Origin: Murdochiella vaginalis
GTDB taxonomy: Bacteria > Bacillota > Clostridia > Tissierellales > Peptoniphilaceae
DNA length: 64,000 nt
Direction of reading: 5' to 3'
Assembly (NCBI RefSeq): GCF_900119705.1
Contig: NZ_LT632322.1
Span: forward strand, 248,001 to 312,000
In this document: positions 1 through 64,000 of the stretch, piece after piece
Layout: each line of letters opens with the position of its first letter
How positions within the stretch are numbered: position 1 is the stretch's first letter
The notes under the pieces: model-generated
Database searches by the model: none
What the model was told of the DNA's origin: nothing
What the model saw: only the letters and a program-made list of their open reading frames with translations
Program-made: the position numbers and the translations under genes

Positions 1-307
1 GATTGCGTTGTCAGCCAAAGAGAAAACCGGCTTGGATAGACTTAAGGACGCCATACTGGAGCGTATTTTTCATGGCGCTGCGCCGAAGCAGCCGGCCATG
101 CTGTCCAACATGCGCCATATTGACCGTTTAACGAAGGCAAAGGAAGCGCTGGAAGAAGCGCGCCGGGCCTTGGCGAGCGGCGTGGTGCTGGATGCATTGG
201 AGGTAGACTTGCGCGACAGCTACAATCGTTTAGCGGACATTACCGGCGAACGCGCCGGAGAGGATGTGCTCGATCGAATTTTTCATGATTTTTGTGTAGG
301 GAAATAA
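1..307 (+). CDS. mnmE: tRNA modification GTPase MnmE, C-terminal part (5' end outside window)
   Basis: This is the last ~101 residues of MnmE, which with MnmG installs the (carboxymethyl)aminomethyl group on U34 of certain tRNAs. The reading frame is open from the window edge, so only the C-terminal helical domain is present. The protein ends in FCVGK, the family's C-terminal FC(I/V)GK motif, whose cysteine is conserved in MnmE. It lies 9 bp before mnmG, its partner, as in the usual origin-proximal order of Firmicutes. Identification rests on the C-terminal motif plus neighbour; the G domain is not visible here. Confidence 0.93.
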   Translation, partial: IALSAKEKTGLDRLKDAILERIFHGAAPKQPAMLSNMRHIDRLTKAKEALEEARRALASGVVLDALEVDLRDSYNRLADITGERAGEDVLDRIFHDFCVGK

Positions 308-316
308 GGGAACACC

Positions 317-2218
317 ATGGACAAAAAATATTACAAACGCAAAACGGTAGATGTGGTTGTGATCGGTGCCGGACACGCAGGCTGTGAGGCGGCTTTAGCA
401 AGCGCACGACTGGGTATGGAAACTGTCATGTTGACCATCAGCTTGGACTCGGTTGGCGACATGCCCTGCAATCCGAACGTCGGCGGCACGGGAAAAGGTC
501 ATCTGGTGCGTGAAGTGGATGCGCTTGGCGGCGAAATGGCGAGAGTCATTGACGAGACGTTTTTACAATCCCGCATGCTCAACACATCCAAGGGGCCGGC
601 CATCCATTCCCTTCGCGTGCAAGCAGACAAGCGCCGTTATCACGAATGCATGAAGAAACGCTTGGAAGACCAACCACATCTACAGCTGATTGAAGGAGAA
701 GCCGTTGAGCTGGTTATAGAGGACGGTCAAGTACGCGGCGTCGGCACCTTGCAGGGTGCTTTTTATGAAGCGCAGGCGGTCATCATCTGTACCGGGACCT
801 TCTTAAACGGAACTATTCTTATGGGCGACGTAAGTTATTCCTCCGGCCCGCATGGGCTGCGTCCTTCCCTTTATTTCAGTGACGCCTTGCGGAAAGCGGG
901 CATTCCCTTAAAACGCTTTAAAACCGGAACGCCGGCCCGCGTGAACCGCCGTTCGATTGACTATTCTCGGCTCGTTGTACAGGATGGCGATCCGGAAATC
1001 GTCCCCTTCTCGTTTTTGAACCAAGATAAGAGCTATGATGCGACGAATCAGATGCCCTGTTATTTGACCTATACAACGGACGAAACCAAACGCATTATTG
1101 AGGAAAATCTTCATCGCTCCCCCATGTATTCCGGGGAAAAACACGGCGTCGGGCCGCGTTATTGTCCGTCCCTCGAGGATAAAATGGTGCGCTTTGCGGA
1201 TCATCCGCAGCATCAGATATTCTTGGAACCGGAAGGTAGAGACACAGAAGAAGTGTATGTACAAGGCGCAAGTACCACGCTTCCGGAAGAGGTGCAAATG
1301 GCTTTTTATCGCACTATTACGGGCCTGGAGCACGTGGAGATCATGCGATCCGCCTATGGAATTGAATACGACTGTATTGATGCGCGCGCCTTGAAAAGCT
1401 CCTTGGAAGCGCGTTCCTGTAAAGGACTTTTCTTTGCCGGACAGGTCAACGGCTCTTCCGGTTATGAAGAAGCTGCGGCGCAAGGCTTGATGGCCGGCAT
1501 CAATGCCGCCCGTCTCCTGACCAACAAGGACCCTCTCGTTCTTGACCGCAGCCAAGCATATATAGGCGTTCTCATTGACGATCTGGTAACCAAGGGAACC
1601 AATGAACCGTATCGAATGATGACTTCCCGTTGCGAATATCGGTTAAGCCTTCGTCAGAACAATGCGGATTTGCGCCTGACCGGCATTGGCCATACGATTG
1701 GGCTTGCATCAGAAGAACGCTATAAGCGCATGAAAGCAAAGTGGGAGCGTATTGCAAAGGAAGAAGAACGCTTAAAAACACGGATGGTTACTCCAACGGA
1801 AGAAACCAATGCGTTTTTGATCGCACAGTCCTCTTCCCCACTCAAGACAGGGGTTACGCTGGCGGAATTGCTTCGACGCCCTGAATTGACATATGCCTCG
1901 CTATCTCCTCTCGACCCGGATCGGGAAAAACTGCCCAAAGAAATCCGAATGGAAGTGGAGACACAAATCAAATACGAAGGCTACATTGCGAAGCAAAATG
2001 CGCAAATTGCACAATTTAGGAAGCTGGAAGGGCGCAAACTGGACACCATGGACTATACGTTGGTTTCGGGCTTAAAAAAAGAGGCCGCAGAGAAGCTCAA
2101 CGCCGTTCAGCCGGAATCGATCGGCCAAGCCTCTCGTATCAGCGGTGTATCCCCAGCAGACATGAATGTGCTGCTGATCTATCTGGAGATGAAAAGGCGA
2201 AAGGAAAAGGAGTCTTAG
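317..2218 (+). CDS. mnmG: tRNA uridine-5-carboxymethylaminomethyl modification enzyme MnmG
   Basis: MnmG (GidA) is the FAD-dependent partner of MnmE and uses methylenetetrahydrofolate to modify wobble uridines. The 633-residue length is normal for the family. The N-terminus carries the dinucleotide-binding motif GAGHAGCEAA at about residues 17-26, followed by the conserved NPNVGGTGKGHLVREVDALGG region (around 52-72). A C-terminal helical domain follows. The ATG is preceded by AAGGGAACACC, a moderate ribosome binding site. It sits 9 bp after mnmE and 1 bp before rsmG, so the three are probably co-transcribed. Confidence 0.97.
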   Translation: MDKKYYKRKTVDVVVIGAGHAGCEAALASARLGMETVMLTISLDSVGDMPCNPNVGGTGKGHLVREVDALGGEMARVIDETFLQSRMLNTSKGPAIHSLRVQADKRRYHECMKKRLEDQPHLQLIEGEAVELVIEDGQVRGVGTLQGAFYEAQAVIICTGTFLNGTILMGDVSYSSGPHGLRPSLYFSDALRKAGIPLKRFKTGTPARVNRRSIDYSRLVVQDGDPEIVPFSFLNQDKSYDATNQMPCYLTYTTDETKRIIEENLHRSPMYSGEKHGVGPRYCPSLEDKMVRFADHPQHQIFLEPEGRDTEEVYVQGASTTLPEEVQMAFYRTITGLEHVEIMRSAYGIEYDCIDARALKSSLEARSCKGLFFAGQVNGSSGYEEAAAQGLMAGINAARLLTNKDPLVLDRSQAYIGVLIDDLVTKGTNEPYRMMTSRCEYRLSLRQNNADLRLTGIGHTIGLASEERYKRMKAKWERIAKEEERLKTRMVTPTEETNAFLIAQSSSPLKTGVTLAELLRRPELTYASLSPLDPDREKLPKEIRMEVETQIKYEGYIAKQNAQIAQFRKLEGRKLDTMDYTLVSGLKKEAAEKLNAVQPESIGQASRISGVSPADMNVLLIYLEMKRRKEKES

Positions 2219-2219
2219 A

Positions 2220-2948
2220 ATGTATGATCAGAAGAGCGGGCTCCAGGAGCGCGCAATAAAGCTGGGTTTCACACTGACGGAATTACAGTGTCGTCAATTT
2301 GAAGAATATCGCTCGTTACTTCTGGCGTGGAACAACAAGATGGATCTCACAGCGATAACCGAGGCGGCGGAAATAGACAACAAACATTTCTTGGACTCCC
2401 TCAGTATCCTTCGCTTTTTCCCGGAGGGCATTTCCGGACGCGTTGTCGATATCGGTACAGGAGCGGGATTTCCATCTATTCCATTGAAGATTTTAAATCC
2501 CACCATGTCCTTGACGTTGGTGGACAGTCTGAACAAGCGGATCCTATTTTTGAAAGAGGTTGTTCATACACTGGAATTAGCAGATGTATCGTTGTTTCAT
2601 ACGCGTGCGGAAGATTTTTTACAGGCATCACCTGAAAACGCCCATCGAGAGAGCTATGACTACGTGGTGGCGCGAGCGGTGGCACCGCTTCCTACGCTCT
2701 TGGAATATACGCTTCCTGCGTTGCGCATCGGAGGCGAACTGATTGCGATGAAAGGACCGGGCGCACGCCAGGAGGTCGAGGACGCTAAAAATGCTTTAGC
2801 GGAACTGGGTGGAGAGGTAATCGAGATAGATGAATTCACCTGGACCGAGCAGCAATATCAACGCGTGAATTTGCGCATACGAAAAGAACGCCCCACTCCG
2901 AACCGGTATCCGCGAGGAAAGGGAAAAGCTAAAAAGCGTCCTCTGTAA
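2220..2948 (+). CDS. rsmG: 16S rRNA (guanine-N7)-methyltransferase RsmG
   Basis: RsmG (GidB) methylates G527 of 16S rRNA with S-adenosylmethionine. The 242-residue product has the Rossmann methyltransferase motif DIGTGAGFPSIPL at about residues 79-91. It ends in a strongly basic tail (RKER, GKGKAKKR), common in Firmicute RsmG. The ATG directly follows the mnmG stop with the ribosome site AAAGGAG inside the end of mnmG. The gene is closed by an unusual palindromic terminator that contains a parS site. Confidence 0.96.
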   Translation: MYDQKSGLQERAIKLGFTLTELQCRQFEEYRSLLLAWNNKMDLTAITEAAEIDNKHFLDSLSILRFFPEGISGRVVDIGTGAGFPSIPLKILNPTMSLTLVDSLNKRILFLKEVVHTLELADVSLFHTRAEDFLQASPENAHRESYDYVVARAVAPLPTLLEYTLPALRIGGELIAMKGPGARQEVEDAKNALAELGGEVIEIDEFTWTEQQYQRVNLRIRKERPTPNRYPRGKGKAKKRPL

Positions 2949-2965
2949 GGAAGAACCAATGATGT

Positions 2966-3013
2966 AAGCCACCCCAAAATGTTTCACGTGAAACATTTTG
3001 GGGTGGCTTTTTT
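2966..3013 (+). terminator. rsmG terminator, 44-bp perfect palindrome containing parS
   Basis: Positions 2966-3009 form a perfect 44-bp palindrome (22-bp arms, no unpaired centre), followed by a run of T to 3013. In RNA this would be a long GC-containing stem followed by U residues, i.e. an intrinsic terminator for rsmG. The central 16 bp are a canonical parS sequence, so one element appears to serve as both terminator and ParB-binding site. Confidence 0.8.
2980..2995. promoter_or_regulatory. parS: parS site 1 (canonical)
   Basis: TGTTTCACGTGAAACA is identical to the Bacillus-type parS consensus bound by ParB/Spo0J. It is a perfect 16-bp palindrome lying inside the rsmG terminator stem and about 2.3 kb from parB. 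Confidence 0.93.
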
Positions 3014-3052
3014 GCACACAAAAATTTCGCATATAGCATATAAATGAAAAAA

Positions 3053-3068
3053 TGTTTCATGTGAAACA
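3053..3068. promoter_or_regulatory. parS: parS site 2 (one-base variant)
   Basis: TGTTTCATGTGAAACA differs from the consensus at one central base (C to T), which breaks palindromy at one pair. It is one of three copies with the same substitution in this spacer. The repetition of the same variant suggests a real, used site. Confidence 0.85.
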
Positions 3069-3122
3069 TTTTAAGCTGAAACAGGAGAGCGAGGTCACGG
3101 GGCAACAACTTTCGTTTCAAAA

Positions 3123-3138
3123 TGTTTCATGTGAAACA
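3123..3138. promoter_or_regulatory. parS: parS site 3 (one-base variant)
   Basis: Same TGTTTCATGTGAAACA variant as sites 2 and 4, 70 bp from site 2. It is flanked by TTTCAAAA and TTTTGAAA, which extends the dyad beyond the 16-bp core. Confidence 0.85.
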
Positions 3139-3186
3139 TTTTGAAACACATAGTCATTAATATGATATGCCCTTAGGAAGTTCCTT

Positions 3187-3195
3187 TGCTATAAT
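3187..3195 (+). promoter_or_regulatory. Extended -10 promoter for cinA-parA-parB
   Basis: TGCTATAAT is a perfect extended -10 element (TGn plus TATAAT). No convincing -35 is visible 17 bp upstream, as is usual for extended -10 promoters. Transcription would start near 3202, placing parS site 4 in the 5' leader of cinA, so ParB bound there could influence expression of its own operon (inference). Confidence 0.6.
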
Positions 3196-3224
3196 TGTTG
3201 CAGGCAGAATGGCCACGGAAAAAT

Positions 3225-3240
3225 TGTTTCATGTGAAACA
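3225..3240. promoter_or_regulatory. parS: parS site 4 (one-base variant)
   Basis: Third copy of TGTTTCATGTGAAACA. It lies 15 bp upstream of the cinA start and just ahead of its ribosome binding site GGAGAGAG, downstream of the predicted promoter. Confidence 0.85.
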
Positions 3241-3255
3241 TTTTGGAGAGAGAAC

Positions 3256-4497
3256 ATGATTGTTGAATGCATTTCTGTAGGGACGGAAATTTTACTGGGA
3301 GACATTCTTAACACGAACGTACAGTATTTGTCACGCCTTTGTGCGGAAGTAGGGTTGGACGTGTTTCACACTTCTGTGGTTGGCGATAACGTAGAGCGAC
3401 TGAAACAAGCGTTACAGTTGGCCTGCAGCAGGTCGGATGCGGTTATTTTAACAGGAGGGCTTGGCTCTACGGATGACGACATTACGAAACGCGTCGTCAT
3501 CGATTTTCTGCATCAGGGAACACAGGTGAGCACGTATAACAAGAGCACAATTGAAACATGGTTCGACAATGAAAAGGCGAGAAAAGACAATGAAATTGTC
3601 TACACCTTTCCAAAAGGCTCCACTATTCTTAAGAATCACGTTGGAACTGCTTCCGGCGCAGTTATTCCCTTCAACCAGGGCGAAAAACAAGGTTATATCG
3701 TAATCCTACCGGGGCCTCCGAAGGAAATGATTCCCATGGTGGAGAAGGAGCTTCGCCCGATTCTTTATAAATGGTCAGACAGCGTGACCGAATCCCTTGT
3801 AGTACGGTTTGGCATTTTAGGCGAATACCGTATCAATGAAATCCTGAAGGAGGAAATCGTTAACGGCATAAATCCGACGATCGCACCCTATGTGAAAGAG
3901 GACGGAGCTCTCATTCGCATTACGGCGAAGGCTCCCACAGACATAGAAGCGAAGGAACGGATAGAAAAGGCGTATTTGCAGGTGGAGAAGAAGCTGGGCA
4001 AATACATTGTGGCTGTTGGCGAGGAGTCGCGATCGGAGGTTTTGGTACGCATCTTGAAGGAACGGAAGGAACACGTGTCGACCGCAGAGAGCATAACGGG
4101 TGGACTTGTTGCATCGACGATCATAGAAGCGCCGGGCGCATCAAATGTGTTGGAAGAATCTTTTGTTGTTTATAGCGACCGCGCAAAGCACACTATTTTA
4201 GGCGTGCCGAATAATAAGCTGGAGAAGCATACGGCGGTAAGTCAAAGTGTTTGTCGCAGCATGTTAAAGGGGCTACACGAAAAAACAAAAAGCGATCTAT
4301 GCATTGCAACAACCGGTTATGCCGGACCGGAAGGAGAAGATGTAGGACTTTGCTATGTCGGCATTCGATACCACGGGAAAAAGCGCGTTTTTCAGCACGA
4401 TTTGCACGGTGACAGAAACCACATCCGCAATCGGGCCAAGAATTTAGCTGTAGATTATGCGATCATGATGATGAAGGGTGAGTTATGGGAAGAATAA
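3256..4497 (+). CDS. cinA: CinA family protein (competence/damage-inducible; nicotinamide-nucleotide amidase type)
   Basis: This is a full-length 413-residue CinA with two domains. The N-terminal MoaB/MogA-like domain has the VGTEILLGDILNTN start and a GGLGSTDDD motif near residue 75 (the usual Pro of GGLGPTxDD is Ser here). The C-terminal PncC-like amidase domain begins around VSTAESITGG (about residue 275). The family is linked to NMN deamidation and pyridine-nucleotide recycling. The gene overlaps parA by 13 bp, which implies translational coupling; CinA next to parAB is less common than noc. Confidence 0.93.
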   Translation: MIVECISVGTEILLGDILNTNVQYLSRLCAEVGLDVFHTSVVGDNVERLKQALQLACSRSDAVILTGGLGSTDDDITKRVVIDFLHQGTQVSTYNKSTIETWFDNEKARKDNEIVYTFPKGSTILKNHVGTASGAVIPFNQGEKQGYIVILPGPPKEMIPMVEKELRPILYKWSDSVTESLVVRFGILGEYRINEILKEEIVNGINPTIAPYVKEDGALIRITAKAPTDIEAKERIEKAYLQVEKKLGKYIVAVGEESRSEVLVRILKERKEHVSTAESITGGLVASTIIEAPGASNVLEESFVVYSDRAKHTILGVPNNKLEKHTAVSQSVCRSMLKGLHEKTKSDLCIATTGYAGPEGEDVGLCYVGIRYHGKKRVFQHDLHGDRNHIRNRAKNLAVDYAIMMMKGELWEE

Positions 4498-5282
4498 TCA
4501 GCATATATAACCAAAAGGGCGGTGTGGGGAAGACAACAACCGTCGTAAATTTAGCTGCTGCGCTGGCATTGACAGGTTTATTTAAGAAAAAGGTATTGGT
4601 GATTGACTTAGATCCGCAAGGCAACACCACATCCGGATTCGGACTCGAAAAAAACACGGAAAGCCCCGATGTTTATTCGGTGATGCTGGAGGAGGCTACG
4701 CTTGCGGAGTCTTGGAAGAGTGTGCGAAAGGAAACGCTGAAGGTCGTGCCGTCAACAGCGGATCTTACGGGCTTTGAAATCGAATCGGCAGCGATGCCGG
4801 ATGCACATCAGCGATTAAAAAAAGCACTCATACCGGTTGCCGCACAATTTGATTACATCTTGATCGATTGTCCGCCTTCTTTAGGAATGTTGAGCATGAA
4901 TGCACTGGTGGCGTCCGATTCGGTTCTCATTCCGATACAGACCGAGTTTTACGCGCTGGAAGGGGTAAGCCAATTGGTTAAGACCCTGTCCTTGGTACGG
5001 GCAAGCTTAAATCCCACACTGGAAGTGGAAGGTGTGCTCTTGACGATGTATGATGCGCGCACCAATTTAGCACAGGATGTACGTGCCGAGGTCAATCACT
5101 ATTTTGAAGGAAAGGTTTTTGAGACCGAAATCCCGCGTAATGTCCGTCTTGCAGAAGCACCCTCTTTCGGAGAAAGCGCTGTAACGTATGACAAATACTC
5201 GAAAGGGGCGCAGGCATATATAAAGCTGTCGAAAGAAATTAAAAGAAAGCATGGAAAGGATCCTGTAGAAGATAAGGAGTAA
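4485..5282 (+). CDS. parA: Chromosome-partitioning ATPase ParA (Soj)
   Basis: This 265-residue P-loop ATPase drives chromosome segregation with ParB and regulates initiation in Firmicutes. The deviant Walker A box KGGVGKTT spans residues 11-18 (signature Lys11 and Lys16). Walker A' is DLDPQGN near 44-50 and Walker B is DCPPSLG near residue 126. The start overlaps the end of cinA; the ribosome site GGGTGAG lies within cinA. parB follows after 2 bp. Confidence 0.96.
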   Translation: MGRIISIYNQKGGVGKTTTVVNLAAALALTGLFKKKVLVIDLDPQGNTTSGFGLEKNTESPDVYSVMLEEATLAESWKSVRKETLKVVPSTADLTGFEIESAAMPDAHQRLKKALIPVAAQFDYILIDCPPSLGMLSMNALVASDSVLIPIQTEFYALEGVSQLVKTLSLVRASLNPTLEVEGVLLTMYDARTNLAQDVRAEVNHYFEGKVFETEIPRNVRLAEAPSFGESAVTYDKYSKGAQAYIKLSKEIKRKHGKDPVEDKE

Positions 5283-5284
5283 GT

Positions 5285-6403
5285 ATGGCACGAAAAAGAG
5301 GATTGGGCAGGGGGTTGGGCGCACTGATTCCCAACAGCAAACAAGAGAAAAAACCAACCATCGACACGAAAAAACCAACGGATGAGAAAAAGACGGTGCA
5401 GCCGGAACCGAAAAAAACAGCGGCAAAGCCGTCGAAGAACACAACGACGGTAGCAAAGCCGGAAACGAAAGCCGCTGCGTCAGCAAAAGCAGCAACGAAG
5501 GCCGGCAAAACGAGTCAATCGGCCGGCAAAGCTTCGTCAACATCTAAGACCGCAAATACAGCGAAGACGTCTGCGAATTCGACAAAGAGGAAAGCGAAAG
5601 AGGAATCCAAGCTCTCGGCAACGGAAACGGTGTTGCGCTCCATGCAGCATTTGGCACTGGATCAAATAGAGCCGAATCCGGACCAACCGAGAAAGAATTT
5701 TGAGGAAGCTTCTTTAGCCGAACTGACAGAATCCATTCGCACGTACGGCGTGCTTCAACCGATTGTGGTGGAGAAATACACAGCGCCGGGTCATGCGCCG
5801 TATCGGATTATCGCCGGGGAGCGCCGCTATCGTGCGGCGAGCCATGCGGGATTGAAAGAAATTCCCGTTGTGCTGCGAGAAGATCGCCCCGAGGAGCAGA
5901 TGCTACTGTCCGTCGTGGAAAATGTGCAACGTCAGGATCTGTCGCCGGTCGAGGAAGCGGTGGCGTATCAGCACATTATGGAAGAGCGACATATGACACA
6001 ACAGGAGCTTTCCGTAGCGTTAGGGAAATCGCGTCCATACATTGCGAATGCGGTGCGTCTGCTACGATTGGATGAAGCTTCCCTGGAGGCGTTACGGGAG
6101 GGAAAACTGACATCGTCACAAGCGCGCACCTTATTGGCTGAAAAAGATTTGAAAAAACGTGCGGCCTATCTTAAATTGCTCACGGAAGGGCGTGCGAGTG
6201 TGCAGGAGGTTGAAAATCGGCGTAAAAAGCCGAAAACGACGGATGCATTTCTGGTCGATGTGGAGCGTCGCTTTTCCGAAGCGTTGGAGACGCCTGTAGC
6301 GGTCATTTCCCGTCGAAAGGGCTGGAGTGTGCAGATCGCCTGCTATAATGAAGAAGACTTAAACCGACTGTTGGAGCGGTTTAGCGCGTCAGACCAACAT
6401 TGA
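5285..6403 (+). CDS. parB: Chromosome-partitioning protein ParB (Spo0J) with long Lys/Ala-rich linker
   Basis: ParB binds parS, spreads as a CTP-dependent clamp and loads SMC. The 372-residue protein starts with the ParA-stimulating peptide containing LGRGLGALI (residues 7-15). Residues ~18-115 then form a low-complexity Lys/Ala/Thr/Ser-rich tract. The CTPase domain follows (GERRYRAA at 178-185, ENVQRQDLSPVEEA after it), then a helix-turn-helix (TQQELSVALGKS) and a dimerisation domain. Typical Firmicute ParB is about 280-290 residues; the excess is the linker. The four parS sites upstream are its expected targets. Confidence 0.95.
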   Translation: MARKRGLGRGLGALIPNSKQEKKPTIDTKKPTDEKKTVQPEPKKTAAKPSKNTTTVAKPETKAAASAKAATKAGKTSQSAGKASSTSKTANTAKTSANSTKRKAKEESKLSATETVLRSMQHLALDQIEPNPDQPRKNFEEASLAELTESIRTYGVLQPIVVEKYTAPGHAPYRIIAGERRYRAASHAGLKEIPVVLREDRPEEQMLLSVVENVQRQDLSPVEEAVAYQHIMEERHMTQQELSVALGKSRPYIANAVRLLRLDEASLEALREGKLTSSQARTLLAEKDLKKRAAYLKLLTEGRASVQEVENRRKKPKTTDAFLVDVERRFSEALETPVAVISRRKGWSVQIACYNEEDLNRLLERFSASDQH

Positions 6404-6414
6404 AAGGAAAGATT

Positions 6415-7554
6415 ATGCCAAATTTTCTTATGCCGGCGCTCTTGTTTGTTGTATTCGTGTTGATGATCGGCTGCTTTTACATCGCCGGCAACACGAACAA
6501 CAAACTGAATCGCATGCGCCGTCGTTATGATCTTTTACTTCGCGGACGATCGGATATAAACATGGAAGAGCTTCTTCTCAGCTTGTCCGGTGAGCTGGAT
6601 GCATCCAAGGAAGAGCGCGCGAAAGCGGAACAAAAGATCTATCACATCGAACAATGGATCGCGCGTACGGATGCGGATCAGACTGCTCATGTCGATGAAC
6701 GATTTGCGACCATTTCACGGCAGCTTACGGAGGAGATGCGTCAAAGCACATCCAGTGTGATGCAGACGATTAATCGCGTCGATAGCGAAGTGAAAGAGCG
6801 CATGAACGCGGTGGAAAAAGAAAGCGCGGAGTCCATTATTCGGGAAGCGAGTGCTCTTCGTGCACAGCTCAATGAGTTTTCGCAGGCGACCGTACGCCAG
6901 GTGAAGAAAAATGAAGAAGATGCGTTTGTGCGTTTCGATAGCATCGAGAAAAATGCCGCTGCATGGAAAGAGGAAATAGATTCGCGTCTCTTGAACATGG
7001 AAACGGACGCCAATGGACGTTTTCGCCAGCTCGAGGGAGGATTGGTAGAGCGTATCGCAGGATTACAGACGATTACGCAGAACCGCTTCCAAAACATGGA
7101 ACAGAAAGCGCAGGAAACCTTCGCTGCCGGTCGAGCCGAGACGGAGCAATGGCTTAAGACTTTGGAGCAAAATACCAATGCGCGGGCGGAGCAGATGGAA
7201 AAGGATCTGCATCATCGAGTCGATACGCTGCAACAGGAAACGAATGAGCGCGTGTCAAACTTTGAAAAAGAAACAACACAAAAAGTGAAAAGCGAATCAC
7301 TACGGCTGCGTGAGCAGTTGGCCATGGCAATTCAAAAGATCTATGTGCATCGCTATAATGCCTTTGCAGACGTGGCCGGTGAAAGCAGCTTTTCTGCGGT
7401 TTTATTGGATGAATACCGCAACGGTTTGATCTTGACGACCATCTATTCTCGCGAAAACACCATCACCTTTGCAAAAGAGGTCCGGTCGGGCGAACCGGTG
7501 CAAAAATTGTCTCCGGAAGAGGAGCACGCATTAGATGAAGCTATGAAGCGTTGA
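6415..7554 (+). CDS. DUF4446 family membrane protein with expanded coiled coil
   Basis: A 379-residue protein of unknown function. Residues ~3-24 are a single membrane segment. Residues ~33-55 and the last ~75 (HRYNAFADVAGESSFSAVLL onward, then ILTTIYSRENTITFAKEV) match the two conserved parts of DUF4446, a family often found directly after parB. Between them lie about 230 residues of heptad-like charged helix with recurrent RFxxxE-type units. Family members are usually around 160 residues, so the coiled coil is a large insertion. I chose ATG 6415 because AAAGGA sits 6 bp upstream; the in-frame TTG at 6400 has no site. Confidence 0.75.
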   Translation: MPNFLMPALLFVVFVLMIGCFYIAGNTNNKLNRMRRRYDLLLRGRSDINMEELLLSLSGELDASKEERAKAEQKIYHIEQWIARTDADQTAHVDERFATISRQLTEEMRQSTSSVMQTINRVDSEVKERMNAVEKESAESIIREASALRAQLNEFSQATVRQVKKNEEDAFVRFDSIEKNAAAWKEEIDSRLLNMETDANGRFRQLEGGLVERIAGLQTITQNRFQNMEQKAQETFAAGRAETEQWLKTLEQNTNARAEQMEKDLHHRVDTLQQETNERVSNFEKETTQKVKSESLRLREQLAMAIQKIYVHRYNAFADVAGESSFSAVLLDEYRNGLILTTIYSRENTITFAKEVRSGEPVQKLSPEEEHALDEAMKR

Positions 7555-7675
7555 TCAACAATGCTTTGTTTAGGGTAAAAAGGAAAAGAACAAAAGAAAC
7601 GAGAAGTGCGTGTTTCGCGCAAACGAAGCAGGCCACGGGAAGAAGCAGGTTACGGGAAAGAAAAAAGGAGAGGCT

Positions 7676-8653
7676 ATGACTATTGTTCAGGAAGCAGCAC
7701 AAGCGATAAAGGGGAAAAACATCCGCATTGTCTACCCGGAAGGAACGGATGCACGGATTCTGCATGCGGCGGTGCGTCATGCGAAAGACGGCATTATCCA
7801 TCCGATTCTCTTAGGTAGACGCGAGAGAGTAGAGGAGCTTGCTAAACAAGAGGGCGTTTCGTTAGAGGGCTTGGAATTCATTGATTATCTAAACTATGAC
7901 CACTACGATGAAATGCTGGCGCAGCTTTTAGAACGCCGAAAAGGAAAAATCGATGAGACGAAAGCACATAGCATGCTGAAGGATCGCAACTATTTCGGCA
8001 CGATGCTCGTTTACATGGGCAAGGCGGATGGCCTGGTATCCGGTGCGGATGGCCCGACAGGCGACACCATTCGTCCGGCACTGCAAATCATCAAAACGAA
8101 GCCGGATGCCAAACTGGTTAGCGGCTGTTTCATTATGATCTCTCCTGACGAGAAAGAGCGTCTGCTCTTTGCGGATTCGGCGGTAAACATTTCGCCGTCG
8201 GAAGAAGAGCTGGCGGATATTGCGTATCAAACGGCGCAGACAGCAAAGCTCTTCAATATTGAACCGAATGTGGCGATGCTTTCCTTCTCCACATATGGTT
8301 CCGCCAGTTCGCCGGAACAGGAAAGAATGGCCAACGCCACAGCCGTTGCCAAAAAAAAGTATCCGGATCTGAATGTCGACGGGGAAATGCAGTTGGATGC
8401 TGCTTGGAATGAAACTGTAGCGAAGAAAAAAGCGCCGGGCTCTACAGTCGCCGGCAAAGCACGCGTCTTCATCTTCCCGGATCTGCAGTCGGGCAATATT
8501 GGCTATAAAATTGCGCAACGTTTAGGAAACTATACGGCGCTGGGCCCACTGCTGCAAGGCATGGCGCGTCCGGTAAACGACCTTTCTCGCGGCTGCTCCG
8601 AGCAGGATGCATATGAGATCGGCATTATTACAGCTTTTCAGGCGATGTATTGA
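7676..8653 (+). CDS. pta: Phosphate acetyltransferase
   Basis: Pta interconverts acetyl-CoA and acetyl phosphate in acetate fermentation. The 325-residue length matches single-domain Pta. Recognisable segments are IRIVYPEG, the SGADGPTGDTIRPALQIIKT region and the glycine-rich LSRGCSEQDAYEI near the C-terminus. The ATG at 7676 follows AAAAGGAG by 5 bp; a longer in-frame GTG at 7610 lacks a site. Acetate kinase is not adjacent, so the second step must be encoded elsewhere. A strong hairpin closes the gene. Confidence 0.95.
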   Translation: MTIVQEAAQAIKGKNIRIVYPEGTDARILHAAVRHAKDGIIHPILLGRRERVEELAKQEGVSLEGLEFIDYLNYDHYDEMLAQLLERRKGKIDETKAHSMLKDRNYFGTMLVYMGKADGLVSGADGPTGDTIRPALQIIKTKPDAKLVSGCFIMISPDEKERLLFADSAVNISPSEEELADIAYQTAQTAKLFNIEPNVAMLSFSTYGSASSPEQERMANATAVAKKKYPDLNVDGEMQLDAAWNETVAKKKAPGSTVAGKARVFIFPDLQSGNIGYKIAQRLGNYTALGPLLQGMARPVNDLSRGCSEQDAYEIGIITAFQAMY

Positions 8654-8675
8654 TTTAGTCGCATAAGGGAAACGA

Positions 8676-8708
8676 AAAGAGGCACCTCCCACGGGAGGTG
8701 CCTCTTTC
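8676..8708. terminator. Bidirectional terminator between pta and pncB
   Basis: AGAGGCACCTCCC (8678-8690) pairs perfectly with GGGAGGTGCCTCT (8693-8705) across a 2-nt gap, with A residues before and T residues after. It lies between convergent pta and pncB and can end both. Confidence 0.88.
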
Positions 8709-8733
8709 TATTCGTATTACCTGAAAATGCTCC

Positions 8734-10188
8734 TTACGGGCGGATGCGCTGCTGGGTGCGTGCGAGAAGATCGTGCTTCATATCCCAGACGGCCAGGGAA
8801 AGGTCGACCTTGTATTCGTGCGGATTATCAAAACGCTTGTATTCTTCCCAAAGTGTGTCCAGTTCCTTTGCACAGTAGTCACGGCGCTCTTCCAGTGTTG
8901 GCAGATCGTACACCAACCGGCCATCCGAGAAGATGCGTTCTTTCATCTCACGCGCTACAAAGCTCTCCAACGTCATTCGCTTCCAGGTATAGACGGGATG
9001 GAAGAGCTCATAGGGCTTTTGATCGTCAATTTTCTCTTCCTTCATCGTGATGACGTCGGCCAGAGCCTTGCCGGTCGCCTTATCGTAAAGACGGTGAATG
9101 GTTTTGAAGCCCGGCGTGGTGATTTTTTCCACGTTTTCGGAAATTTTGATGCGCGGCTCAAATATGCCGTCCTTTTCCATGCCGACCAATTTATAGACCC
9201 CACCGAACACCGGCGCCGATTTCGAGGTAATGAGATTTTCACCGACGCCGAAGCTGTCAATTTTCGCGCCCTGTGCCAAAATATCCTCAATACGATATTC
9301 ATCTAACGAGTTGGAGGCGACGATTTTCGCCTCCGGATGACCGGATTCATCCAGCATAATGCGCGCCTTCTTGCTGAGATAGGCGATATCGCCGGAATCC
9401 AAGCGGATGCCGCCGGAGAGTCCCTTCGGTTTCAGGACTTCATCGAAAACACGAATGGCATTGGGAACGCCGCTGGAAAGGGTGTCATAGGTGTCCACTA
9501 AAAGGGTGGCATTGGTGGGATAAATTTCCGCATAGGCCTTGAAGGCTTCATATTCCGAAGGGAAGAGCTGCACCCAGGAATGCGCCATGGTACCCAGCGC
9601 CGGAACGCCGAAGCGCTGGTCGGAAAGCGTGTCGGCGGTTCCCACGCAGCCGGCAATATAGGCGGCACGAGCACCGAGCGTCGCGGCATCCGGACCTTGC
9701 GCACGACGGGATCCGAACTCCATGACGGGACGACCGTTGGCCGCCCGCACGATACGACTCGCTTTCGTCGCAATCAGCGACTGATGATTAACCAGCAACA
9801 GCAGCATCGTCTCAATGAGGCTGGTTTGGATCATGGGACCGCGCACGGTGATCAGCGGTTCGTTGGGAAAGACCACACTGCCGTCCGGCACACTCCATAC
9901 ATCACAGGAAAAACGCATGTCTTTCAGGTAATCTAAAAAGGCGTCGCTGAAAATATTTTTGCTACGCAAAAAGGCGATATCCTCTTCGCGAAAATGTAAA
10001 TTTCGCAGATACTCGATAACGGATTCCAGACCGGAAAAAACGGCAAACCCCGCCTGATCCGGATTTTCGCGATAATACAGGTCAAAGTAGCCGATCGTAT
10101 CCTTTAAACCGCGTTCAAAATAGCCATTCGCCATGGTCATTTCATAAAAATCGAAAAGCATGGCCAAATTTTCTTGCGAGCGTTTCAT
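8734..10188 (-). CDS. pncB: Nicotinate phosphoribosyltransferase
   Basis: This enzyme converts nicotinate and PRPP to nicotinate mononucleotide in NAD salvage. The 484-residue product has the family's N-terminal DFYEMTMANGYFERG segment, the central EFGSRRAQGPDAA motif and the phosphate-binding LDSGDIAYLSKKAR segment. The start at 10188 is chosen because CAGGAGG lies 5 bp upstream; an ORF extension to 10245 has no support. It is divergent from the HAD gene and convergent with pta. CinA upstream may act in the same NAD salvage network. Confidence 0.95.
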   Translation of the reverse strand: MKRSQENLAMLFDFYEMTMANGYFERGLKDTIGYFDLYYRENPDQAGFAVFSGLESVIEYLRNLHFREEDIAFLRSKNIFSDAFLDYLKDMRFSCDVWSVPDGSVVFPNEPLITVRGPMIQTSLIETMLLLLVNHQSLIATKASRIVRAANGRPVMEFGSRRAQGPDAATLGARAAYIAGCVGTADTLSDQRFGVPALGTMAHSWVQLFPSEYEAFKAYAEIYPTNATLLVDTYDTLSSGVPNAIRVFDEVLKPKGLSGGIRLDSGDIAYLSKKARIMLDESGHPEAKIVASNSLDEYRIEDILAQGAKIDSFGVGENLITSKSAPVFGGVYKLVGMEKDGIFEPRIKISENVEKITTPGFKTIHRLYDKATGKALADVITMKEEKIDDQKPYELFHPVYTWKRMTLESFVAREMKERIFSDGRLVYDLPTLEERRDYCAKELDTLWEEYKRFDNPHEYKVDLSLAVWDMKHDLLARTQQRIRP

Positions 10189-10243
10189 GGTTTCCTCCTG
10201 AGCACTACCGAGCGGAAAGCGGTTCCGCCTTTGTTTGCCTCTC

Positions 10244-10252
10244 ATTTTAGCA
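10244..10252 (-). promoter_or_regulatory. Candidate extended -10 for pncB
   Basis: On the minus strand TGCTAAAAT resembles an extended -10 (TGn plus TAAAAT), about 56 bp upstream of the pncB start. No clear -35 is seen. Confidence 0.4.
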
Positions 10253-10286
10253 CATTTGCTCGCATTCTAATTTGTTGTAGATTCGG

Positions 10287-10292
10287 TATAAT
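10287..10292 (+). promoter_or_regulatory. Candidate -10 for HAD phosphatase gene
   Basis: A perfect TATAAT lies 37 bp upstream of the TTG start. The -35 region at the right distance is weak, so this is a moderate call. Confidence 0.4.
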
Positions 10293-10328
10293 AATAAGAG
10301 CACACAAAGAAGAATTGGGAGGAAAACC

Positions 10329-10994
10329 TTGAAAACTGTCATCCTGTTCGATTTGGACGGCACGTTGCTCTATACACTGCCTTCCATTACGGCGGCCATG
10401 AATCGCACGCTGCAACGTTTCGGCTTGCGAGAGATCTCTTTAGAGCGCGTGCGGGAACTCGTCGGCAACAGCTCTCGCTATTTGGTGGAGCATGCAACGC
10501 AAGAAAGCGGCGCAAGCGGATGGACCTATGAACAAACCGAACACTTTCTGGACGCCTATAATGCCGATTATCTGGCGCATCCCATTGAAGGTACGACACC
10601 CTATCCGGGTACAGAGGCGCTGTTGGACGCCTTAAAAAAACAGGGAAAACAGATATGGGTCTACTCCAATAAGCCGGATGCGATTGTACACGAGGTGGTG
10701 AAGCATTTCTTCGGAGATCGTTTCGATTGCCTTCGCGGCTATCGGGAAGACACGCCGAGGAAACCGGATCCGGCAGGGGTATATGCCATGCTGAAGGAAA
10801 GTGGAAAACAGGTTACGGACGTTCTTTATGTTGGCGATAGTGAAGTGGATTGGAAAATGGCACAGGCGGCGGGCTTGGACATGCTTCTGCTTTCTTACGG
10901 TTTTCGTACCGAAGAGGAACTGCGACAAACGACGACGGCAACGTCATTTATTGCCACACCGGAGGCATTGGAGCGCGCTTTGTTGGAATCCTGA
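10329..10994 (+). CDS. HAD-superfamily phosphatase, phosphoglycolate phosphatase-like
   Basis: This 221-residue hydrolase has the nucleophile motif DLDGTLLYT at residues 8-16, a helical cap typical of subclass I, motif II around VYSNKPD and motif III/IV DSEVDWKMAQAAG near residue 170. It resembles Gph but substrate cannot be assigned. The start codon is TTG, supported by GGGAGGA 8 bp upstream. The last codons fall inside a three-copy tandem repeat, so the natural C-terminus may have been altered by repeat expansion. Confidence 0.85.
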   Translation: MKTVILFDLDGTLLYTLPSITAAMNRTLQRFGLREISLERVRELVGNSSRYLVEHATQESGASGWTYEQTEHFLDAYNADYLAHPIEGTTPYPGTEALLDALKKQGKQIWVYSNKPDAIVHEVVKHFFGDRFDCLRGYREDTPRKPDPAGVYAMLKESGKQVTDVLYVGDSEVDWKMAQAAGLDMLLLSYGFRTEEELRQTTTATSFIATPEALERALLES

Positions 10995-11073
10995 ACATTT
11001 TCCGGCGTGTGCTTTGCTGGAATCCTAAACCTTTGCGGCGTGCGCTTTGCTGGAATTCTAAACATTTGCCGGA
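10975..11073 (+). repeat. Three tandem copies of a 33-34-bp repeat at the 3' end of the HAD gene
   Basis: Units beginning GCTTTG(C/T)TGGAAT occur at 10977, 11011 and 11044, spaced 34 and 33 bp apart. The first unit encodes the final Leu-Leu-Glu-Ser and stop of the phosphatase; the next two are non-coding. They differ by a few substitutions. Confidence 0.85.
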
Positions 11074-11121
11074 ATTCGAAAAAGAAGAGCACCATAACAC
11101 CGGAACAAGAGAGGAGTCACG

Positions 11122-11460
11122 ATGAGCTGGTTTCATCCTTTGCTGGAGTACACCGTTTTCGGTGTAGAATTAATAGCGTATGTGGTAATTGCTACTTCGC
11201 TGGTGCGTTGCCTCTATGAGGTGATTGTCGTCGATCGCTGCAACATCCGTAAGTTTCACGATCACGAGACGCTGCCCGACGGCGTAGCGGCAGCGCTGGA
11301 GTTTTTAATGGCGGCGGAAGTGTTAAAAACCATGGTGGCCTTTCAACTCAAGGACATGCTCTTGTTGTCGATGCTTATCGCACTGCGCGTGTTCTTAAGT
11401 TATGTATTACGACGTCGCCGCTTGGAAAAGAAAGAAGGAGATCAGAATGAAAAAAATTGA
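11122..11460 (+). CDS. DUF1622 family membrane protein
   Basis: A 112-residue hydrophobic protein with about three membrane segments (residues ~8-32, 55-75, 78-98). It carries the DUF1622 pattern of a central AAALEFLMAAEVLKTMV helix and a following ALRVFLSYVL helix. Function is unknown. The ATG follows GAGGAG. It overlaps the thioredoxin gene by 14 bp, so the DUF1622, trxA and reductase genes probably form one operon, but a redox role is only suggested by context. Confidence 0.8.
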   Translation: MSWFHPLLEYTVFGVELIAYVVIATSLVRCLYEVIVVDRCNIRKFHDHETLPDGVAAALEFLMAAEVLKTMVAFQLKDMLLLSMLIALRVFLSYVLRRRRLEKKEGDQNEKN

Positions 11461-11755
11461 TGCGCAAGAATTTCGCACCCTCGTTTTAGAGAGAAAGGGT
11501 GTATGCCTGGTGGACTTTACCGCAACGTGGTGCGGTCCTTGCCAGATGCTGGCTCCCGTTCTGGAAGAAATCAGTGCCGCTGGCCATACGGTATATACGG
11601 TCGATGTGGATGAAGAAGGTCCGTTGGCTATGGAATATCGCGTTTCCGGCGTCCCGACGATGGTGTTTTTTAAGGACGGAGAAAAGAAGGAACAGCTGGT
11701 CGGGCTGACACCGAAGCAGACGATTCTGGATAAATTGGCCTACTATGAAAACTGA
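11447..11755 (+). CDS. trxA: Thioredoxin
   Basis: This 102-residue thioredoxin has the active site WCGPC at residues 28-32 and the cis-proline segment VSGVPTMVFF near residue 70. It reduces protein disulfides. The start at 11447 is supported by AAGGAG 6 bp upstream; the longer frame from 11402 lies within DUF1622 and has no site. It overlaps the downstream reductase-like gene by 11 bp, consistent with a thioredoxin and its reductase made together. Confidence 0.95.
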   Translation: MKKIDAQEFRTLVLERKGVCLVDFTATWCGPCQMLAPVLEEISAAGHTVYTVDVDEEGPLAMEYRVSGVPTMVFFKDGEKKEQLVGLTPKQTILDKLAYYEN

Positions 11756-12692
11756 TTTGTCGGCATCGATGGGCGTTCCTGTATCGAAAACGAACAACGA
11801 GCGCGCGGGATCACCCGAGCAGGCTCTATACGATGTTGCCGTGGTCGGAAGCGGCCCTGCCGGCCTTTCCGCTGCACTGAATGCGGCCATTCGACAAAAG
11901 TCCGTCGTGCTCTTTGGCGCCTCGCGTAGCGAACGTCTGTTGCAGACGGAATCGGTCGAAAATTATTTGGGCCTTCCCGGAGAATCGGGAGAAACGCTGC
12001 TGGATAAATTTTTAGCGCATGTTCGGCAATATCCCGACATTGTCCGTCGTCAGGAAAATGTGCAGATCATCTATGACATGGGGGAAGCCATCGGGTTGCT
12101 TCTTGCTGAAAACGAAATTATTCGGGCCAGAAGCGTGATCCTGGCAACCGGGGTCAACTTTGGCACACCGCTTCCGGGGGAAGAAAAATTCCTGGGAAAG
12201 GGCGTCGGATACTGCGCGACGTGCGATGCGGCACTCTATAAGGATCGCCCCGTTGTGGTCGTTGGCTATAATGAAGAAGCGATAACGGAGGTGAACTTCA
12301 TTGCCGAAATGGCGTCCTCCGTCGTATTTGTCAATTGTACCGGGCGGGAATACTCCCTTGCGAAAGGCGTTCAGGAAATTCGACAGAAACCGCTGGAAAT
12401 CCTGGGCGACGATCGCGCCCGTGCGCTGCGTCTGGAAGAAGAGGTGTTGGAAGCGGACGGATTTTTCCTCCTGCGCGATGCACGGGCGGCGGATGCGCTG
12501 GTGCCGGGCATTGCCCTGGAGGGGCGACACGTCGCGGTCGATCGGAATATGGCAACCAACCTTCCGGGGATTTTTGCCGCAGGGGATCTCGTCGGAACGC
12601 CGTATCAGATTAACGTAGCCTGTGGACGTGGGCAGATTGCCGGGCTTGCGGCGGCACGCTATGCCACCATGCGTTCGGCAAGCGTAAAATAG
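11745..12692 (+). CDS. Thioredoxin reductase-like flavoprotein, NADPH motif absent
   Basis: This 315-residue flavoprotein has the FAD motif VVGSGPAGLSAA near residues 33-44 and the redox pair CATC at 157-160, as in low-molecular-weight thioredoxin reductases. The second nucleotide-binding region reads VVVVGYNEEAITE (170-182) and lacks both the GGGxSA motif and the HRRxxFR motif that bind NADPH. That pattern is known from ferredoxin-dependent flavin thioredoxin reductases of clostridia, so ferredoxin is the likelier donor (inference). A ~28-residue N-terminal extension precedes the FAD domain. It overlaps trxA. Confidence 0.85.
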   Translation: MKTDLSASMGVPVSKTNNERAGSPEQALYDVAVVGSGPAGLSAALNAAIRQKSVVLFGASRSERLLQTESVENYLGLPGESGETLLDKFLAHVRQYPDIVRRQENVQIIYDMGEAIGLLLAENEIIRARSVILATGVNFGTPLPGEEKFLGKGVGYCATCDAALYKDRPVVVVGYNEEAITEVNFIAEMASSVVFVNCTGREYSLAKGVQEIRQKPLEILGDDRARALRLEEEVLEADGFFLLRDARAADALVPGIALEGRHVAVDRNMATNLPGIFAAGDLVGTPYQINVACGRGQIAGLAAARYATMRSASVK

Positions 12693-12791
12693 ACTGCTTC
12701 ACCGCCTCCGGAATTGATCCGGGACGGATGAAATCGAAAAAGAGCTTTGCACCGTTTGAAAAGGAACCGAGCGAAGAGGGAAAGGAAACCA

Positions 12792-13661
12792 ATGGCCATC
12801 CGAATTATTATAGATTCCGCCAGTGACTACACAAAAGAAGAAGCAGAGCGCGAAGGAATGCTTTTCGTGCCCATGGGCGTCGCCTTCGAGGAAGACGCTT
12901 ATCTTGACGGCGTCAATTTGACCAAAGAAGAATTCTATAACCGGTTGATCGAGCGGGGAGAGAACCCCGTGAGCAGCCAGCCTTCGCCACAGCATCTGAT
13001 GGAAGCCTTTCAAACCGTTGTGGATGCCGGAGATTACGGCATTCTGCTCACCATGGGAAGCTCTCTCTCGGGGACGTATCAAACGGCAAAATTGATCGCC
13101 GACGAGTATGACGGCAGAATCGCCGTCATAGATTCCGAGACCATTTCGGTGGCGGAGCGCCTTTTGGCGCGCACGGCAATTCAAATTGCCCGGGAAGCTT
13201 CCTCACTGGAGGAAGCGGTAGAGGCGATTCGCGACAAAATACGCCATCTTTATTTCTTTGGTTACATGGATCAATTGGAATACCTGAAGCGTGGCGGACG
13301 CATTTCGCCGGCGATGAACTTTATGGCAAATCTCTTTTCCGTGAAGGCGATTATCTACATTTACAACAATACGTTTGAACTGTATAAACGCGCACGGGGA
13401 AAGCAAAAGGGATGGATGGAACTGGCCAAAATTTTGCGCGAAAAAGCGGGAATTGAGCGGGATAGCGTGCTCTTCGGCTATACCGGACACAGCGATCGCT
13501 ACCCGAAGGAATTTATGCGGCAATATCCCGAGCTTGCCGTTTCGGAAGAGAATATTTTTCCCATCGGCCCCACTATCGGCACCCATGCCGGCCCCGGAGC
13601 GCTTGCCGTGGCTTTTTTTGCCGATCCGGATGACGAATTGGGAAATAGAACGCGCGAGTAA
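12792..13661 (+). CDS. DegV family fatty-acid-binding protein
   Basis: A 289-residue DegV/FakB-type protein. The N-terminal IRIIIDSASDYTKEEAE start, the SSLSGTYQTAK lipid-headgroup loop near residue 95 and the GTHAGPGALAVAFF segment near the C-terminus are characteristic. Such proteins bind fatty acids, some as FakB partners of the fatty-acid kinase FakA. No FakA gene is nearby. The ATG at 12792 follows AAAGGAAACC; the in-frame start at 12747 is unsupported. Confidence 0.88.
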   Translation: MAIRIIIDSASDYTKEEAEREGMLFVPMGVAFEEDAYLDGVNLTKEEFYNRLIERGENPVSSQPSPQHLMEAFQTVVDAGDYGILLTMGSSLSGTYQTAKLIADEYDGRIAVIDSETISVAERLLARTAIQIAREASSLEEAVEAIRDKIRHLYFFGYMDQLEYLKRGGRISPAMNFMANLFSVKAIIYIYNNTFELYKRARGKQKGWMELAKILREKAGIERDSVLFGYTGHSDRYPKEFMRQYPELAVSEENIFPIGPTIGTHAGPGALAVAFFADPDDELGNRTRE

Positions 13662-13750
13662 GAAAATCCGGAAGAGGAAAGCGCAACAAGTGCAACAGGC
13701 GCAATAAACGTAATAAACGCGATAAGCACAACAGGGAAAAAGGAGACGCT

Positions 13751-15139
13751 ATGCAGGAAAAATTTGTTCCGACGAGCCAAATGCGTATGGAAAAGGACGC
13801 ACTGGGCGAAGTTCCGGTGCCGGAAACGGCGTATTGGGGCGCACAGACGGAAAGAAGCCGGCACCATTTCCCGACCGATGGGGGAACCATGCCGTTGGAA
13901 GTCATTTACGCGTTGGCGCGCATTAAAAAAGCGGCAGCCGAGGTCAACGTAATGCTCGGCGTGCTGGATGAACGGCGTTCCGCACTGATTGAAAGAGTTT
14001 GTGACGAAATTCTACAGGGAACCTTGGACACGCATTTTCCACTTTCCATCTGGCAAACCGGAAGCGGCACACAAACCAATATGAATGTGAACGAAGTGAT
14101 TGCCCATAGGGGGAACGCTTTGGCGGGGGAAAACCTTCTGCATCCCAATGATCATGTGAATCGTTCCCAGAGCTCCAATGACGTGTTTCCGAGCGCCATG
14201 CACATCGCCGCACGGGAACTGGCAGAGCGGCGGTTGTTGCCTGCGCTGGATGCGTTAATCGACGCCTTTCGCCGAAAAGAAGAGGAGCTTTGCGCGGTCA
14301 TTAAAACGGGACGCACGCACTTGCAGGATGCCACGCCGTTAACGGCGGCGCAGGAGATTTCCGCCTGGCGGGTGGCGCTGGAAGAAAATGAAAAAGCCAT
14401 TCGCAAAGCCGCAGAGGAACTGGGCGCGCTTCCGCTCGGCGGAACGGCCGTCGGTACCGGGTTGAATGCACCGAAAGGATATGATCAAGCGATGTGCAAG
14501 GCCCTGTCGTCACAGCTGGACCTGGAATTTACGCCGCTGCAGAACAAGTTTTACGGGCTTTCCATGAAGTCGCCGCTACACCGTTTCCATGGCGCCCTCA
14601 AAGCGCTGGCGGCGGATTTGAATAAGATTGCCAACGATATTCGCTTTTTATCCTGCGGGCCGCGTTGCGGCATCGGGGAATATCGCATTCCGGCCAATGA
14701 GCCGGGAAGCTCGATCATGCCCGGAAAAGTGAATCCGACCCAGGTCGAGTCGCTGACGATGATCGCTTTGCAGGTCATGGGCAATGATGTGGCGGTGGGC
14801 ATGGCGGCAGCTTCCGGACAGATGCAGCTGAACACCTACATGCCGCTGATCATTCATAATGTGCTGACGTCGACACGCCTGCTGGCCGGCGGCATGGATT
14901 GTTTCCGTCAATTCCTGGTGGAGGGCCTTGAGGCAGATGCGACGCAGATGACGCATCTTCTTACGCAGTCGCTGATGCTGGTGACGGCTCTTGCGCCGCA
15001 CATCGGTTACGACGCAGCTTCGACCATTGCTCATACCGCCCATGAGCGCGGAATGACGCTAAAGGAAGCGGCACTGGAAAGCGGCTTGGTGACGAGCGAG
15101 GAGTATGACCGCCTTGTGGATCCGGCCAAAATGGTGTAG
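13751..15139 (+). CDS. fumC: Class II fumarate hydratase
   Basis: This oxygen-stable fumarase interconverts fumarate and malate. The 462-residue length is normal. The fumarate lyase signature GSSIMPGKVNP starts near residue 318, and the GSGTQTNMNVNEVI segment is near residue 103. The start follows AAAAGGAGACGCT. It stands alone with a terminator downstream. Its role could be in aspartate/fumarate metabolism, but no other cycle genes are in view. Confidence 0.95.
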   Translation: MQEKFVPTSQMRMEKDALGEVPVPETAYWGAQTERSRHHFPTDGGTMPLEVIYALARIKKAAAEVNVMLGVLDERRSALIERVCDEILQGTLDTHFPLSIWQTGSGTQTNMNVNEVIAHRGNALAGENLLHPNDHVNRSQSSNDVFPSAMHIAARELAERRLLPALDALIDAFRRKEEELCAVIKTGRTHLQDATPLTAAQEISAWRVALEENEKAIRKAAEELGALPLGGTAVGTGLNAPKGYDQAMCKALSSQLDLEFTPLQNKFYGLSMKSPLHRFHGALKALAADLNKIANDIRFLSCGPRCGIGEYRIPANEPGSSIMPGKVNPTQVESLTMIALQVMGNDVAVGMAAASGQMQLNTYMPLIIHNVLTSTRLLAGGMDCFRQFLVEGLEADATQMTHLLTQSLMLVTALAPHIGYDAASTIAHTAHERGMTLKEAALESGLVTSEEYDRLVDPAKMV

Positions 15140-15174
15140 GGTAGCGTGTCATCGAACGCCATATAATATGGAAA

Positions 15175-15204
15175 AAACGCCACGGCCGATTTGCCGTGGC
15201 GTTT
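15175..15204. terminator. Terminator between fumC and the glycosyltransferase gene
   Basis: AAACGCCACGGC (15175-15186) pairs with GCCGTGGCGTTT (15193-15204) across a 6-nt loop. Symmetric A and T tracts make it usable from both convergent genes. Confidence 0.87.
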
Positions 15205-15256
15205 ACTCGTTAGTAGGGAAAGCCGTTCGCGCCCGGTGTCGGGCTCTATAAACTTT

Positions 15257-16309
15257 CTATTTGCTTTCAAAAAAAGTCTTGCCGCGTTTTCCATCGTATT
15301 TCTCATAAATGCGGTGATAATAGTCCACCCATTTTTCCGCAATGGAAGGTTCCGAATAATCCTGCGCAATTTTTGCAGAGGAACGCTGCGCATCGGCGTA
15401 GAAGGCAGGATCCGTTGACAAGTGAAGCAGAAGATCGGCAAAGGAGGCGTTGTCGTTCGCGCGCAGGTAATCCGTAAAATAAATGACACGATAGAGATCC
15501 AAATCGCGCAGCACAATGGGCAGACCGGCATGCACGGCCTCCATGACCGCCATCGGAAAGAGCTCGGCATACGAGGGCATAAACAGCACATTCATCGCGT
15601 TATAGAGCGCATTCATCTCATCCCGCGGAACAATGTCCAGAAAATGGACATTTTCCGGGGGATTTTCCATGCGGCCCTTTAAATCTTTATAGCCGTCCGT
15701 AAAGGCGCCGAAGGAAAAGCCACCGGCCCAATAAAACTGCAGCGTGGGGCAGCGTTCGGCCACATCCAGAAAATCGGCAACGCCCTTTCGCGTCTGAACC
15801 TGACCAACCGAAATCACGTTAAAGGCTTCTGCATCAATGCCGTAACGATCATAGATGAGCGGATGCTCACCGCGCGCCGGACGAAAAGCCGAGGAATCCA
15901 CCACATTGGGCATGTAGGTGATGACTTCACGAGACAGCCCATATTCTTCCAGGGCGTCGATAAAGTAGGGATTGACGACCACGAGCTCGTCAGCGCTTTT
16001 ATACATTTGCATAACATAGCTGCTAAAGAGCTTATCGAAGGGCGGCGTAATCTGGATGCTGCCTTCCAGCGTATCCGGCAGAAAATGCACGTGCATGACG
16101 ACGGGCGTTTTGGAGGCAAGCATCTGGGCGTAACTCAAAGGATGCACCGTGTGTACATGGGTGATATCGGCCTTTTTTGCCGTATTGCGTTGAATGCGCA
16201 AGTCATCATGCGCACGGGTTTCTAAGAGATGAATCAGTTCATTGGTTGCGGACCCGACGCCTTGCCCTGCGACGTTGTTACCGGGGGTGACCATGTTGAT
16301 GGTGAGCAT
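15257..16309 (-). CDS. Family 4-type glycosyltransferase (glycolipid synthase-like)
   Basis: A 350-residue GT-B glycosyltransferase. It starts MLTINMVTPGNNVAGQGV, an N-terminal donor loop style seen in diacylglycerol glucosyltransferases of Firmicutes. It has VISVGQVQTRKG in the middle and an E-x7-E motif in AELFPMAVMEAVHAGLP. Membrane glycolipid or lipoteichoic-acid anchor synthesis is a reasonable guess, not proven. Start 16309 is fixed by AAGGAGG 6 bp upstream; a longer frame to 16396 is not supported. Confidence 0.85.
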   Translation of the reverse strand: MLTINMVTPGNNVAGQGVGSATNELIHLLETRAHDDLRIQRNTAKKADITHVHTVHPLSYAQMLASKTPVVMHVHFLPDTLEGSIQITPPFDKLFSSYVMQMYKSADELVVVNPYFIDALEEYGLSREVITYMPNVVDSSAFRPARGEHPLIYDRYGIDAEAFNVISVGQVQTRKGVADFLDVAERCPTLQFYWAGGFSFGAFTDGYKDLKGRMENPPENVHFLDIVPRDEMNALYNAMNVLFMPSYAELFPMAVMEAVHAGLPIVLRDLDLYRVIYFTDYLRANDNASFADLLLHLSTDPAFYADAQRSSAKIAQDYSEPSIAEKWVDYYHRIYEKYDGKRGKTFFESK

Positions 16310-16688
16310 GTTTCCTCCTTCTCGGGATAACCGGGAAACGACAGAGGGGAGGAAGCTCGTCCCTCGTCGGCTCGTGTGGGATATTTTCTTCAGCATAGGC
16401 GTTCGGCATGGTCAAATTGTGAAGAAAACGAACAGAGCATCCCTGCTTGACGACAGGAGGAGAACAGAGTACGCTATGCGTGGTCAAAAAAGACGTCGTT
16501 AGACGTTCTTTTGACAAATAAGTTTTATGGTTTGATCAAGACAGAAGAATAGACGGATTACCCGATGTCGGGAAGGATGGAGGGCTTGACAAGAAAGCGT
16601 TTTTCCTTCATCCTAAAGTATAGAAGAGTAGATGGGGGAGTAGCGGATTTTGAAAGCGGCCTCCATTTGTCATGTAGACAGGATGAAT
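16310..16688. other. Gene-free spacer between glycosyltransferase and murI
   Basis: 379 bp without a recognised gene between divergent genes. An imperfect inverted repeat lies at 16482-16515 (GTCAAAAAAGACGTC against GACGTTCTTTTGAC), whose right arm ends in a TTGAC that could belong to a -35 element. A second TTGACA is at 16586-16591. Neither has a good -10 at 17 bp, so I do not call a promoter. Confidence 0.5.
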
Positions 16689-17498
16689 ATGAAACGACCC
16701 ATTGGTTTTTTTGATAGCGGCGTAGGCGGCTTCTCCGTGTTGCGTCGCGCCATGGAAACCGTGCATAGGCCCATGACATACATTGGGGATACCAAGCGTA
16801 TGCCATATGGATTGCGGACTCCGCAGGAAGTGGAGGCGTTCACCATCCAGTGCCTTCACGAATTGGAAAAACAGAATCCCGTTGCTGCCGTGATTGCTTG
16901 TAACACAGCGACGGTTTTTGCCTTGCAACATGCTAAGGAAACGTTCTCTTTCCCGGTCATCGGCGTGATTGACCCGGCATGTCGCTATGCGGTTCAGGCT
17001 TCACGAACCAAAAAAATCGCGCTACTGGCAACCCGGGCTACAGTGCTTAGTGGCAGCTACCAAAAGGCCTTGGAAGACATGGATCCTTCCGTGGAAGTGA
17101 TCAGCTGTGAAACTTCGGATTTGGTGGTGGCCATTGAGCATGGGCATTTTGATGATGAAACAGCGGAGAAACTCATTGGTCAGTATTTGGATCAGATTGC
17201 TTCTTTTCCGTATGACACGCTGATTCTCGGCTGTACGCATCTTCCCCTAGCGCTCCCGATTTTCCGGAAATTTTTTCCGGAGGGAAGCGGCGTCACTCTT
17301 GTTGATCCTGCGGAACCTACGCTGAATGAAATTCTGCGCGTTGTTCCAAAGGCATCCACAGAAGAGGGGAGTATCGAGTTTTTGGCAACCGGTGACGTTG
17401 CCGCGTTTCAACAAGTCGCCGAACGCTTTTTGGATTTGTCCGGTCGACAGGTCAACTTCAAGCAATTGAATGTTGAGTCTATGGGAGGGATGAAATGA
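16689..17498 (+). CDS. murI: Glutamate racemase
   Basis: MurI makes D-glutamate for peptidoglycan. The 269-residue product has the opening IGFFDSGVGGFSVL and the two catalytic cysteines in ACNTAT and GCTHLPL. The preferred start is ATG 16689, close behind AGGA; ATG 16683 and a TTG at 16650 behind GGGGGAG are alternatives. The stop overlaps the glutamate dehydrogenase start by 4 bp (ATGA), so supply and use of glutamate are translationally linked. Confidence 0.94.
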   Translation: MKRPIGFFDSGVGGFSVLRRAMETVHRPMTYIGDTKRMPYGLRTPQEVEAFTIQCLHELEKQNPVAAVIACNTATVFALQHAKETFSFPVIGVIDPACRYAVQASRTKKIALLATRATVLSGSYQKALEDMDPSVEVISCETSDLVVAIEHGHFDDETAEKLIGQYLDQIASFPYDTLILGCTHLPLALPIFRKFFPEGSGVTLVDPAEPTLNEILRVVPKASTEEGSIEFLATGDVAAFQQVAERFLDLSGRQVNFKQLNVESMGGMK

Positions 17499-18760
17499 CA
17501 GATACATTAAATCCACTGGTAGCTGCACAAGAAAAAGTCAAAGCCGCATGTGAGAAGTTGGGCGCGGATCCGGCAGTTTACGAACTGCTGAAAGAGCCCC
17601 AGCGCGTGATCGAAATCACAATTCCGGTAAAAATGGACGATGGCACATTGAAGACCTTCAAAGGCTGGCGCTCGGCGCATAACTCGGCCGTCGGCCCCTG
17701 CAAGGGCGGCGTCCGTTTCCATCCGAACGTTAACGTGGATGAAGTAAAAGCCTTGTCGCTGTGGATGACCTTCAAGGGCGGCGCACTCGGTCTTCCGTAC
17801 GGCGGCGCAAAGGGCGGCATCTGTGTTGATCCGGCAGAACTTTCCCAGAAAGAATTAGAGCAGCTTTGCCGTGGCTATATCCGTGGCCTTTACAAATATC
17901 TTGGCGAGCGCATCGATATTCCGGCACCGGACGTCAACACCAATGGCCAGATCATGAGCTGGTTCCTGGATGAATACATTAAATTGAACGGCGACAGAAT
18001 GGATGTCGGCACTTTCACGGGCAAGCCGGTAGAATTCGGTGGATCCTTGGGACGTAACGCAGCGACGGGCTTTGGTGTTTCCATCGTGGTTCGTGAAGCG
18101 GCGAAGCGCTTCGGCCTGGACATCAAAACGGCTAAGATTGCTGTACAGGGCTTCGGCAATGTCGGTAACTTCACGGTAAAGAGCATCAACCGTCAGGGCG
18201 GAAAAGTTTGCGCTTTGGCTGAGTGGGATCGTAAAGAAGGCAACTATGCCCTCTACAACGAGAATGGCCTCGACTACGACAAGATGTGGGCATACAAACA
18301 AGAGCATGGCACGCTGATCGGTTACCCCGATGCAAAACAAATTTCTGAAGAGGAATTCTGGACAGGAACCTATGACATCCTGATTCCGGCAGCTCTTGAG
18401 AACGTCATCACGGCGGACTTGGCCAAGAAGTTGAACGTCAAACTCATTTGCGAAGCGGCGAACGGCCCGACCACACCGGAAGGCGACAAAGTATTGGCCG
18501 AAAGAAATATCACGCTGACTCCGGACATTCTGACCAACTCCGGCGGCGTTCTGGTTTCCTACTATGAGTGGGTACAGAACCAGTATGGCTACTACTGGAC
18601 GGAAGAAGAAGTCGAAACGAAGCAGGAAGCGGACATGATGAAAGCCATCGAAGGCGTCTTCGGCATCTGCGATGAATACAAGGTCACTCCGCGTGAAGGC
18701 GTTTATATGTACGCCATCCAGTCGATCGAAAAGGCTATGAAGCTGCGCGGTTGGTACTAA
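17495..18760 (+). CDS. gdhA: Glutamate dehydrogenase (NAD-type, Glu/Leu/Phe/Val dehydrogenase family)
   Basis: This 421-residue enzyme oxidatively deaminates glutamate to 2-oxoglutarate and ammonia, the entry step of glutamate fermentation in anaerobic cocci. Visible motifs are GPCKGGVRFHP with a substrate Lys, the catalytic LPYGGAKGGI segment (about residues 104-113), PAPDVNTN, and the dinucleotide motif AVQGFGNVGNF around residue 214. An NAD preference is inferred from the likely taxon. It overlaps murI by 4 bp; a strong terminator follows. Confidence 0.94.
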   Translation: MTDTLNPLVAAQEKVKAACEKLGADPAVYELLKEPQRVIEITIPVKMDDGTLKTFKGWRSAHNSAVGPCKGGVRFHPNVNVDEVKALSLWMTFKGGALGLPYGGAKGGICVDPAELSQKELEQLCRGYIRGLYKYLGERIDIPAPDVNTNGQIMSWFLDEYIKLNGDRMDVGTFTGKPVEFGGSLGRNAATGFGVSIVVREAAKRFGLDIKTAKIAVQGFGNVGNFTVKSINRQGGKVCALAEWDRKEGNYALYNENGLDYDKMWAYKQEHGTLIGYPDAKQISEEEFWTGTYDILIPAALENVITADLAKKLNVKLICEAANGPTTPEGDKVLAERNITLTPDILTNSGGVLVSYYEWVQNQYGYYWTEEEVETKQEADMMKAIEGVFGICDEYKVTPREGVYMYAIQSIEKAMKLRGWY

Positions 18761-18804
18761 TCCCTCTCATATGGAGGCGTTATCCTACGCCGATCATAGA
18801 AAGC

Positions 18805-18836
18805 AAAGCCCCTCGGTGCTCGCCGAGGGGCTTTTT
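18805..18836 (+). terminator. gdhA terminator
   Basis: AAAGCCCCTCGG (18805-18816) pairs with CCGAGGGGCTTT (18823-18834) across a 6-nt loop, with T to 18836. Confidence 0.93.
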
Positions 18837-18848
18837 GTATCGAGAGGC

Positions 18849-18886
18849 TTTTTATATAAAGAAGCGACGGGCGCGCCCGTCGCTTC
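18849..18886 (-). terminator. Terminator of the SPFH operon
   Basis: A perfect 26-bp palindrome at 18861-18886 (GAAGCGACGGGCG and its complement) is followed, reading the minus strand, by a T-rich tract. It lies just past the end of the small ribbon-helix-helix-like gene. Confidence 0.78.
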
Positions 18887-18889
18887 TTC

Positions 18890-19183
18890 TCATTGATCTT
18901 TGTTTTTCTCCCGTACCGCGCGAGTCAGTAGATACTCGATTTGTCCGTTGATGGAGCGCAGATCCTGATCGGCCCATCGTGCGAGCGATAGCCAGAGCGA
19001 AAGCGGAATGCGCAGAAGAACCTGCTTTTTTTCCTGCTCCGCGGCGGCTAACGCCTCTTCACGTTGCTTCAGGGCCTTCTCGCGCTGCTCCAGCTCTGCG
19101 AGCCGGCGAAGATAACGCTTTTCGCGCTCGGCAAGCGCACGTTCCTCCATGTCCGGCGCAGGACGTTTCTCTTGGGCCGCCAT
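18890..19183 (-). CDS. Small coiled-coil / ribbon-helix-helix-like protein coupled to SPFH protein
   Basis: A 97-residue charged protein. Residues ~12-58 are predicted coiled coil rich in Glu, Arg and Lys. The C-terminal ~40 residues (LLRIPLSLWLSLARWADQDLRSINGQIEYLL) fit the Arc/MetJ ribbon-helix-helix pattern (strand, two helices, R-S-x-N-x-Q-I-E). Its ATG overlaps the SPFH stop by one base (TGATG), giving tight coupling. Small Arc-like proteins are often found next to SPFH genes, but the function is unknown; a DNA-binding role is inference only. Confidence 0.75.
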   Translation of the reverse strand: MAAQEKRPAPDMEERALAEREKRYLRRLAELEQREKALKQREEALAAAEQEKKQVLLRIPLSLWLSLARWADQDLRSINGQIEYLLTRAVREKNKDQ

Positions 19184-20262
19184 CAGTAGATCGATCCGCT
19201 GTTCACGACGGGAGCGACCTCTTTGGAAGCACAGAGGACGACGAGCAGATTCGAAACCATCTGCGCTTTACGCTCTTCATCCAGAGAAACGAGATGCTTT
19301 TCATCCAACTGGGCCAGGGCCATTTCCACCATGCCGACGGCGCCATCCACGATCTTGCTGCGCGCCGAGACGACAGCGGAGGCTTGCTGGCGCTGCAACA
19401 TGGCGGCCGCAATCTCTTCCGCATAGGCAAGATGCGAGATACGCACATCTTCAATGAAGATGCCGGCAACGTGCATTTTCTCCTGCAAGGCACGCTGCAT
19501 TTCATCCGCAATGACTTGGGAAGAACCCATCAAGGTCTTTTCACTGTCCGCAACATCATCAAATTCCAAATTATCGTAGGGATACAGACGTGCGATGTTG
19601 CGCACGACGGAATCGCACTGTGTCGAGAGAAACTCAAAGTAGTTGTCCACGTTAAAGACGGCTTTCGTCGGATCCACAATGCGCCAAAACACCACCGTTT
19701 CGAGGATGACCGGATTGCCCAACAGATCGTTGACTTTTTGCCGTTCATTATTCAAGGTCTTTACCTTGAGGGACAGACGGCCGGTCGGAATACCGATGTC
19801 AATAGTCTGTTCTGCGCCATCCTTGCTTTTTTTCTCCGTCCCACTCTTTCGGGAGGGATCCGAGACGCTGGAAACAAAGGGATTGAGCAAATACAGCCCC
19901 GGCTGGTCAATGGTGCCGTAGTAATTGCCGAACAGCGTGAAAACCGCGGCTTCATTGGGCTTGACGCTCTTAATGGCGATCATCAGCAGAATCGAAAAGA
20001 GCAAGTCGGCTACAGCCAAGATCATCAGGATTCCACCCTGCGGCTTTTCCGCATCCAGAAGGATGCCGCCAAACACAAAGAGAGGGATGGATGCGATGAA
20101 CAGCAAGCCGCAAAGAATGGGAACCAGTCCGCTGACTTTGCGCGTTACACGACGCGGCGTAATCGTCGGATCGTGCGGAGGCTGTGGTAAACGCTCTGCA
20201 TTTGGATTTTGTGTGGCTTGTGAGGAGGGGGTTGTCTGGGGATCTTTTTCTTTCGTATTCAT
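19183..20262 (-). CDS. SPFH/Band 7 domain membrane protein
   Basis: A 359-residue protein related to stomatin/flotillin-type scaffolds. The N-terminal ~45 residues are hydrophilic and Pro/Gln-rich. Two membrane segments follow (about 48-70 and 78-100). The SPFH domain has [24 protein letters not shown] and [18 protein letters not shown]. The C-terminal half is helical ([19 protein letters not shown]). It may organise membrane domains. The start at 20262 follows AAAGGA; upstream M at 20301 is unsupported. Confidence 0.88.
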
Positions 20263-20632
20263 GATTTTCGTCCTTTCTGTTTTGTAGCAATATAATATCA
20301 TTTTAATATCATCACGACAAGAGGAATATAACAGAAATAGATAATTTTTCGGTTCGGCTTTGGTAAAGAAAGAGACGAAAGAGGCAGGACGGGACGGTTA
20401 AGAACCGAATTATTTATTAAGATCAATCAAAAAAATCGCAAATATTAAAATATTTTTTTTATCAAAGTAAAAAGAATTGCAATTTATATGGAGAGTGATA
20501 TTATGGACTCATTGAATAGCCTACTTGTTTAATAGCACATTGTATCAACGTCTTGAATTTATAGGTGTAACACATGCTGCAACCGTTACGTTCCGTAAAA
20601 AGCAAAAGGCGACGATGGAAAGGGATGGAACA
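20263..20632. other. AT-rich spacer upstream of the pilus locus
   Basis: About 370 bp between divergent transcription units. It is markedly AT-rich from 20401 to 20505, unlike its surroundings. It holds the predicted pilus promoter and, after it, a possible 9-codon ORF from ATG 20503. A weak in-frame TTG at 20525 would extend the adhesin but is not favoured. Confidence 0.5.
20477..20504 (+). promoter_or_regulatory. Candidate promoter of the pilus operon
   Basis: TTGCAA (20477-20482) and TATTAT (20499-20504) are separated by 16 bp in an AT-rich tract. It lies about 125 bp upstream of the adhesin start. Confidence 0.5.
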
Positions 20633-23600
20633 ATGAAGAGCACAATAGGCAAGAGGGTCATGGCATTGGCCTTAGCCTTTCTGATGGTATTAGAATTAGT
20701 TCCGGGTTTACTTCCTTATGAGGAAGGCAATATTGTCTATGCCGATGAAGCGGGATCTACAGGCGCCGTGCGCCCAGCTCTGATGCCGACAGAAGACGAA
20801 AAGGAACAAAAATCGGATGCAGATAAAACCGATCGGTCCTTGTTAAACAACCTTGTTCAGCCCTTTTTAAACAATACTGTCGTTACGCCACAAAGCTCAG
20901 ATATATCGGCGCAGTCACAAAATGTCAAAGAAGAGGCTACACCACAAATTGACGATCTTCGCTTAACGCCTCTTCATTATGTCGAAAATAAAGATGGCAG
21001 TTCTCTTTGTGAAACAGCGCTTTCGTTCTCTTGGAGCATTCCCAAAACGGCCGTTGCCGGAACCGAAGTATCGTTAACGTTGCCCGAAGAACTTACGCAA
21101 AACTACTATATAAAGAAAGGTCAAGAAGAGTACCCTCTGGGGCAAATTAAAGACCAGAGCGGGCAAGCCCTTTTTGATTTGTTTTTCCAGTTTACAGAGG
21201 CACAACCTCAAGAGGAAGCCTTCAAAGAAGCGCAAGGATTTACCAGTGCCAACATTCTTTTTCGTTTGACGCCTTATGGCGAAAAAGCAGCAAGTCAAAG
21301 CGAAACGGGTTTAAGCGGACAGGGGCTCATTGGTGAAGAATTGAATCCCGAAACGCTGGCTCGCATAGACGATCAAAAGCTTTCAGCAGGCTTAAAGTAT
21401 AACGAACCGGTATACCGTGGCTTTACGTATCATGACGAATGGCATGATGCACATCCTGCCGATCGCGAACAACAGAAAACACTCACCTTCACGATTCAAT
21501 CACAGCAACAAAAGAAGACGGTTTCGACGCCACTTGTGATCAAGAAAAGCCGTGCTCTCGACGAATGGCGGTCTCGTTATCCCTTGTCCTATACGCTTCA
21601 AGAAAATCAAGCAACGTTACATATGAATCTTAACGGACGGCTTATCATTCCGGAAACCGTAGTTGCGGCGACTGTCGAGAAGAACGCGATTGCTGCTTCA
21701 CAGGAGCAAAAACAGGAAGCGACAAAGAGCGAAGATGGAAAACCGCAGTCTTTTGTGCCGCGGTATGCTGTTATTTCCTTGACGGGCATAAAACCGGCAC
21801 AATCGGCGCTAACGCTGTATACAATCCAGGATGGAAAAGCAAGACAAATTTTCCCCGCTGAAGGCGCAGATTTCGTAGTATCAACCGACACCGGTTTTGC
21901 TTTGGATGTGCCGAAGCTACAGACAGCTCTGCAAAAAAACGCAGATGCACAGGCCAAAGAAAAAATCAAAACGATTTACTATACGTTGCAAGCAGTCAAA
22001 GCGGATCAACAGCCGACGTTGCTACAGACTGCGTTTTACGGATTGGATCCTTTGGCGGCTACGAGTCCGCAAAACGGGAAAGAAACCGAGCCCAAGGACA
22101 GCATCCTACATACGGATTATGCTGTGGCTTCTTTGGCAAGTCAGGCAACCGAAGTTACGAATGCACTCGATAGCACTTACAATACAACAATCAACTTCTT
22201 GTCCGCAGAGGCTCTTTCTATTCAGGAACAGGAGCGTAAGGCACTCTTCACGGCGGCGGATCAGGAGACTTTAAGCCTTCCCGCCTTTACGGAGTGGATA
22301 AAAAATAGCACGAATGCGCGCGCACAACGTGCCGCGGATAAAAAAGCAATACTGAAAAAAGTGAACAGTACCGAGCGGCTGCTTGCTTCCCCTCAGCGTG
22401 CACCGCTTAAACCGGGGGATCATGGTTCTACCAGCAAGAGATTTCCGATTGAAATCGAATACGCCACACACCAATACGTTTGGCATGTCAGCGGCACGCA
22501 GTGGGACACCAGCTTTGAGAAAGATAAAATGGTCTGGGATATTCAGCTGGATATTGACGACCTGCAAGCAGCGACTCTTAATTTTACGCAGCTTTCTTAC
22601 AGCCTCTACGCATCTAAGAATCAGGGGCTAAAGGATTTCAAGGTGAGCTTTGCCTCGACCAAGGAGGGCCTGAAAGCTCCAGGGCAAGGACAGCCTTTCA
22701 ACTCGGATGCCACAATGGCTCTCTTTGACACCACGGAGAATAAGGCTTCTTTGTCCAATAAGCGCTGGATTCGTGTCAGCGCCTCCTTTGATACGGCCAC
22801 AAAAACCTTAGACGGCAAAACCGTTCCACAGAATCCGCAGAATGGCCAGTACACTCTGGGTCTGCGCGTTTCGCCGGATAAAAACTATATCTGGGAAGCA
22901 CGGCAGGAATTTATTGAGGCGTACAAAAAACTGACAAAAATTCCTCTGGTTATCACTTGGATTCAAGGGTTAAATAAAACAGATAAGTTTAATAAAGGGT
23001 TTAACTTGGTTGACGCACGTTTTGCTTCGGCGGTAGCTGTCGGTGATCGCGAATACGAAAGCCGATTCTATGCGGATAAAACGCGCTCCATTACGGGAAA
23101 ATTTGTTGGAACCAACAGTGGTTCTTCTCAACCGAAATGGGAAGTGATTGAATTGCTTCGCCTGAAGGATCAGTCCGATTCTGCCATCAATGATGCTCAA
23201 TTTACGAAGGCAGGCGGTTCGGTTTCCGCAAACGGAACATTGCAATCTGTGGTCGCCTATGTGCCGAAAAAATCGACCGATGTGACGGTGGGCGGCTATG
23301 ACCGATACGAGCTGGCCGATAAGACCGCCACGGGTATTAGTGATTGGCTAAAAACGAACCAATTGCCAGGCACCTTCTTGGTCTATACCTTTGCCGCGGA
23401 TCCTGGTACTGTCTACGAAGAAAACGCCATCAGCATTAACTTCCAGTCAAAATGGGACGATGAACAGGGCACCACCGGTGGACAAAAGTCGGGCAGCATC
23501 CGCGAATACACTCCGCAGGAGAAGAATGCGGACTATTATGCTTTGGCTGCTAAAGTGAATGATTGGTCCCCGGATAATCCAAAGGGAATATACAGCTATG

Positions 23601-26600
23601 GCGGCAGCTCGATGCAGATTGACAAGACCGGTGAATTGGCTTTCTGCTTTAACAAAGCAAAAATCTTCCCCCAGTCCCAGTTTGGCCGATTGGGTCTGAC
23701 CCAAAACGTTGTAACAGGGGATAGTATCTTGAACGCTCTTGCTGACCCTGGCGCGTTTGAGCGAAGCGGAGCACTGACTTTGCTTAAAAAAATCTTCTTC
23801 TATGCGGAAGAGATGAAAAGAGAGTACCAAAAGCAGTATGGAAAACAGATGAACACGCTCTTCTACTATACGGTAGTACAGCATCTCATTTGGTATAGTT
23901 CGAGAGATAACTATAGTCTAGGCGAATTTTATCGTGACACTGGTTTGATTAAAGCGGTTCATGATCATTGGTTTGGCGATGCGCACTATGATTCCCGCGT
24001 GGAAGATTCCCCATCGACGACGGCGGGGCATTACGCCGAGGGTAAGACCGTTACGAAAGATGGTCGGACCTATATAGATGTGTATCATGCGACCTATCAA
24101 GTCGAAAGCAATATCTTGAATAAGATGCAGAACGGAAACTGGACGCAGGATAAAGAAGACAGCGTCCGGATCCGTGCTTATACCCATGCGGAGCTTGATA
24201 AGTTTCAGTCCTTGGTTACCGGCGATGTTCCTGTGCCCGTGGATTTTGCGAAAGTGGATCAGGACAACAAGGGCTTGGCGGGCGCAACCTTTGCCATTTA
24301 TGATGCCTCCGGCAATCTCCGCAAAACGTGGACCAGTCAGGTTGACCAAAATGGGAATCTGGTTCGGGAGCCCCTTTATCTACGACCGGGAAAGTATGTT
24401 CTCAAAGAGCTCACTGTGCCGCAGGGGCGGCAGTCCATTGGCGAAGTACCTTTTGAAATTGACTTCAAACAGGAGTTTCATTGGGCAAAAACGGATGCGG
24501 ATTTCGGTGTTGAAGTGAACCGTAAGGTGATTGATAACGAAATCTACAGCTTACTCATTAACGGCCAAAAAATCCCCTACGCCAAGGATGGATCGATTCC
24601 CTTGGTGTATCCAAACAAAGGGATAGGAGCGAGTGGTGCGGCTGCGCTGGCGGATGAAAACATGGGCCTTGTGGTCAAGAACATCCCCGACAATACCGCG
24701 GAATTGACGTTTACAAAGACAGGCCTTGAGGGTCGTGTGATCGACGGTGCTGTCTTCCAACTCGTTTCCAACGATGGTACAAGCAGCAAGAATCCAACGT
24801 ATGACAAGCGGTCTGCGGGAACAAAGGGTGAATTCCGTTTCATCGGCTTAACGGATACGGTCGGCGGCTATACTTTGACGGAAATTGCTCCACCAGCAGG
24901 CTACGAAATGCCGCAACCCAACAGCTGGCAAGTAACGGTCACTAAAAAGGATCCCAATAGCCCCGATTCTAAGCTACAGGCTACAATCGAGGGAATTCCT
25001 TTTTCATCGAATTCGACGCAGGTGATCCCTAACGAGCCGAAGAAGACGGATTTAAAGTTCCGCAAGGTGGATGAGAAGGATTCAAACAAGGGCCTGGAAG
25101 GAGCCGTTTTTGAACTGGTTCAGACCAAGGGCGGAAACTACTCAAAGCAGGCTACTTCGGATGCGGGAATGGTTTCGAATCCGAATTATGTTGAAGGATC
25201 AAGCGATCCGGCGACAAAGTATAAAGAGATTCATGACCCGGCCAAAGTGGGTTTCTTTACCTTTACAGACCTCACCATTGGTGAGTATACGTTAACCGAA
25301 CGCTCAGCGCCAAACGGCTATCTTCCGAACACCACAACAACGTGGCGCGTGGTCGTGACCGAACAAAACGGTCAATTGGTCACAACCGTCTATGAAAAGA
25401 AAAGCGGCACGGAGACCGTCATTGCGCCGGATCAAGTGCTTGCAGCGTATCTTCTGACCAACAAGCAAGAAACCACAAGCATCAAGCTGCGTAAGTATAA
25501 AGGGGAAAAGACTCCTCTTACCCTCTTCACATCGACCGAATTGACAAATGGAAAGGGCGGCAAGCCGGTTGCGTTTAAACTGACAGAAACCAATTACTAT
25601 GGCAACCCTCTGCCCGGCGCCCAACCTCGGGTTTTGGCATTAAAGACGGATGCCAACGGAGACGCCTATTTTGACCTGAGCGATCTTCATTCCGGCGGCT
25701 ACTATGTGTTGGAAGAGATCAATTCGCCGCAAAACTACGGGCCGGCACCAAGTGCTAATCCGAATGATCCGAATGCGGGTAATCTTCCTAAGCTCGTCTG
25801 GAATCTCAAGGTCATCACGGATGCCAACACCGGAAAGCTGAAAGTGTTGGTGGCCCATCCGGATAATGCGACCGTGATTGATCCGGACAACCAATTAAAT
25901 GGCATTAAAAACTTCCCGGACAACTCCAAGAAGGGACGTCTTGTCGCACGAAAGGTTGGCCAGAGTATTCCCACATCCGGGCAAGTGCAGCATACGGTTG
26001 GTATCGGCCGAGCCCACATTCGTCTGTATGATCTGGAGACTGTAGCCGCCAATCAGTACAAACGGAAACTGAATGCCGGCGGCTACCCGATTTATCAGGA
26101 ACGGCTATCAGCCGGCGGTGTTGTGGGCGGAAATGATGATGAGAGAGGCTGGGCTGTCTTTGAAAACCTGGACCCCGGTTCATATGAGCTGGTGGAGCAC
26201 ATGTCACCGGCCGGTTATAAGAAAACGGAGAACACCTGGCTTGTAACGGTGGAGGCGGATGGATCAACCACCTGGAGACGCATCGATGGTGGGATGAAGT
26301 ATGATCCAACGACCAAGATCTGTGATTTGACCAATGTGATAAATCAGCCGGGCGGGACGGGCGCCCAGGGAGTGGAATTGCAAGCACCAGCAGACTCGCC
26401 CTTAGGTCAGAAAGTCCAGAACCACCATACCGAGGTGAAACGAGACCAAGGCACAGAGGAAAAGTACACGGTTACGGCCAAGATGACAGGAAACACCGGC
26501 ACCAACTACGTTCCCAAGTCCTACCGCTATATCTTGGCTTTAGACCGGCGGACCACGCCACAAAAACAAGAGCAGAATAATGCCCTTTTTGATGCCAAGA

Positions 26601-29600
26601 TTAAGGAATTCTTGACTAATCTTAAGGCTAAAGCCGCCGCATCGAAGGACACCGTTGAAATCGCGGTCTTGAACTATGGTTACCGTTATAGCGGGGATGG
26701 GTTGCCGTTGGACAAGATCCCCTATGTGGATCCCGATTTGGTGATGGGCAGCTCAATGACCTTCGCTCCGCTTAATGGAGCGACCGATATTGATGCTTTC
26801 TTCACCACTAAGGTGAAACCGCGGCAAAAGAAAAATACTTTACTCAACTGGAAACAAACCGGCTATGAGTCGCTGAAAGACAACTTGAGTGTCAACCATT
26901 TTGGCCGGGCTTCCGACGCCGATCATATCAATATTTTTGTGAATATTGATAACCGGACTTTTTCGCCGGATCAAACGCCGGTTTCCGAAGGCATTAAGGG
27001 CTTTAATACCGCTATGTCCCGCCTGATTGGCCAAGGGGTGGATGTCTGGTACCTCCACATGGATTACGTAGCTCAAGATAGTAACGAGTTCTCGTTTTTT
27101 ACCAAATATCTGCAAGCCAACCACCTCACCTGGCAGAAGTACACGATGAGCACGGCCCGCTTCGATACAGAACCGGCTCTAGATACCTTCTTAAGTAAAA
27201 TCGTCAATCTCATTCCCGATCCTCCAGTCCAAAAGCCGCAGGTAGAGAAGGGCATCTATACGGTTCAGGTAAAAGACGGTTTCCTTCTGGACGGCACGCC
27301 GACGATATCTCCGGCGACGTATGCCACCGGTGTGACGGTTGCTGCGGATCACAAGAGTTTCACGGTCAATACTTTGACCCTTCCCGCCGGAAAGGACTTT
27401 ACGATCACCTATACCTTGAAACGGGATACCAACGTCACCCTGGGCCAAGATTACCACGAAATGTATACGGCTTCGCTTACGCCTACGCCGACAGAGGATC
27501 CGATTGCTATTGCTGGGGCCAAATATCATCCGGCACCGGACACCGGGTCCGGAACGGTGGAACTCTTTAACACGGATGAAGACCTTTCGCGTATTCCTTT
27601 GCGCGTGACGAAGGTGGATAAGTACGGGCGTGTGAAGAGCCAGGCTCAGTTCCGCCTTTGGAAGGACATGTCGAAAAAGGTCGCTTATGAGAACTACCAG
27701 AACTACGACGTGGAATATGATGCCATTGCGGCGGCTACCGGGGAACCCGGAGACTACTACTTCCGCGAGTTGACGCCGGGCGAATATGTCCTGGAAGAGC
27801 TGAAGACCCCGGATGGTTTCCAGCCGCCGGTGGACGAACATGGCCAGCCCATGCACTGGACCATCAAGGTCACTCAGTATAAGGATACCGATGGAAAGGT
27901 TAAGCTCCAGGTCCACCTGCCGGGTGATGGACCGCAGTTCACTCCTCCTGCAGGGATTGGCGCCATTCCTTCGGCTAAGTATCTGGTAGCCGTACCTGAC
28001 GATGGGCGTACCCCGCCGGCTCGTCCGGATGCGCCGTACCAGACGATTCGCGAAGCACAGATCACCAACTATCCCAAGACGGCAGACATCGCCTTCCAGA
28101 AGCGCGACGCAGAGGGGACGAATACGCTGCCGGGCGCAGAATTCACCCTGACAGGCTGGATTACCCAGAGGGGCGCCAACGGAGAGCTTTTGTCTCCGAT
28201 ACCGTACAAGGATGCGAATGGAAATACCACCGTTACGGTGAAAAGTGATGACAATGGGGTGGTCTTCTCCGGTCTTCCTGAAGGATCGTACGTCATTACA
28301 GAAGTGAAGGCACCCGACGGCTATCAGCTGCCACCCGGAACAAAAAACATGTGGAATGTCAAGGTGAGCTGGAACAAGACTACCGGCGAATTGGTGCCGG
28401 TATGGGAAGGCTCCGGCGCAACCGTTAACGGGGTGCCCTTGGGCGACTATACGAAGACGCCGGCGGGAGAAATCCGTATCAGCAATCAAAAGGCGCGTAT
28501 CGCTTTACACCTCGAAAAGGTAAAAGCGAGCAACGGCGATGCTCTGTACACCTCGGGCTTTTTACTGGCTAAAATTGATGACAAAGGAAAACCGACGGGC
28601 GAATACTACATTGAGCAGAAGAAGACAACAGATAACACCTATGTCTTTACAAACCTGACGGCGGGGCGTTATCGGTTGACCGAAACTGTCGTGCCGAACG
28701 GCTATCTGCAACCGCAACCTTGGTATTTCGAGGTGGTGGCCGATCCGAACACCGGAGCACTTGGCTTTAAGTCCGATTTGTCTTCAGGGCACAGCGATTA
28801 TCAGGTGGTCTATGCCAATGGAACCACGGCTTCATCTGGTGCTGAAGTGCACTATGGTGAGAAGGACAAGGTGCGAATTAAGAACTATCAGCCGACGAGC
28901 TTTGAATTCCGCAAGGTAAACCAGTCGACGAAGAGTATCGTTGGCGCGGAATTCCGACTCATCAAGACCAAAACTGCGGCGGATGAGGCGTTAGGCTACG
29001 ATGCGACAACACGGGCTACCTTCAAGTATGTGGACGGCAATCCCAAAAATATCGCGGACAACAATAAAGCCAGCTATACGGGCCACGGTTATTATCGGGA
29101 ATTAAAGGGTGATCGCTATGTGTTCGCATTTGACCAACTCAGTGAAGGCACGTATGAGCTGACGGAGATCAAGCTGCCGAACGGTGCCATGAAGCCGAAC
29201 TTGAATTCGGGGACGGGTAACTTGCCGACTTGGACGATCGTCGTGGAGCGAGGCGAAAAAGGGCTGGTTGTGAAAAAGACCGGCTCGAACATCACGCCGG
29301 GACAAACCGGCGTAGTGATTGGGAAGGATAACTTTGTAATTCCTTCCGAAACAGCAACGTATCCCACAGAGATCAAGCCGGGGGCGTTGCTGTACAATCG
29401 CCTCACCAAAACAAGCTTTGGTTTTGCCAAGGTGAGCGAGGACGATCCGACCAACTTTGTTGCCGGCGCGGAGTTTACCCTCCAGAAATATGATAAGAAT
29501 CCGCAGATGAATTCGGCGGCGCAATTAATAGGACCTGTTCTGCATCCGGAAGGCTATTATCTGGCGGATGGAACGACTCTATCCAAAAAACCCATTATTG

Positions 29601-30460
29601 ATTTCCGGTTTAAGGATTTGGAGGCCGGCTGGTATCGTCTGACGGAAACCGCTCCGCCAAAAGGCTATCTACAGCCCAAGAAGGCGGGAACCGATGATAA
29701 CTGGTGGACGCTGGTTCATATCGACTCCGACTTGAACATCTCTATGCCGGAATTGGTCCAGTTCTATGCCAACGGGCAGAACAAGGGAAAGTTCCACCCC
29801 TACATTCGCTTCGAATATCCAGAAGACAAATCGGGTCCGATGCACATCGTCAACTATCTGGACATGAAGTTGAAGATCAAGAAGCTGGATGGAAATGGCC
29901 AGTTGATTAATAAGGATTGGCCGAAGTCGGATAATACAGGCAAGAGCAGGATATTGAAATTGCAGCTGGATCCGGCAGTAGGTAATCCGAACAAGGTGCC
30001 AAAGGCGCTGGCCGACGCGTTAGCGAGCATTGATCTGACGAAGCAAACGGACGACGGCTTCTCGTTTGATCTTCCCTATCCGATGGATGGTAAGTATATT
30101 CTGACCGAGGTAACGGCGCCGGAAGGCTATATTCGCACCTTTAACCGTTATACTCTCTCGATTGACCGAAAAGCGGGGAAGGTCACCTTAAAGGCCATTA
30201 AGAACGCTGGAGATAAGGATCAGTTGTACAACGGTCAGGATTTGACCACAAAACCTGCGATTCTTTGGGAACGGCAGTATAATGCCGATCCGACGAGTAT
30301 GGCGTTAGAGTTGCGCAATCCCAAGGCGGAGTACCCCGATTCCGGCGGAATCGGAACGAGACTCTTCGTAATAAGCGGCCTCGCCCTGAGCCTGACAGCC
30401 TTGGTGGGTCTGGCATATCGTCGAAGAAAGAGAAAAAGAGAAGGAGGTCTCCTATGTTGA
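20633..30460 (+). CDS. Giant pilus tip adhesin with thioester, CnaB/SpaA and vWA-like domains
   Basis: A surface protein of ~3275 residues, first gene of the pilus operon. Residues 1-37 are a signal peptide (cleavage after VYA). Residues ~60-990 look like Ig-like adhesin region. Residues ~970-1190 resemble a thioester domain: Cys1005 in AFCFN and Gln1083 in VVQHLIW fit the Cys-Gln thioester pair. Eleven CnaB/SpaA-type modules follow, recognised by E-boxes such as YTLTEIAPPAGY (Glu1417), with a vWA-like domain at ~1940-2190 whose MIDAS reads DRRTT rather than DxSxS. The C-terminus is YPDSGG, a membrane helix and RRRKRKR, a divergent sorting signal. Start 20633 is chosen for the signal peptide and the upstream GGAAAGGGA; ATG 20615 is possible. 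Tip position is inferred from gene order and domains. Confidence 0.88.
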   Translation: MKSTIGKRVMALALAFLMVLELVPGLLPYEEGNIVYADEAGSTGAVRPALMPTEDEKEQKSDADKTDRSLLNNLVQPFLNNTVVTPQSSDISAQSQNVKEEATPQIDDLRLTPLHYVENKDGSSLCETALSFSWSIPKTAVAGTEVSLTLPEELTQNYYIKKGQEEYPLGQIKDQSGQALFDLFFQFTEAQPQEEAFKEAQGFTSANILFRLTPYGEKAASQSETGLSGQGLIGEELNPETLARIDDQKLSAGLKYNEPVYRGFTYHDEWHDAHPADREQQKTLTFTIQSQQQKKTVSTPLVIKKSRALDEWRSRYPLSYTLQENQATLHMNLNGRLIIPETVVAATVEKNAIAASQEQKQEATKSEDGKPQSFVPRYAVISLTGIKPAQSALTLYTIQDGKARQIFPAEGADFVVSTDTGFALDVPKLQTALQKNADAQAKEKIKTIYYTLQAVKADQQPTLLQTAFYGLDPLAATSPQNGKETEPKDSILHTDYAVASLASQATEVTNALDSTYNTTINFLSAEALSIQEQERKALFTAADQETLSLPAFTEWIKNSTNARAQRAADKKAILKKVNSTERLLASPQRAPLKPGDHGSTSKRFPIEIEYATHQYVWHVSGTQWDTSFEKDKMVWDIQLDIDDLQAATLNFTQLSYSLYASKNQGLKDFKVSFASTKEGLKAPGQGQPFNSDATMALFDTTENKASLSNKRWIRVSASFDTATKTLDGKTVPQNPQNGQYTLGLRVSPDKNYIWEARQEFIEAYKKLTKIPLVITWIQGLNKTDKFNKGFNLVDARFASAVAVGDREYESRFYADKTRSITGKFVGTNSGSSQPKWEVIELLRLKDQSDSAINDAQFTKAGGSVSANGTLQSVVAYVPKKSTDVTVGGYDRYELADKTATGISDWLKTNQLPGTFLVYTFAADPGTVYEENAISINFQSKWDDEQGTTGGQKSGSIREYTPQEKNADYYALAAKVNDWSPDNPKGIYSYGGSSMQIDKTGELAFCFNKAKIFPQSQFGRLGLTQNVVTGDSILNALADPGAFERSGALTLLKKIFFYAEEMKREYQKQYGKQMNTLFYYTVVQHLIWYSSRDNYSLGEFYRDTGLIKAVHDHWFGDAHYDSRVEDSPSTTAGHYAEGKTVTKDGRTYIDVYHATYQVESNILNKMQNGNWTQDKEDSVRIRAYTHAELDKFQSLVTGDVPVPVDFAKVDQDNKGLAGATFAIYDASGNLRKTWTSQVDQNGNLVREPLYLRPGKYVLKELTVPQGRQSIGEVPFEIDFKQEFHWAKTDADFGVEVNRKVIDNEIYSLLINGQKIPYAKDGSIPLVYPNKGIGASGAAALADENMGLVVKNIPDNTAELTFTKTGLEGRVIDGAVFQLVSNDGTSSKNPTYDKRSAGTKGEFRFIGLTDTVGGYTLTEIAPPAGYEMPQPNSWQVTVTKKDPNSPDSKLQATIEGIPFSSNSTQVIPNEPKKTDLKFRKVDEKDSNKGLEGAVFELVQTKGGNYSKQATSDAGMVSNPNYVEGSSDPATKYKEIHDPAKVGFFTFTDLTIGEYTLTERSAPNGYLPNTTTTWRVVVTEQNGQLVTTVYEKKSGTETVIAPDQVLAAYLLTNKQETTSIKLRKYKGEKTPLTLFTSTELTNGKGGKPVAFKLTETNYYGNPLPGAQPRVLALKTDANGDAYFDLSDLHSGGYYVLEEINSPQNYGPAPSANPNDPNAGNLPKLVWNLKVITDANTGKLKVLVAHPDNATVIDPDNQLNGIKNFPDNSKKGRLVARKVGQSIPTSGQVQHTVGIGRAHIRLYDLETVAANQYKRKLNAGGYPIYQERLSAGGVVGGNDDERGWAVFENLDPGSYELVEHMSPAGYKKTENTWLVTVEADGSTTWRRIDGGMKYDPTTKICDLTNVINQPGGTGAQGVELQAPADSPLGQKVQNHHTEVKRDQGTEEKYTVTAKMTGNTGTNYVPKSYRYILALDRRTTPQKQEQNNALFDAKIKEFLTNLKAKAAASKDTVEIAVLNYGYRYSGDGLPLDKIPYVDPDLVMGSSMTFAPLNGATDIDAFFTTKVKPRQKKNTLLNWKQTGYESLKDNLSVNHFGRASDADHINIFVNIDNRTFSPDQTPVSEGIKGFNTAMSRLIGQGVDVWYLHMDYVAQDSNEFSFFTKYLQANHLTWQKYTMSTARFDTEPALDTFLSKIVNLIPDPPVQKPQVEKGIYTVQVKDGFLLDGTPTISPATYATGVTVAADHKSFTVNTLTLPAGKDFTITYTLKRDTNVTLGQDYHEMYTASLTPTPTEDPIAIAGAKYHPAPDTGSGTVELFNTDEDLSRIPLRVTKVDKYGRVKSQAQFRLWKDMSKKVAYENYQNYDVEYDAIAAATGEPGDYYFRELTPGEYVLEELKTPDGFQPPVDEHGQPMHWTIKVTQYKDTDGKVKLQVHLPGDGPQFTPPAGIGAIPSAKYLVAVPDDGRTPPARPDAPYQTIREAQITNYPKTADIAFQKRDAEGTNTLPGAEFTLTGWITQRGANGELLSPIPYKDANGNTTVTVKSDDNGVVFSGLPEGSYVITEVKAPDGYQLPPGTKNMWNVKVSWNKTTGELVPVWEGSGATVNGVPLGDYTKTPAGEIRISNQKARIALHLEKVKASNGDALYTSGFLLAKIDDKGKPTGEYYIEQKKTTDNTYVFTNLTAGRYRLTETVVPNGYLQPQPWYFEVVADPNTGALGFKSDLSSGHSDYQVVYANGTTASSGAEVHYGEKDKVRIKNYQPTSFEFRKVNQSTKSIVGAEFRLIKTKTAADEALGYDATTRATFKYVDGNPKNIADNNKASYTGHGYYRELKGDRYVFAFDQLSEGTYELTEIKLPNGAMKPNLNSGTGNLPTWTIVVERGEKGLVVKKTGSNITPGQTGVVIGKDNFVIPSETATYPTEIKPGALLYNRLTKTSFGFAKVSEDDPTNFVAGAEFTLQKYDKNPQMNSAAQLIGPVLHPEGYYLADGTTLSKKPIIDFRFKDLEAGWYRLTETAPPKGYLQPKKAGTDDNWWTLVHIDSDLNISMPELVQFYANGQNKGKFHPYIRFEYPEDKSGPMHIVNYLDMKLKIKKLDGNGQLINKDWPKSDNTGKSRILKLQLDPAVGNPNKVPKALADALASIDLTKQTDDGFSFDLPYPMDGKYILTEVTAPEGYIRTFNRYTLSIDRKAGKVTLKAIKNAGDKDQLYNGQDLTTKPAILWERQYNADPTSMALELRNPKAEYPDSGGIGTRLFVISGLALSLTALVGLAYRRRKRKREGGLLC

Positions 30461-30483
30461 TTAAGAATGGAGGACCTCCGTAG
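30454..30483 (+). CDS. Candidate leader peptide ending in Pro-Pro-stop
   Basis: A nine-codon ORF, MLIKNGGPP then TAG, starts within the last codons of the adhesin gene. It has the best ribosome site of the locus, AAGGAGGT, 5 nt upstream. GGAGGTC (30443-30449) can pair with GACCTCC (30473-30479) in its own 3' end, hiding that site. Gly-Gly-Pro-Pro before a stop is slow to translate or terminate. A role in setting tip-to-pilin ratio is inference; it could be chance. Confidence 0.35.
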   Translation: MLIKNGGPP

Positions 30484-30651
30484 GGAGCAGCAGAGCCGAA
30501 GACGCCTCGGTATCTTTCCGGCGGCGGCACCGCGAAACAGGGTGTTGCTCCGCAGAGGAATCGGGATCTAGAGGATTGGATCCGTTCCGAGGCAAGGGAA
30601 TGATTCACGCGCAGAAATCGTGCGCAACGAACAAAACGAAAGGAAGTCACG
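30484..30651 (+). promoter_or_regulatory. Structured mRNA leader of the major pilin gene
   Basis: The 168 nt before the pilin start can form nested stems: GCCTCGG (30504-30510) with CCGAGGC (30587-30593), and GGAGCA near 30484 with TGCTCC near 30545. There is no T-run, so these are not simple terminators. Differential stability or attenuation between tip and pilin is a plausible role. Confidence 0.4.
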
Positions 30652-32901
30652 ATGAAAAAGACAAACAGAGTATTGGCCTTCTTGCTGGCCATCGCGATGC
30701 TGCTCGGCATGGCAGTTCCGATGACGGCACAGGCAGACACGTCAAATGTACCGGGGGAGACAACTGTGGACATTCATAAGGTGTTGATGCCCAAGGACGC
30801 CTTTACGAACTGGCAGCCGAAACCCCATGATGGCTCGCAGATTGCCGATTTAGCTGACTATTTCGGAGCCGGCGCCAAAGCCATTAATGGCGTTGCTTTT
30901 CGTGTTTACAAGGTGACTGATGATAAGGGTCCGAATTCCGTTCCAGGCAACGATGATTCTTTAAAACCTTATGGCACGTTCGATTCCACCAAATACTACA
31001 CGCTCATGAAATTTGGCAATCCAGAGAAGGAATTTGTCCTGACGCAAAAAGTGGGAACAGAAGACGGGATTGCTCAGGTTACTCTGCCCAATGGGAAATA
31101 CTACATTGTTGAGGACAAGGCTAACTCCACTTATAACGAGACGAATATGACGGGCATGAAAGCGGTTCCGTTCATGTTGGAATTGCCGGCACCGATGCCT
31201 AATGGTACAAAGAACTACGATACCACGGACATTCTTCACGTTTATCCCAAAAACACGGACGACAAGGTAAAATTTGATAAGAACTTTGCCCAAAAGCACG
31301 GCCTGGAAGCCATCAAGGATCCCAACACCTTAAAAGATGTTGGCGCTGTTGTTGAGAATTACCAGAAACAAAAGGCCACCCTTTCTGCTCGCGTTGGCCA
31401 GCCGGTTCCCTATGAATCCGTTGCCGAAATGCCAACGGGAACCTTTTTCAAACAGCTTCACTTCAACGACCTTTTTGAAAAAGGCTTGAAGTACGTTACA
31501 GGTAGCATGGAAGTAACTTGGAATGTAGTAACTTCGAATGACAAGACGAAGCCCGCTACAGGAAACGCCTTGACCAAAGGCACCGACTATACCATTACCG
31601 AAACCGAATCCGGTTTTGACATTAGCTTTACGGAAACCGGACTCAAGAAATTAAACGATGCCGCCAAGACAGCCGATATTCAAATCTGGTTCAGCTACAA
31701 TGGCGAAGTCACCAAAGAGGCCATCATTGATAAGCCCATCGACAACAACATTACGATGATCTTTAACCATGAAAAACCGACCCCCGTTCCGGTTCAGCCG
31801 AAAGGTGGAAAGATTGACGTAACCAAAAGCTGGGCAGATGGTGGTCAGGCACCCAAGAATGTAAAAGTAAAATACGTCTTAAAAGAGGGAGACAAGGTTG
31901 TTGGCGCCGTTAAGTTGCCGGTAGCCGGTACCACAGCGATTGATTTGGGCGATGGAATCAAATTCACCCCGAGCGCAGCAAATAGCCTCAGCGGTACGTT
32001 CTCCGGACTGGATGATACAAAAGAGTATACGGTAGTGGAATTTGTAGATGGCTATACACCGCAATACACAACTGCTGAGGTAGCACCAGGAAAGCTTACC
32101 ATTACCAATACCAAGACTCCGACGAGCATCACTCCGACTCCCCCGTCCGTAGAAACTCACGGAAAGCGCTTTGTTAAGACGAACGACAAAACCGGCAATG
32201 AACTGAAGCGTTTGAACAATGCCCAGTTCATTATCAAGAAGGACGAGGGCACGGCCAATGTTCAGTACCTGACTCTTAAGAAGGATGCAACGGCGGCTAA
32301 CGATAAAACTGCTTATGATACTGCAGAAAAAAATTACCAGGATGCCATTGACCGCCTGAATGTCCTATTGGGCAAAACGACTTTGACCACTGATGAACAG
32401 ACGGAAAAGACCAAGTTGGAAGGGGCAGATACGGTTACCGGCTCCATCAAACAACTTAAGGCTGCTCGCGACAAGGCCTATGCCAAGGTGAATGAAGTTT
32501 GGGATTGGACCGCAGACAAGGATGCCGCTTATAAGTTTACTTCCGATGCGCAGGGTCAATTCGAGGTCAAGGGTCTGCGGATGCTGCCAAGTGGGAAAGT
32601 CTACACGGTAGAAGAAGTGAAAGCCCCGGCCGGCTACGTCCTTCCGTCGAATGCGGCAACCATCGCCACCTTCACCGTTGGCGAAGGCTCCTACGACACA
32701 CAGAAACAAGGCATTGAATACAAGCTGGATATGACCGGTGTAACTAACCCAACCGCCCTCCAGATCGAGAATACCTTGGTGACCATCCCCAAGACCGGTG
32801 GTATGGGCACGGCCCTCTTCATCGGCGGCGGCATTGCCCTGATGTTGGGTGCGGGCTATGTGTTCCTGAAGAACCGCAAAGAGGAAATGGCTGCCGAATA
32901 A
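30652..32901 (+). CDS. Major pilin subunit (SpaA/fimbrial isopeptide type, IPKTG anchor)
   Basis: A 749-residue backbone pilin. The signal peptide ends after AQA (residue 28). Lys200 lies in HVYPK, the pilin motif joined to the next subunit by a class C sortase. Middle domains are of the fimbrial isopeptide D2 type, and the last domain has the E-box YTVEEVKAPAGY with Glu655. The sorting signal is IPKTG (712-716), a hydrophobic helix and KNRKEE. Residues ~546-617 in the last domain are an Ala/Lys/Asp-rich helical insert, not usual for a CnaB fold. The ATG follows GAAAGGAAG. Sortases lie downstream. Confidence 0.92.
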   Translation: MKKTNRVLAFLLAIAMLLGMAVPMTAQADTSNVPGETTVDIHKVLMPKDAFTNWQPKPHDGSQIADLADYFGAGAKAINGVAFRVYKVTDDKGPNSVPGNDDSLKPYGTFDSTKYYTLMKFGNPEKEFVLTQKVGTEDGIAQVTLPNGKYYIVEDKANSTYNETNMTGMKAVPFMLELPAPMPNGTKNYDTTDILHVYPKNTDDKVKFDKNFAQKHGLEAIKDPNTLKDVGAVVENYQKQKATLSARVGQPVPYESVAEMPTGTFFKQLHFNDLFEKGLKYVTGSMEVTWNVVTSNDKTKPATGNALTKGTDYTITETESGFDISFTETGLKKLNDAAKTADIQIWFSYNGEVTKEAIIDKPIDNNITMIFNHEKPTPVPVQPKGGKIDVTKSWADGGQAPKNVKVKYVLKEGDKVVGAVKLPVAGTTAIDLGDGIKFTPSAANSLSGTFSGLDDTKEYTVVEFVDGYTPQYTTAEVAPGKLTITNTKTPTSITPTPPSVETHGKRFVKTNDKTGNELKRLNNAQFIIKKDEGTANVQYLTLKKDATAANDKTAYDTAEKNYQDAIDRLNVLLGKTTLTTDEQTEKTKLEGADTVTGSIKQLKAARDKAYAKVNEVWDWTADKDAAYKFTSDAQGQFEVKGLRMLPSGKVYTVEEVKAPAGYVLPSNAATIATFTVGEGSYDTQKQGIEYKLDMTGVTNPTALQIENTLVTIPKTGGMGTALFIGGGIALMLGAGYVFLKNRKEEMAAE

Positions 32902-33016
32902 GGTTAGCCTTAGCGATCGCCGGCGAACGCGGCGATAGCAAGAAAAGTGTTGCGACGGTTTCCCTTGACGTACGACGTTAGGCAAACCGACGCAGAAAAA
33001 CAGATGGAAAAGGTCT

Positions 33017-33035
33017 CCGGGAGCCATGCTCCCGG
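33017..33035 (+). other. Hairpin upstream of base pilin ribosome site
   Basis: CCGGGAGC (33017-33024) pairs with GCTCCCGG (33028-33035) around a 3-nt loop, ending 8 nt before the GAGGAGG site of the base pilin gene. No T-run follows. It may be a stabilising or attenuating stem that lowers base pilin expression. Confidence 0.5.
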
Positions 33036-33055
33036 GGCCTGATGAGGAGGTAAGA

Positions 33056-34360
33056 ATGCAGCAATCAAGAAGGTGGAGAATGCTAAACGCGCTCATAGCG
33101 GGCGTATTCTGTCTGGCCTTGCTCTTACCTCTTTTTCAGGCTCACGCGGCGGGCAAGAACAGCCTGACCATTGTCCGCTACAAGCAAGGTGCAGCCTTGC
33201 ATGAGATCAATAAGAAGCCGGAAGGAGGTGAGCCGGTCGCCGGCTCGGTGTTTACGCTGTGGAAGGTGGGCGAGAAGCGCTCCCTGTCCACGGAAGAGTA
33301 CACGCAAATCCTCAGCGCCTTGGAGAACAAGACGGTGGATGAGCTGACGGCGGCGTATCACAAACCAGTTACCTCCGGCAAGACGGACAGCAAGGGAGAG
33401 ATAAAAATCCCCGATTTGGAAGATGGCTTATACTATGTGCGGGAGAACGATACGGGTAAGGGGACTATTGCGCCCTTGCTGGTACCGTTGCCGCTCCAAA
33501 CCGAGAATGGCCCGGAAACGAACGTCACGGTGTATCCGAAGATTGTTCAACCCGAAACGCCTTCCGGGGAAATCGTGTTGACGAAGACGGATTTACGGGG
33601 GAAACCTTTGGAGGGAGCGCATTTCCGCCTCTTCCAAAAGACGGCAGAAGGCCTGATCGAGGTGCCGCTGATGGCGACATCGAATGCGCCCTATCGCTAT
33701 GATCGGGGCGGACAAACCGATGTCGATCTGGTTTCGGGCAGCGATGGCACGTTACGTGTGACAAACTTGCCGGAGGGAGAGTACGTATTCAAAGAAGTGC
33801 AGGCGCCGGTAGGCTATACGGCCGATGCCGTGCAGAAGTCGGCAACGGTGAAGGCGGAAAAAACCACACGGCTTACGGTCACGAATGCGCCCAACGAAAC
33901 GGGCGGATTCCGCTTTCAAAAGATTTCCAAAGACGGCAAGAAGACGCCGCTTGCCGGGGCGAAGTTTGCCGTATTTGTAAAGACGGAACAAGGCTGGCAG
34001 TCGTTCCGGCGCGATGGCAAAGACGTAGTGTTGACGTCAGGCGCGGATGGCTTTTTTGCCCTGACCGATGTGCCGTTTGGGCGCTATGCGCTGTATGAGA
34101 TTGCCACGCCGAAGGGCTATCAGTTTAACGACGAGCACATCTTCTTTACGGTGGATGCGACGTCCTATGATGAGGGCAAGTTCATCCCCATTGAAAATGA
34201 GAAGACACCGCCGGGAACGCCGCCGGGAACACCGCCGACGCGCCCGCCGAAGAAGCCGCCGGTTAAGACAGGCGATCGGAGCATGCTTTCTTATATCTTG
34301 CTGGCGGGAGCAGCCGGATGCGGCCTGTTGCTTCTGGGACGGAAGAAGAAAGAGGAATAG
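33056..34360 (+). CDS. Minor (base) pilin with SpaA-type domains
   Basis: A 434-residue secreted protein. The signal peptide ends near AHA (about residue 26). The first domain has VTVYPK near residue 162, a pilin-like Lys motif. Two later SpaA/CnaB domains carry E-boxes YVFKEVQAPVGY and YALYEIATPKGY. A Pro/Thr-rich linker (TPPGTPPGTPPTRPPKKPP) leads to the sorting region PVKTGD, a membrane helix and GRKKKEE. Pro-rich linker plus small size fit the pilus base subunit attached to the wall. ATG 33056 follows GAGGAGG; an earlier ATG at 33026 lies in a hairpin. Confidence 0.88.
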   Translation: MQQSRRWRMLNALIAGVFCLALLLPLFQAHAAGKNSLTIVRYKQGAALHEINKKPEGGEPVAGSVFTLWKVGEKRSLSTEEYTQILSALENKTVDELTAAYHKPVTSGKTDSKGEIKIPDLEDGLYYVRENDTGKGTIAPLLVPLPLQTENGPETNVTVYPKIVQPETPSGEIVLTKTDLRGKPLEGAHFRLFQKTAEGLIEVPLMATSNAPYRYDRGGQTDVDLVSGSDGTLRVTNLPEGEYVFKEVQAPVGYTADAVQKSATVKAEKTTRLTVTNAPNETGGFRFQKISKDGKKTPLAGAKFAVFVKTEQGWQSFRRDGKDVVLTSGADGFFALTDVPFGRYALYEIATPKGYQFNDEHIFFTVDATSYDEGKFIPIENEKTPPGTPPGTPPTRPPKKPPVKTGDRSMLSYILLAGAAGCGLLLLGRKKKEE

Positions 34361-34448
34361 AGTCTAACGCAGACAACGTCGGCTCTATTCCGTTGCCGGT
34401 ATAAAAATCGGCGCACGAATGGGAAACCCACAGAATAGGCCAAGGACG

Positions 34449-35459
34449 ATGACCCCAACCAAGCGAAAAACCAAAGGAAGAAAAGGAAGAGCCATGTTGC
34501 CCATCTTGTTGTTTTTGATGGGCTTGGCTCTTTTTTCCTATCCCTACCTTTCGGACCTGTATTATCGTGTCGAGCAGAAGGATCAGGTGGCGAATTTCGT
34601 GAAGGGCAAGGAAGATCTGAGCCCGGAGGAGATAGCCGAGCGGATGCGCCTTGCGCAGGGCTACAATGATTCGCTGCTGAATCAGCCGACGAAGGACCCC
34701 TATGTCGAGAAGAACCGGGAGGAGGGACGCCGCCATTACGCGAAGATGTTGGAAATTGAGGAAAAAATCGGCGTCATCCAGTACCCGGCGGTGAACATCG
34801 AGCTGCCTATTTATGCGGGTACAAACGAGGATGTTCTGCAACATGCGGCGGGCCATTTGGAGGGCACATCGCTTCCGATCGGCGGAAACAGCACCCATGC
34901 CGTAATTACGACGCATTCGGGTTTGCCCAATGTGCGCCTCTTCACCGACCTGCATGAGGCCAAGGTTGGCGACAAGTTCTATGTCCACAATTTCAAGGAA
35001 ATTTTGGCGTATCAGGTGGATGCCATCGACAAGATTACACCCGATGACTTTTCCAAGCTGCTCATCGTTCCCGGACATGATTACGTCACGCTTCTCACGT
35101 GCACGCCCGTAGGCATCAATTCGCATCGCCTGATCGTGCGCGGCCATCGCGTGCCCTATGTGCCGGCGGTGGAGGAGCAGGTCATTGCGGAGAACGAGAC
35201 CAATTTCCGCTATCGTTATCTCTTTTATGCGGCGATTGCGCTCATTCTCTTCCTGCTGATTCTCATTTTCTTGTTGCGCAGCCGTGCGAAGCGCCTGGAG
35301 CGCCGCATGAAGAAGCTGGAGCAGGAAAAGGGGCTGGGCGTACCGGATAAGCCCTCGGAGGAGGCTATTGACGGGGCACAGGATGCGTCCTCGCAGGCGG
35401 CGGATGGCTCGAGCGGCGAGCCGGACGAGAATTCGGACGTCAAGGGGAGAAAGTCATGA
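34449..35459 (+). CDS. Class C sortase 1
   Basis: A 336-residue pilus-polymerising transpeptidase. It has an N-terminal membrane helix (about residues 17-35), the lid motif DPY (in TKDPYVEK) that covers the active site, and His156, Cys218 in LLTCTP and Arg227 as the catalytic triad. A second membrane helix and an acidic tail are C-terminal. Start 34449 follows CAAGGA; ATG 34419 is alternative. Its stop overlaps the next sortase by 4 bp. It probably joins the major pilin through Lys200 and IPKTG. Confidence 0.92.
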   Translation: MTPTKRKTKGRKGRAMLPILLFLMGLALFSYPYLSDLYYRVEQKDQVANFVKGKEDLSPEEIAERMRLAQGYNDSLLNQPTKDPYVEKNREEGRRHYAKMLEIEEKIGVIQYPAVNIELPIYAGTNEDVLQHAAGHLEGTSLPIGGNSTHAVITTHSGLPNVRLFTDLHEAKVGDKFYVHNFKEILAYQVDAIDKITPDDFSKLLIVPGHDYVTLLTCTPVGINSHRLIVRGHRVPYVPAVEEQVIAENETNFRYRYLFYAAIALILFLLILIFLLRSRAKRLERRMKKLEQEKGLGVPDKPSEEAIDGAQDASSQAADGSSGEPDENSDVKGRKS

Positions 35460-36409
35460 CGGATTCGACAAACCATACGGATACGCTTTCGCCAACGCCA
35501 CCGACACCACAAACGCCGCCGACATCGCCGACGTCGCCAACGCCGAAAAAGTCCTGGCGCCGCTCCAACCGCTTTCTGCTGTTGCTGTTTTTTGCGGGGC
35601 TGCTCCTTGCGGCCTATCCTTTCCTCTCGGATTACTATTACCGCATCGATTTTGACCAAAAAATTCAAACGTTTGAAGAAGGGGCAAAGACGTTGGATTC
35701 GGAAGAAATCGCGCGGCGCATGGCGCTTGCCCGTGCATATAATCGAACGCTGGATCCCAGCCGTCTGGCGGATCCCTACACCAAAGAGGAGGAAGAGGGG
35801 CGTGCCGAGTATGCGCGGATGCTGGAAATGCACGAAATTATGGGGCATATCGAGGTTCCGAAGCTGGATATTTCCTTGCCGGTCTATGCCGGCACATCGG
35901 AGTCGGTTCTGAGCTATGCGGCAGGCCATTTGGAGGGGACGTCCCTGCCCATTGGCGGGACGAGCACACATGCCGTCATCACGGCACATCGGGGGCTTCC
36001 GCAGGCCAAGCTGTTCCGGGAGATCGATCAGCTTAAGGTGGGCGATGTCTTTTATTTCAAGAATATTGAGGGGACATTGGCCTACAAGGTGGATCGCATT
36101 CTGACGGTGGAGCCGGACAATTTTGAGCCGGTTCTGGTGGTGGAGGGCAAGGATTACATGACCCTTCTCACGTGCACGCCGTATATGATCAATAGTCACC
36201 GCCTTTTGGTGCGTGGGGAGCGCACAACCTATGTTGCGCCTGTAGAAGAAAAGGAGTTGGAGATGCCGGCAAACTTGCGCATTTATAAGGCCGCCTTTTA
36301 TGTGGCCCTGGTTCTGATTATCCTGTTGACGATTGCGATTATTCACCTCAGCCGCAAATATAAGAAGCTGCGCCATCGTCTTGATGCGTTAGAAGCAAAA
36401 AGCAAATAA
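35456..36409 (+). CDS. Class C sortase 2
   Basis: A 317-residue paralogue of the preceding sortase. A Pro/Thr-rich N-terminus (about residues 9-35) precedes the membrane helix. The lid is DPY (in ADPYTKEE), and the triad is His178, Cys240 (LLTCTPYMINSHRLLVR) and Arg249. A C-terminal membrane helix follows. Translationally coupled to sortase 1 by ATGA. Two sortases in one pilus locus often divide labour between backbone polymerisation and incorporation of tip or base subunits; which does what here is not visible. Confidence 0.92.
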   Translation: MTDSTNHTDTLSPTPPTPQTPPTSPTSPTPKKSWRRSNRFLLLLFFAGLLLAAYPFLSDYYYRIDFDQKIQTFEEGAKTLDSEEIARRMALARAYNRTLDPSRLADPYTKEEEEGRAEYARMLEMHEIMGHIEVPKLDISLPVYAGTSESVLSYAAGHLEGTSLPIGGTSTHAVITAHRGLPQAKLFREIDQLKVGDVFYFKNIEGTLAYKVDRILTVEPDNFEPVLVVEGKDYMTLLTCTPYMINSHRLLVRGERTTYVAPVEEKELEMPANLRIYKAAFYVALVLIILLTIAIIHLSRKYKKLRHRLDALEAKSK

Positions 36410-36417
36410 CAGCGCTT

Positions 36418-36528
36418 GTGGTAGTGCAGCGACAGAACGGAATCGTTGCCGGAAAATTCAAAGACATTCCGAAGCCCATGTTTGTGGTCGGGCTCTGCAT
36501 GTTGTTCTATCTGTACACGCTGATCTAA
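36418..36528 (+). CDS. Possible small membrane peptide after the sortases
   Basis: A 36-codon GTG-initiated frame starts 8 bp after the sortase 2 stop. Its second half (MFVVGLCMLFYLYTLI) is hydrophobic enough for one membrane helix, and the first half is basic. There is no good ribosome site, so translation would need coupling. It may be a remnant or chance frame. Confidence 0.2.
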   Translation: MVVQRQNGIVAGKFKDIPKPMFVVGLCMLFYLYTLI

Positions 36529-36552
36529 CGACAACAGGACATAGAGTTGTTA

Positions 36553-36592
36553 AAAAAAAGCGCCGCAACGGTACCCGTTGCGGCGTTTTTTC
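36553..36592. terminator. Bidirectional terminator after the pilus operon
   Basis: CGCCGCAACGG (36561-36571) pairs with CCGTTGCGGCG (36575-36585) around TAC, with a run of A before and T after. It separates the pilus operon from the convergent sigma/anti-sigma operon. Confidence 0.92.
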
Positions 36593-36679
36593 ATCTCATT
36601 ACTTCGCTATTGAAAAAATGATAAAAAAGGCTATTTTGTGATCCATAGATAAGAAGTGCGTCTGTTTTTCTTAACGTTC

Positions 36680-37396
36680 TCATTTGGACGGCTTTGCAGA
36701 TTTTAACTTCTGCGCCATCAGGAGAAGGGCATCCCTGTCCGCCTCTCCCGACAGTTGAAATTGAGACGTTTCATCATGCCAGAATACACTATAAGTTCCA
36801 TTCTTTTCCACGTAAGAGAACTCCACTCCCTGGACTTCTTTCTGGTGAAGGACGGTTCCTTCGGTATCGATCAATAGTTCTTCCTCACCCAATGGATAGG
36901 TGATAAAAAGAATTTCCTTTTCACCGGTATTTTGATAGGTAATCTCTAAGTATTGATCCGTTTGATTGCGCAACTTTTCTTCAAATCCCTCAACGGGCGA
37001 AGCGGGTTCAAACGGTTTCCAAATCCAGAAAGTTTCATCCGAATGACTACTCTCTTCTTCTTGATGAACAAGAATAGAAGTATACTCCGGAAAAGTTTCC
37101 CGGAAAAAATGAAAAATAGCGTGACGTACCGGTTCCATCGCAAGAGCTGTCGTCACCGAGCCAATGACGACAAGCAAAAGCACCGCTGCTACCTTTATCG
37201 CGCGAGGGGAGCCCAAAAACATGCCCGTTGTTCTCCTTTTTTTGGGTTCTGCATCGATCATCGCCGCCATTTTCTGCTCAAAAGAATCGGAGAACACATG
37301 ATGCAAATCCTCTTCCTTAGGCAAGCTGGAAAGATATTTTTCTTCTATTTTTGGAATCTCGGCAAACAGATCGGATTCATCCCATTTATTCTTCAT
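36680..37396 (-). CDS. Anti-sigma factor-like membrane protein (DUF4367-type C-terminus)
   Basis: A 238-residue protein with a cytoplasmic N-terminal ~80 residues, one membrane segment (about residues 85-107, IKVAAVLLLVVIGSVTTALAM) and an extracytoplasmic domain. The end, VFWHDETSQFQLSGEADRDALL, resembles DUF4367. It overlaps the ECF sigma gene by 11 bp, the usual arrangement for a membrane anti-sigma factor that holds its sigma factor until a surface signal. The signal is unknown; adjacency to the pilus locus is suggestive only. Confidence 0.78.
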   Translation of the reverse strand: MKNKWDESDLFAEIPKIEEKYLSSLPKEEDLHHVFSDSFEQKMAAMIDAEPKKRRTTGMFLGSPRAIKVAAVLLLVVIGSVTTALAMEPVRHAIFHFFRETFPEYTSILVHQEEESSHSDETFWIWKPFEPASPVEGFEEKLRNQTDQYLEITYQNTGEKEILFITYPLGEEELLIDTEGTVLHQKEVQGVEFSYVEKNGTYSVFWHDETSQFQLSGEADRDALLLMAQKLKSAKPSK

Positions 37397-37934
37397 GATC
37401 CTCTCCTTCCCTTAAGAGTCTTTCCAACTTCTTTCTCGCCCTAGATAGTCGTTTTCGAACGGTAGGCTCTGGCAAATTCAGAATTCCAGCGATTTCACGG
37501 TTGGTAAAGCGCTGACCATATCGCAACCGTAAAACTTCGGCATCATCAAAGGAAAGCTGTTGAAACGCTTCTTCCAAGCCCAAGTCCTCTTCTTTATCTT
37601 GTATGTCACTTCCGCATTGCTTTTCTAATACATCTATAGAAGAATACTGTTCCTTTTGACGTTTTCGAACATAGTCGATGGCTATATGTTTCACTATAAT
37701 AACGAGAAAAGCGGCTGTTTTGTGACGATCTTCTTCAAAAATTTGATCCAAATGGTCTCGAACACGTAAAAAAGTATCCTGCACCGCATCTTCGGCAAGC
37801 ATAGGATCACGTAAGATTTGTAAGGCAACATAGTAGAGGCGTTGACGATAGCCACGATAGAGACGCTCAAGCTTCGACGCACTTTCTTTTGCAGAAGTAT
37901 TAGAAAAAGAAAACGTACCTTCCTCCTTTCTCAA
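37386..37934 (-). CDS. ECF-family RNA polymerase sigma factor
   Basis: A 182-residue sigma-70 family protein. Region 2 covers about residues 22-95 (LYYVALQILRDPMLAEDAVQDTFLRV). Region 4 covers about 118-175 (LSFDDAEVLRLRYGQRFTNREIAGILNLPEPTVRKRLSRARKKL), with a clear helix-turn-helix. It lacks region 3, as ECF sigmas do. The start follows AAAGGAGGAAG. It forms a two-gene operon with the anti-sigma gene and is divergent from two small membrane-protein genes, which may be its targets. Confidence 0.93.
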   Translation of the reverse strand: MRKEEGTFSFSNTSAKESASKLERLYRGYRQRLYYVALQILRDPMLAEDAVQDTFLRVRDHLDQIFEEDRHKTAAFLVIIVKHIAIDYVRKRQKEQYSSIDVLEKQCGSDIQDKEEDLGLEEAFQQLSFDDAEVLRLRYGQRFTNREIAGILNLPEPTVRKRLSRARKKLERLLREGEDHEE

Positions 37935-38200
37935 GATTGGGGAGTCCGTTCAAAATACATCCTCGTTAAAGCGCTTGAGGAGCACAAATGATGTTGATGA
38001 GCATATAACGAAGTCAACGGACCGCTTTTCATTCCGCTTTTTATTGTTGATTCCATTATACTGAATCTTTGGGAGGGTTCTTTTTTCTTCTCAACTTACG
38101 CAATACAGTCAAAAGAAAAACCTCAACATTTTTTCTAATTGGGTCACAAAACCAGCCTCCGATTCGTTATATATATGAATGAATGAAAGGAGCCTGTTTC
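37935..38200. other. Divergent regulatory region of the sigma operon
   Basis: About 266 bp. On the minus strand a TATAAT (38055-38060) lies about 120 bp before the sigma gene. The 10-mer TTCGTTATAT occurs on the minus strand at 38003-38012 and on the plus strand at 38163-38172, one ahead of each divergent unit, so it could be a shared -10-type site for the sigma factor. Spacing to a -35 is not convincing. Confidence 0.4.
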
Positions 38201-38272
38201 ATGAGACCATGGAAAAAAGTTGTTGTCATTGGAGTAGCGCTATGTATGAGGAAACCACATTTTGATGAATGA
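38201..38272 (+). pseudogene. Truncated signal-peptide-like ORF
   Basis: A 23-codon frame beginning MRPWKKVVVIGVALCM, with a strong AAAGGAG site 8 nt upstream. It looks like the start of an exported protein cut short by a stop. It may be the remnant of the first gene in this unit or a short membrane peptide. Confidence 0.35.
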
Positions 38273-38296
38273 AACCGGAAAAGTGAGGATGCGTTA

Positions 38297-38584
38297 ATGA
38301 TTACAAAAAACATGCTGGAAAGATGGGAAAATCTGTACAGAGAGATAAAGCATCCCTATACAGAGAAAAATCGATCCTTTTTGTTATTTCAAATCAGTTT
38401 ATGGAGCTTTTTCGGGTTCTTTTCCACAACGATACTTCGGTTGATCAATGAAGTTGCAGAAAGACAATTTTCTATTCCTTCAAAGTCTATGCTTGATAAT
38501 GAGCTCTACAACATACAAATCTTTATCTTGTTACTCGCTCTTTTGGAGTTTTCTCTCTCCGCTTTCTTCCGAAAAAAGTGGTGA
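38297..38584 (+). CDS. Small two-helix membrane protein, paralogue 1
   Basis: A 95-residue protein I do not recognise. A charged N-terminus (ERWENLYREIKHPYTEKNRSF) is followed by two membrane helices (about 28-50 and 70-90) and a terminal FRKKW. It is clearly paralogous to the next gene. Both starts sit in an identical context, GAGGATGCGTTAATG, so the pair arose by duplication including the ribosome site. Location opposite an ECF sigma factor suggests possible stress or envelope control. Confidence 0.7.
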   Translation: MITKNMLERWENLYREIKHPYTEKNRSFLLFQISLWSFFGFFSTTILRLINEVAERQFSIPSKSMLDNELYNIQIFILLLALLEFSLSAFFRKKW

Positions 38585-38624
38585 ACATGAGATAAAGAAA
38601 GTGCCGTAGCGGGAGGATGCGTTA

Positions 38625-38915
38625 ATGATACTAAAAGAACAGCTTGAGGCATGGGAAAAAACCTATCAGGAAGTGAAATATCCTTATACGAAAAAGAACC
38701 GATCCTTTTTTTTGTTTCGTATCGGGCTTTCGCTTCTCATGCTCTGTTTAACGATACTGGTTTTGATGGATATTTTAGAGATTGTTGCCAAGTCATTCGC
38801 CACCTTTTCGTACATGACGCCGCTTACCTTGGTGCGCCTGCAATTCTGGCTGGCTCTTCTTCTACTTGGCAATATTTTATTCTTCTTAGGCATCCATTAT
38901 CGTAAAAAATGGTAA
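38625..38915 (+). CDS. Small two-helix membrane protein, paralogue 2
   Basis: A 96-residue paralogue of the preceding gene. The N-terminal pattern is EAWEKTYQEVKYPYTKKNRSF, membrane helices are about 28-52 and 68-90, and the end is YRKKW. The loop between helices differs most. The ribosome site GGGAGGA precedes the same GCGTTAATG start context. Function unknown; a terminator follows at 38966. Confidence 0.7.
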   Translation: MILKEQLEAWEKTYQEVKYPYTKKNRSFFLFRIGLSLLMLCLTILVLMDILEIVAKSFATFSYMTPLTLVRLQFWLALLLLGNILFFLGIHYRKKW

Positions 38916-38965
38916 TTCGATTTGGCATAAACGCAGTGGGTACAACAATACATTGATCGTGCCAT

Positions 38966-39007
38966 AAAAAGAGAGGTGCGTGAGCAAATCACGTACCTCT
39001 CTTTTTA
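38966..39007. terminator. Terminator after the small membrane proteins
   Basis: AAAAAGAGAGGTGCGTGA pairs with TCACGTACCTCTCTTTTT with one G-U pair around a short loop. The A and T tracts make it bidirectional. Confidence 0.9.
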
Positions 39008-39045
39008 TTCGTTTCCCTTTGAGAGCAGTATCCTCATTATTCCCG

Positions 39046-39098
39046 CCAGCCGTCCCGTCCGCAAGTCGCCTCTTCGACGAGCGGACGGGGCAGCTCGG
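39046..39098 (-). repeat. Stop-adjacent inverted-repeat element, short copy (after sdaAA)
   Basis: Read on the sdaAA strand, this 53-bp element starts on the base after the TAG stop. Arms near CCGAGCTGCCCCGTCCGC and GCGGACGGGACGGCTGG flank the core TCGTCGAAGAGGCGAC. The same core is in the elements at 43203, 53143, 55816 and 59549. It lacks a T-run. Confidence 0.7.
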
Positions 39099-39995
39099 CT
39101 ATACGTTGGGTGTCTCTTCCCCGTAGACCTGTTTGCGCAAGGCCTTTCCGGTGGGGGTGGCGGCTAAGCCGCCGAGAGCGGTTTCTTTGAGGGTGCTGCT
39201 CATGGTGTCGCCGACGACTTTCATGGCTTGCAGACATTCATCGGCCGGAATGTAGAGCGGAACGCCTGCGAGGGCCATCGTGGCAGAGGTGAGGGCGATG
39301 GCGGCGCCGGAGGCGTTGCGTTTGATGCAGGGAATTTCGACCAGGCCGGCGACCGGATCGCAGACGAGGCCAAGCTGATTCACCAAGCTCATGCCCAGGG
39401 CATCTGCGCATTGCTGCGGTGTACCGCCTTTGAGCTCCACGAGGGCCGCGGCGGCCATGCCGGACGCACTGCCACATTCGGCTTGACATCCGCCTTCGGC
39501 GCCGGCGATCGAGGCGTTCTTGGCGATCACAATGCCGAAGCCCGCGGCGGTAAAGATCGACATGACAATGTCGCACTTTGGAATCTTTTCCTCTTCATAG
39601 AGCGTGGTCAGTATGCCGGGAAGAATGCCGCAGCTGCCGGCCGTGGGGGTGGCGACAATCTTGCCCATGGCCGCATTGCAGTTGGACGTGGACATGGCGC
39701 GCGCAATCACTTTCGTGAAGAATTCGCCGCCGATGCCGCCGTTCTGCTCCTTGGCGTAGCGGAAAAGCTTTGCGCCTTCGCCGCCGGTGAGGGAAGAGGC
39801 GGAACGCAGGTCGGCATTTGAGCCGATGTGCGTCGATTCGATCATGACATCAAAGGACGCTTCCATCTGCTTGTAAATGACTTCTTCGGGACGATTCAGC
39901 TGCAAGGCCTGGTCATGCAAAATGACTTCACTGATTTTCTTGCCTTGCTTCGTGGCCTCATCGACAATTTCCTGAAAGGAAAAATAGCTTAACAT
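39099..39995 (-). CDS. sdaAA: L-serine dehydratase, iron-sulfur type, alpha subunit
   Basis: This subunit binds the [4Fe-4S] cluster and deaminates L-serine to pyruvate and ammonia. The 298-residue protein starts with the helical LSYFSFQEIVDEATKQG region and has the conserved TPTAGSCGILPG segment and AECGSASGMAA, cysteines of which are typical cluster ligands. It follows sdaAB by 15 bp, making the usual two-subunit operon, and a serine-type symporter lies upstream. Serine would be an energy substrate here. Confidence 0.95.
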   Translation of the reverse strand: MLSYFSFQEIVDEATKQGKKISEVILHDQALQLNRPEEVIYKQMEASFDVMIESTHIGSNADLRSASSLTGGEGAKLFRYAKEQNGGIGGEFFTKVIARAMSTSNCNAAMGKIVATPTAGSCGILPGILTTLYEEEKIPKCDIVMSIFTAAGFGIVIAKNASIAGAEGGCQAECGSASGMAAAALVELKGGTPQQCADALGMSLVNQLGLVCDPVAGLVEIPCIKRNASGAAIALTSATMALAGVPLYIPADECLQAMKVVGDTMSSTLKETALGGLAATPTGKALRKQVYGEETPNV

Positions 39996-40010
39996 GTTGT
40001 CTCCTTTCGG

Positions 40011-40679
40011 TTAAAACGCATGAAAAACGGAAACGCTGCGCACATGCGGGAGCGTGGAGACATCCGTTTTTAGCGTTTCGGGCGGATCCTGGTCAAATTC
40101 CAGCGTCATCAGGGCCGTGCCGCCGCGTTCCGAGCGGGTGAGACTGAAATTACAAATATTCATCTCGGAATAGCGGCTGCTGAGCAGATTTGTGACCGAA
40201 GCGATCACGCCCGGCACGTCGTCATGGACGACCAGCATGGCGGTGTTATCGCCGGTAAAGTTCACATGCAACCCGTCAATTTCATCAATGCGAATATTGC
40301 CGCCGCCGACGGATGCCCCCATGACGACACCTTCCCGGCCGTCCTTCAGGCGAAAATGAATGCGTGCCGTGTTGGGATGGGCTCCCGGAATATCGCATGG
40401 CACAAACGTATACTGTAGCCCGCGCTCCTTGGCGATTTCCAGGGCGTCGCGCACTTCCGTATCATCGCTGTGATAGCCCATGATGCCGGCAAGAAGCGCC
40501 CGGTCGGTGCCGTGTCCGCGATAGGTGCGGGCAAACGAGCCCGAAAGCTCAATGGTCACTTCCTCCGGCTGTTCTTCGTTCATGATCTTGTGAGCGACAC
40601 GCCCCAGCCGGCAGGCACCGGCCGTGTGGGAACTCGAGGGGCCGATCATCACCGGTCCGATAATGTTAAAGACGTTCAT
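40011..40679 (-). CDS. sdaAB: L-serine dehydratase, iron-sulfur type, beta subunit
   Basis: A 222-residue beta subunit. The N-terminal part has NIIGPVMIGPSSSHTAGACRLG, the standard opening of this subunit. A C-terminal ACT domain (LVVHDDVPGVIASVTNLLSS onward) is likely a serine- or effector-binding site. Start 40679 is chosen because AAGGAGGC lies upstream; the frame extending to 40808 reads through short direct repeats and is not supported. It precedes sdaAA. Confidence 0.95.
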   Translation of the reverse strand: MNVFNIIGPVMIGPSSSHTAGACRLGRVAHKIMNEEQPEEVTIELSGSFARTYRGHGTDRALLAGIMGYHSDDTEVRDALEIAKERGLQYTFVPCDIPGAHPNTARIHFRLKDGREGVVMGASVGGGNIRIDEIDGLHVNFTGDNTAMLVVHDDVPGVIASVTNLLSSRYSEMNICNFSLTRSERGGTALMTLEFDQDPPETLKTDVSTLPHVRSVSVFHAF

Positions 40680-40706
40680 CGTGCCTCCTTTCTCAAGCTG
40701 TCCGCG

Positions 40707-40781
40707 TTGCCGGCAAAATGGCCGACACCCTTGCCGGCGCTGTCGAAACGACGGATGGCATTGCCGGCAAAATTGCCGACA
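40707..40781. repeat. Two 21-bp direct repeats between the symporter and sdaAB
   Basis: TTGCCGGCAAAATGGCCGAC at 40707 and TTGCCGGCAAAATTGCCGAC at 40761 differ by one base and each contains the palindrome TTGCCGGCAA. They lie in the spacer upstream of sdaAB and could be a regulator site. Confidence 0.6.
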
Positions 40782-40827
40782 AAAAACCCGGGCAAAGCGC
40801 CACGGCAAGGCGGCACTTTGCTCGGGT
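40781..40827 (-). terminator. Terminator of the symporter gene
   Basis: On the minus strand ACCCGAGCAAAGTGCC pairs with GGCGCTTTGCCCGGGT (two wobble pairs) and six T residues follow. It separates the symporter from sdaAB. Confidence 0.83.
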
Positions 40828-40834
40828 ACAAGAC

Positions 40835-42082
40835 TTATTTCGCGGCGACTTTATGGAGAATGGCCTCGTCGTTGTATTTATCAACGATAGCGGCAATCGC
40901 GTTATCACCGGAGACATTGCAGGCCGTGCCGAAGGAATCCTGCGTGATGTAAAGCGCAACCATCAGGGCGCAAATCGGGCCCTGCGGATCACCGGCAGGC
41001 ATACCAAAGATAAGATACAGGAACGGCAGCGCGGTCATGATGGATCCGCCCGGAGCACCCGGCGAAGCGACCATGGCAATGCCGAGGGTCAGGATGAAGG
41101 GAACGACCGTAGTGATCGAAATCGGCAGGCTGTGCATGAGGCAAACGGCGGTCGCGCAGGCGACGATCGTGATCATAGAGCCGCACATATGAATGTTGGC
41201 ACACAGCGGAACGACGAAGTTGCGAATTTCACGGCTGACGCCGTTGCTCTCGGCGCACTGCAGGTTGACCGGGATGGTCGCAGCCGAGGATTGTGTACCG
41301 ACGGCGGTCAGGTATCCCGGAATCTGATTCTTGATCATCGTGAGCGGATTGCGCTTCGTAATGCTACCGGCAACGCTGAACTGAATCAACAGATAGATCC
41401 AATGCATCAGGATGACGACGAGGAACACTTTCCAAAGAATGCCCAGGATGGTGAAGGTTTGTCCGGAATACGTCATGTTGACGAAGGTACCGCAGATGTA
41501 GAGCGGAAGCAGCGGGATAATAACCTTGCTCAGCACTTTTTCGATAATTTTGGCAAACTCGCTCATGCCGGTGTAGAGGGCATTGCCGATTTCTTTTCCG
41601 CGCATGGTGGAGATGCTCAAGCCCAAAATAAAGGCAAAGACCACGGCAGAAATGGTGTCCAGCAGCGGCGGCAGATTCAATGTGAAGAACGGATCCAGCG
41701 TCTTTTCCGCCGTGTCGGCGATGGTTTTGATATCTTCCGCGGAAATAAAGGACGGGAAAAGCGTGGAAGATACCACGTAGGACGCTGTACCGGCAATCAA
41801 GGTCGAACCATAGGCAAGGACCACCGTGAACAGCAAAAGTTTTCCCGCACCTTGCGAGATGTCCGCAATACCCATGGTGACGAAGGCCAGAATCATCAGC
41901 GGAATAACGAATTTAATCAATAAGCTGACGAAGTTGGATACGGTAACCACGGTTTGCGAGAGGAACTCCGGTGCGTATTGGCCGATCAGGATACCGAGAA
42001 CGATACCGATAATCAGTCGGGGGACGAGACCGAGATGCTTCTTTTCAGTCTTTTCTGGGACATTTGGATTTGTGCTGTCCAT
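40835..42082 (-). CDS. Dicarboxylate/amino acid:cation symporter (SDF family)
   Basis: A 415-residue transporter of the GltP/SstT superfamily with about eight membrane helices. The serine-rich re-entrant loop TQSSAATIPVN (near residue 270), the second loop VASPGAPGGSIMTALP, and the helix 8 segment NVSGDNAIAAIVDK are family hallmarks. The location upstream of serine dehydratase suggests serine (or serine/threonine) uptake, similar to SstT, but specificity cannot be read directly. Start 42082 follows AAGGAG; the ORF start at 42115 is not supported. Confidence 0.9.
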   Translation of the reverse strand: MDSTNPNVPEKTEKKHLGLVPRLIIGIVLGILIGQYAPEFLSQTVVTVSNFVSLLIKFVIPLMILAFVTMGIADISQGAGKLLLFTVVLAYGSTLIAGTASYVVSSTLFPSFISAEDIKTIADTAEKTLDPFFTLNLPPLLDTISAVVFAFILGLSISTMRGKEIGNALYTGMSEFAKIIEKVLSKVIIPLLPLYICGTFVNMTYSGQTFTILGILWKVFLVVILMHWIYLLIQFSVAGSITKRNPLTMIKNQIPGYLTAVGTQSSAATIPVNLQCAESNGVSREIRNFVVPLCANIHMCGSMITIVACATAVCLMHSLPISITTVVPFILTLGIAMVASPGAPGGSIMTALPFLYLIFGMPAGDPQGPICALMVALYITQDSFGTACNVSGDNAIAAIVDKYNDEAILHKVAAK

Positions 42083-42253
42083 AATGCACTCCTTATGTAA
42101 TAATAGCCGGCTCATCGCGATCGGAAAGAAGAAAAAAAGAAAATAAATTTTCGGTCCGATGAAAACCTTACGACACTTTAAATGTACACGAAATCTTCAC
42201 GGTTGTAAATTGCATTCTGCGGGGAAGCCGGGGCGTTCACTGGCGGCGTTGGC

Positions 42254-42592
42254 GATGGTGGTAGTAAGGCGAAAAGGCATTTCCGCCACCATCGTTCATG
42301 CCCTTGGTGATGGTGGTGATTTAGCGAAAATGCCTTTCCACCACCATCGTTTATGCTCTTGATGATGGTGGTGATTTAGCAAAAACGCATTTCCCCCACC
42401 ATCGTTCATGCCCTTGGCGATGGTGGTGATTTAGCAAAAACGCATTTCCACCACCATCGTTTATGCTCTTGGTGATGGTGGGGATTTAGCAAAAATGCAT
42501 TTCCACCACCATCGTTTATGCCCTTGGTGATGGTGGTGATTTAGCGAAAACGCATTTCCACCACCATCGTTTATGCTCTCGGCGATGGTGGC
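42254..42592. repeat. Hairpin array A1: seven units, exact 55-bp period
   Basis: GATGGTGG starts at 42254, 42309, 42364, 42419, 42474, 42529 and 42584, every 55 bp without exception. Each unit pairs it with CCACCATC about 32 bp later, enclosing a loop with TTTAGC(G/A)AAAA. A 15-bp spacer (e.g. GTTTATGCTCTTGGT) follows. The seventh unit is truncated after its left arm. No gene overlaps convincingly. The same family recurs at 62214-62528. Confidence 0.95.
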
Positions 42593-42668
42593 GGGATCGT
42601 GAACTTGATGGAGCATAGTCGAAAACCGCAGGACGCTAAGAAGGGAAATGACGGCGCGATCGTGGAAG

Positions 42669-42720
42669 TGGAGCCGCCTTCGGCGGCGTTTATCAACCGC
42701 CGGCCAAAGGCCGGCTCCTT
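42669..42720. repeat. Double-hairpin module DH1
   Basis: Two adjacent hairpins, GCCGCCTTCGGCGGC and CCGGCCAAAGGCCGG, separated by a short T/A-rich link. Related copies are at 55281, 55629 and 60179, each close to a GTAGAG-type array. Confidence 0.85.
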
Positions 42721-42745
42721 ATTTTATTGCTGTGTGTAAAGGTGT

Positions 42746-43099
42746 GTAGAGGGGTCGTGGTGGCTGTAGAGGGGTTTTACCAAAAACAGCGAAACCACTC
42801 TACAGTAGTTTCGGTGGTCGTAGAGTGGTTTCGTCGAAAACCGCAAAACCCCTCTACAACGATTTCGGTGGATGTAGAGTGGATTCGGCAAAAACCGCAA
42901 AACCACTCTACAGTGGTTTCGGCGGTTGTAGAGTGGATTCGGCAAAAACCGCAAAACCCCTCTACAGCGATTTCGGTGGCCGTAGAGTGGTTTCGTCGAA
43001 AACCGCAAAACCCCTCTACAACGATTTCGGTGGATGTAGAGTGGTTTCGGCGAAAACCGCAAAACCCCTCTACAGTATATTCAATGCCTGTAGAGGGGT
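42746..43099. repeat. Hairpin array B1: seven units, exact 54-bp period
   Basis: GTAGAG(T/G)GG starts at 42766, 42820, 42874, 42928, 42982, 43036 and 43090, with one extra at 42746. Each unit closes about 38 bp later with CC(A/C)CTCTAC around a loop containing GAAAACCGCAAAA. A 16-bp spacer such as AACGATTTCGGTGGAT follows. Arm variants TGG/CCA and GGG/CCC are mixed. Because 54 is divisible by 3 and no stop occurs, several frames on both strands stay open; I do not treat them as genes. Confidence 0.95.
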
Positions 43100-43202
43100 T
43101 GGCTAAAAAACAGCGAAAAAACACAACGTTCCGTTTCACGATAGACAAAAGAGGTGCAGATGCATCTCTCTACCAAGCCCGTCCGTTCGTCGCCCAATCC
43201 TC

Positions 43203-43308
43203 GCCAAGTCTTCCTGTCCGCTCGTCGCTCGCTTCGCCTCGGCGCAGCATCTGCGGAAAATATGCTTCCGGCTCGTCGAAGAGGCGACTCGCGGACAGGG
43301 CGGCTTGG
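43203..43308 (-). repeat. Stop-adjacent inverted-repeat element (after nrdB)
   Basis: Read on the nrdB strand it begins 2 bp after the TAA. Arms near CCAAGCCGCCCTGTCCGC and GCGGACAGGAAGACTTGG flank the core CTCGTCGAAGAGGC, found on the nrdB strand as GAGTCGCCTCTTCGACGAGC. About 106 bp, strongly self-complementary. Confidence 0.8.
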
Positions 43309-43310
43309 TT

Positions 43311-44354
43311 TTAGAGGTCGTCCACCAGTGCGCCGCTTTTAGCGTAGGCAGTGGAGCGAGCTTCGAAGAAGTCGGTGCGGATCATGTTGGCGTTGGAGTA
43401 GTTGGAAACCCATTTCATGCTGTCGGGTTCTTCCTGATAGCCCGAGAAGATGGGATCCAGACCGAGGCCGGTGGCACGCAGGTTGCCGAGGTAACGGATG
43501 TAGTCGACGCACATCTGGCCGTTCAGGCCTTCCAGGCGATTGCCGATCACATAATCCGCCCAGGCCATTTCCTGCTCCGTGCCTTCCTTAATCATGCGCT
43601 GGTACTCATCCTGCAAGGTGCTGCGGAAAAGCTCCGGGTTCTCGTCACGCAGCGCATGGATAATGCTGCGGAACAGCCAAAGATGTGTATTTTCATCGCG
43701 GTTGATGTAGCGAATTTGCTGCGCCGAGCCGGTCATGCGACCGTTGCGCGCCAAATTGTAAAAGAACATAAATCCGCTGTAGAAGTAGATGCCTTCGAGG
43801 ATGTAATTGCCGATCATCACGCGCATGAAATTGTGCACGTCCGGCTGCTGCTGAAAATCGTTATAGATGTCGCCGATGAATTTGTTGCGGCGAAGAAGAT
43901 GTTCATCGTTTTTCCACTGGTACAGTACCGCATCGCGTTCGTTGGGCTCGCAGATGGAATCCAGCATGTAGCTGTAGCTCTGGGAATGGATGCATTCCTG
44001 ATAGGTTTGGATATGCAAACAGAGATTGGTCTCATTCGCCGTGATGTATTGCGAAATGGACGGCAGATTGGCTGACTGGATGCTGTCCAGGAAAATCAGA
44101 AAGCTGAGGATTTTGTCGTAGGCGCGGCGTTCGTCCTCCACCAATTGCGGATACTGCTTTTTATCCTGTGCCAGGTTAATTTCCTCCGGAATCCAGAAAT
44201 TGTTCATGGCCTGGCGATACCAGTCGGAAACCCAATCGTATTTCATGTTGTTAAAATCGTTGAGGTTGGTGGTGTTGCCGCCGATCATGCGGCGCTTCAC
44301 AAGCTCCGTGTCGCCATCCGGGTTAAACAACGGGTTTTTGCGCATCAGTTCCAT
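43311..44354 (-). CDS. nrdB: Ribonucleoside-diphosphate reductase class Ia, beta subunit
   Basis: A 347-residue radical-generating subunit. Metal ligands can be read as Asp90, Glu120, His123, then a Glu in LEGIYFYSGF and the pair in NRDENTHLW. Tyr127 lies four residues after His123 (HSQSY), the place of the radical tyrosine in class Ia, so it is not the Phe variant of class Ic. It follows nrdA, with a 136-bp spacer, on the same strand. It makes deoxynucleotides with NrdA and needs oxygen to form its radical, notable in a presumed anaerobe. Confidence 0.93.
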   Translation of the reverse strand: MELMRKNPLFNPDGDTELVKRRMIGGNTTNLNDFNNMKYDWVSDWYRQAMNNFWIPEEINLAQDKKQYPQLVEDERRAYDKILSFLIFLDSIQSANLPSISQYITANETNLCLHIQTYQECIHSQSYSYMLDSICEPNERDAVLYQWKNDEHLLRRNKFIGDIYNDFQQQPDVHNFMRVMIGNYILEGIYFYSGFMFFYNLARNGRMTGSAQQIRYINRDENTHLWLFRSIIHALRDENPELFRSTLQDEYQRMIKEGTEQEMAWADYVIGNRLEGLNGQMCVDYIRYLGNLRATGLGLDPIFSGYQEEPDSMKWVSNYSNANMIRTDFFEARSTAYAKSGALVDDL

Positions 44355-44490
44355 ATCGATCCTTTCTCGGCCGCCTCCGGCCCCGGTTCATCCTTCGTAT
44401 CGCTTTTTCGGCGCCCTCGCGCCTCGCAATGGCGCATCGCACCTCGCAATGGCGTCATCATTTCGCGTGACGAAACCGCCCTTTTCGTTA

Positions 44491-47055
44491 TTATACTGCG
44501 CAGCTTTCGCAATCTTCCACCTGCAGGCTCTTGGAACGAATATAGTAGAGCGTTTTTAAGCCGGCATGGTAGGCTTCCAGATAGAGATTTAAAATCTGAC
44601 GGAAGGTGAAATCATTGGTGATGTAGAGGTTCATGCTGGTGGCCTGGTCCACATGGCGAGTACGTACGCCGGCCGCTTTGATGGACCAAGATTGATCCGT
44701 CTGATGCGCGGCGTTGTAGTAGACGTAGTTGGAAAGGCTGAGGTCCGGCGCTACGCGCGGAATCAGGCCGTTCTTTTTCTCGTCATAATAGAAGCGGTTC
44801 ATGACCGGATCCACGCCCGGCGACGTGCCGGCAATGATGGATGTAGACGACGTGGGCGCCACCGCCAACAGATAGCCGTTGCGCAGACCATATTGCTTGA
44901 CCTCCGCCGCCAGCGCCTTCCAGCGCTCATCGGTATAGTTACGGTCGGTGAAATATGTGCCATCCTCCCATGCCGAGCCGGCAAAATGGGGATAGGCGCC
45001 TTTTTCCTTGGCGTTTTCCATCGAGGCCGTGATGGCGTAATAATTCATGTCCTCAAACACACGATCGGCAAGCGCCAGATGTTCTTCCGATTCCCAGAAG
45101 ACGCGCTCGTTGGCCAACAGGTGATGATAGCCGGAAACGCCGAGACCGATGGGACGATAATTGCTGTTGTTGACCTTGGCCGCCGACACCGGGAAGTAGT
45201 TGAGCTCGATGACGTTATCCAGCGCCCGCACCGCCGCCGTCGTAATGCGGCGAAACTCCTCGGCGTCATGAACGTTGATTTTTCCAAGATTGAGGCTTGC
45301 CAGGTTGCAGACGACGTAGTCTCCCGGCTTCGTTTTCGTAACGATGATGGGATCGCCGTCGGCAGATTCCGTCGTGACGATTTCTTCATCTAGCGTTTCC
45401 GTGGCGGACATATTCTGTGCGATTTCCGTGCAGAGGTTGGAGCAGTAGATGATGCCCTTATCCTTGTTCGGATTGGCGCGGTTGACGACATCGCGGTTAA
45501 AGGTGAACGGCGTGCCCGTTTCGACCAGACTCTTGATCATCAGGCGCACCATTTCCTTAATGGGAATCCACCGTTTGGAGATGCGCTCGTCGCCTAAGCA
45601 GTCCAGATATTTTTCCGTCCATTCCTTGCCATAGGAATCTTCCAGCGCATAGCCTTTGACGGTGAGAATTTCATGCGGATCCAGCAATCCCCACTGGCCT
45701 TCCATATTGGTTTCCACCTGTTCCCAGAAATAGTCGGGATAGCAGATGGCCGGGAAGACGTCGTGGGCTTTCATGCGGTCATCGCCGTTGTTGGTACGCA
45801 GCTGTAAAAACTCCGGCACATCTTTGTGCCAGCAATCGAGATAGACGGCAACTGCACCCTGACGAACGCCGAGCTGATCGACGGCGACAGCGGTGTCATT
45901 GGCTAGGCGCACCCAACGGATGACGCCGCCGGCCGCCCCCTTAAAGCCGCGAATCGAGGCACCCGCGGCGCGCACTTTGCCGAAATAGAGGCCCATGCCG
46001 CCGCCGAATTTCGAAACGTTGGCAAAATTGGTGATGGAGCGATAAATGCCCTTCAGATCGTCGGGAACGGTGTCAATAAAGCAGGAGCTCAGCTGGTGGA
46101 AGGGCTTGCGGGCATTTGCAAGCGTCGGAGTCGCCATGGTGACTTTCAGGGAGCTGAGCATGAGATAGAACTCTTTTGCCCAGTATAGGCGCCGCTCTTT
46201 TTCCGGGATGGCTAAAAACAGCGCAATGCCCAGCATCATTTCCTGGATGGTTTCCAACGGCTCGAGGTCGAAGCTGCGCACGACATAGCGGTTGACCAGC
46301 AGATCATAGCCGGAATAGTTGAACAGCAGGTCGGAGGATTCATCGATCCAGCCGGCGGCCTCTTCCAATTCGTCGGCGGTATAGTTGTCCAGCACCTCGT
46401 CGCCGTAGAGGCCCTCGGCATGCATGGAGCGCAATTTCTCAGAAAAGCGAAGCGGACGGGGCTGGTCGATGCCGGGCACTTTGCCTTCGGCGATGCGACG
46501 TTGCCAGATATTTTCCAAACGCTGATGGAATTGAATGCCGTAAAAGCGCGCGGCGATGAATTCCCAGCGGGTGGCTTCCTCGTCGGTCAGCTCAATGGCG
46601 GCATGAATCAAGGCTTCCATGCGTTCGGAAACACTTTTGCCTTCTTTATAAAAACTTTCAAATTTATAGAGCAGATGGCGCAAATCATAGACGTCTTCGC
46701 GGAAGGCATCCTCGATGGCCAACAGCACGTCATGCAGCACCGGCACTTCCGGGAAATAGGCCTCGAGACGGGAACGGATCATGCGCTTTTTGCGGCGTTC
46801 CTCGCGGTAGAGAATGTAACTTTTGGCGACTTCGTAATGGTTGGCTTCCATCAGCTGCAATTCAACGCGGTCTTGAATGGCCTCCACGGAAAGTTCTTGT
46901 GCATCGGAAAAGCGCGCTTCCACGTGATCGACTAACTGGCTGAGCGCTTCCTCGGAGATGGGCTTATTGACCTGGGCAAAGGCTTTCGCCATGGCCTGTT
47001 CAATCTTTTTTCTTTCGTACGGCACGATGCGGCCGTCCCGTTTTACGACTTGCAT
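44491..47055 (-). CDS. nrdA: Ribonucleoside-diphosphate reductase class Ia, alpha subunit
   Basis: An 854-residue catalytic subunit. The N-terminal ATP-cone (VVKRDGRIVPYERKKIEQAMAKAF) is the allosteric activity site. The barrel includes MATPTLANARKP, SSCFIDTV and the NLCTEIAQNMS region with active-site cysteines. The C-terminal redox pair is CESC (in DCESCAV), reduced by thioredoxin or a redoxin. Start 47055 follows GGAAGGAAG; the frame to 47103 is unsupported. The promoter carries paired NrdR-like boxes. Confidence 0.95.
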   Translation of the reverse strand: MQVVKRDGRIVPYERKKIEQAMAKAFAQVNKPISEEALSQLVDHVEARFSDAQELSVEAIQDRVELQLMEANHYEVAKSYILYREERRKKRMIRSRLEAYFPEVPVLHDVLLAIEDAFREDVYDLRHLLYKFESFYKEGKSVSERMEALIHAAIELTDEEATRWEFIAARFYGIQFHQRLENIWQRRIAEGKVPGIDQPRPLRFSEKLRSMHAEGLYGDEVLDNYTADELEEAAGWIDESSDLLFNYSGYDLLVNRYVVRSFDLEPLETIQEMMLGIALFLAIPEKERRLYWAKEFYLMLSSLKVTMATPTLANARKPFHQLSSCFIDTVPDDLKGIYRSITNFANVSKFGGGMGLYFGKVRAAGASIRGFKGAAGGVIRWVRLANDTAVAVDQLGVRQGAVAVYLDCWHKDVPEFLQLRTNNGDDRMKAHDVFPAICYPDYFWEQVETNMEGQWGLLDPHEILTVKGYALEDSYGKEWTEKYLDCLGDERISKRWIPIKEMVRLMIKSLVETGTPFTFNRDVVNRANPNKDKGIIYCSNLCTEIAQNMSATETLDEEIVTTESADGDPIIVTKTKPGDYVVCNLASLNLGKINVHDAEEFRRITTAAVRALDNVIELNYFPVSAAKVNNSNYRPIGLGVSGYHHLLANERVFWESEEHLALADRVFEDMNYYAITASMENAKEKGAYPHFAGSAWEDGTYFTDRNYTDERWKALAAEVKQYGLRNGYLLAVAPTSSTSIIAGTSPGVDPVMNRFYYDEKKNGLIPRVAPDLSLSNYVYYNAAHQTDQSWSIKAAGVRTRHVDQATSMNLYITNDFTFRQILNLYLEAYHAGLKTLYYIRSKSLQVEDCESCAV

Positions 47056-47189
47056 GGATCTTCCTTCCCGGTTCGTGTTGTTTGCCTCGGCATGGCCGGG
47101 CACTGTTAGTCTGACGCTCTTTTTCCGTCCGTTTTGGCACGGATTGGCCTAGAAAATTGTCTCGGCTGACGCCATAAGCGATTGCTTTT

Positions 47190-47218
47190 ATTCTACGATA
47201 TATAGATTAGCTTGCCAA
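47190..47218 (-). promoter_or_regulatory. Promoter of nrdA-nrdB
   Basis: On the minus strand TTGGCA (47218-47213) and TAGAAT (47195-47190) are 17 bp apart, each one mismatch from consensus. The start of transcription would be about 130 bp upstream of nrdA. Confidence 0.65.
47193..47208. promoter_or_regulatory. NrdR-like box 1
   Basis: Core CGATATATAG matches the NrdR core CwATATATwG at 9 of 10 positions and overlaps the nrdA promoter -10/spacer. Its centre is 32 bp from that of box 2, the usual spacing of paired NrdR boxes. Confidence 0.68.
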
Positions 47219-47224
47219 GACTAT

Positions 47225-47240
47225 AAACAAGATATAGTAG
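47225..47240. promoter_or_regulatory. NrdR-like box 2
   Basis: Core CAAGATATAG (47228-47237) matches the NrdR core at 9 of 10 positions, immediately upstream of the nrdA -35. Together with box 1 it predicts repression of nrdAB by NrdR, encoded elsewhere. Confidence 0.68.
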
Positions 47241-47448
47241 AAACGGAGAAAAATAGGAAAACGGGAAAGTCTTGAAAAAGCGTGTTTTTGTGGAAAAAAG
47301 AAGACAAAAAGGAAAGAAAAAAAGAAACGAAACGAGACACTTTTTTTATACCCGCACCGTGAAAGGGGAATAAGTATCGTATACTATAAGGAAAAATAAA
47401 GACATACGGCGTGGGAAGAAACAGAGATCATGTCGAAAGGAATACAAC

Positions 47449-47955
47449 ATGGATGAGATACGACAAGCAACGAGGCGCGATTTGCCTGTGGTGATGGGCC
47501 TGCTGGACATGGGACGTGCGCGGATGCGTGCGGAGGGCAATCAAAACCAGTGGCCTGCGGGCGTGCCATCCGAGGAGAAGGTGCGCCGCGACATCGATGC
47601 GAAACGAAGTTTTCTGCGTCTTGTCGACGGGAAAGCCGTCGGCACGTTCTGTCTGCTGGAGACGCCGGATCCGAACTATGCCCAAATTGATGGCGCGTGG
47701 TTAAATACGGAGCCGTATTTCACATTACATCGGGTGGCCGGCGATCCGTCGGTGCCTGGCCTTGCGCGGATCATGTTTCAATTTACCGAGGAGCGGGCGC
47801 ACCGAAGCGGCGTGCGCAATCTGCGCATTGATACACATAAAGATAATATTGGCATGCAGCGCGTGTTAGCCAAAGCCGGTTTTGTGCATTGTGGCGTGAT
47901 ACTTCTGGAAAACGGCGATCCGCGCGAAGCCTTTCAAAAGATATGGAACGAGTAA
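47449..47955 (+). CDS. GNAT family N-acetyltransferase
   Basis: A 168-residue acetyltransferase. The N-terminal RQATRRDLPVVMGLLD start, the central HRVAGDPSVPGLARIMFQF segment (acetyl-CoA pyrophosphate loop region) and NLRIDTHKDNIGMQRVLAKAGFVHCG are typical GNAT features. The substrate is unknown. The ATG follows GAAAGGAA. A MATE transporter starts 17 bp later, so the pair may be an operon involved in modifying and exporting a small molecule (inference). Confidence 0.85.
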   Translation: MDEIRQATRRDLPVVMGLLDMGRARMRAEGNQNQWPAGVPSEEKVRRDIDAKRSFLRLVDGKAVGTFCLLETPDPNYAQIDGAWLNTEPYFTLHRVAGDPSVPGLARIMFQFTEERAHRSGVRNLRIDTHKDNIGMQRVLAKAGFVHCGVILLENGDPREAFQKIWNE

Positions 47956-47971
47956 GAAAAAGAGAGAGAGT

Positions 47972-49342
47972 ATGGAACAAGAACAGCAAAAAAGATGGAC
48001 ATTCCTAGAACTGAATATGCTGCGCAAGATTTTCGGCTTGGCGTGGCCGTCGATCTTGGAAAACTTGGCGACGACGATTACCAACATCATTGATACCGTG
48101 ATGGTATCCCCATTGGGGCCGGCGGCCGTCGCTGCGGTCGGCATCACGATTCAGCCGGTTTTCCTTTTCCTGGCACCGATTATTGCGATGTATGTGGCGG
48201 TGGCGGCCATCGTGGCCCGGCGAAAGGGCGAGGGAAAACGAGCCGAAGCCAATCAGACCGTGATGACGGTGTTGCTGCTTTCGTTCGTCATCTATTTGTT
48301 CATCGCCGTCGTGGTCAATCTCTTTTATGATCCGCTGTTGCGCTTCATGGGGTCGAATCCGGAAATTCACGATGACGCGGCAAATTATCTGCGCATCCTC
48401 CTTACCGGTATCGTCTTCAACATCGCAACCATGATCATCAATGCCGGCCACAGCGGTTCTGGCAACACGCGTGTGGCGTTCGTGTCAAACGTCACGTCCA
48501 GCGTGGTCAATATTTCCTGCAACTATTTACTGATTCAGGGGCATCTGGGCTTTCCGGCTTTGGGAGTCAGCGGCGCGGCCATTGCATCGGTCATCGGACA
48601 GGCGTTCGGTTTGGCCGTCAGTATTGCTTCGCTGTTTAAGCATGACAGTTTTATTCAGGTGCGCTATTGCCTGCAAAAAAAGGTGCGCCCGGCCTTGGAT
48701 GCTTTAAAGGTGGTGGCATCGTTGGCCGTGAATATTTTCATTGAAAACGTGCTGATGCGCGTGGGCTTTATGGTGACGGCCATGCAGGCGGCCAGTCTCG
48801 GTACCGAGGTTTTTGCGACGCATAATGTGGGCATGAACCTGCTGAATTTCGGCTTTTCGCTGGCCAGCGGTATGCAGACGGCGGCGGTGGCCTCGACCGG
48901 CTCGGCGCTGGGTGCAGGAAAGAAAAAGAAAGCCATGGACTACGGCTATACCTGTCTCTTTATGGGAAGCATCCTTTCGGTGTTGTGGTTTGTCACGCTG
49001 TTCTTTTTCGGCGGCGCATTCTTCCGCATTACCTTCAGCGAAGCAAGCTTCATCACGCGCGGCATTCGCATTTCGCGCTATGTGATGTTTATCGTGTTTT
49101 TCCAAATTGTATCCATCGTCTGTGCCGGCGCGCTGCGAGCGGCGGGGGATGTGCGCTACACGCTCCTGGTTTCGACCATCACGATTACGTTCATCCGCTC
49201 TTTCGTCACCATCGTTCTGGTACAGCTGTTTCACATGGGCATTGACGGAATTTGGCTGGGTATTTTAGCGCACCAGTTTTCCAGCGCCATTCTGATGTTG
49301 GCGCGCTTCCGCCGCGGAAAATGGGTGGAATTACGGATTTAA
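47972..49342 (+). CDS. MATE family efflux transporter
   Basis: A 456-residue membrane protein with about twelve helices in two related halves. The opening IFGLAWPSILENLATTITNIIDTVMV and GSGNTRVAFVSNVTSSVVNISCNYLLI are standard MATE segments. It likely exports cationic or drug-like compounds by Na+ or H+ antiport. The ribosome site is a weak GAGAGAG. It lies between the GNAT gene and the HerA-like ATPase gene. Confidence 0.92.
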   Translation: MEQEQQKRWTFLELNMLRKIFGLAWPSILENLATTITNIIDTVMVSPLGPAAVAAVGITIQPVFLFLAPIIAMYVAVAAIVARRKGEGKRAEANQTVMTVLLLSFVIYLFIAVVVNLFYDPLLRFMGSNPEIHDDAANYLRILLTGIVFNIATMIINAGHSGSGNTRVAFVSNVTSSVVNISCNYLLIQGHLGFPALGVSGAAIASVIGQAFGLAVSIASLFKHDSFIQVRYCLQKKVRPALDALKVVASLAVNIFIENVLMRVGFMVTAMQAASLGTEVFATHNVGMNLLNFGFSLASGMQTAAVASTGSALGAGKKKKAMDYGYTCLFMGSILSVLWFVTLFFFGGAFFRITFSEASFITRGIRISRYVMFIVFFQIVSIVCAGALRAAGDVRYTLLVSTITITFIRSFVTIVLVQLFHMGIDGIWLGILAHQFSSAILMLARFRRGKWVELRI

Positions 49343-49381
49343 CGGCAGGAGAAAACTTCCTATATGGAGAAAGGAACGCAC

Positions 49382-51898
49382 ATGAAAATCATGGAACGGC
49401 TTGGCGAATTTTATCTGGGACAACAGGTAAATCCGGAAACAGGAGAAAAGGAAGAGATTCCCTTTCTCTATGCGTCTTCGGATTTGACGACGCATGCCAT
49501 GCTGGTCGGCATGACCGGCAGCGGCAAGACGGGCCTGGGCATTGATCTGCTCGAGGAGGCAATTGTGGATGGCCTTCCGGCCATTGTGCTGGATCCGAAG
49601 GGAGATATGGCGAACCTCCTGTTAGCGTTTCCTTCGATCAGCGGAACGCAGCTGTTGCCGTGGATTACGCCGCAGGCCGCAGAGCAGGCAGGCTTGACGC
49701 CCGAGGCGTATGCTGAAGAGGAAGCCAAGCGTTGGCAGGAGGGGCGAACGGCGGCCGGCATGGATGCGGCGCGTGTCTCCCTTCTTTCGCAGGCGGATAT
49801 TACGGTTTACACCCCGGGATCGCGCACGGGCGAGCCGCTTTCCGTGATGGATATTACACAAACGCCGCCGGAGGCGATCCTGGCGGAGGAGGAGAGCTTT
49901 ACTTCGTATGTTTCCTCGACGGTGGCGGGGCTTTTGGCGCTGGTGGATGTGGATGCGGATCCGCTCACGAGCAAGGCGCACCTGCTGTTGAGCACGCTGT
50001 TTTCCGCGCGCTGGAAGGCCGGGGAAGCGATGGATTTGCCGTCGCTGATTTCCGCCATCCAGCAGCCGGGGCTGGATAAAATTGGTGTGATGCCGCTGGA
50101 AGCGTTCTATCCGGAAAAGGAGCGCCTGGCCTTAGCCATGCGCTTTAACCAGCTCTTTGCGTCGCCTCAATTCGCTGCCTGGCTGGAAGGCGCGGCGCCG
50201 GATCCGCAGCGGTTGCTCTATACCCCGGAAGGAAAGCCGCGTGTGGCGATTATTTCGCTCGCGCACCTGAATGACCGCGAACGGATGTTTGTGGTGACGC
50301 TGTTGCTCAATCAGATGGTAGGTTGGATGCGCCGTCAAAGCGGACAGACCGCCTTGCGCGCACTTCTCTATATGGATGAGGTGCAGGGCTATTTTCCGCC
50401 GGTGGCCAATCCGGCCTCGAAAGCACCCATGATGACGCTCTTAAAACAGGCGCGTGCCTTCGGCCTGGGCATCGTGCTGGCTACGCAGAATCCGGCAGAT
50501 TTGGATTACAAGGGCCTTTCCAACATCGGCACCTGGTTCATCGGCCATTTACAGACCCAGCAGGATCGCGATCGTCTGTTGGATGGCATGGATGCGGATG
50601 GGACGCTCGCGCAAAATCGCAGCGAACTGAGCGCTTTGCTCTCTCGCCTGCCCAAGCGCACCTTCTACGTGCATAATATTCACGCCCGCGCGGATGCGCT
50701 GTTTTCCACGCGCTGGACGATGTCCTACCTTGCCGGGCCTGTGACGGGCACCCAGTTGAAGGCGTTAACCAAGAAGACGAACGAGGCGGATGGCACCACG
50801 AAGGCTGCAGAAGTTGCTCCCGCTGCGTCGGCTTCCGGTATGGCACAGGCTCCAGGCATGTCACCGGCGTCGGCGTCGGTGCCTTCGACTTCTGCGAATC
50901 CGGCTTCCGCCATCCCGGAAGCGGCGAACGGAAGTGCCACATCCGGAGCGGCTGCTTCGCAGACGGCAGCATCGCCGACAGCCGCTTCGTCCACGGCCAC
51001 CGTGCCGCCGCTGCTTCCCAAGGGGGTTGCGGCCTATTACCATCCGGCCGCGGGAGCGGCGTCGTATACGGCGTACCTTTGCGGCAGCGCAAAAATCTTT
51101 TACGAAGACGAAAAAGCAGGCATCGCCTCCGAAAAGGCTTGCTACTATTTGACAGCGATTCCTGCGCCGCCGGCAGGAGCGGACTGGGAGAATGCACAGA
51201 GAGAGGATCCCGCGTCGTTCGCCTTACAGGCGGAGATTCCGCAGGGAGCCGCTTTCCAGGCTCTCTCCTTTGATGCGCTGGCCGGGGACGTGATGAAAAA
51301 TGCGAAAACGTCGCTGAAAAATTTCGTGTATGCCAAGGAGCGCCTGCAGGTTCCGTATCATCGTGCGACCGGCGTTTATGGACGTCCGGGCGAAGAAGAG
51401 GCGTTTGCGATTCGTGTGGATGGGGCGCTGCGAGAGGCGCGCGATCAGGAAATGCAAAAGATTAAGGATACGTATCAAAAGAAGCTGAATACCATGCAGG
51501 AGCGCATTCGTAAGGCGGAGCTGGCGGTACAGCGCGAAGAAACGCAGGCGGAAGCGGCCAAGCAGAGTACGATGGTCAGTGTGGGTTCGGCGCTTCTGGG
51601 CGGCCTCTTCGGACGCAAGAAAATCAGTTCGTCGCTGGTGACGCGTGTGGGAAGTTCGGCGCGCTCGCTGAGTCGTCAACGGGCACAAGAGGACGATATC
51701 CGCCGTGCCGAAGCGAACGTGGAGGCGTACAAAGAAGAATTGCAGCGTCTGGAAGAGGCGCTTGCCGCGGAGCTGGAGCAGGTGAGTGCGCGGTTCTCGA
51801 CGTCGCGCGATGCGGTCGAAGAGGTGGAAATCAAGCCGAAAAAGACGAATATTCAAGTGCAAGATCTCTTCCTGGTGTGGATGCCGGATGGGCAATAA
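49382..51898 (+). CDS. HerA/VirB4-like ATPase with Ala/Pro-rich linker and C-terminal coiled coil
   Basis: An 838-residue P-loop ATPase of the HerA-FtsK superfamily. Walker A is GMTGSGKT (43-50) and Walker B is ALLYMDEVQGYFP near residue 330. A sensor-type LATQNPADLDYKGLSNIG follows. Residues ~470-545 are a low-complexity Ala/Ser/Pro linker. The C-terminal ~250 residues include coiled coils around a short hydrophobic VGSALLGGLFG. Such proteins are widespread but poorly characterised; no NurA or effector partner is adjacent. ATG 49382 follows GAGAAAGGA; ATG 49364 is alternative. Confidence 0.8.
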   Translation: MKIMERLGEFYLGQQVNPETGEKEEIPFLYASSDLTTHAMLVGMTGSGKTGLGIDLLEEAIVDGLPAIVLDPKGDMANLLLAFPSISGTQLLPWITPQAAEQAGLTPEAYAEEEAKRWQEGRTAAGMDAARVSLLSQADITVYTPGSRTGEPLSVMDITQTPPEAILAEEESFTSYVSSTVAGLLALVDVDADPLTSKAHLLLSTLFSARWKAGEAMDLPSLISAIQQPGLDKIGVMPLEAFYPEKERLALAMRFNQLFASPQFAAWLEGAAPDPQRLLYTPEGKPRVAIISLAHLNDRERMFVVTLLLNQMVGWMRRQSGQTALRALLYMDEVQGYFPPVANPASKAPMMTLLKQARAFGLGIVLATQNPADLDYKGLSNIGTWFIGHLQTQQDRDRLLDGMDADGTLAQNRSELSALLSRLPKRTFYVHNIHARADALFSTRWTMSYLAGPVTGTQLKALTKKTNEADGTTKAAEVAPAASASGMAQAPGMSPASASVPSTSANPASAIPEAANGSATSGAAASQTAASPTAASSTATVPPLLPKGVAAYYHPAAGAASYTAYLCGSAKIFYEDEKAGIASEKACYYLTAIPAPPAGADWENAQREDPASFALQAEIPQGAAFQALSFDALAGDVMKNAKTSLKNFVYAKERLQVPYHRATGVYGRPGEEEAFAIRVDGALREARDQEMQKIKDTYQKKLNTMQERIRKAELAVQREETQAEAAKQSTMVSVGSALLGGLFGRKKISSSLVTRVGSSARSLSRQRAQEDDIRRAEANVEAYKEELQRLEEALAAELEQVSARFSTSRDAVEEVEIKPKKTNIQVQDLFLVWMPDGQ

Positions 51899-51928
51899 CG
51901 GGAAGGTAACCGTAGAAAAGAGGAAAAA

Positions 51929-53140
51929 ATGAAATTTTCCCAACGCAGTGAAACGCTGAAAGCTTCCCCCATTCGCAAGTTTTCGGAGGCGGTGGCTCGT
52001 GTGGAGGCTTCGGGTGTCGAGGTCATCCCGATGAATATCGGGCAGCCGGACATTCCGACACCGCCGGATTTTCTGGAGGCTGTGCGTCACTATGATGTGG
52101 ATGTGCTGGCGTATCAGAATTCGCGGGGAATGAAGCGGACGCTCGAAACCATGCAGCTCTATCTGCATAATTATGGTCTGGAATTTGCTCTGGATGAAAT
52201 CTGCATTACCAACGGGGCGAGTGAAGGGCTGAATTTTGCGCTGGCGCTTACCTGTGATGCGGGCGATGCGGTTCTCACGATGGAGCCGTTTTATACCAAT
52301 TACAACAGCATTGCCGACGTGCAGGACGTGGGCATTGTGGCGGCGACGACCTATGCCAAGGACGGCTTCCGCGTGCCCTCGCTTGCCGACTGGGATCGCG
52401 TGATTGCGGAGTCGGGCAAGGCGGATCGCTTGAAGGCGTTCCTTCTTTCCTCTCCGGCCAATCCCACCGGCCGCGTGTACACCGAAGAGGAGATGCAAAT
52501 TCTGGTCGATCTCGTGCGAAAATATGATCTTTGGCTGATTGCGGATGAAGTCTACCGCGAGTTTAATTACACGTCCCGTCCGTTCCATTCCTTTGCGGAA
52601 TACGAGGAAATCAAGGATCGCGTCATCTTGGTAGACAGTATTTCCAAGAAATATTCCGCCTGCGGTGCGCGCATCGGTTCACTGGCCTCCAAAAACCGTG
52701 AATTCAACGAGAAAGCGGTTCGCCTTTGTCAGACACGCCTTTGTGTCTCCACGTTGGACCAGATCGGCGCCGGTGCCATGGACATCGTGGATGACGCCTA
52801 CGTGGAGCACAATCGCCGTACCTATCGGCATCGTCGGGATGCCCTGCAAAAGCGTCTGGAACAGATGGAAGGCATTATCGCTCCCGTTCCGGAAGGCGCC
52901 TTTTATCTCATCATCAAGTTACCGGTCGAAAACGCGGAGGACTTTGTGCGCTGGACGCTGGAAAATGTCCGTGTCAACGGCAAGACCGTTTTGATGACGC
53001 CTGCCGAGTCCTTTTATGCCACGCCGGGCCTCGGCATTGACGAAGTGCGCCTTTCCTATTGCGTAAAAACCGAGCGCCTTCTCGAGGCCATGGACATTCT
53101 CGAAATTGCCTTAAAGGAGTATCCGGGAAAGCGGAAGTAA
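51929..53140 (+). CDS. PLP-dependent aminotransferase, class I/II
   Basis: A 403-residue fold-type I aminotransferase. It has NIGQPDIPTPPDFLE near the start, the SPANPTGRVYTEEEM segment, IADEVYREFNY, and the cofactor lysine in DSISKKYSACGARIG around residue 240. The opening and overall pattern resemble aspartate/aromatic-type aminotransferases; the amino acid is not clear. The start follows AAAAGAGGAAAAA. Immediately after its stop comes a dispersed repeat element carrying a terminator. Confidence 0.92.
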   Translation: MKFSQRSETLKASPIRKFSEAVARVEASGVEVIPMNIGQPDIPTPPDFLEAVRHYDVDVLAYQNSRGMKRTLETMQLYLHNYGLEFALDEICITNGASEGLNFALALTCDAGDAVLTMEPFYTNYNSIADVQDVGIVAATTYAKDGFRVPSLADWDRVIAESGKADRLKAFLLSSPANPTGRVYTEEEMQILVDLVRKYDLWLIADEVYREFNYTSRPFHSFAEYEEIKDRVILVDSISKKYSACGARIGSLASKNREFNEKAVRLCQTRLCVSTLDQIGAGAMDIVDDAYVEHNRRTYRHRRDALQKRLEQMEGIIAPVPEGAFYLIIKLPVENAEDFVRWTLENVRVNGKTVLMTPAESFYATPGLGIDEVRLSYCVKTERLLEAMDILEIALKEYPGKRK

Positions 53141-53142
53141 GG

Positions 53143-53450
53143 CAAGCCGCCCCGGCATCCTTCCTTGCGCCGCCGGCCAAACCACCCCGGCACCCTTCCT
53201 TGCACCGCCGGCTTCTCCTCGGCGGGGTTGATAGGGAGTCTACCTTTCCGGCTCGTCGAAGATGCGGCGCGCGGAAGGGTGCCGGGGTGGGGTGTGATGT
53301 GACGGTTGCAAGGGCTGCAGAGTGCGAAAGGATGTCAGGGCAGGGCGTGATGTGCCGGCTGCTAGGGCTGCGGAGTGCGAAATCCTTTCGTGGCATTGAA
53401 AAAAAGCGGAAGGAAGCGACGAGTCGTCGCTTCCTTTTTGATTGGCGGCC
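53143..53450 (+). repeat. Stop-adjacent element, long copy with terminator (after aminotransferase)
   Basis: It starts 2 bp after the aminotransferase stop. It has a near-duplicate of CCCCGGCA(T/C)CCTTCCTTG, the core TCCGGCTCGTCGAAGATGCGGC, the inverted complement of its start (GGAAGGGTGCCGGGGTGG), and a final hairpin GGAAGCGACGA/TCGTCGCTTCC plus T5. The copy at 59549 has the same order but lacks about 100 bp. Confidence 0.88.
53411..53439 (+). terminator. Terminator inside the long repeat element
   Basis: GGAAGCGACGA and TCGTCGCTTCC form a nearly loop-free stem preceded by A residues and followed by TTTTT. Same hairpin at 59728. Confidence 0.85.
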
Positions 53451-53533
53451 GGCTAGGGGCTGGGAAAACCAAGGACTCCTTCCGGCGCCTGCGTCCCTGG
53501 CTGGAGGCGGAGCACCCAAGTATCCTGCTTGCA

Positions 53534-53567
53534 TTTGTCTCATATATTATATAATATTTGGGACAAA
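53534..53567. promoter_or_regulatory. Palindromic operator over the abiE promoter
   Basis: A 34-bp dyad, TTTGTC outermost to GACAAA, with 15 of 17 base pairs symmetric. Its centre (53550/53551) falls in TATAAT (53550-53555), with a weak TTGCAT -35 at 53529. The right end touches the AAAGGAGG of the antitoxin. This is the layout expected for autorepression by the antitoxin. Confidence 0.75.
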
Positions 53568-53578
53568 GGAGGCGGGCG

Positions 53579-54181
53579 ATGACAAGAAAAGAACAAATTG
53601 AAAAGCGCATTCAGAACATGGAATCCGGGACAGCGTTTATTGCCAGTGACTTCTTTGATCTGAGCGACTATGAAAATGTCAGAAAGATTTTGAATCGACT
53701 GACGGATGCTAAAAAAATTCGCAGGCTCCTTCCGGGGGTTTATGATGCACCTCGTTACAGTGTTTTGCTTGAAGAATGGGAGGCACCAAATCTTCATGAG
53801 GTGGCTTTAGCACTGGCACGAAAATACAACTGGTCAATTGCTCCAACCGGTAATACTGCTCTTAATCTGCTGGGCCTATCGACGCAAGTGCCTGGGAAAT
53901 GGACATATATCTCAGATGGGCGTTACGTCACGTACAACGTGAAAGGGACGCTGTTGGAGTTTAAGCATCGTGCGAATGGAGAAATCACCGGTTTCAGCAT
54001 GAAGGCGGCGATGGTCATTCAAGCCATTCAGGCGATTGGAAAAGATCAGATCACAGAGGAACAGCTTTGCGTGTTGCGTGATCTTTTATCCGAAGTTGAG
54101 CGCCATGAACTGATGGTGAAGGGAAAAGCGACCAAGAGTTGGGTGTATCAAATCATTCGTAAAATCGGAGAGGCAGCCTGA
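53579..54181 (+). CDS. AbiEi-like antitoxin (DUF6088 type)
   Basis: A 200-residue protein with an N-terminal winged-helix-like segment (EQIEKRIQNMESGTAFIASDFFDLSDYENVRKILNRL) and the family pattern RRLLPGVYDAPRY and APTGNTALNLLGLSTQVPG. AbiEi proteins repress their own operon and neutralise AbiEii. ATG 53579 is supported by AAAGGAGG 6 bp upstream; an upstream start at 53558 lies inside the operator. Its stop overlaps the toxin start (TGATG). Confidence 0.87.
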   Translation: MTRKEQIEKRIQNMESGTAFIASDFFDLSDYENVRKILNRLTDAKKIRRLLPGVYDAPRYSVLLEEWEAPNLHEVALALARKYNWSIAPTGNTALNLLGLSTQVPGKWTYISDGRYVTYNVKGTLLEFKHRANGEITGFSMKAAMVIQAIQAIGKDQITEEQLCVLRDLLSEVERHELMVKGKATKSWVYQIIRKIGEAA

Positions 54182-55182
54182 TGGATATAAGAAAAATCGG
54201 TCAAGAGGATTTGCGCATTCTCATTCGTAACACAGCCCAGAAGATGGGCATTCATGAAAGCGTCGTGGAGAAAGATTTCTGGGTCTGCTTCGTTCTGAAC
54301 GATCTCTTTCATGAGAGCCCATGGCAGAAGGCGCTAACCTTCAAAGGTGGGACGAGCTTATCCAAGTGCTTTTCTATTATTGAGCGCTTTTCAGAAGACG
54401 TCGATCTGATTTTGGACTGGCGTACTTTAGGCTATGGCTTGAACGAGCCTTGGGAAGAACGATCGAATACGAAGCAGGACAAATTCAACCATGAAATCAA
54501 TACGAAGACGGAGACATTTTTGGCTGATATTTTTGCGCCTCAATTTTTGGAAGCTTTAAAAGACAAGGCGGGCGAAGGTCTCACCGTCCGCATTGACCAA
54601 GCGGATCCACAGACCGTCTTGTTTGAATACCCTAAACTTTTCTCTTCCAGTTATCTGAGTGAAGTGGTGCGCCTTGAGATTGGAGCTTTGGCCGCTTGGA
54701 CACCATCGGAGGAAGTTTCCATTCAGCCCTATGTGGCGGATGCCTATCCGGAGGTTCTTCCAGAGGCAGCCTTTACTGTGCAGACGGTTTCTCCAGAGCG
54801 TACCTTCTGGGAGAAAGCCACCATTCTGCATCAGGAAGCCCATCGGCCTGAAGATCTGGCCATGCCAGCACGATATGCACGGCATTACTATGATCTGTAC
54901 CGGATCAGTTTGTCGAAATACAAGGACAAAGCCATTGCGAACCCTGACCTGCTCCAAAAAGTTGCTGCGTTCAAAAGAAAGTTCTATCCACGCAAGTGGG
55001 CCAGATATGAGGAAGCAACCGTTGAGAAAATCCGTCTTGTGCCAGATGCGTATCGTTATCCAGCGCTGAAAAAGGATTATGAAGCCATGCAGGAGATGTT
55101 CTTCCATGAAGTTCCGAAGTTTGCAGACCTGATAGAAGCACTTCGCCAATTAGAAGAAGAGATTCATCAGTCCCAGAAATAA
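54181..55182 (+). CDS. AbiEii/AbiGii-type nucleotidyltransferase toxin
   Basis: A 333-residue toxin of the AbiEii family. The nucleotidyltransferase motifs are KGGTSLSK (55-62) and SEDVDL (71-76), whose two acids bind metal. LTFKGGTSLSKCF and RFSEDVDLIL are diagnostic. Known relatives transfer nucleotides to tRNA or other targets and stop growth, including abortive phage defence. It is coupled to its antitoxin by a one-base overlap. There is no sign of decay. Confidence 0.9.
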   Translation: MDIRKIGQEDLRILIRNTAQKMGIHESVVEKDFWVCFVLNDLFHESPWQKALTFKGGTSLSKCFSIIERFSEDVDLILDWRTLGYGLNEPWEERSNTKQDKFNHEINTKTETFLADIFAPQFLEALKDKAGEGLTVRIDQADPQTVLFEYPKLFSSSYLSEVVRLEIGALAAWTPSEEVSIQPYVADAYPEVLPEAAFTVQTVSPERTFWEKATILHQEAHRPEDLAMPARYARHYYDLYRISLSKYKDKAIANPDLLQKVAAFKRKFYPRKWARYEEATVEKIRLVPDAYRYPALKKDYEAMQEMFFHEVPKFADLIEALRQLEEEIHQSQK

Positions 55183-55280
55183 TATGATATTTGAGATAAA
55201 TAACGGAACAGGTGGCAATCGCATGGATAGATCGTTGACGAAAAGCCGGCCGATTCTGCCGAAAGAGAACATGCGATGCG

Positions 55281-55340
55281 GCTTCATAAGGAAGCCGCCT
55301 TCGGCGGCGTTTTTAAACTGCCTGCCGCAGGCAGGCGCAT
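55281..55340. repeat. Double-hairpin module DH2
   Basis: AAGCCGCCTTCGGCGGCG, then T/A link, then GCCTGCCGCAGGCAGGC, directly before array B2. The second stem differs in sequence from DH1/3/4 but keeps its length, implying structure is conserved more than sequence. Confidence 0.82.
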
Positions 55341-55346
55341 TATCTT

Positions 55347-55590
55347 GTAGAGTGGATTGCTGAAAAAAGCAAAACCACTCTACGCCCGTTCGCAACCCTG
55401 TAGAGTGGATTGCTGAAAAAGGCGAAACCACTCTACACCCGCTCTACGCCCACTCGTCATTTTGTAGAGTGGATTGGCAAAAAAAGAGAAAACACTCTAC
55501 AGACGCTCGCGATCTTGTAGAGTGGAATCGTCAAAAACACAAAACCACTCTACACTTGCCTGCACGACGGTAGAGCGGTTTTGCCTTAAT
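55347..55590. repeat. Hairpin array B2: five GTAGAG units, 53-bp period
   Basis: Units start at 55347, 55400, 55464, 55517 and 55570. Spacing is 53 bp except one of 64 bp, where an extra CGCTCTACGCC is inserted. Arms are GTAGAGTGG and CCACTCTAC, loop contains GCTGAAAAA or GTCAAAAA. The last unit has a substituted arm and no right arm. Confidence 0.93.
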
Positions 55591-55628
55591 TGTAAATAAA
55601 CACGATTTTTATGACCCGCGAAAAAATG

Positions 55629-55720
55629 GAGCGCCGCCGAAACCATTATTGGCGGCGCGTCTTCATAAGGAAGCCGCCTTCGGCGGCGTTTTAAACCGCC
55701 GGCCGAAGGCCGGCACCTTT
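55629..55720. repeat. Triple-hairpin module DH3
   Basis: Stem 1 is GCGCCGCC with GGCGGCGC around AAACCATTATT-like loop; then CTTCATAAGG; then GCCGCCTTCGGCGGC and CCGGCCGAAGGCCGG. It is nearly identical over ~92 bp to the module at 60179. Confidence 0.9.
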
Positions 55721-55815
55721 CGGCGCCGCAACAGCACAAAAGCGGCGCCTTTTCCATCAGTTACAGCGCCTTTTATACGGCCGAAGGCCGGTCAAAACCA
55801 TCGCCCGCCCTCCCC

Positions 55816-55922
55816 GCCAAGCCGTCCCGTTCGCGAGCCGCCTCTTCGACGAGCCGGAAGTAAAATTTTCCACAGAAGCGGTGCCGAGGAGAAGCGAGCG
55901 GCGAGCGGACGGGGCGGCTTGG
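55816..55922. repeat. Inverted-repeat element (upstream of response regulator)
   Basis: A 107-bp element with arms CCAAGCCGTCCCGTTCGC and GCGGACGGGGCGGCTTGG around CCTCTTCGACGAGCCGGAAG. It is the same family as the stop-adjacent elements, closest to the nrdB copy. A second partial copy of one arm continues to about 55960. Here no gene ends immediately before it. Confidence 0.83.
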
Positions 55923-56048
55923 ATTGGGCGAAGCGAGCGGCGAGCGGACGAAGCGGCTTGTTCTGGGCATCTTAATGATTTTTTAAGAAATCCGGGCAAA
56001 ATGCTCCTTCCGACACGATAGAATAAGGTAGAGCAAAAGGAGGGGACG

Positions 56049-56855
56049 ATGAGCGAACAACGACTTCACATTCTCGTCTGCGACGATGATTTCGAAATTG
56101 TGCAGGCGATTCAGATTTATTTGGAGCGTGCCGGCTATACGGTGCACCATGCCTACAACGGGAAACAGGCGCTGGACGTGCTGGAGAAAGAGCCCATTCA
56201 TCTGGTTTTGCTGGATATCATGATGCCGCTGATGGACGGGATGGAAGCCTTGACGCGCATTCGGGAAACGCGGTCGCTGCCGGTTATTCTGGTGTCGGCA
56301 AAAGGCGAAAGCAACGATAAGATTGACGGTTTGCTGGGCGGGGCAGACGACTACATCACGAAACCGTTTAATGCCAAGGAGCTGGTGGCGCGTGTTAAGA
56401 GCCAGCTGCGCCGTTATGTGCAATATCGTTCCTACGATCCCCGGGAAGATTTGGAAGGTGTCGTGCTTCGGCAAGGGACGCTGATTCTCAACCGTCGCAA
56501 GCAAAGCGTGGAGGTGGACGGCATGCCGCGATCGCTTACGCCGCTGGAATTTTCGATTCTTTGGCTGCTGATGGAACATCCGGGACGGCTGTATTCCAGC
56601 GAGGAAATATATGAAGCCGTATGGCAGGAGGATTCCGTGGGGTCGGTTGCGACGGTGGCAGTTCACATCCGCCATATTCGGGAAAAGATTGAAATTAATC
56701 CCCGGGAACCCCGGTATTTGAAAGTGATCTGGGGAAGAGGCTATCGCATAGAACCGCAGGGGGATCCGCAGCAGGCGGCGCAAAGCGCTGCGCAGCCCGA
56801 TTCCGCAGAGGATTCGAAAGCAAAGAAACCTTGCGATACAGAAGCGAAGCAATAG
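56049..56855 (+). CDS. OmpR/PhoB-family response regulator
   Basis: A 268-residue two-domain regulator. The receiver has the acidic cluster CDDDFE near residue 11, phosphorylation site Asp56 in LLDIMMP, and KPF with its conserved Lys near 108. The C-terminal winged helix ends in KVIWGRGYRIEP. A ~30-residue Gln/Ala/Lys-rich tail follows. The start follows AAAAGGAGGGG. The kinase gene begins 17 bp later. The target genes are unknown. Confidence 0.94.
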   Translation: MSEQRLHILVCDDDFEIVQAIQIYLERAGYTVHHAYNGKQALDVLEKEPIHLVLLDIMMPLMDGMEALTRIRETRSLPVILVSAKGESNDKIDGLLGGADDYITKPFNAKELVARVKSQLRRYVQYRSYDPREDLEGVVLRQGTLILNRRKQSVEVDGMPRSLTPLEFSILWLLMEHPGRLYSSEEIYEAVWQEDSVGSVATVAVHIRHIREKIEINPREPRYLKVIWGRGYRIEPQGDPQQAAQSAAQPDSAEDSKAKKPCDTEAKQ

Positions 56856-56871
56856 CAGAAAGGAGGGCAAC

Positions 56872-59544
56872 ATGAAGGATCGTATTCAAAACGTAATGCA
56901 GCGAATGAAAGAAGTTCTGGCCGACTTACGTGCGAAAGAAACACCGACACATGAGAAACCGATGCAAGAAACACAGGATGCGCGCACAGAGACGGGATTT
57001 GACACATCGTTTGAAAAAACGGGGGAAACGTTGAAACAGGATGAACAAAAAACGCCTTCGGATGAGTTGCCGACGTTTCGGCGGCGCCGGGTTTGGCCGT
57101 ACTTGGTGCTGAATGTGCTGGCTGCGGTCGTGCTCGGCCTTTCTCTGTATGCGCTGGCCTTGTTGCAGGATGGCAACCTGATTCATTGGTCAAGCGATGG
57201 AAGCACGACAGGAGGTTTTTCCCTTGCCGTCTTTGACGAAGCAAAAAGCGCCGTGGATCGAACACTGACATCCCAGAGCTGGTCCGAATTTGACAGTTTA
57301 GCGGGCGACACCCCCATTCCGCATACATTCGGATCCTGGTCATCCATACAACAAATCGATTACATGGCGGCGATTTCCGCGAAGCCCACCGCACAGGAAA
57401 AATTGAAAGCGGCGCAGACCTATTTGCAAGAATCGAAAAACGAAGAGACCGGATTCGCAATGGCTTCCGGGATCTTTTATACCAAAGCGGATCTACAGCA
57501 TTGGATGCAAGTCGGTTTAAAGAAAGAAGCCACCGAGGTGGAGTTGCGCTTCGGGCATCACACCGATTTTCGGCCGAAGAAGAATAAAACGGACGATCCC
57601 TATGGGGAAGAGAGAATGAGCGGGAATGAGGAACGGTCCTATTCGGATGACGGATGGACGCCCGATATCATCCAGCAGGCGATTGAGGTGGCGAAACCGT
57701 TGTCGGCAGACTCGCTGTTGGCGGCGTCACAAGGCAATCTCGAAACGTATCGAGAATCCCTAACACAGTTGCAAAATACGCTTGACTTTTTGAAAACGAA
57801 AATGCGCCTTCCCGATATGGAAAAGCCGAGCAACGTGGAATATACGATATCCATCTTGAACGGCGCTAAAAAATTCACCAATGCGAATCGGGTGAAGGAC
57901 AAAACGCCCGCGTGGAGTGCACCCATCACGGTGGAAGGTGGCTACTGCACGATCGGGACAGGGCTTTGGAAAGAGAAACTGTCGAACGGTGCTCCACCGA
58001 TTCCGATGTTGCTCGCACAGGCCCATCTCTTCAATGCGCCGGGCATGAAAGTGACGTTTCGCATCGACACGACCTTGCAGGAGGCGGACGGGATACAGCT
58101 CTATATGGAGACGTTCCCGACCGCGCAAAAGGTGTCAAAAATCGCTGTGGTGGCGGCGGTCGTCTCCGGAATTCTCTGGCTTGCCACACTTTGTGTGACA
58201 CTGGTCCGCACGACCAACGTCCATTTGCCGATGGTGCGCAAAATCGAGGGTGCCATTCCGATTGAAGTGTTGCTGGTGGCCTGTATCGCTTTTCTATGGA
58301 TCACGGTGGGAGTGGCCATTGAAGTTCTTTACACCGTGGAAGGACAAGCGATGGCGCTGTTGCGCGATCCCTGGCACAATCCCTTCTGGATTGTCCTCAT
58401 TCCGGGCTTGATCGTGTTTGATCTGGTCGGTTGGACGCTTCTATCCATGTTGTTCCGCAAAGCCCGTCAGGGACGCTTTTTCCGCGGCAGCATTCTTGGT
58501 GGCGTCGGTCGCGCGGTTCACAGAGTGTATCGCTCGTATCAGGATGGCTCCGCCGCGAAGCATCGCATCCTGGTGAAAGTGCTGTTGTTTTACCTCCTCT
58601 TGGGATTGCTGCTCGTGCTTGTGGCGGTGTTCTATTCGGATTTCTTCTGGATGCTGCTTTTGCTTACGGGATTTACGCTGCCCATAGCCTTTGCCTTGCA
58701 GCAGGATCGCAACGATGCTCGCATTCTGCAATCGATGCAGCACATTGCCGACGGTGACTGGCATGAGCGCCTAGACGAAGAGTCGTTTCACGGCGCTCAT
58801 CGCGCGATGGCGAACCAAATCAACCGTTTTGATCAGAGCCTGCAGAATGCGGTGGAAAAAAGCTTGAAAAATGAGCGGATGCAGACGGAGCTCATCACGA
58901 ACGTGTCGCATGATCTGCGAACACCGCTGACCTCCATCATTAATTATGTAGATCTTTTGCGCAGCCCGGATGCGACGGACGACGAGCGCACGCAATATCT
59001 GGACGTGCTGGCAAAGAAGGCCCAGCGCCTCAAGACGCTGATGAACGATCTTATCGACGTGTCGAAGGCGACGAGCGGCGCGGTTCAGCTGAATATGGAA
59101 ATCATCGACTATGCCGAAGTGATCCGGCAGAGTCTTGCCGAAGCAGATTCCGGCTGGAAAAAGAATGCACTCACGCCGGTTGTGGACCTGCCGGAAGATC
59201 CGCTGTTTATTGAGGCGGACGGGCACAAGCTCTCGCGTGTGCTGGAAAATCTCTTCAGCAATGCCCAGAAATACAGCCAGGACGGCACGCGCGTCTACAT
59301 TCAGTTGGAAGCGCAGGACCATCACGCGCTCTTTACGATCAAGAACACCTCGCGCTATGCCCTCAACATGTCCCCGGAAGAACTCTTGGAGCGTTTTAAT
59401 CGTTCGGATAAGTCCCGCACCACCGAAGGCAGCGGCCTTGGCCTTTCCATCGCCGAGCAGCTGACCAAGCGCATGAACGGCCACCTTGCCCTCGACATTG
59501 ATGGCGATCTCTTTAAGGCCTCGGTGGAGTTTCCACTGCACTAA
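56872..59544 (+). CDS. Sensor histidine kinase, large multi-pass type
   Basis: An 890-residue kinase. A charged cytoplasmic ~75 residues precede membrane helix 1 (about 77-102). A large extracytoplasmic domain spans ~103-415. Five more membrane helices lie between about 420 and 610. A HAMP-like segment leads to the HisKA site His680 (NVSHDLRTPLTS) and an HATPase domain (NLFSNAQKYS, GSGLGLSIAEQL). Size exceeds the usual VanS-like 350-600. The start follows AAAGGAGGGCAAC. It is 17 bp after the response regulator. Confidence 0.93.
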   Translation: MKDRIQNVMQRMKEVLADLRAKETPTHEKPMQETQDARTETGFDTSFEKTGETLKQDEQKTPSDELPTFRRRRVWPYLVLNVLAAVVLGLSLYALALLQDGNLIHWSSDGSTTGGFSLAVFDEAKSAVDRTLTSQSWSEFDSLAGDTPIPHTFGSWSSIQQIDYMAAISAKPTAQEKLKAAQTYLQESKNEETGFAMASGIFYTKADLQHWMQVGLKKEATEVELRFGHHTDFRPKKNKTDDPYGEERMSGNEERSYSDDGWTPDIIQQAIEVAKPLSADSLLAASQGNLETYRESLTQLQNTLDFLKTKMRLPDMEKPSNVEYTISILNGAKKFTNANRVKDKTPAWSAPITVEGGYCTIGTGLWKEKLSNGAPPIPMLLAQAHLFNAPGMKVTFRIDTTLQEADGIQLYMETFPTAQKVSKIAVVAAVVSGILWLATLCVTLVRTTNVHLPMVRKIEGAIPIEVLLVACIAFLWITVGVAIEVLYTVEGQAMALLRDPWHNPFWIVLIPGLIVFDLVGWTLLSMLFRKARQGRFFRGSILGGVGRAVHRVYRSYQDGSAAKHRILVKVLLFYLLLGLLLVLVAVFYSDFFWMLLLLTGFTLPIAFALQQDRNDARILQSMQHIADGDWHERLDEESFHGAHRAMANQINRFDQSLQNAVEKSLKNERMQTELITNVSHDLRTPLTSIINYVDLLRSPDATDDERTQYLDVLAKKAQRLKTLMNDLIDVSKATSGAVQLNMEIIDYAEVIRQSLAEADSGWKKNALTPVVDLPEDPLFIEADGHKLSRVLENLFSNAQKYSQDGTRVYIQLEAQDHHALFTIKNTSRYALNMSPEELLERFNRSDKSRTTEGSGLGLSIAEQLTKRMNGHLALDIDGDLFKASVEFPLH

Positions 59545-59548
59545 ATAA

Positions 59549-59760
59549 AGCCGCCCCGGCATCCTTCCTTGCGCCGCCGGCTTCTCCTCGGTGGGGTTGA
59601 TAGGGAGGCTACCTTTCCGGCTCGTCGAAGATGCGGCGCGCGTAAGGATGCCGGGGCGGGGGTGATGTGCCGGTTGCAAGGCTGCGGAGTGCGAAATCCT
59701 CCTAGAGCATTAAAAAAAGAGAAGCGGAAGGAAGCGACGAGTCGTCGCTTCCTTTTTGAT
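59549..59760 (+). repeat. Stop-adjacent element, long copy with terminator (after histidine kinase)
   Basis: It begins 4 bp after the kinase stop. Order is GCCGCCCCGGCATCCTTCC, GGCTTCTCCTCGG, TTCCGGCTCGTCGAAGATG, the inverted GGATGCCGGGGCGG, TGCGGAGTGCGAAATCCT, and the terminator. It matches the copy at 53143 over most of its length. Confidence 0.88.
59728..59757 (+). terminator. Terminator of the two-component operon
   Basis: GGAAGCGACGA and TCGTCGCTTCC, with A-rich sequence upstream and TTTTT downstream; a duplicate of the hairpin at 53411. Confidence 0.85.
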
Positions 59761-59788
59761 TGGGAACCGGCCAAGGGCGCATTATCTT

Positions 59789-60130
59789 GTAGAGTGAAAT
59801 TATCAAAAAGGAGAATCCACTCTACGTCCGTTTGTGATCCTGTAGAGTTGAATAGCCAAAAATGCAAAACCACTCTACATTCATACGTGACCCTGTAGAG
59901 TGAATTGCTGAAAAAGGCGAAACCACTCTACACCCGCTCTACGCTCATTCGTCATTCTGTAGAGTGGATTGGCAAAAAAGGCAAAACCACTCTACATCCC
60001 CTCGCGATCTTGTAGAGTGGAATCGTCAAAAAGGCGAATTCACTCTACACTCGCTCGCGATCTTGTAGAGTGCAATCGTCAAAAACACAAAACCACTCTA
60101 CACTTGCCTGCACGACGGTAGCGTGGTTTT
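59789..60130. repeat. Hairpin array B3: seven GTAGAG units, 53-bp period
   Basis: Units start at 59789, 59842, 59895, 59959, 60012, 60065 and 60118. Spacing is 53 bp except one of 64 bp, with the same 11-bp insertion as in B2. The last ~150 bp continue into sequence nearly identical to that after B2, so B2 and B3 derive from one duplicated block. Confidence 0.93.
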
Positions 60131-60178
60131 GCTATAATTGCAGATCAACACGATTTCTATGACCCGCAAAGAAAAAAG

Positions 60179-60270
60179 GAGCGCCGCCGAAACCATTATT
60201 GGCGGCGCGGCTTCATAAGGAAGCCGCCTTCGGCGGCGTTTTAAATCGCCGGCCACAGGCCGGCACCTTC
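60179..60270. repeat. Triple-hairpin module DH4
   Basis: Near-identical copy of the 55629 module: GCGCCGCC stem, CTTCATAAGG, GCCGCCTTCGGCGGC stem and CCGGCCACAGGCCGG stem. It lies 178 bp before rnz. Confidence 0.9.
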
Positions 60271-60447
60271 CGATAAAGAGAAAACATGGTATCATAAGAA
60301 AAAATAACTTTCGGCAGAAAAACGAAGGAAACAGCGATGGTGCAAGGAGAGGGCAGATGCCCTGTTTGGAGGCTTTTGCAAGACGGCCTTTCCGAAGCGG
60401 TTCACTTTTACAAGCAGCTTGCCGAAAGACGAGATAAGGGGATAGAA

Positions 60448-61350
60448 ATGATTGATGTCTGTTTATTGGGCACGGGTGGCATGATGCCTTTGCCGGGGCG
60501 CCATCTGACGGCGCTTCTGCTACGTCATCAGGGGCACTCCGTGTTGATCGATTGCGGAGAGGGCACGCAGGTGGCCATCCGCAAATATGGCTGGTCCATG
60601 CACTCCATCGATGCCATTTTGTTTACGCACGTTCACGGCGATCATGTTGCCGGCATCAGCGGGCTGCTGTCTTCGATGAATACCGAAGGGCGCCGTGAGC
60701 CGGTGCATATTTATGGCCCGGATGCTGTGGAAGAAGTGGTGGCAAGCCTTTGCGTGGTGGTGGGCGTAAATTTTGAGGTGCATTTTCATCGCGTCGGCAA
60801 GATGCCCTTTTCCGTCGGCGCGCTGCAGGTGACGCCGTTTCCGGTGAAGCACAATATCACGTGCTACGGCTACCGCGTGGATCTGCCCCGACGTCCGAAA
60901 TTTTTGCCGGAGAAGGCCAAAGCCTTGCAGATTCCCATTACGGAATGGCGGAAATTGCAGGCAGGCGAAAGTGTCATGGTCGGTCTTCGCCGTGTTCGCC
61001 CGGAAGAGGTGAGCGGCCCGAAACGCCGCGGATTATCCATTGTCTATTCTACGGATACGCGTCCGTGCGCAACCTTGGAGCGGGCAGCGAAGGACTGTGA
61101 TCTCCTGATTACGGAGGGTATTTACGGCGATCGGGAAAAGACGAAAAGCGCGGAGGAAAAATGCCATATGACTGCTTGGGAAGCCGCGGATCTCGCCGCG
61201 CGTGCCGGCGCAAAGGAAACGTGGCTCACGCATTACAGCCCGTCGTTTCGCAATCCGGCGCAATATGCAGATGAGATGGCCAGAAAGAATTCATCCGTGC
61301 GCTTCGCATCCGATGGCTGGAAGCGTGTGCTGGATTTCGAGGAAGACTGA
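60448..61350 (+). CDS. rnz: Ribonuclease Z
   Basis: RNase Z trims tRNA 3' ends. The 300-residue metallo-beta-lactamase protein has the zinc motif HVHGDH at residues 61-66 (His61, His63, Asp65, His66), preceded by GEGTQVAIRK. Later ligands sit in PVKHNITCYGYR, STDTRPC and THYSP. Start 60448 follows AAGGGGAT; the frame extending to 60337 has no good site. It stands alone. Confidence 0.93.
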   Translation: MIDVCLLGTGGMMPLPGRHLTALLLRHQGHSVLIDCGEGTQVAIRKYGWSMHSIDAILFTHVHGDHVAGISGLLSSMNTEGRREPVHIYGPDAVEEVVASLCVVVGVNFEVHFHRVGKMPFSVGALQVTPFPVKHNITCYGYRVDLPRRPKFLPEKAKALQIPITEWRKLQAGESVMVGLRRVRPEEVSGPKRRGLSIVYSTDTRPCATLERAAKDCDLLITEGIYGDREKTKSAEEKCHMTAWEAADLAARAGAKETWLTHYSPSFRNPAQYADEMARKNSSVRFASDGWKRVLDFEED

Positions 61351-61374
61351 GTTTTCGGTACATGTTGAAGCGGT

Positions 61375-61456
61375 AGCAATACTCCCCGAAACATCCAAGA
61401 GACGATCGTCCCTGCGGCAGCAATACTCCACGACACATCCACGTGACAAACGTTCC
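61375..61456. repeat. Two imperfect 34-bp direct repeats after rnz
   Basis: AGCAATACTCC(C/A)CGA(A/C)ACATCCA starts at 61375 and 61419, a 44-bp period. The role is unknown. Confidence 0.6.
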
Positions 61457-61515
61457 TGTAGTTGAGACACCGAGAGAAAACGTCCATGCTATGCTCCTTC
61501 TATGGAGGACAAAGC

Positions 61516-62001
61516 ATGAACGTTTTTTTCATTTCCATGGGATGGCTGTTGCCGGCCCTCATCGCTATTGGTGTATGGGATGAGCGGTATCGGCGCATAC
61601 CCAACCGTGCTTTAGCGGTGTTATGTCTGCTCTATATCGCGGCTTGGCCCGTTCTGTCGCATACGCTGGACAACATTTCTCCGGACGCCTTCCTGCCGCT
61701 CTTTTTCAAGCGCCTGGCGGAAGCGGTCGGGGCACTTCTTGTTTCCGGACTTTTTTCTCTGTGGAAACCGAAAAGTCTGGGGATGGGGGACTGCAAATTG
61801 ATGGCGGTCGTGGTTCTCTATCTCGGTTTCATGGAAGGCGCCACGTTGCTTTGGCTCGCGTTATTTTTCACCGGATTGCGTGGCCTTATTCAGCGCATGG
61901 GACAAAAAGAGAAAAAGATTCGTACATTGGCCTTTGCGCCGCAGGTTGCCGCAGCCGGGATTCTGTACTGCTTACTCCATCTGGCATGGAAGATACCATA
62001 G
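61516..62001 (+). CDS. A24-family (type IV prepilin peptidase-like) membrane protein
   Basis: A 161-residue membrane protein with about five helices. The two catalytic aspartates of A24 peptidases are present: Asp22 in WDERYRRIPN and Asp91 in GMGDCK. The N-terminal methylase domain of full prepilin peptidases is absent, as in small A24 members. No type IV pilin or competence gene is in the window. ATG 61516 follows GGAGG; the longer frame from 61462 is unsupported. Confidence 0.83.
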   Translation: MNVFFISMGWLLPALIAIGVWDERYRRIPNRALAVLCLLYIAAWPVLSHTLDNISPDAFLPLFFKRLAEAVGALLVSGLFSLWKPKSLGMGDCKLMAVVVLYLGFMEGATLLWLALFFTGLRGLIQRMGQKEKKIRTLAFAPQVAAAGILYCLLHLAWKIP

Positions 62002-62213
62002 AAATGGAATTTAACCGTGTGCGATTCGACGCGCTTAGAAAAGAAGCGGGGCTAAACAGATTTATAATGACGCCGAGCAAATGGATGGAATCAACAGAAG
62101 CGACTGGAATCGATGGCGCTTTTTTGACGGATGTTAACCACCTAAGGGCCGCTTACAACAAGTTTTTACAAGAGATTGTAAGGCTTAAGCACATAAACGT
62201 TTCTTTCGCGGAA
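61986..62213 (+). pseudogene. Truncated KilA-N domain protein remnant
   Basis: In the frame starting at ATG 61986 (or 62004) the peptide FDALRKEAGLNRFIMTPSKW and MESTEATGI resembles the start of KilA-N domains found in phage and mobile-element proteins. The rest of the domain is missing: after about 75 codons the frame runs into hairpin array A2 and stops at 62339. No complete start signal is seen. This looks like a fragment left after loss of a prophage or mobile gene. Confidence 0.6.
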
Positions 62214-62528
62214 AGTGGTGGTGGTTTAGCGAAAACGCCTTTCCACCACCATCGTTTATCCCCTCGGCGATGGTGGGGATTTAGCGAAAACGCCTTTCCA
62301 CCACCATCGTTTATCCCCTCGGCGATGGTGGGGATTTAGCGAAAACGCGTTTCCACCACCATCGTTTATCCCCTCGGTGATGGTGGGGATTTAGCGAAAA
62401 TGCTTTTCCACCACCATCGCTTATGCCCTCGATGATGGTGGCAGTAAGTCGAAAACGGGCTTTCCCCACCATCGTTCATGCTCTCGCTAATGGTGGTGGT
62501 TTGGCGAAAACGGGCTTTCCCCACCATG
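62214..62528. repeat. Hairpin array A2: about six units, exact 55-bp period
   Basis: GATGGTGG occurs at 62269, 62324, 62379 and 62434, with degenerate left arms at 62214 and 62489, all 55 bp apart. Right arms CCACCATC and loops with TTTAGCGAAAACGC match array A1, 20 kb away. Spacers read mostly GTTTATCCCCTCGGC. Confidence 0.94.
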
Positions 62529-62602
62529 GCCGCATAGGGGGCCAACTTGCCGTGTCGCTTTCCTTTCACAGACTTCTCTCTATGTTTTTTTCTTTTAGGT
62601 CT

Positions 62603-62638
62603 CACATCAATTGTATCTCTACACACATCAATTGTATC
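62603..62638. promoter_or_regulatory. Two 15-bp direct repeats at 21-bp spacing upstream of the ABC genes
   Basis: CACATCAATTGTATC is repeated exactly at 62603 and 62624, followed by TCTACA and GTTACA. A spacing of two helical turns suggests cooperative binding by a regulator, about 100 bp before the ABC transporter start. Confidence 0.6.
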
Positions 62639-62737
62639 GTTACAGAACATAGTCACCGCGCTATGATTTTCGTTGCGTGTGAACAAAAAACATGACACAA
62701 TAGTTGCGTATGTAAATCGCAATTTTGAGGAGGCATT

Positions 62738-63553
62738 ATGATCGAACTGCAAGGCATTACGAAAAAATTCGGCGACAAGGTCGCCGTGGACCATCTTTCT
62801 TTGACGTTGGAACCGGGAACCATCACCGGTTTTATCGGCCCGAACGGCGCCGGCAAAACCACTACCATCCGAATGCTTTGCGGCATTCTTCGCCCGGATG
62901 AAGGGAAAATTACCATTAACGGCATTGACCTGCGACGCGATCCCATCAAGGCGAAAGAACAGTTTGCCTATGTTTCCGATGATCCCGACCTGTTTACGGC
63001 ACTAAAGGGGACGGAATACATTAATTTTATCTGCGACATCTATCGCGTACCGAAAGAAGAACGCGAAGCACGCCTTCTGGAGCTGTTGGATACGTTTGAA
63101 ATGCGTGAGGCGGTCGGGGATCGCATTTCCTCGTATTCCCATGGTATGCAACAGAAAATTCATATCATTGCCGCTCTAATGCATGAGCCGAATATTTGGA
63201 TTATGGATGAGCCCATGACGGGTCTGGATCCGCAGGCTTCGTTCCTGCTCAAAAAACGCATGAAGGAGCACGCAGCGAAGGGCAACATTGTGTTGTTTTC
63301 GACGCACGTCCTCGAAGTGGCGGAAAAGCTTTGTGACCGCATTGCCATCATCAATAAAGGGCAGATGAAATACACCGGAACGCTGGAAGCCTTGCAACAA
63401 CAGTATCCGAACCTGACGCTGGAGCAGATCTTCCTGCGCGTGACGGAATCGCGCGTCTTGGCGGAAGAGGAAAAAGATGCGCAAGACGGTGGGAATCATG
63501 TGCCCGGGCAAGACGCACAGGACGAACAGGAAGAGGAAGGACAGGAAGTATGA
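62738..63553 (+). CDS. ABC transporter ATP-binding protein
   Basis: A 271-residue ABC ATPase. Walker A is GPNGAGKTT (about 34-42), the signature is SYSHGMQQK, Walker B is IWIMDEPMTGLDP and the switch His is in LFSTHVLE. The C-terminal ~30 residues are an acidic Gln/Glu/Asp tail. It overlaps the permease by 4 bp (ATGA). This is a type of two-gene exporter with unknown substrate. The start follows GAGGAGGC. Confidence 0.93.
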   Translation: MIELQGITKKFGDKVAVDHLSLTLEPGTITGFIGPNGAGKTTTIRMLCGILRPDEGKITINGIDLRRDPIKAKEQFAYVSDDPDLFTALKGTEYINFICDIYRVPKEEREARLLELLDTFEMREAVGDRISSYSHGMQQKIHIIAALMHEPNIWIMDEPMTGLDPQASFLLKKRMKEHAAKGNIVLFSTHVLEVAEKLCDRIAIINKGQMKYTGTLEALQQQYPNLTLEQIFLRVTESRVLAEEEKDAQDGGNHVPGQDAQDEQEEEGQEV

Positions 63554-64000
63554 GCCGTTTTTGGAGTCTTGTGAAAGTCAACGCCATCCTGTCGCTTAAC
63601 CGCAGCGGACAGACGCTAAACCGCAGCAAAAAAGCGAAAAGCAACGGCATGCTCGTCACGATCGCGCTTTTCCTTTTTGCCGGTGGCATGTTCTTTCTTT
63701 CCGGCCTGACGATGGCGCACAATTTTGCTTCGCTGGGGTTGATGCAACAGTATTTTGCCTACGCTTGCATGATGGGCTTGGCCATGACGACGACGGTCGT
63801 ATTTACCTTCGCTGCGGCGACGCTGTTCTACTCGTCGGATGCGCAGGTGTATTTGGCTATGCCGCTGTCTCCACGGGAAATTTTGGGCGCAAAACTGGTC
63901 AGCCTTCTTCTGCAATCCTATCTGATGCAGCTGCTTATTTTTCTGCCGACCGCTCTTGCCGGCATAGTTTCGGCGTTTTCGCTGCAGAGTTTGTTGGCGT
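63550..64000 (+). CDS. ABC exporter permease (3' end outside window)
   Basis: The first 150 residues of a membrane protein. After a basic N-terminus (SLNRSGQTLNRSKKAKS) come at least three helices: about 34-56, 66-92 and 118-146. The segment YLAMPLSPREILGAKL is common in large ABC-2-type permeases. Translationally coupled to the ATPase by ATGA. The C-terminus and substrate are unknown. Confidence 0.85.
   Translation, partial: MSRFWSLVKVNAILSLNRSGQTLNRSKKAKSNGMLVTIALFLFAGGMFFLSGLTMAHNFASLGLMQQYFAYACMMGLAMTTTVVFTFAAATLFYSSDAQVYLAMPLSPREILGAKLVSLLLQSYLMQLLIFLPTALAGIVSAFSLQSLLA

Follow-up and report, generated by a model that had tools for sequence, protein, structure and literature searches.

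For the REP and BIME-2 palindromes of E. coli, binding by gyrase and by other proteins has been reported (PMC2817692, PMC6379681), and BIME-2 is both bound and cut by gyrase in that species (PMC6379681). The array considered here, A1 of Murdochiella vaginalis, resembles these elements in layout, in that the Murdochiella arrays are intergenic, high-copy tandem arrangements of palindromes with regular spacing and a mosaic composition. As in REP elements, which are high-copy intergenic palindromes often found in regular clusters, the single-contig M. vaginalis genome (G000; 1,671,491 bp) carries ~20 non-coding arrays with more than 100 hairpins. However, the Murdochiella arrays differ from BIME-2/REP in that several unrelated stem families occur in each genome, the spacing of an array moves in steps of one helical turn, and the array-rich genomes lack the REP-associated tyrosine transposase. 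A search for the Y1 transposase (RAYT, PF01797) that detected it in control genomes found none in G000, in the congeners G002, G003 and G004, or in G010 and G071, two species of a second genus of the family, and a RAYT-type REP element was rejected on this absence. In a further Murdochiella species, G001, where one array was found in the ~32 kb sampled, a gene of the Y1 transposase family is interrupted by an internal stop (L264; G001:C9:1919-2254).

The pneumococcal BOX element (boxA-boxB(n)-boxC, PMC3049150) is also similar by layout: its tandem stem-loop units vary in number and stand between a leader and a tail, and the elements are scattered over intergenic sites and cluster with other repeats. 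The Murdochiella class differs in having ~20 stem families and quantised spacing, and the leader-tail form is found in only part of its A arrays. Members of the GTAG/CGTC-tagged REP superfamilies (PMC3733652) are likewise short high-copy palindromes, and the arms of family B happen to include GTAG, but this GTAG is itself part of the pairing arm, with CTAC as its mirror image at the opposite end. No imperfect palindrome with an adjacent GTAG or CGTC tag was found, and family A has neither motif.

Could the loops and spacers instead be guides, as in a CRISPR or TIGR array? As in TIGR arrays (TIGR-Tas, PMC12045711), short conserved stretches are interleaved with variable ones of constant length, family C being the clearest case. 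However, the Murdochiella-type arrays are many and unlinked, show no linkage to an effector gene, have variable parts of ~13-24 nt compared with TIGR spacers of mostly 9 nt (PMC12045711), and do not have diversified loops in families A and B. The Nop-domain Tas protein (PF01798) was absent from all seven genomes in a search that detected it in archaeal controls, and a TIGR array was rejected for want of this protein. CRISPR arrays consist of near-identical 24-48 bp repeats with unique spacers, whereas the conserved parts here are arms of 8-10 nt, and the loops and spacers of A and B are similar between units rather than unique. A guide-RNA array is therefore the least credible of the explanations considered.

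A search of the openly licensed literature returned no paper describing such arrays. We propose, at a probability of roughly one half, that A1 is one copy of a dispersed, lineage-specific, non-coding class of putative phased protein-binding inverted-repeat arrays that are BIME-2-like in layout.

Array A1 and its neighborhood

Throughout, the window is the whole 64,000-nucleotide stretch of DNA that was analysed. In it, A1 is resolved as a tandem array at 42249-42591 (6.2 copies, period 55, 88% matches, zero indels) with an exact register in every unit. Each unit has the arms CGATGGTGG/CCACCATCG, a 24-nt loop and a 13-nt spacer, and scores 71-84 bits with model R1. The relevant features are as follows.

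40835..42115, minus strand: SstT-like gene, sodium:dicarboxylate symporter family protein; its start lies ~135 bp from A1, which is upstream of it
42249..42578, plus strand: array A1, six complete 55-bp hairpin units starting at 42249, 42304, 42359, 42414, 42469 and 42524
42579..42592, plus strand: degenerate seventh copy of A1, with left arm GGCGATGGTGG and no right arm, hence no hairpin
42672..42720, no strand assigned: GC-rich double-hairpin module between A1 and B1, GCCGCC-TTC-GGCGGC plus GCCGGCC-AAA-GGCCGGC-TCCTTATTTT, terminator-like on the plus strand
42764..43087, plus strand: array B1, six 54-bp units with arms GTAGAG[T/G]GG / CC[A/C]CTCTAC, a stem unlike that of the adjoining A1
43088..43119, plus strand: degenerate last copy of B1, left arm only
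43311..44354, minus strand: nrdB, ribonucleotide reductase small chain; B1 lies downstream of its stop
55345..55567, plus strand: array B2, four B units with spacings of 53, 64 and 53, a single 11-bp step
59787..60115, plus strand: array B3, six B units with spacings of 53, 53, 64, 53 and 53
62210..62529, plus strand: array A2, six A units at 55 bp, with an upstream leader of ~95 bp common to the arrays at 358, 683 and 1416 kb

A1 and B1 are both placed between nrdB and the SstT-like transporter gene, each of which is on the minus strand, and B3 is a diverged copy of B2 with similar flanks. The initial annotation described A1 as seven hairpins at an exact 55-bp period with a conserved GAAAA loop. 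The period is upheld, with no drift, and the count is corrected to six, the copy at 42579 having no right arm. GAAAA is present in units 1, 2 and 6 and is replaced by AAAAA in units 3-5, such that only AAAA is invariant.

The predicted folding of A1 is far stronger than that of shuffled sequence (z -7.5), as it would be for any palindromic array. The A-unit model recovers dozens of other copies in the M. vaginalis genome (E down to 5e-19), and an exact pattern has 15 matches compared with 0 for the reversed control. A1 is a real array, and on these matches chance is ruled out.

A dispersed repeat class in the M. vaginalis genome

A search of the genome and its relatives for similar arrays, as the initial annotation had advised, revealed more arrays in three congeners beyond the ~20 in M. 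vaginalis; its case for neutral duplication, a single array in a single strain, gave way to a dispersed, lineage-specific repeat class. Reading of the genomes covered the stretches around model hits together with samples. Two main kinds are present in G000: A, with stem GATGGTGG/CCACCATC at 55 bp, and B, with stem GTAGAGTGG/CCACTCTAC at 53-54 bp. According to the A- and B-unit models, most of these arrays are found at 290-370 kb and 606-701 kb, and A adjoins B at 290, 352, 659 and 701 kb.

All of the G000 arrays lie in stretches without a convincing gene. Based on crude ORF calls, the neighboring genes may be co-directional, divergent or convergent with no single rule of orientation, and a terminator or promoter role set by gene orientation was rejected on these grounds. 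Arrays of A and B also occur in both orientations relative to their neighbors. A leader of ~95 bp and a partial tail are common to the A arrays at 310, 358, 683 and 1416 kb and in G004, and are absent in A1, while a GC-rich double-hairpin module adjoins most A and B arrays in G000, G003 and G004.

The main rival to our proposal follows from this construction. Arrays could be selfish interspersed repeats of a BOX- or MITE-like kind with no host function: leader-units-tail modules would be carried to intergenic sites that tolerate them by some machinery for mobilising or copying, whose requirements would set the spacing. The mosaic make-up of the arrays, which have leaders, tails and GC modules in common, and the presence of arrays in every orientation class of intergenic region are what such spread would leave behind. 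However, neither leader and tail alignments nor orthologous sites defined a clean insertion end or a target duplication, and the array-rich genomes are those without the Y1-family transposase. On balance, we consider selfish spread plausible but less probable than phased protein binding.

The GC-rich module (GCCGCCTTCGGCGGCGTTTT plus CCGGCC-nnn-GGCCGG) is seen at window 42672-42720, 55290-55340 and 60190-60240 and at many array flanks; it looks like a two-way terminator and is a repeat in its own right, and a similar module comes after the J array of G002. A further family, Q, consists of tandem GCGCCGC/GCGGCGC hairpins at 40-42 bp (L149 2602-2856, L143 2220-2491, L062 1550-1709) that adjoin A/B/C clusters.

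Spacing of units and helical phase

How strictly is the distance between units kept? In family A, 85 of 101 intervals are exactly 55 bp; the 16 exceptions (53.5-56.5) are artefacts that arise because the register shifts within the repetitive arm. Nearly all B intervals are 53-54 bp, with three at 62 or 64, and all 56 intervals of family C fall within 52-54 bp despite nearly randomised loops and spacers. Base changes are frequent in these arrays, and length changes are almost absent except for steps of about one helical turn.

Across families, the spacings cluster at ~43-45, 53-55 and 63-65 bp, corresponding to 4, 5 or 6 helical turns. The modal spacings of 14 stem families (A 55, B 54, C 53, D 54, E 45, F 44, R 44, H 65, I 64, J 64, K 63, M 53, P 63 and S 54) yield R = 0.87 in a Rayleigh test at 10.5 bp (p ~2e-6), a value to be read with the proviso that families may share ancestry and their spacings are not fully independent. 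With new families added and related stems pooled, and with the outlier Q (41 bp) still included, R was 0.855 (p ~3e-6), a value reached in 0 of 20,000 simulations in which the period was free between 10 and 11. If a turn is taken as 10.75 bp, the phase is nearly zero, and the spacings therefore correspond to approximately 4, 5 or 6 whole turns. The remark in the initial annotation that 55 bp is just over five helical turns gains indirect support from this clustering of ~20 stem families.

Changes of spacing within a family or array amount to 9-11 bp, as in B (53 to 64 or 62), H (54 to 65) and K (53 to 63/64), and D has spacings of 54 and 65. In Murdochiella the C stem is spaced at 53-54 bp; in the second genus most of its intervals are 43-44 bp, and G010 also has some of 53-54 bp. 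The expected range of spacings was fixed before G071 was read; families U, V and X (43.5-44) fell inside it and T, which alternates between 42 and 45 (modal 42, mean ~43), fell just outside. This result is supportive but small, and several of the stems are similar GC-rich runs. Both Q and T lie at the edge of the spacing clusters. Helical quantisation is left unexplained by selfish spread unless a phased DNA-binding protein is also involved.

An A/T periodicity of ~10.5 bp is the expectation for DNA wrapping or intrinsic curvature. Inside the units, periodicity of 10.5-10.7 bp is strong in H, I and J and in one C array of G010, and weak in Murdochiella A, B and C, for which intrinsic curvature or a gyrase-like 10.7-bp A/T pattern was rejected. 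Since the gyrase-like signal is weak in these three families, gyrase is not named here as the binder.

Conservation of arms, loops and spacers

The information per site in families A and B is highest in the arms (1.5-1.7 bits), lower in the loops (0.85-1.2) and lowest in the spacers (0.5-0.6). Three of the ten arm pairs of B are invariant in 107 distinct units, and pair 8 is variable. If base pairing were being maintained, a change in one arm should be matched in the other. At pair 6 of A, there are 18 one-sided changes and no double change; at pair 8 of B, there are 42 one-sided and 15 double changes, only 4 of which still pair. Arm changes are thus mostly one-sided, and doubles that preserve pairing are not clearly above the expectation from independence. 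Because the changes are mostly uncompensated, it is the sequence of the arms, rather than their pairing, that is kept by selection or copying. RNA structure under selection was rejected on these counts.

The covariation between arms for which the initial annotation had suggested a test did not clearly appear, and its suggestion of selection on structure or on protein binding is accordingly divided: the structural half is not supported, given the mostly uncompensated changes, and the binding half draws indirect support from spacing that is kept while loops and spacers vary. A function at the RNA level, in which transcribed hairpin arrays serve as terminators, shield 3' ends or regulate through their structure, would fit the stable predicted folds and the terminator-like module that adjoins the array. 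However, this explanation is improbable given the lack of compensation, the helical-turn steps in spacing, which have no obvious role in RNA, and the occurrence of A and B arrays in both orientations relative to their neighbors. Moreover, the window has no Rfam match at gathering score and only chance-level matches at E up to 1, and a known structured RNA family was rejected.

Plain tandem duplication without selection, with uniformity arising from recent copying, would account for neighboring A and B units that are 70-80% alike in loop and spacer. It is contradicted by family C, in which the loops of neighbors differ at 57% of sites and the spacers at 61%, nearly randomised, with arms and spacing held.

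Distribution and turnover among species

Arrays of the same build with ~20 different stems are found in seven species, five of Murdochiella and two of the second genus. Arrays of A and B are also present in two further Murdochiella species, G003 and G004. The A model has no match in 57 of the 61 genomes searched, and a weak match in G010 is a different stem. Among 84,980 species, the exact A pattern is confined to Murdochiella, and viral contigs contain no match to it. Searches of phages, plasmids and viral contigs gave no match, and an origin from any of these was rejected.

A stem-blind search revealed arrays with other stems in G002 and G001 and, in the second genus, in G010 and G071, while ten other relatives sampled at 40-140 kb each had no convincing array; the detector row for G041, an irregular AT-rich cluster, was left out. 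The family C stem, CCCTGGCT/AGCCAGGG, is present as exact copies in G003 (105), G004 (83), G010 (18) and G071 (32), and the remaining 77 genomes have one isolated match, with none for the reversed control.

Upstream of secA, an A array is found in G000 (3 units) and G004 (8 units) and a C array in G003, with none in G001 or G002. Upstream of dnaX, A and B arrays are present in G000, G003 and G004, an unrelated J array (64 bp) occupies the site in G002, and G001 and G010 have none. Downstream of nrdB, the A and B arrays of G000 correspond to an H array (65 bp) in G002, with none in G001, G003 or G004. In addition, orthologous arrays of G003 and G004 differ by exactly one 55-bp unit. Therefore, arrays gain and lose whole units, and unrelated stems fill the same sites in different species; the comparison covers three sites, a number too small to demonstrate that selection maintains them.

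The one-unit difference between sister species is also what plain tandem duplication predicts, but the recurrence across genera of ~20 stems in seven species contradicts it, and we consider that explanation very unlikely. Selfish spread agrees with confinement to one lineage and with different stem families at the same site in sister species, and is opposed by the absence of any match in phages, plasmids and viral contigs.

A proposed model of phased protein binding

In the model that we favor, based on sequence comparison, the arms would be recognition sequences and the units would stand about a whole number of turns apart (4, 5 or 6 turns of ~10.7 bp each). We infer that a sequence-specific protein occupies each unit, probably as a dimer across the two arms. 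Successive copies would then occupy the same side of the helix and together make up a cooperative array. The role of such an array may be in chromosome architecture or topology, as proposed for E. coli BIME-2 with gyrase or a nucleoid-associated protein. Array length changes by whole units, probably via slippage or unequal recombination, and one stem family takes the place of another between species.

We hypothesize, tentatively, that these arrays constitute a new class of element: palindromic sites at 4, 5 or 6 turns that are read by one or more putative architectural proteins. The sequence recognised would change from one species to the next, with the phased layout and some chromosomal sites retained. 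Intergenic repeats are usually ascribed to selfish spread or to RNA structure, and here the spacing itself, at whole helical turns in ~20 different stems, is evidence for protein binding at the DNA level. If this is true, the arrays would offer a readable model for the chromosomal action of palindrome arrays like BIME-2, as well as a protein to find in poorly studied human-associated anaerobes.

Other features near the arrays

At L064 2504-2855 and L065 2458-2694 (G000 ~359 and ~368 kb), there are tandem repeats of 63 bp that are degenerate and contain hairpins, for example AGGAGCCC/GGGCTCCT. An AbiEii-type nucleotidyl transferase of a type IV toxin-antitoxin family (window 54181-55182) directly adjoins B2. 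At window 62603-62644, and also in G004 (L134), 21-bp direct repeats CACATCAATTGTATCGCTACA lie upstream of an ABC transporter gene and are possibly an operator. An expression of concern dated 2026 applies to the paper in which Murdochiella vaginalis was described (PMC12918405). Finally, an open frame of 3311 codons at window 20525-30460 probably encodes a very large surface protein.
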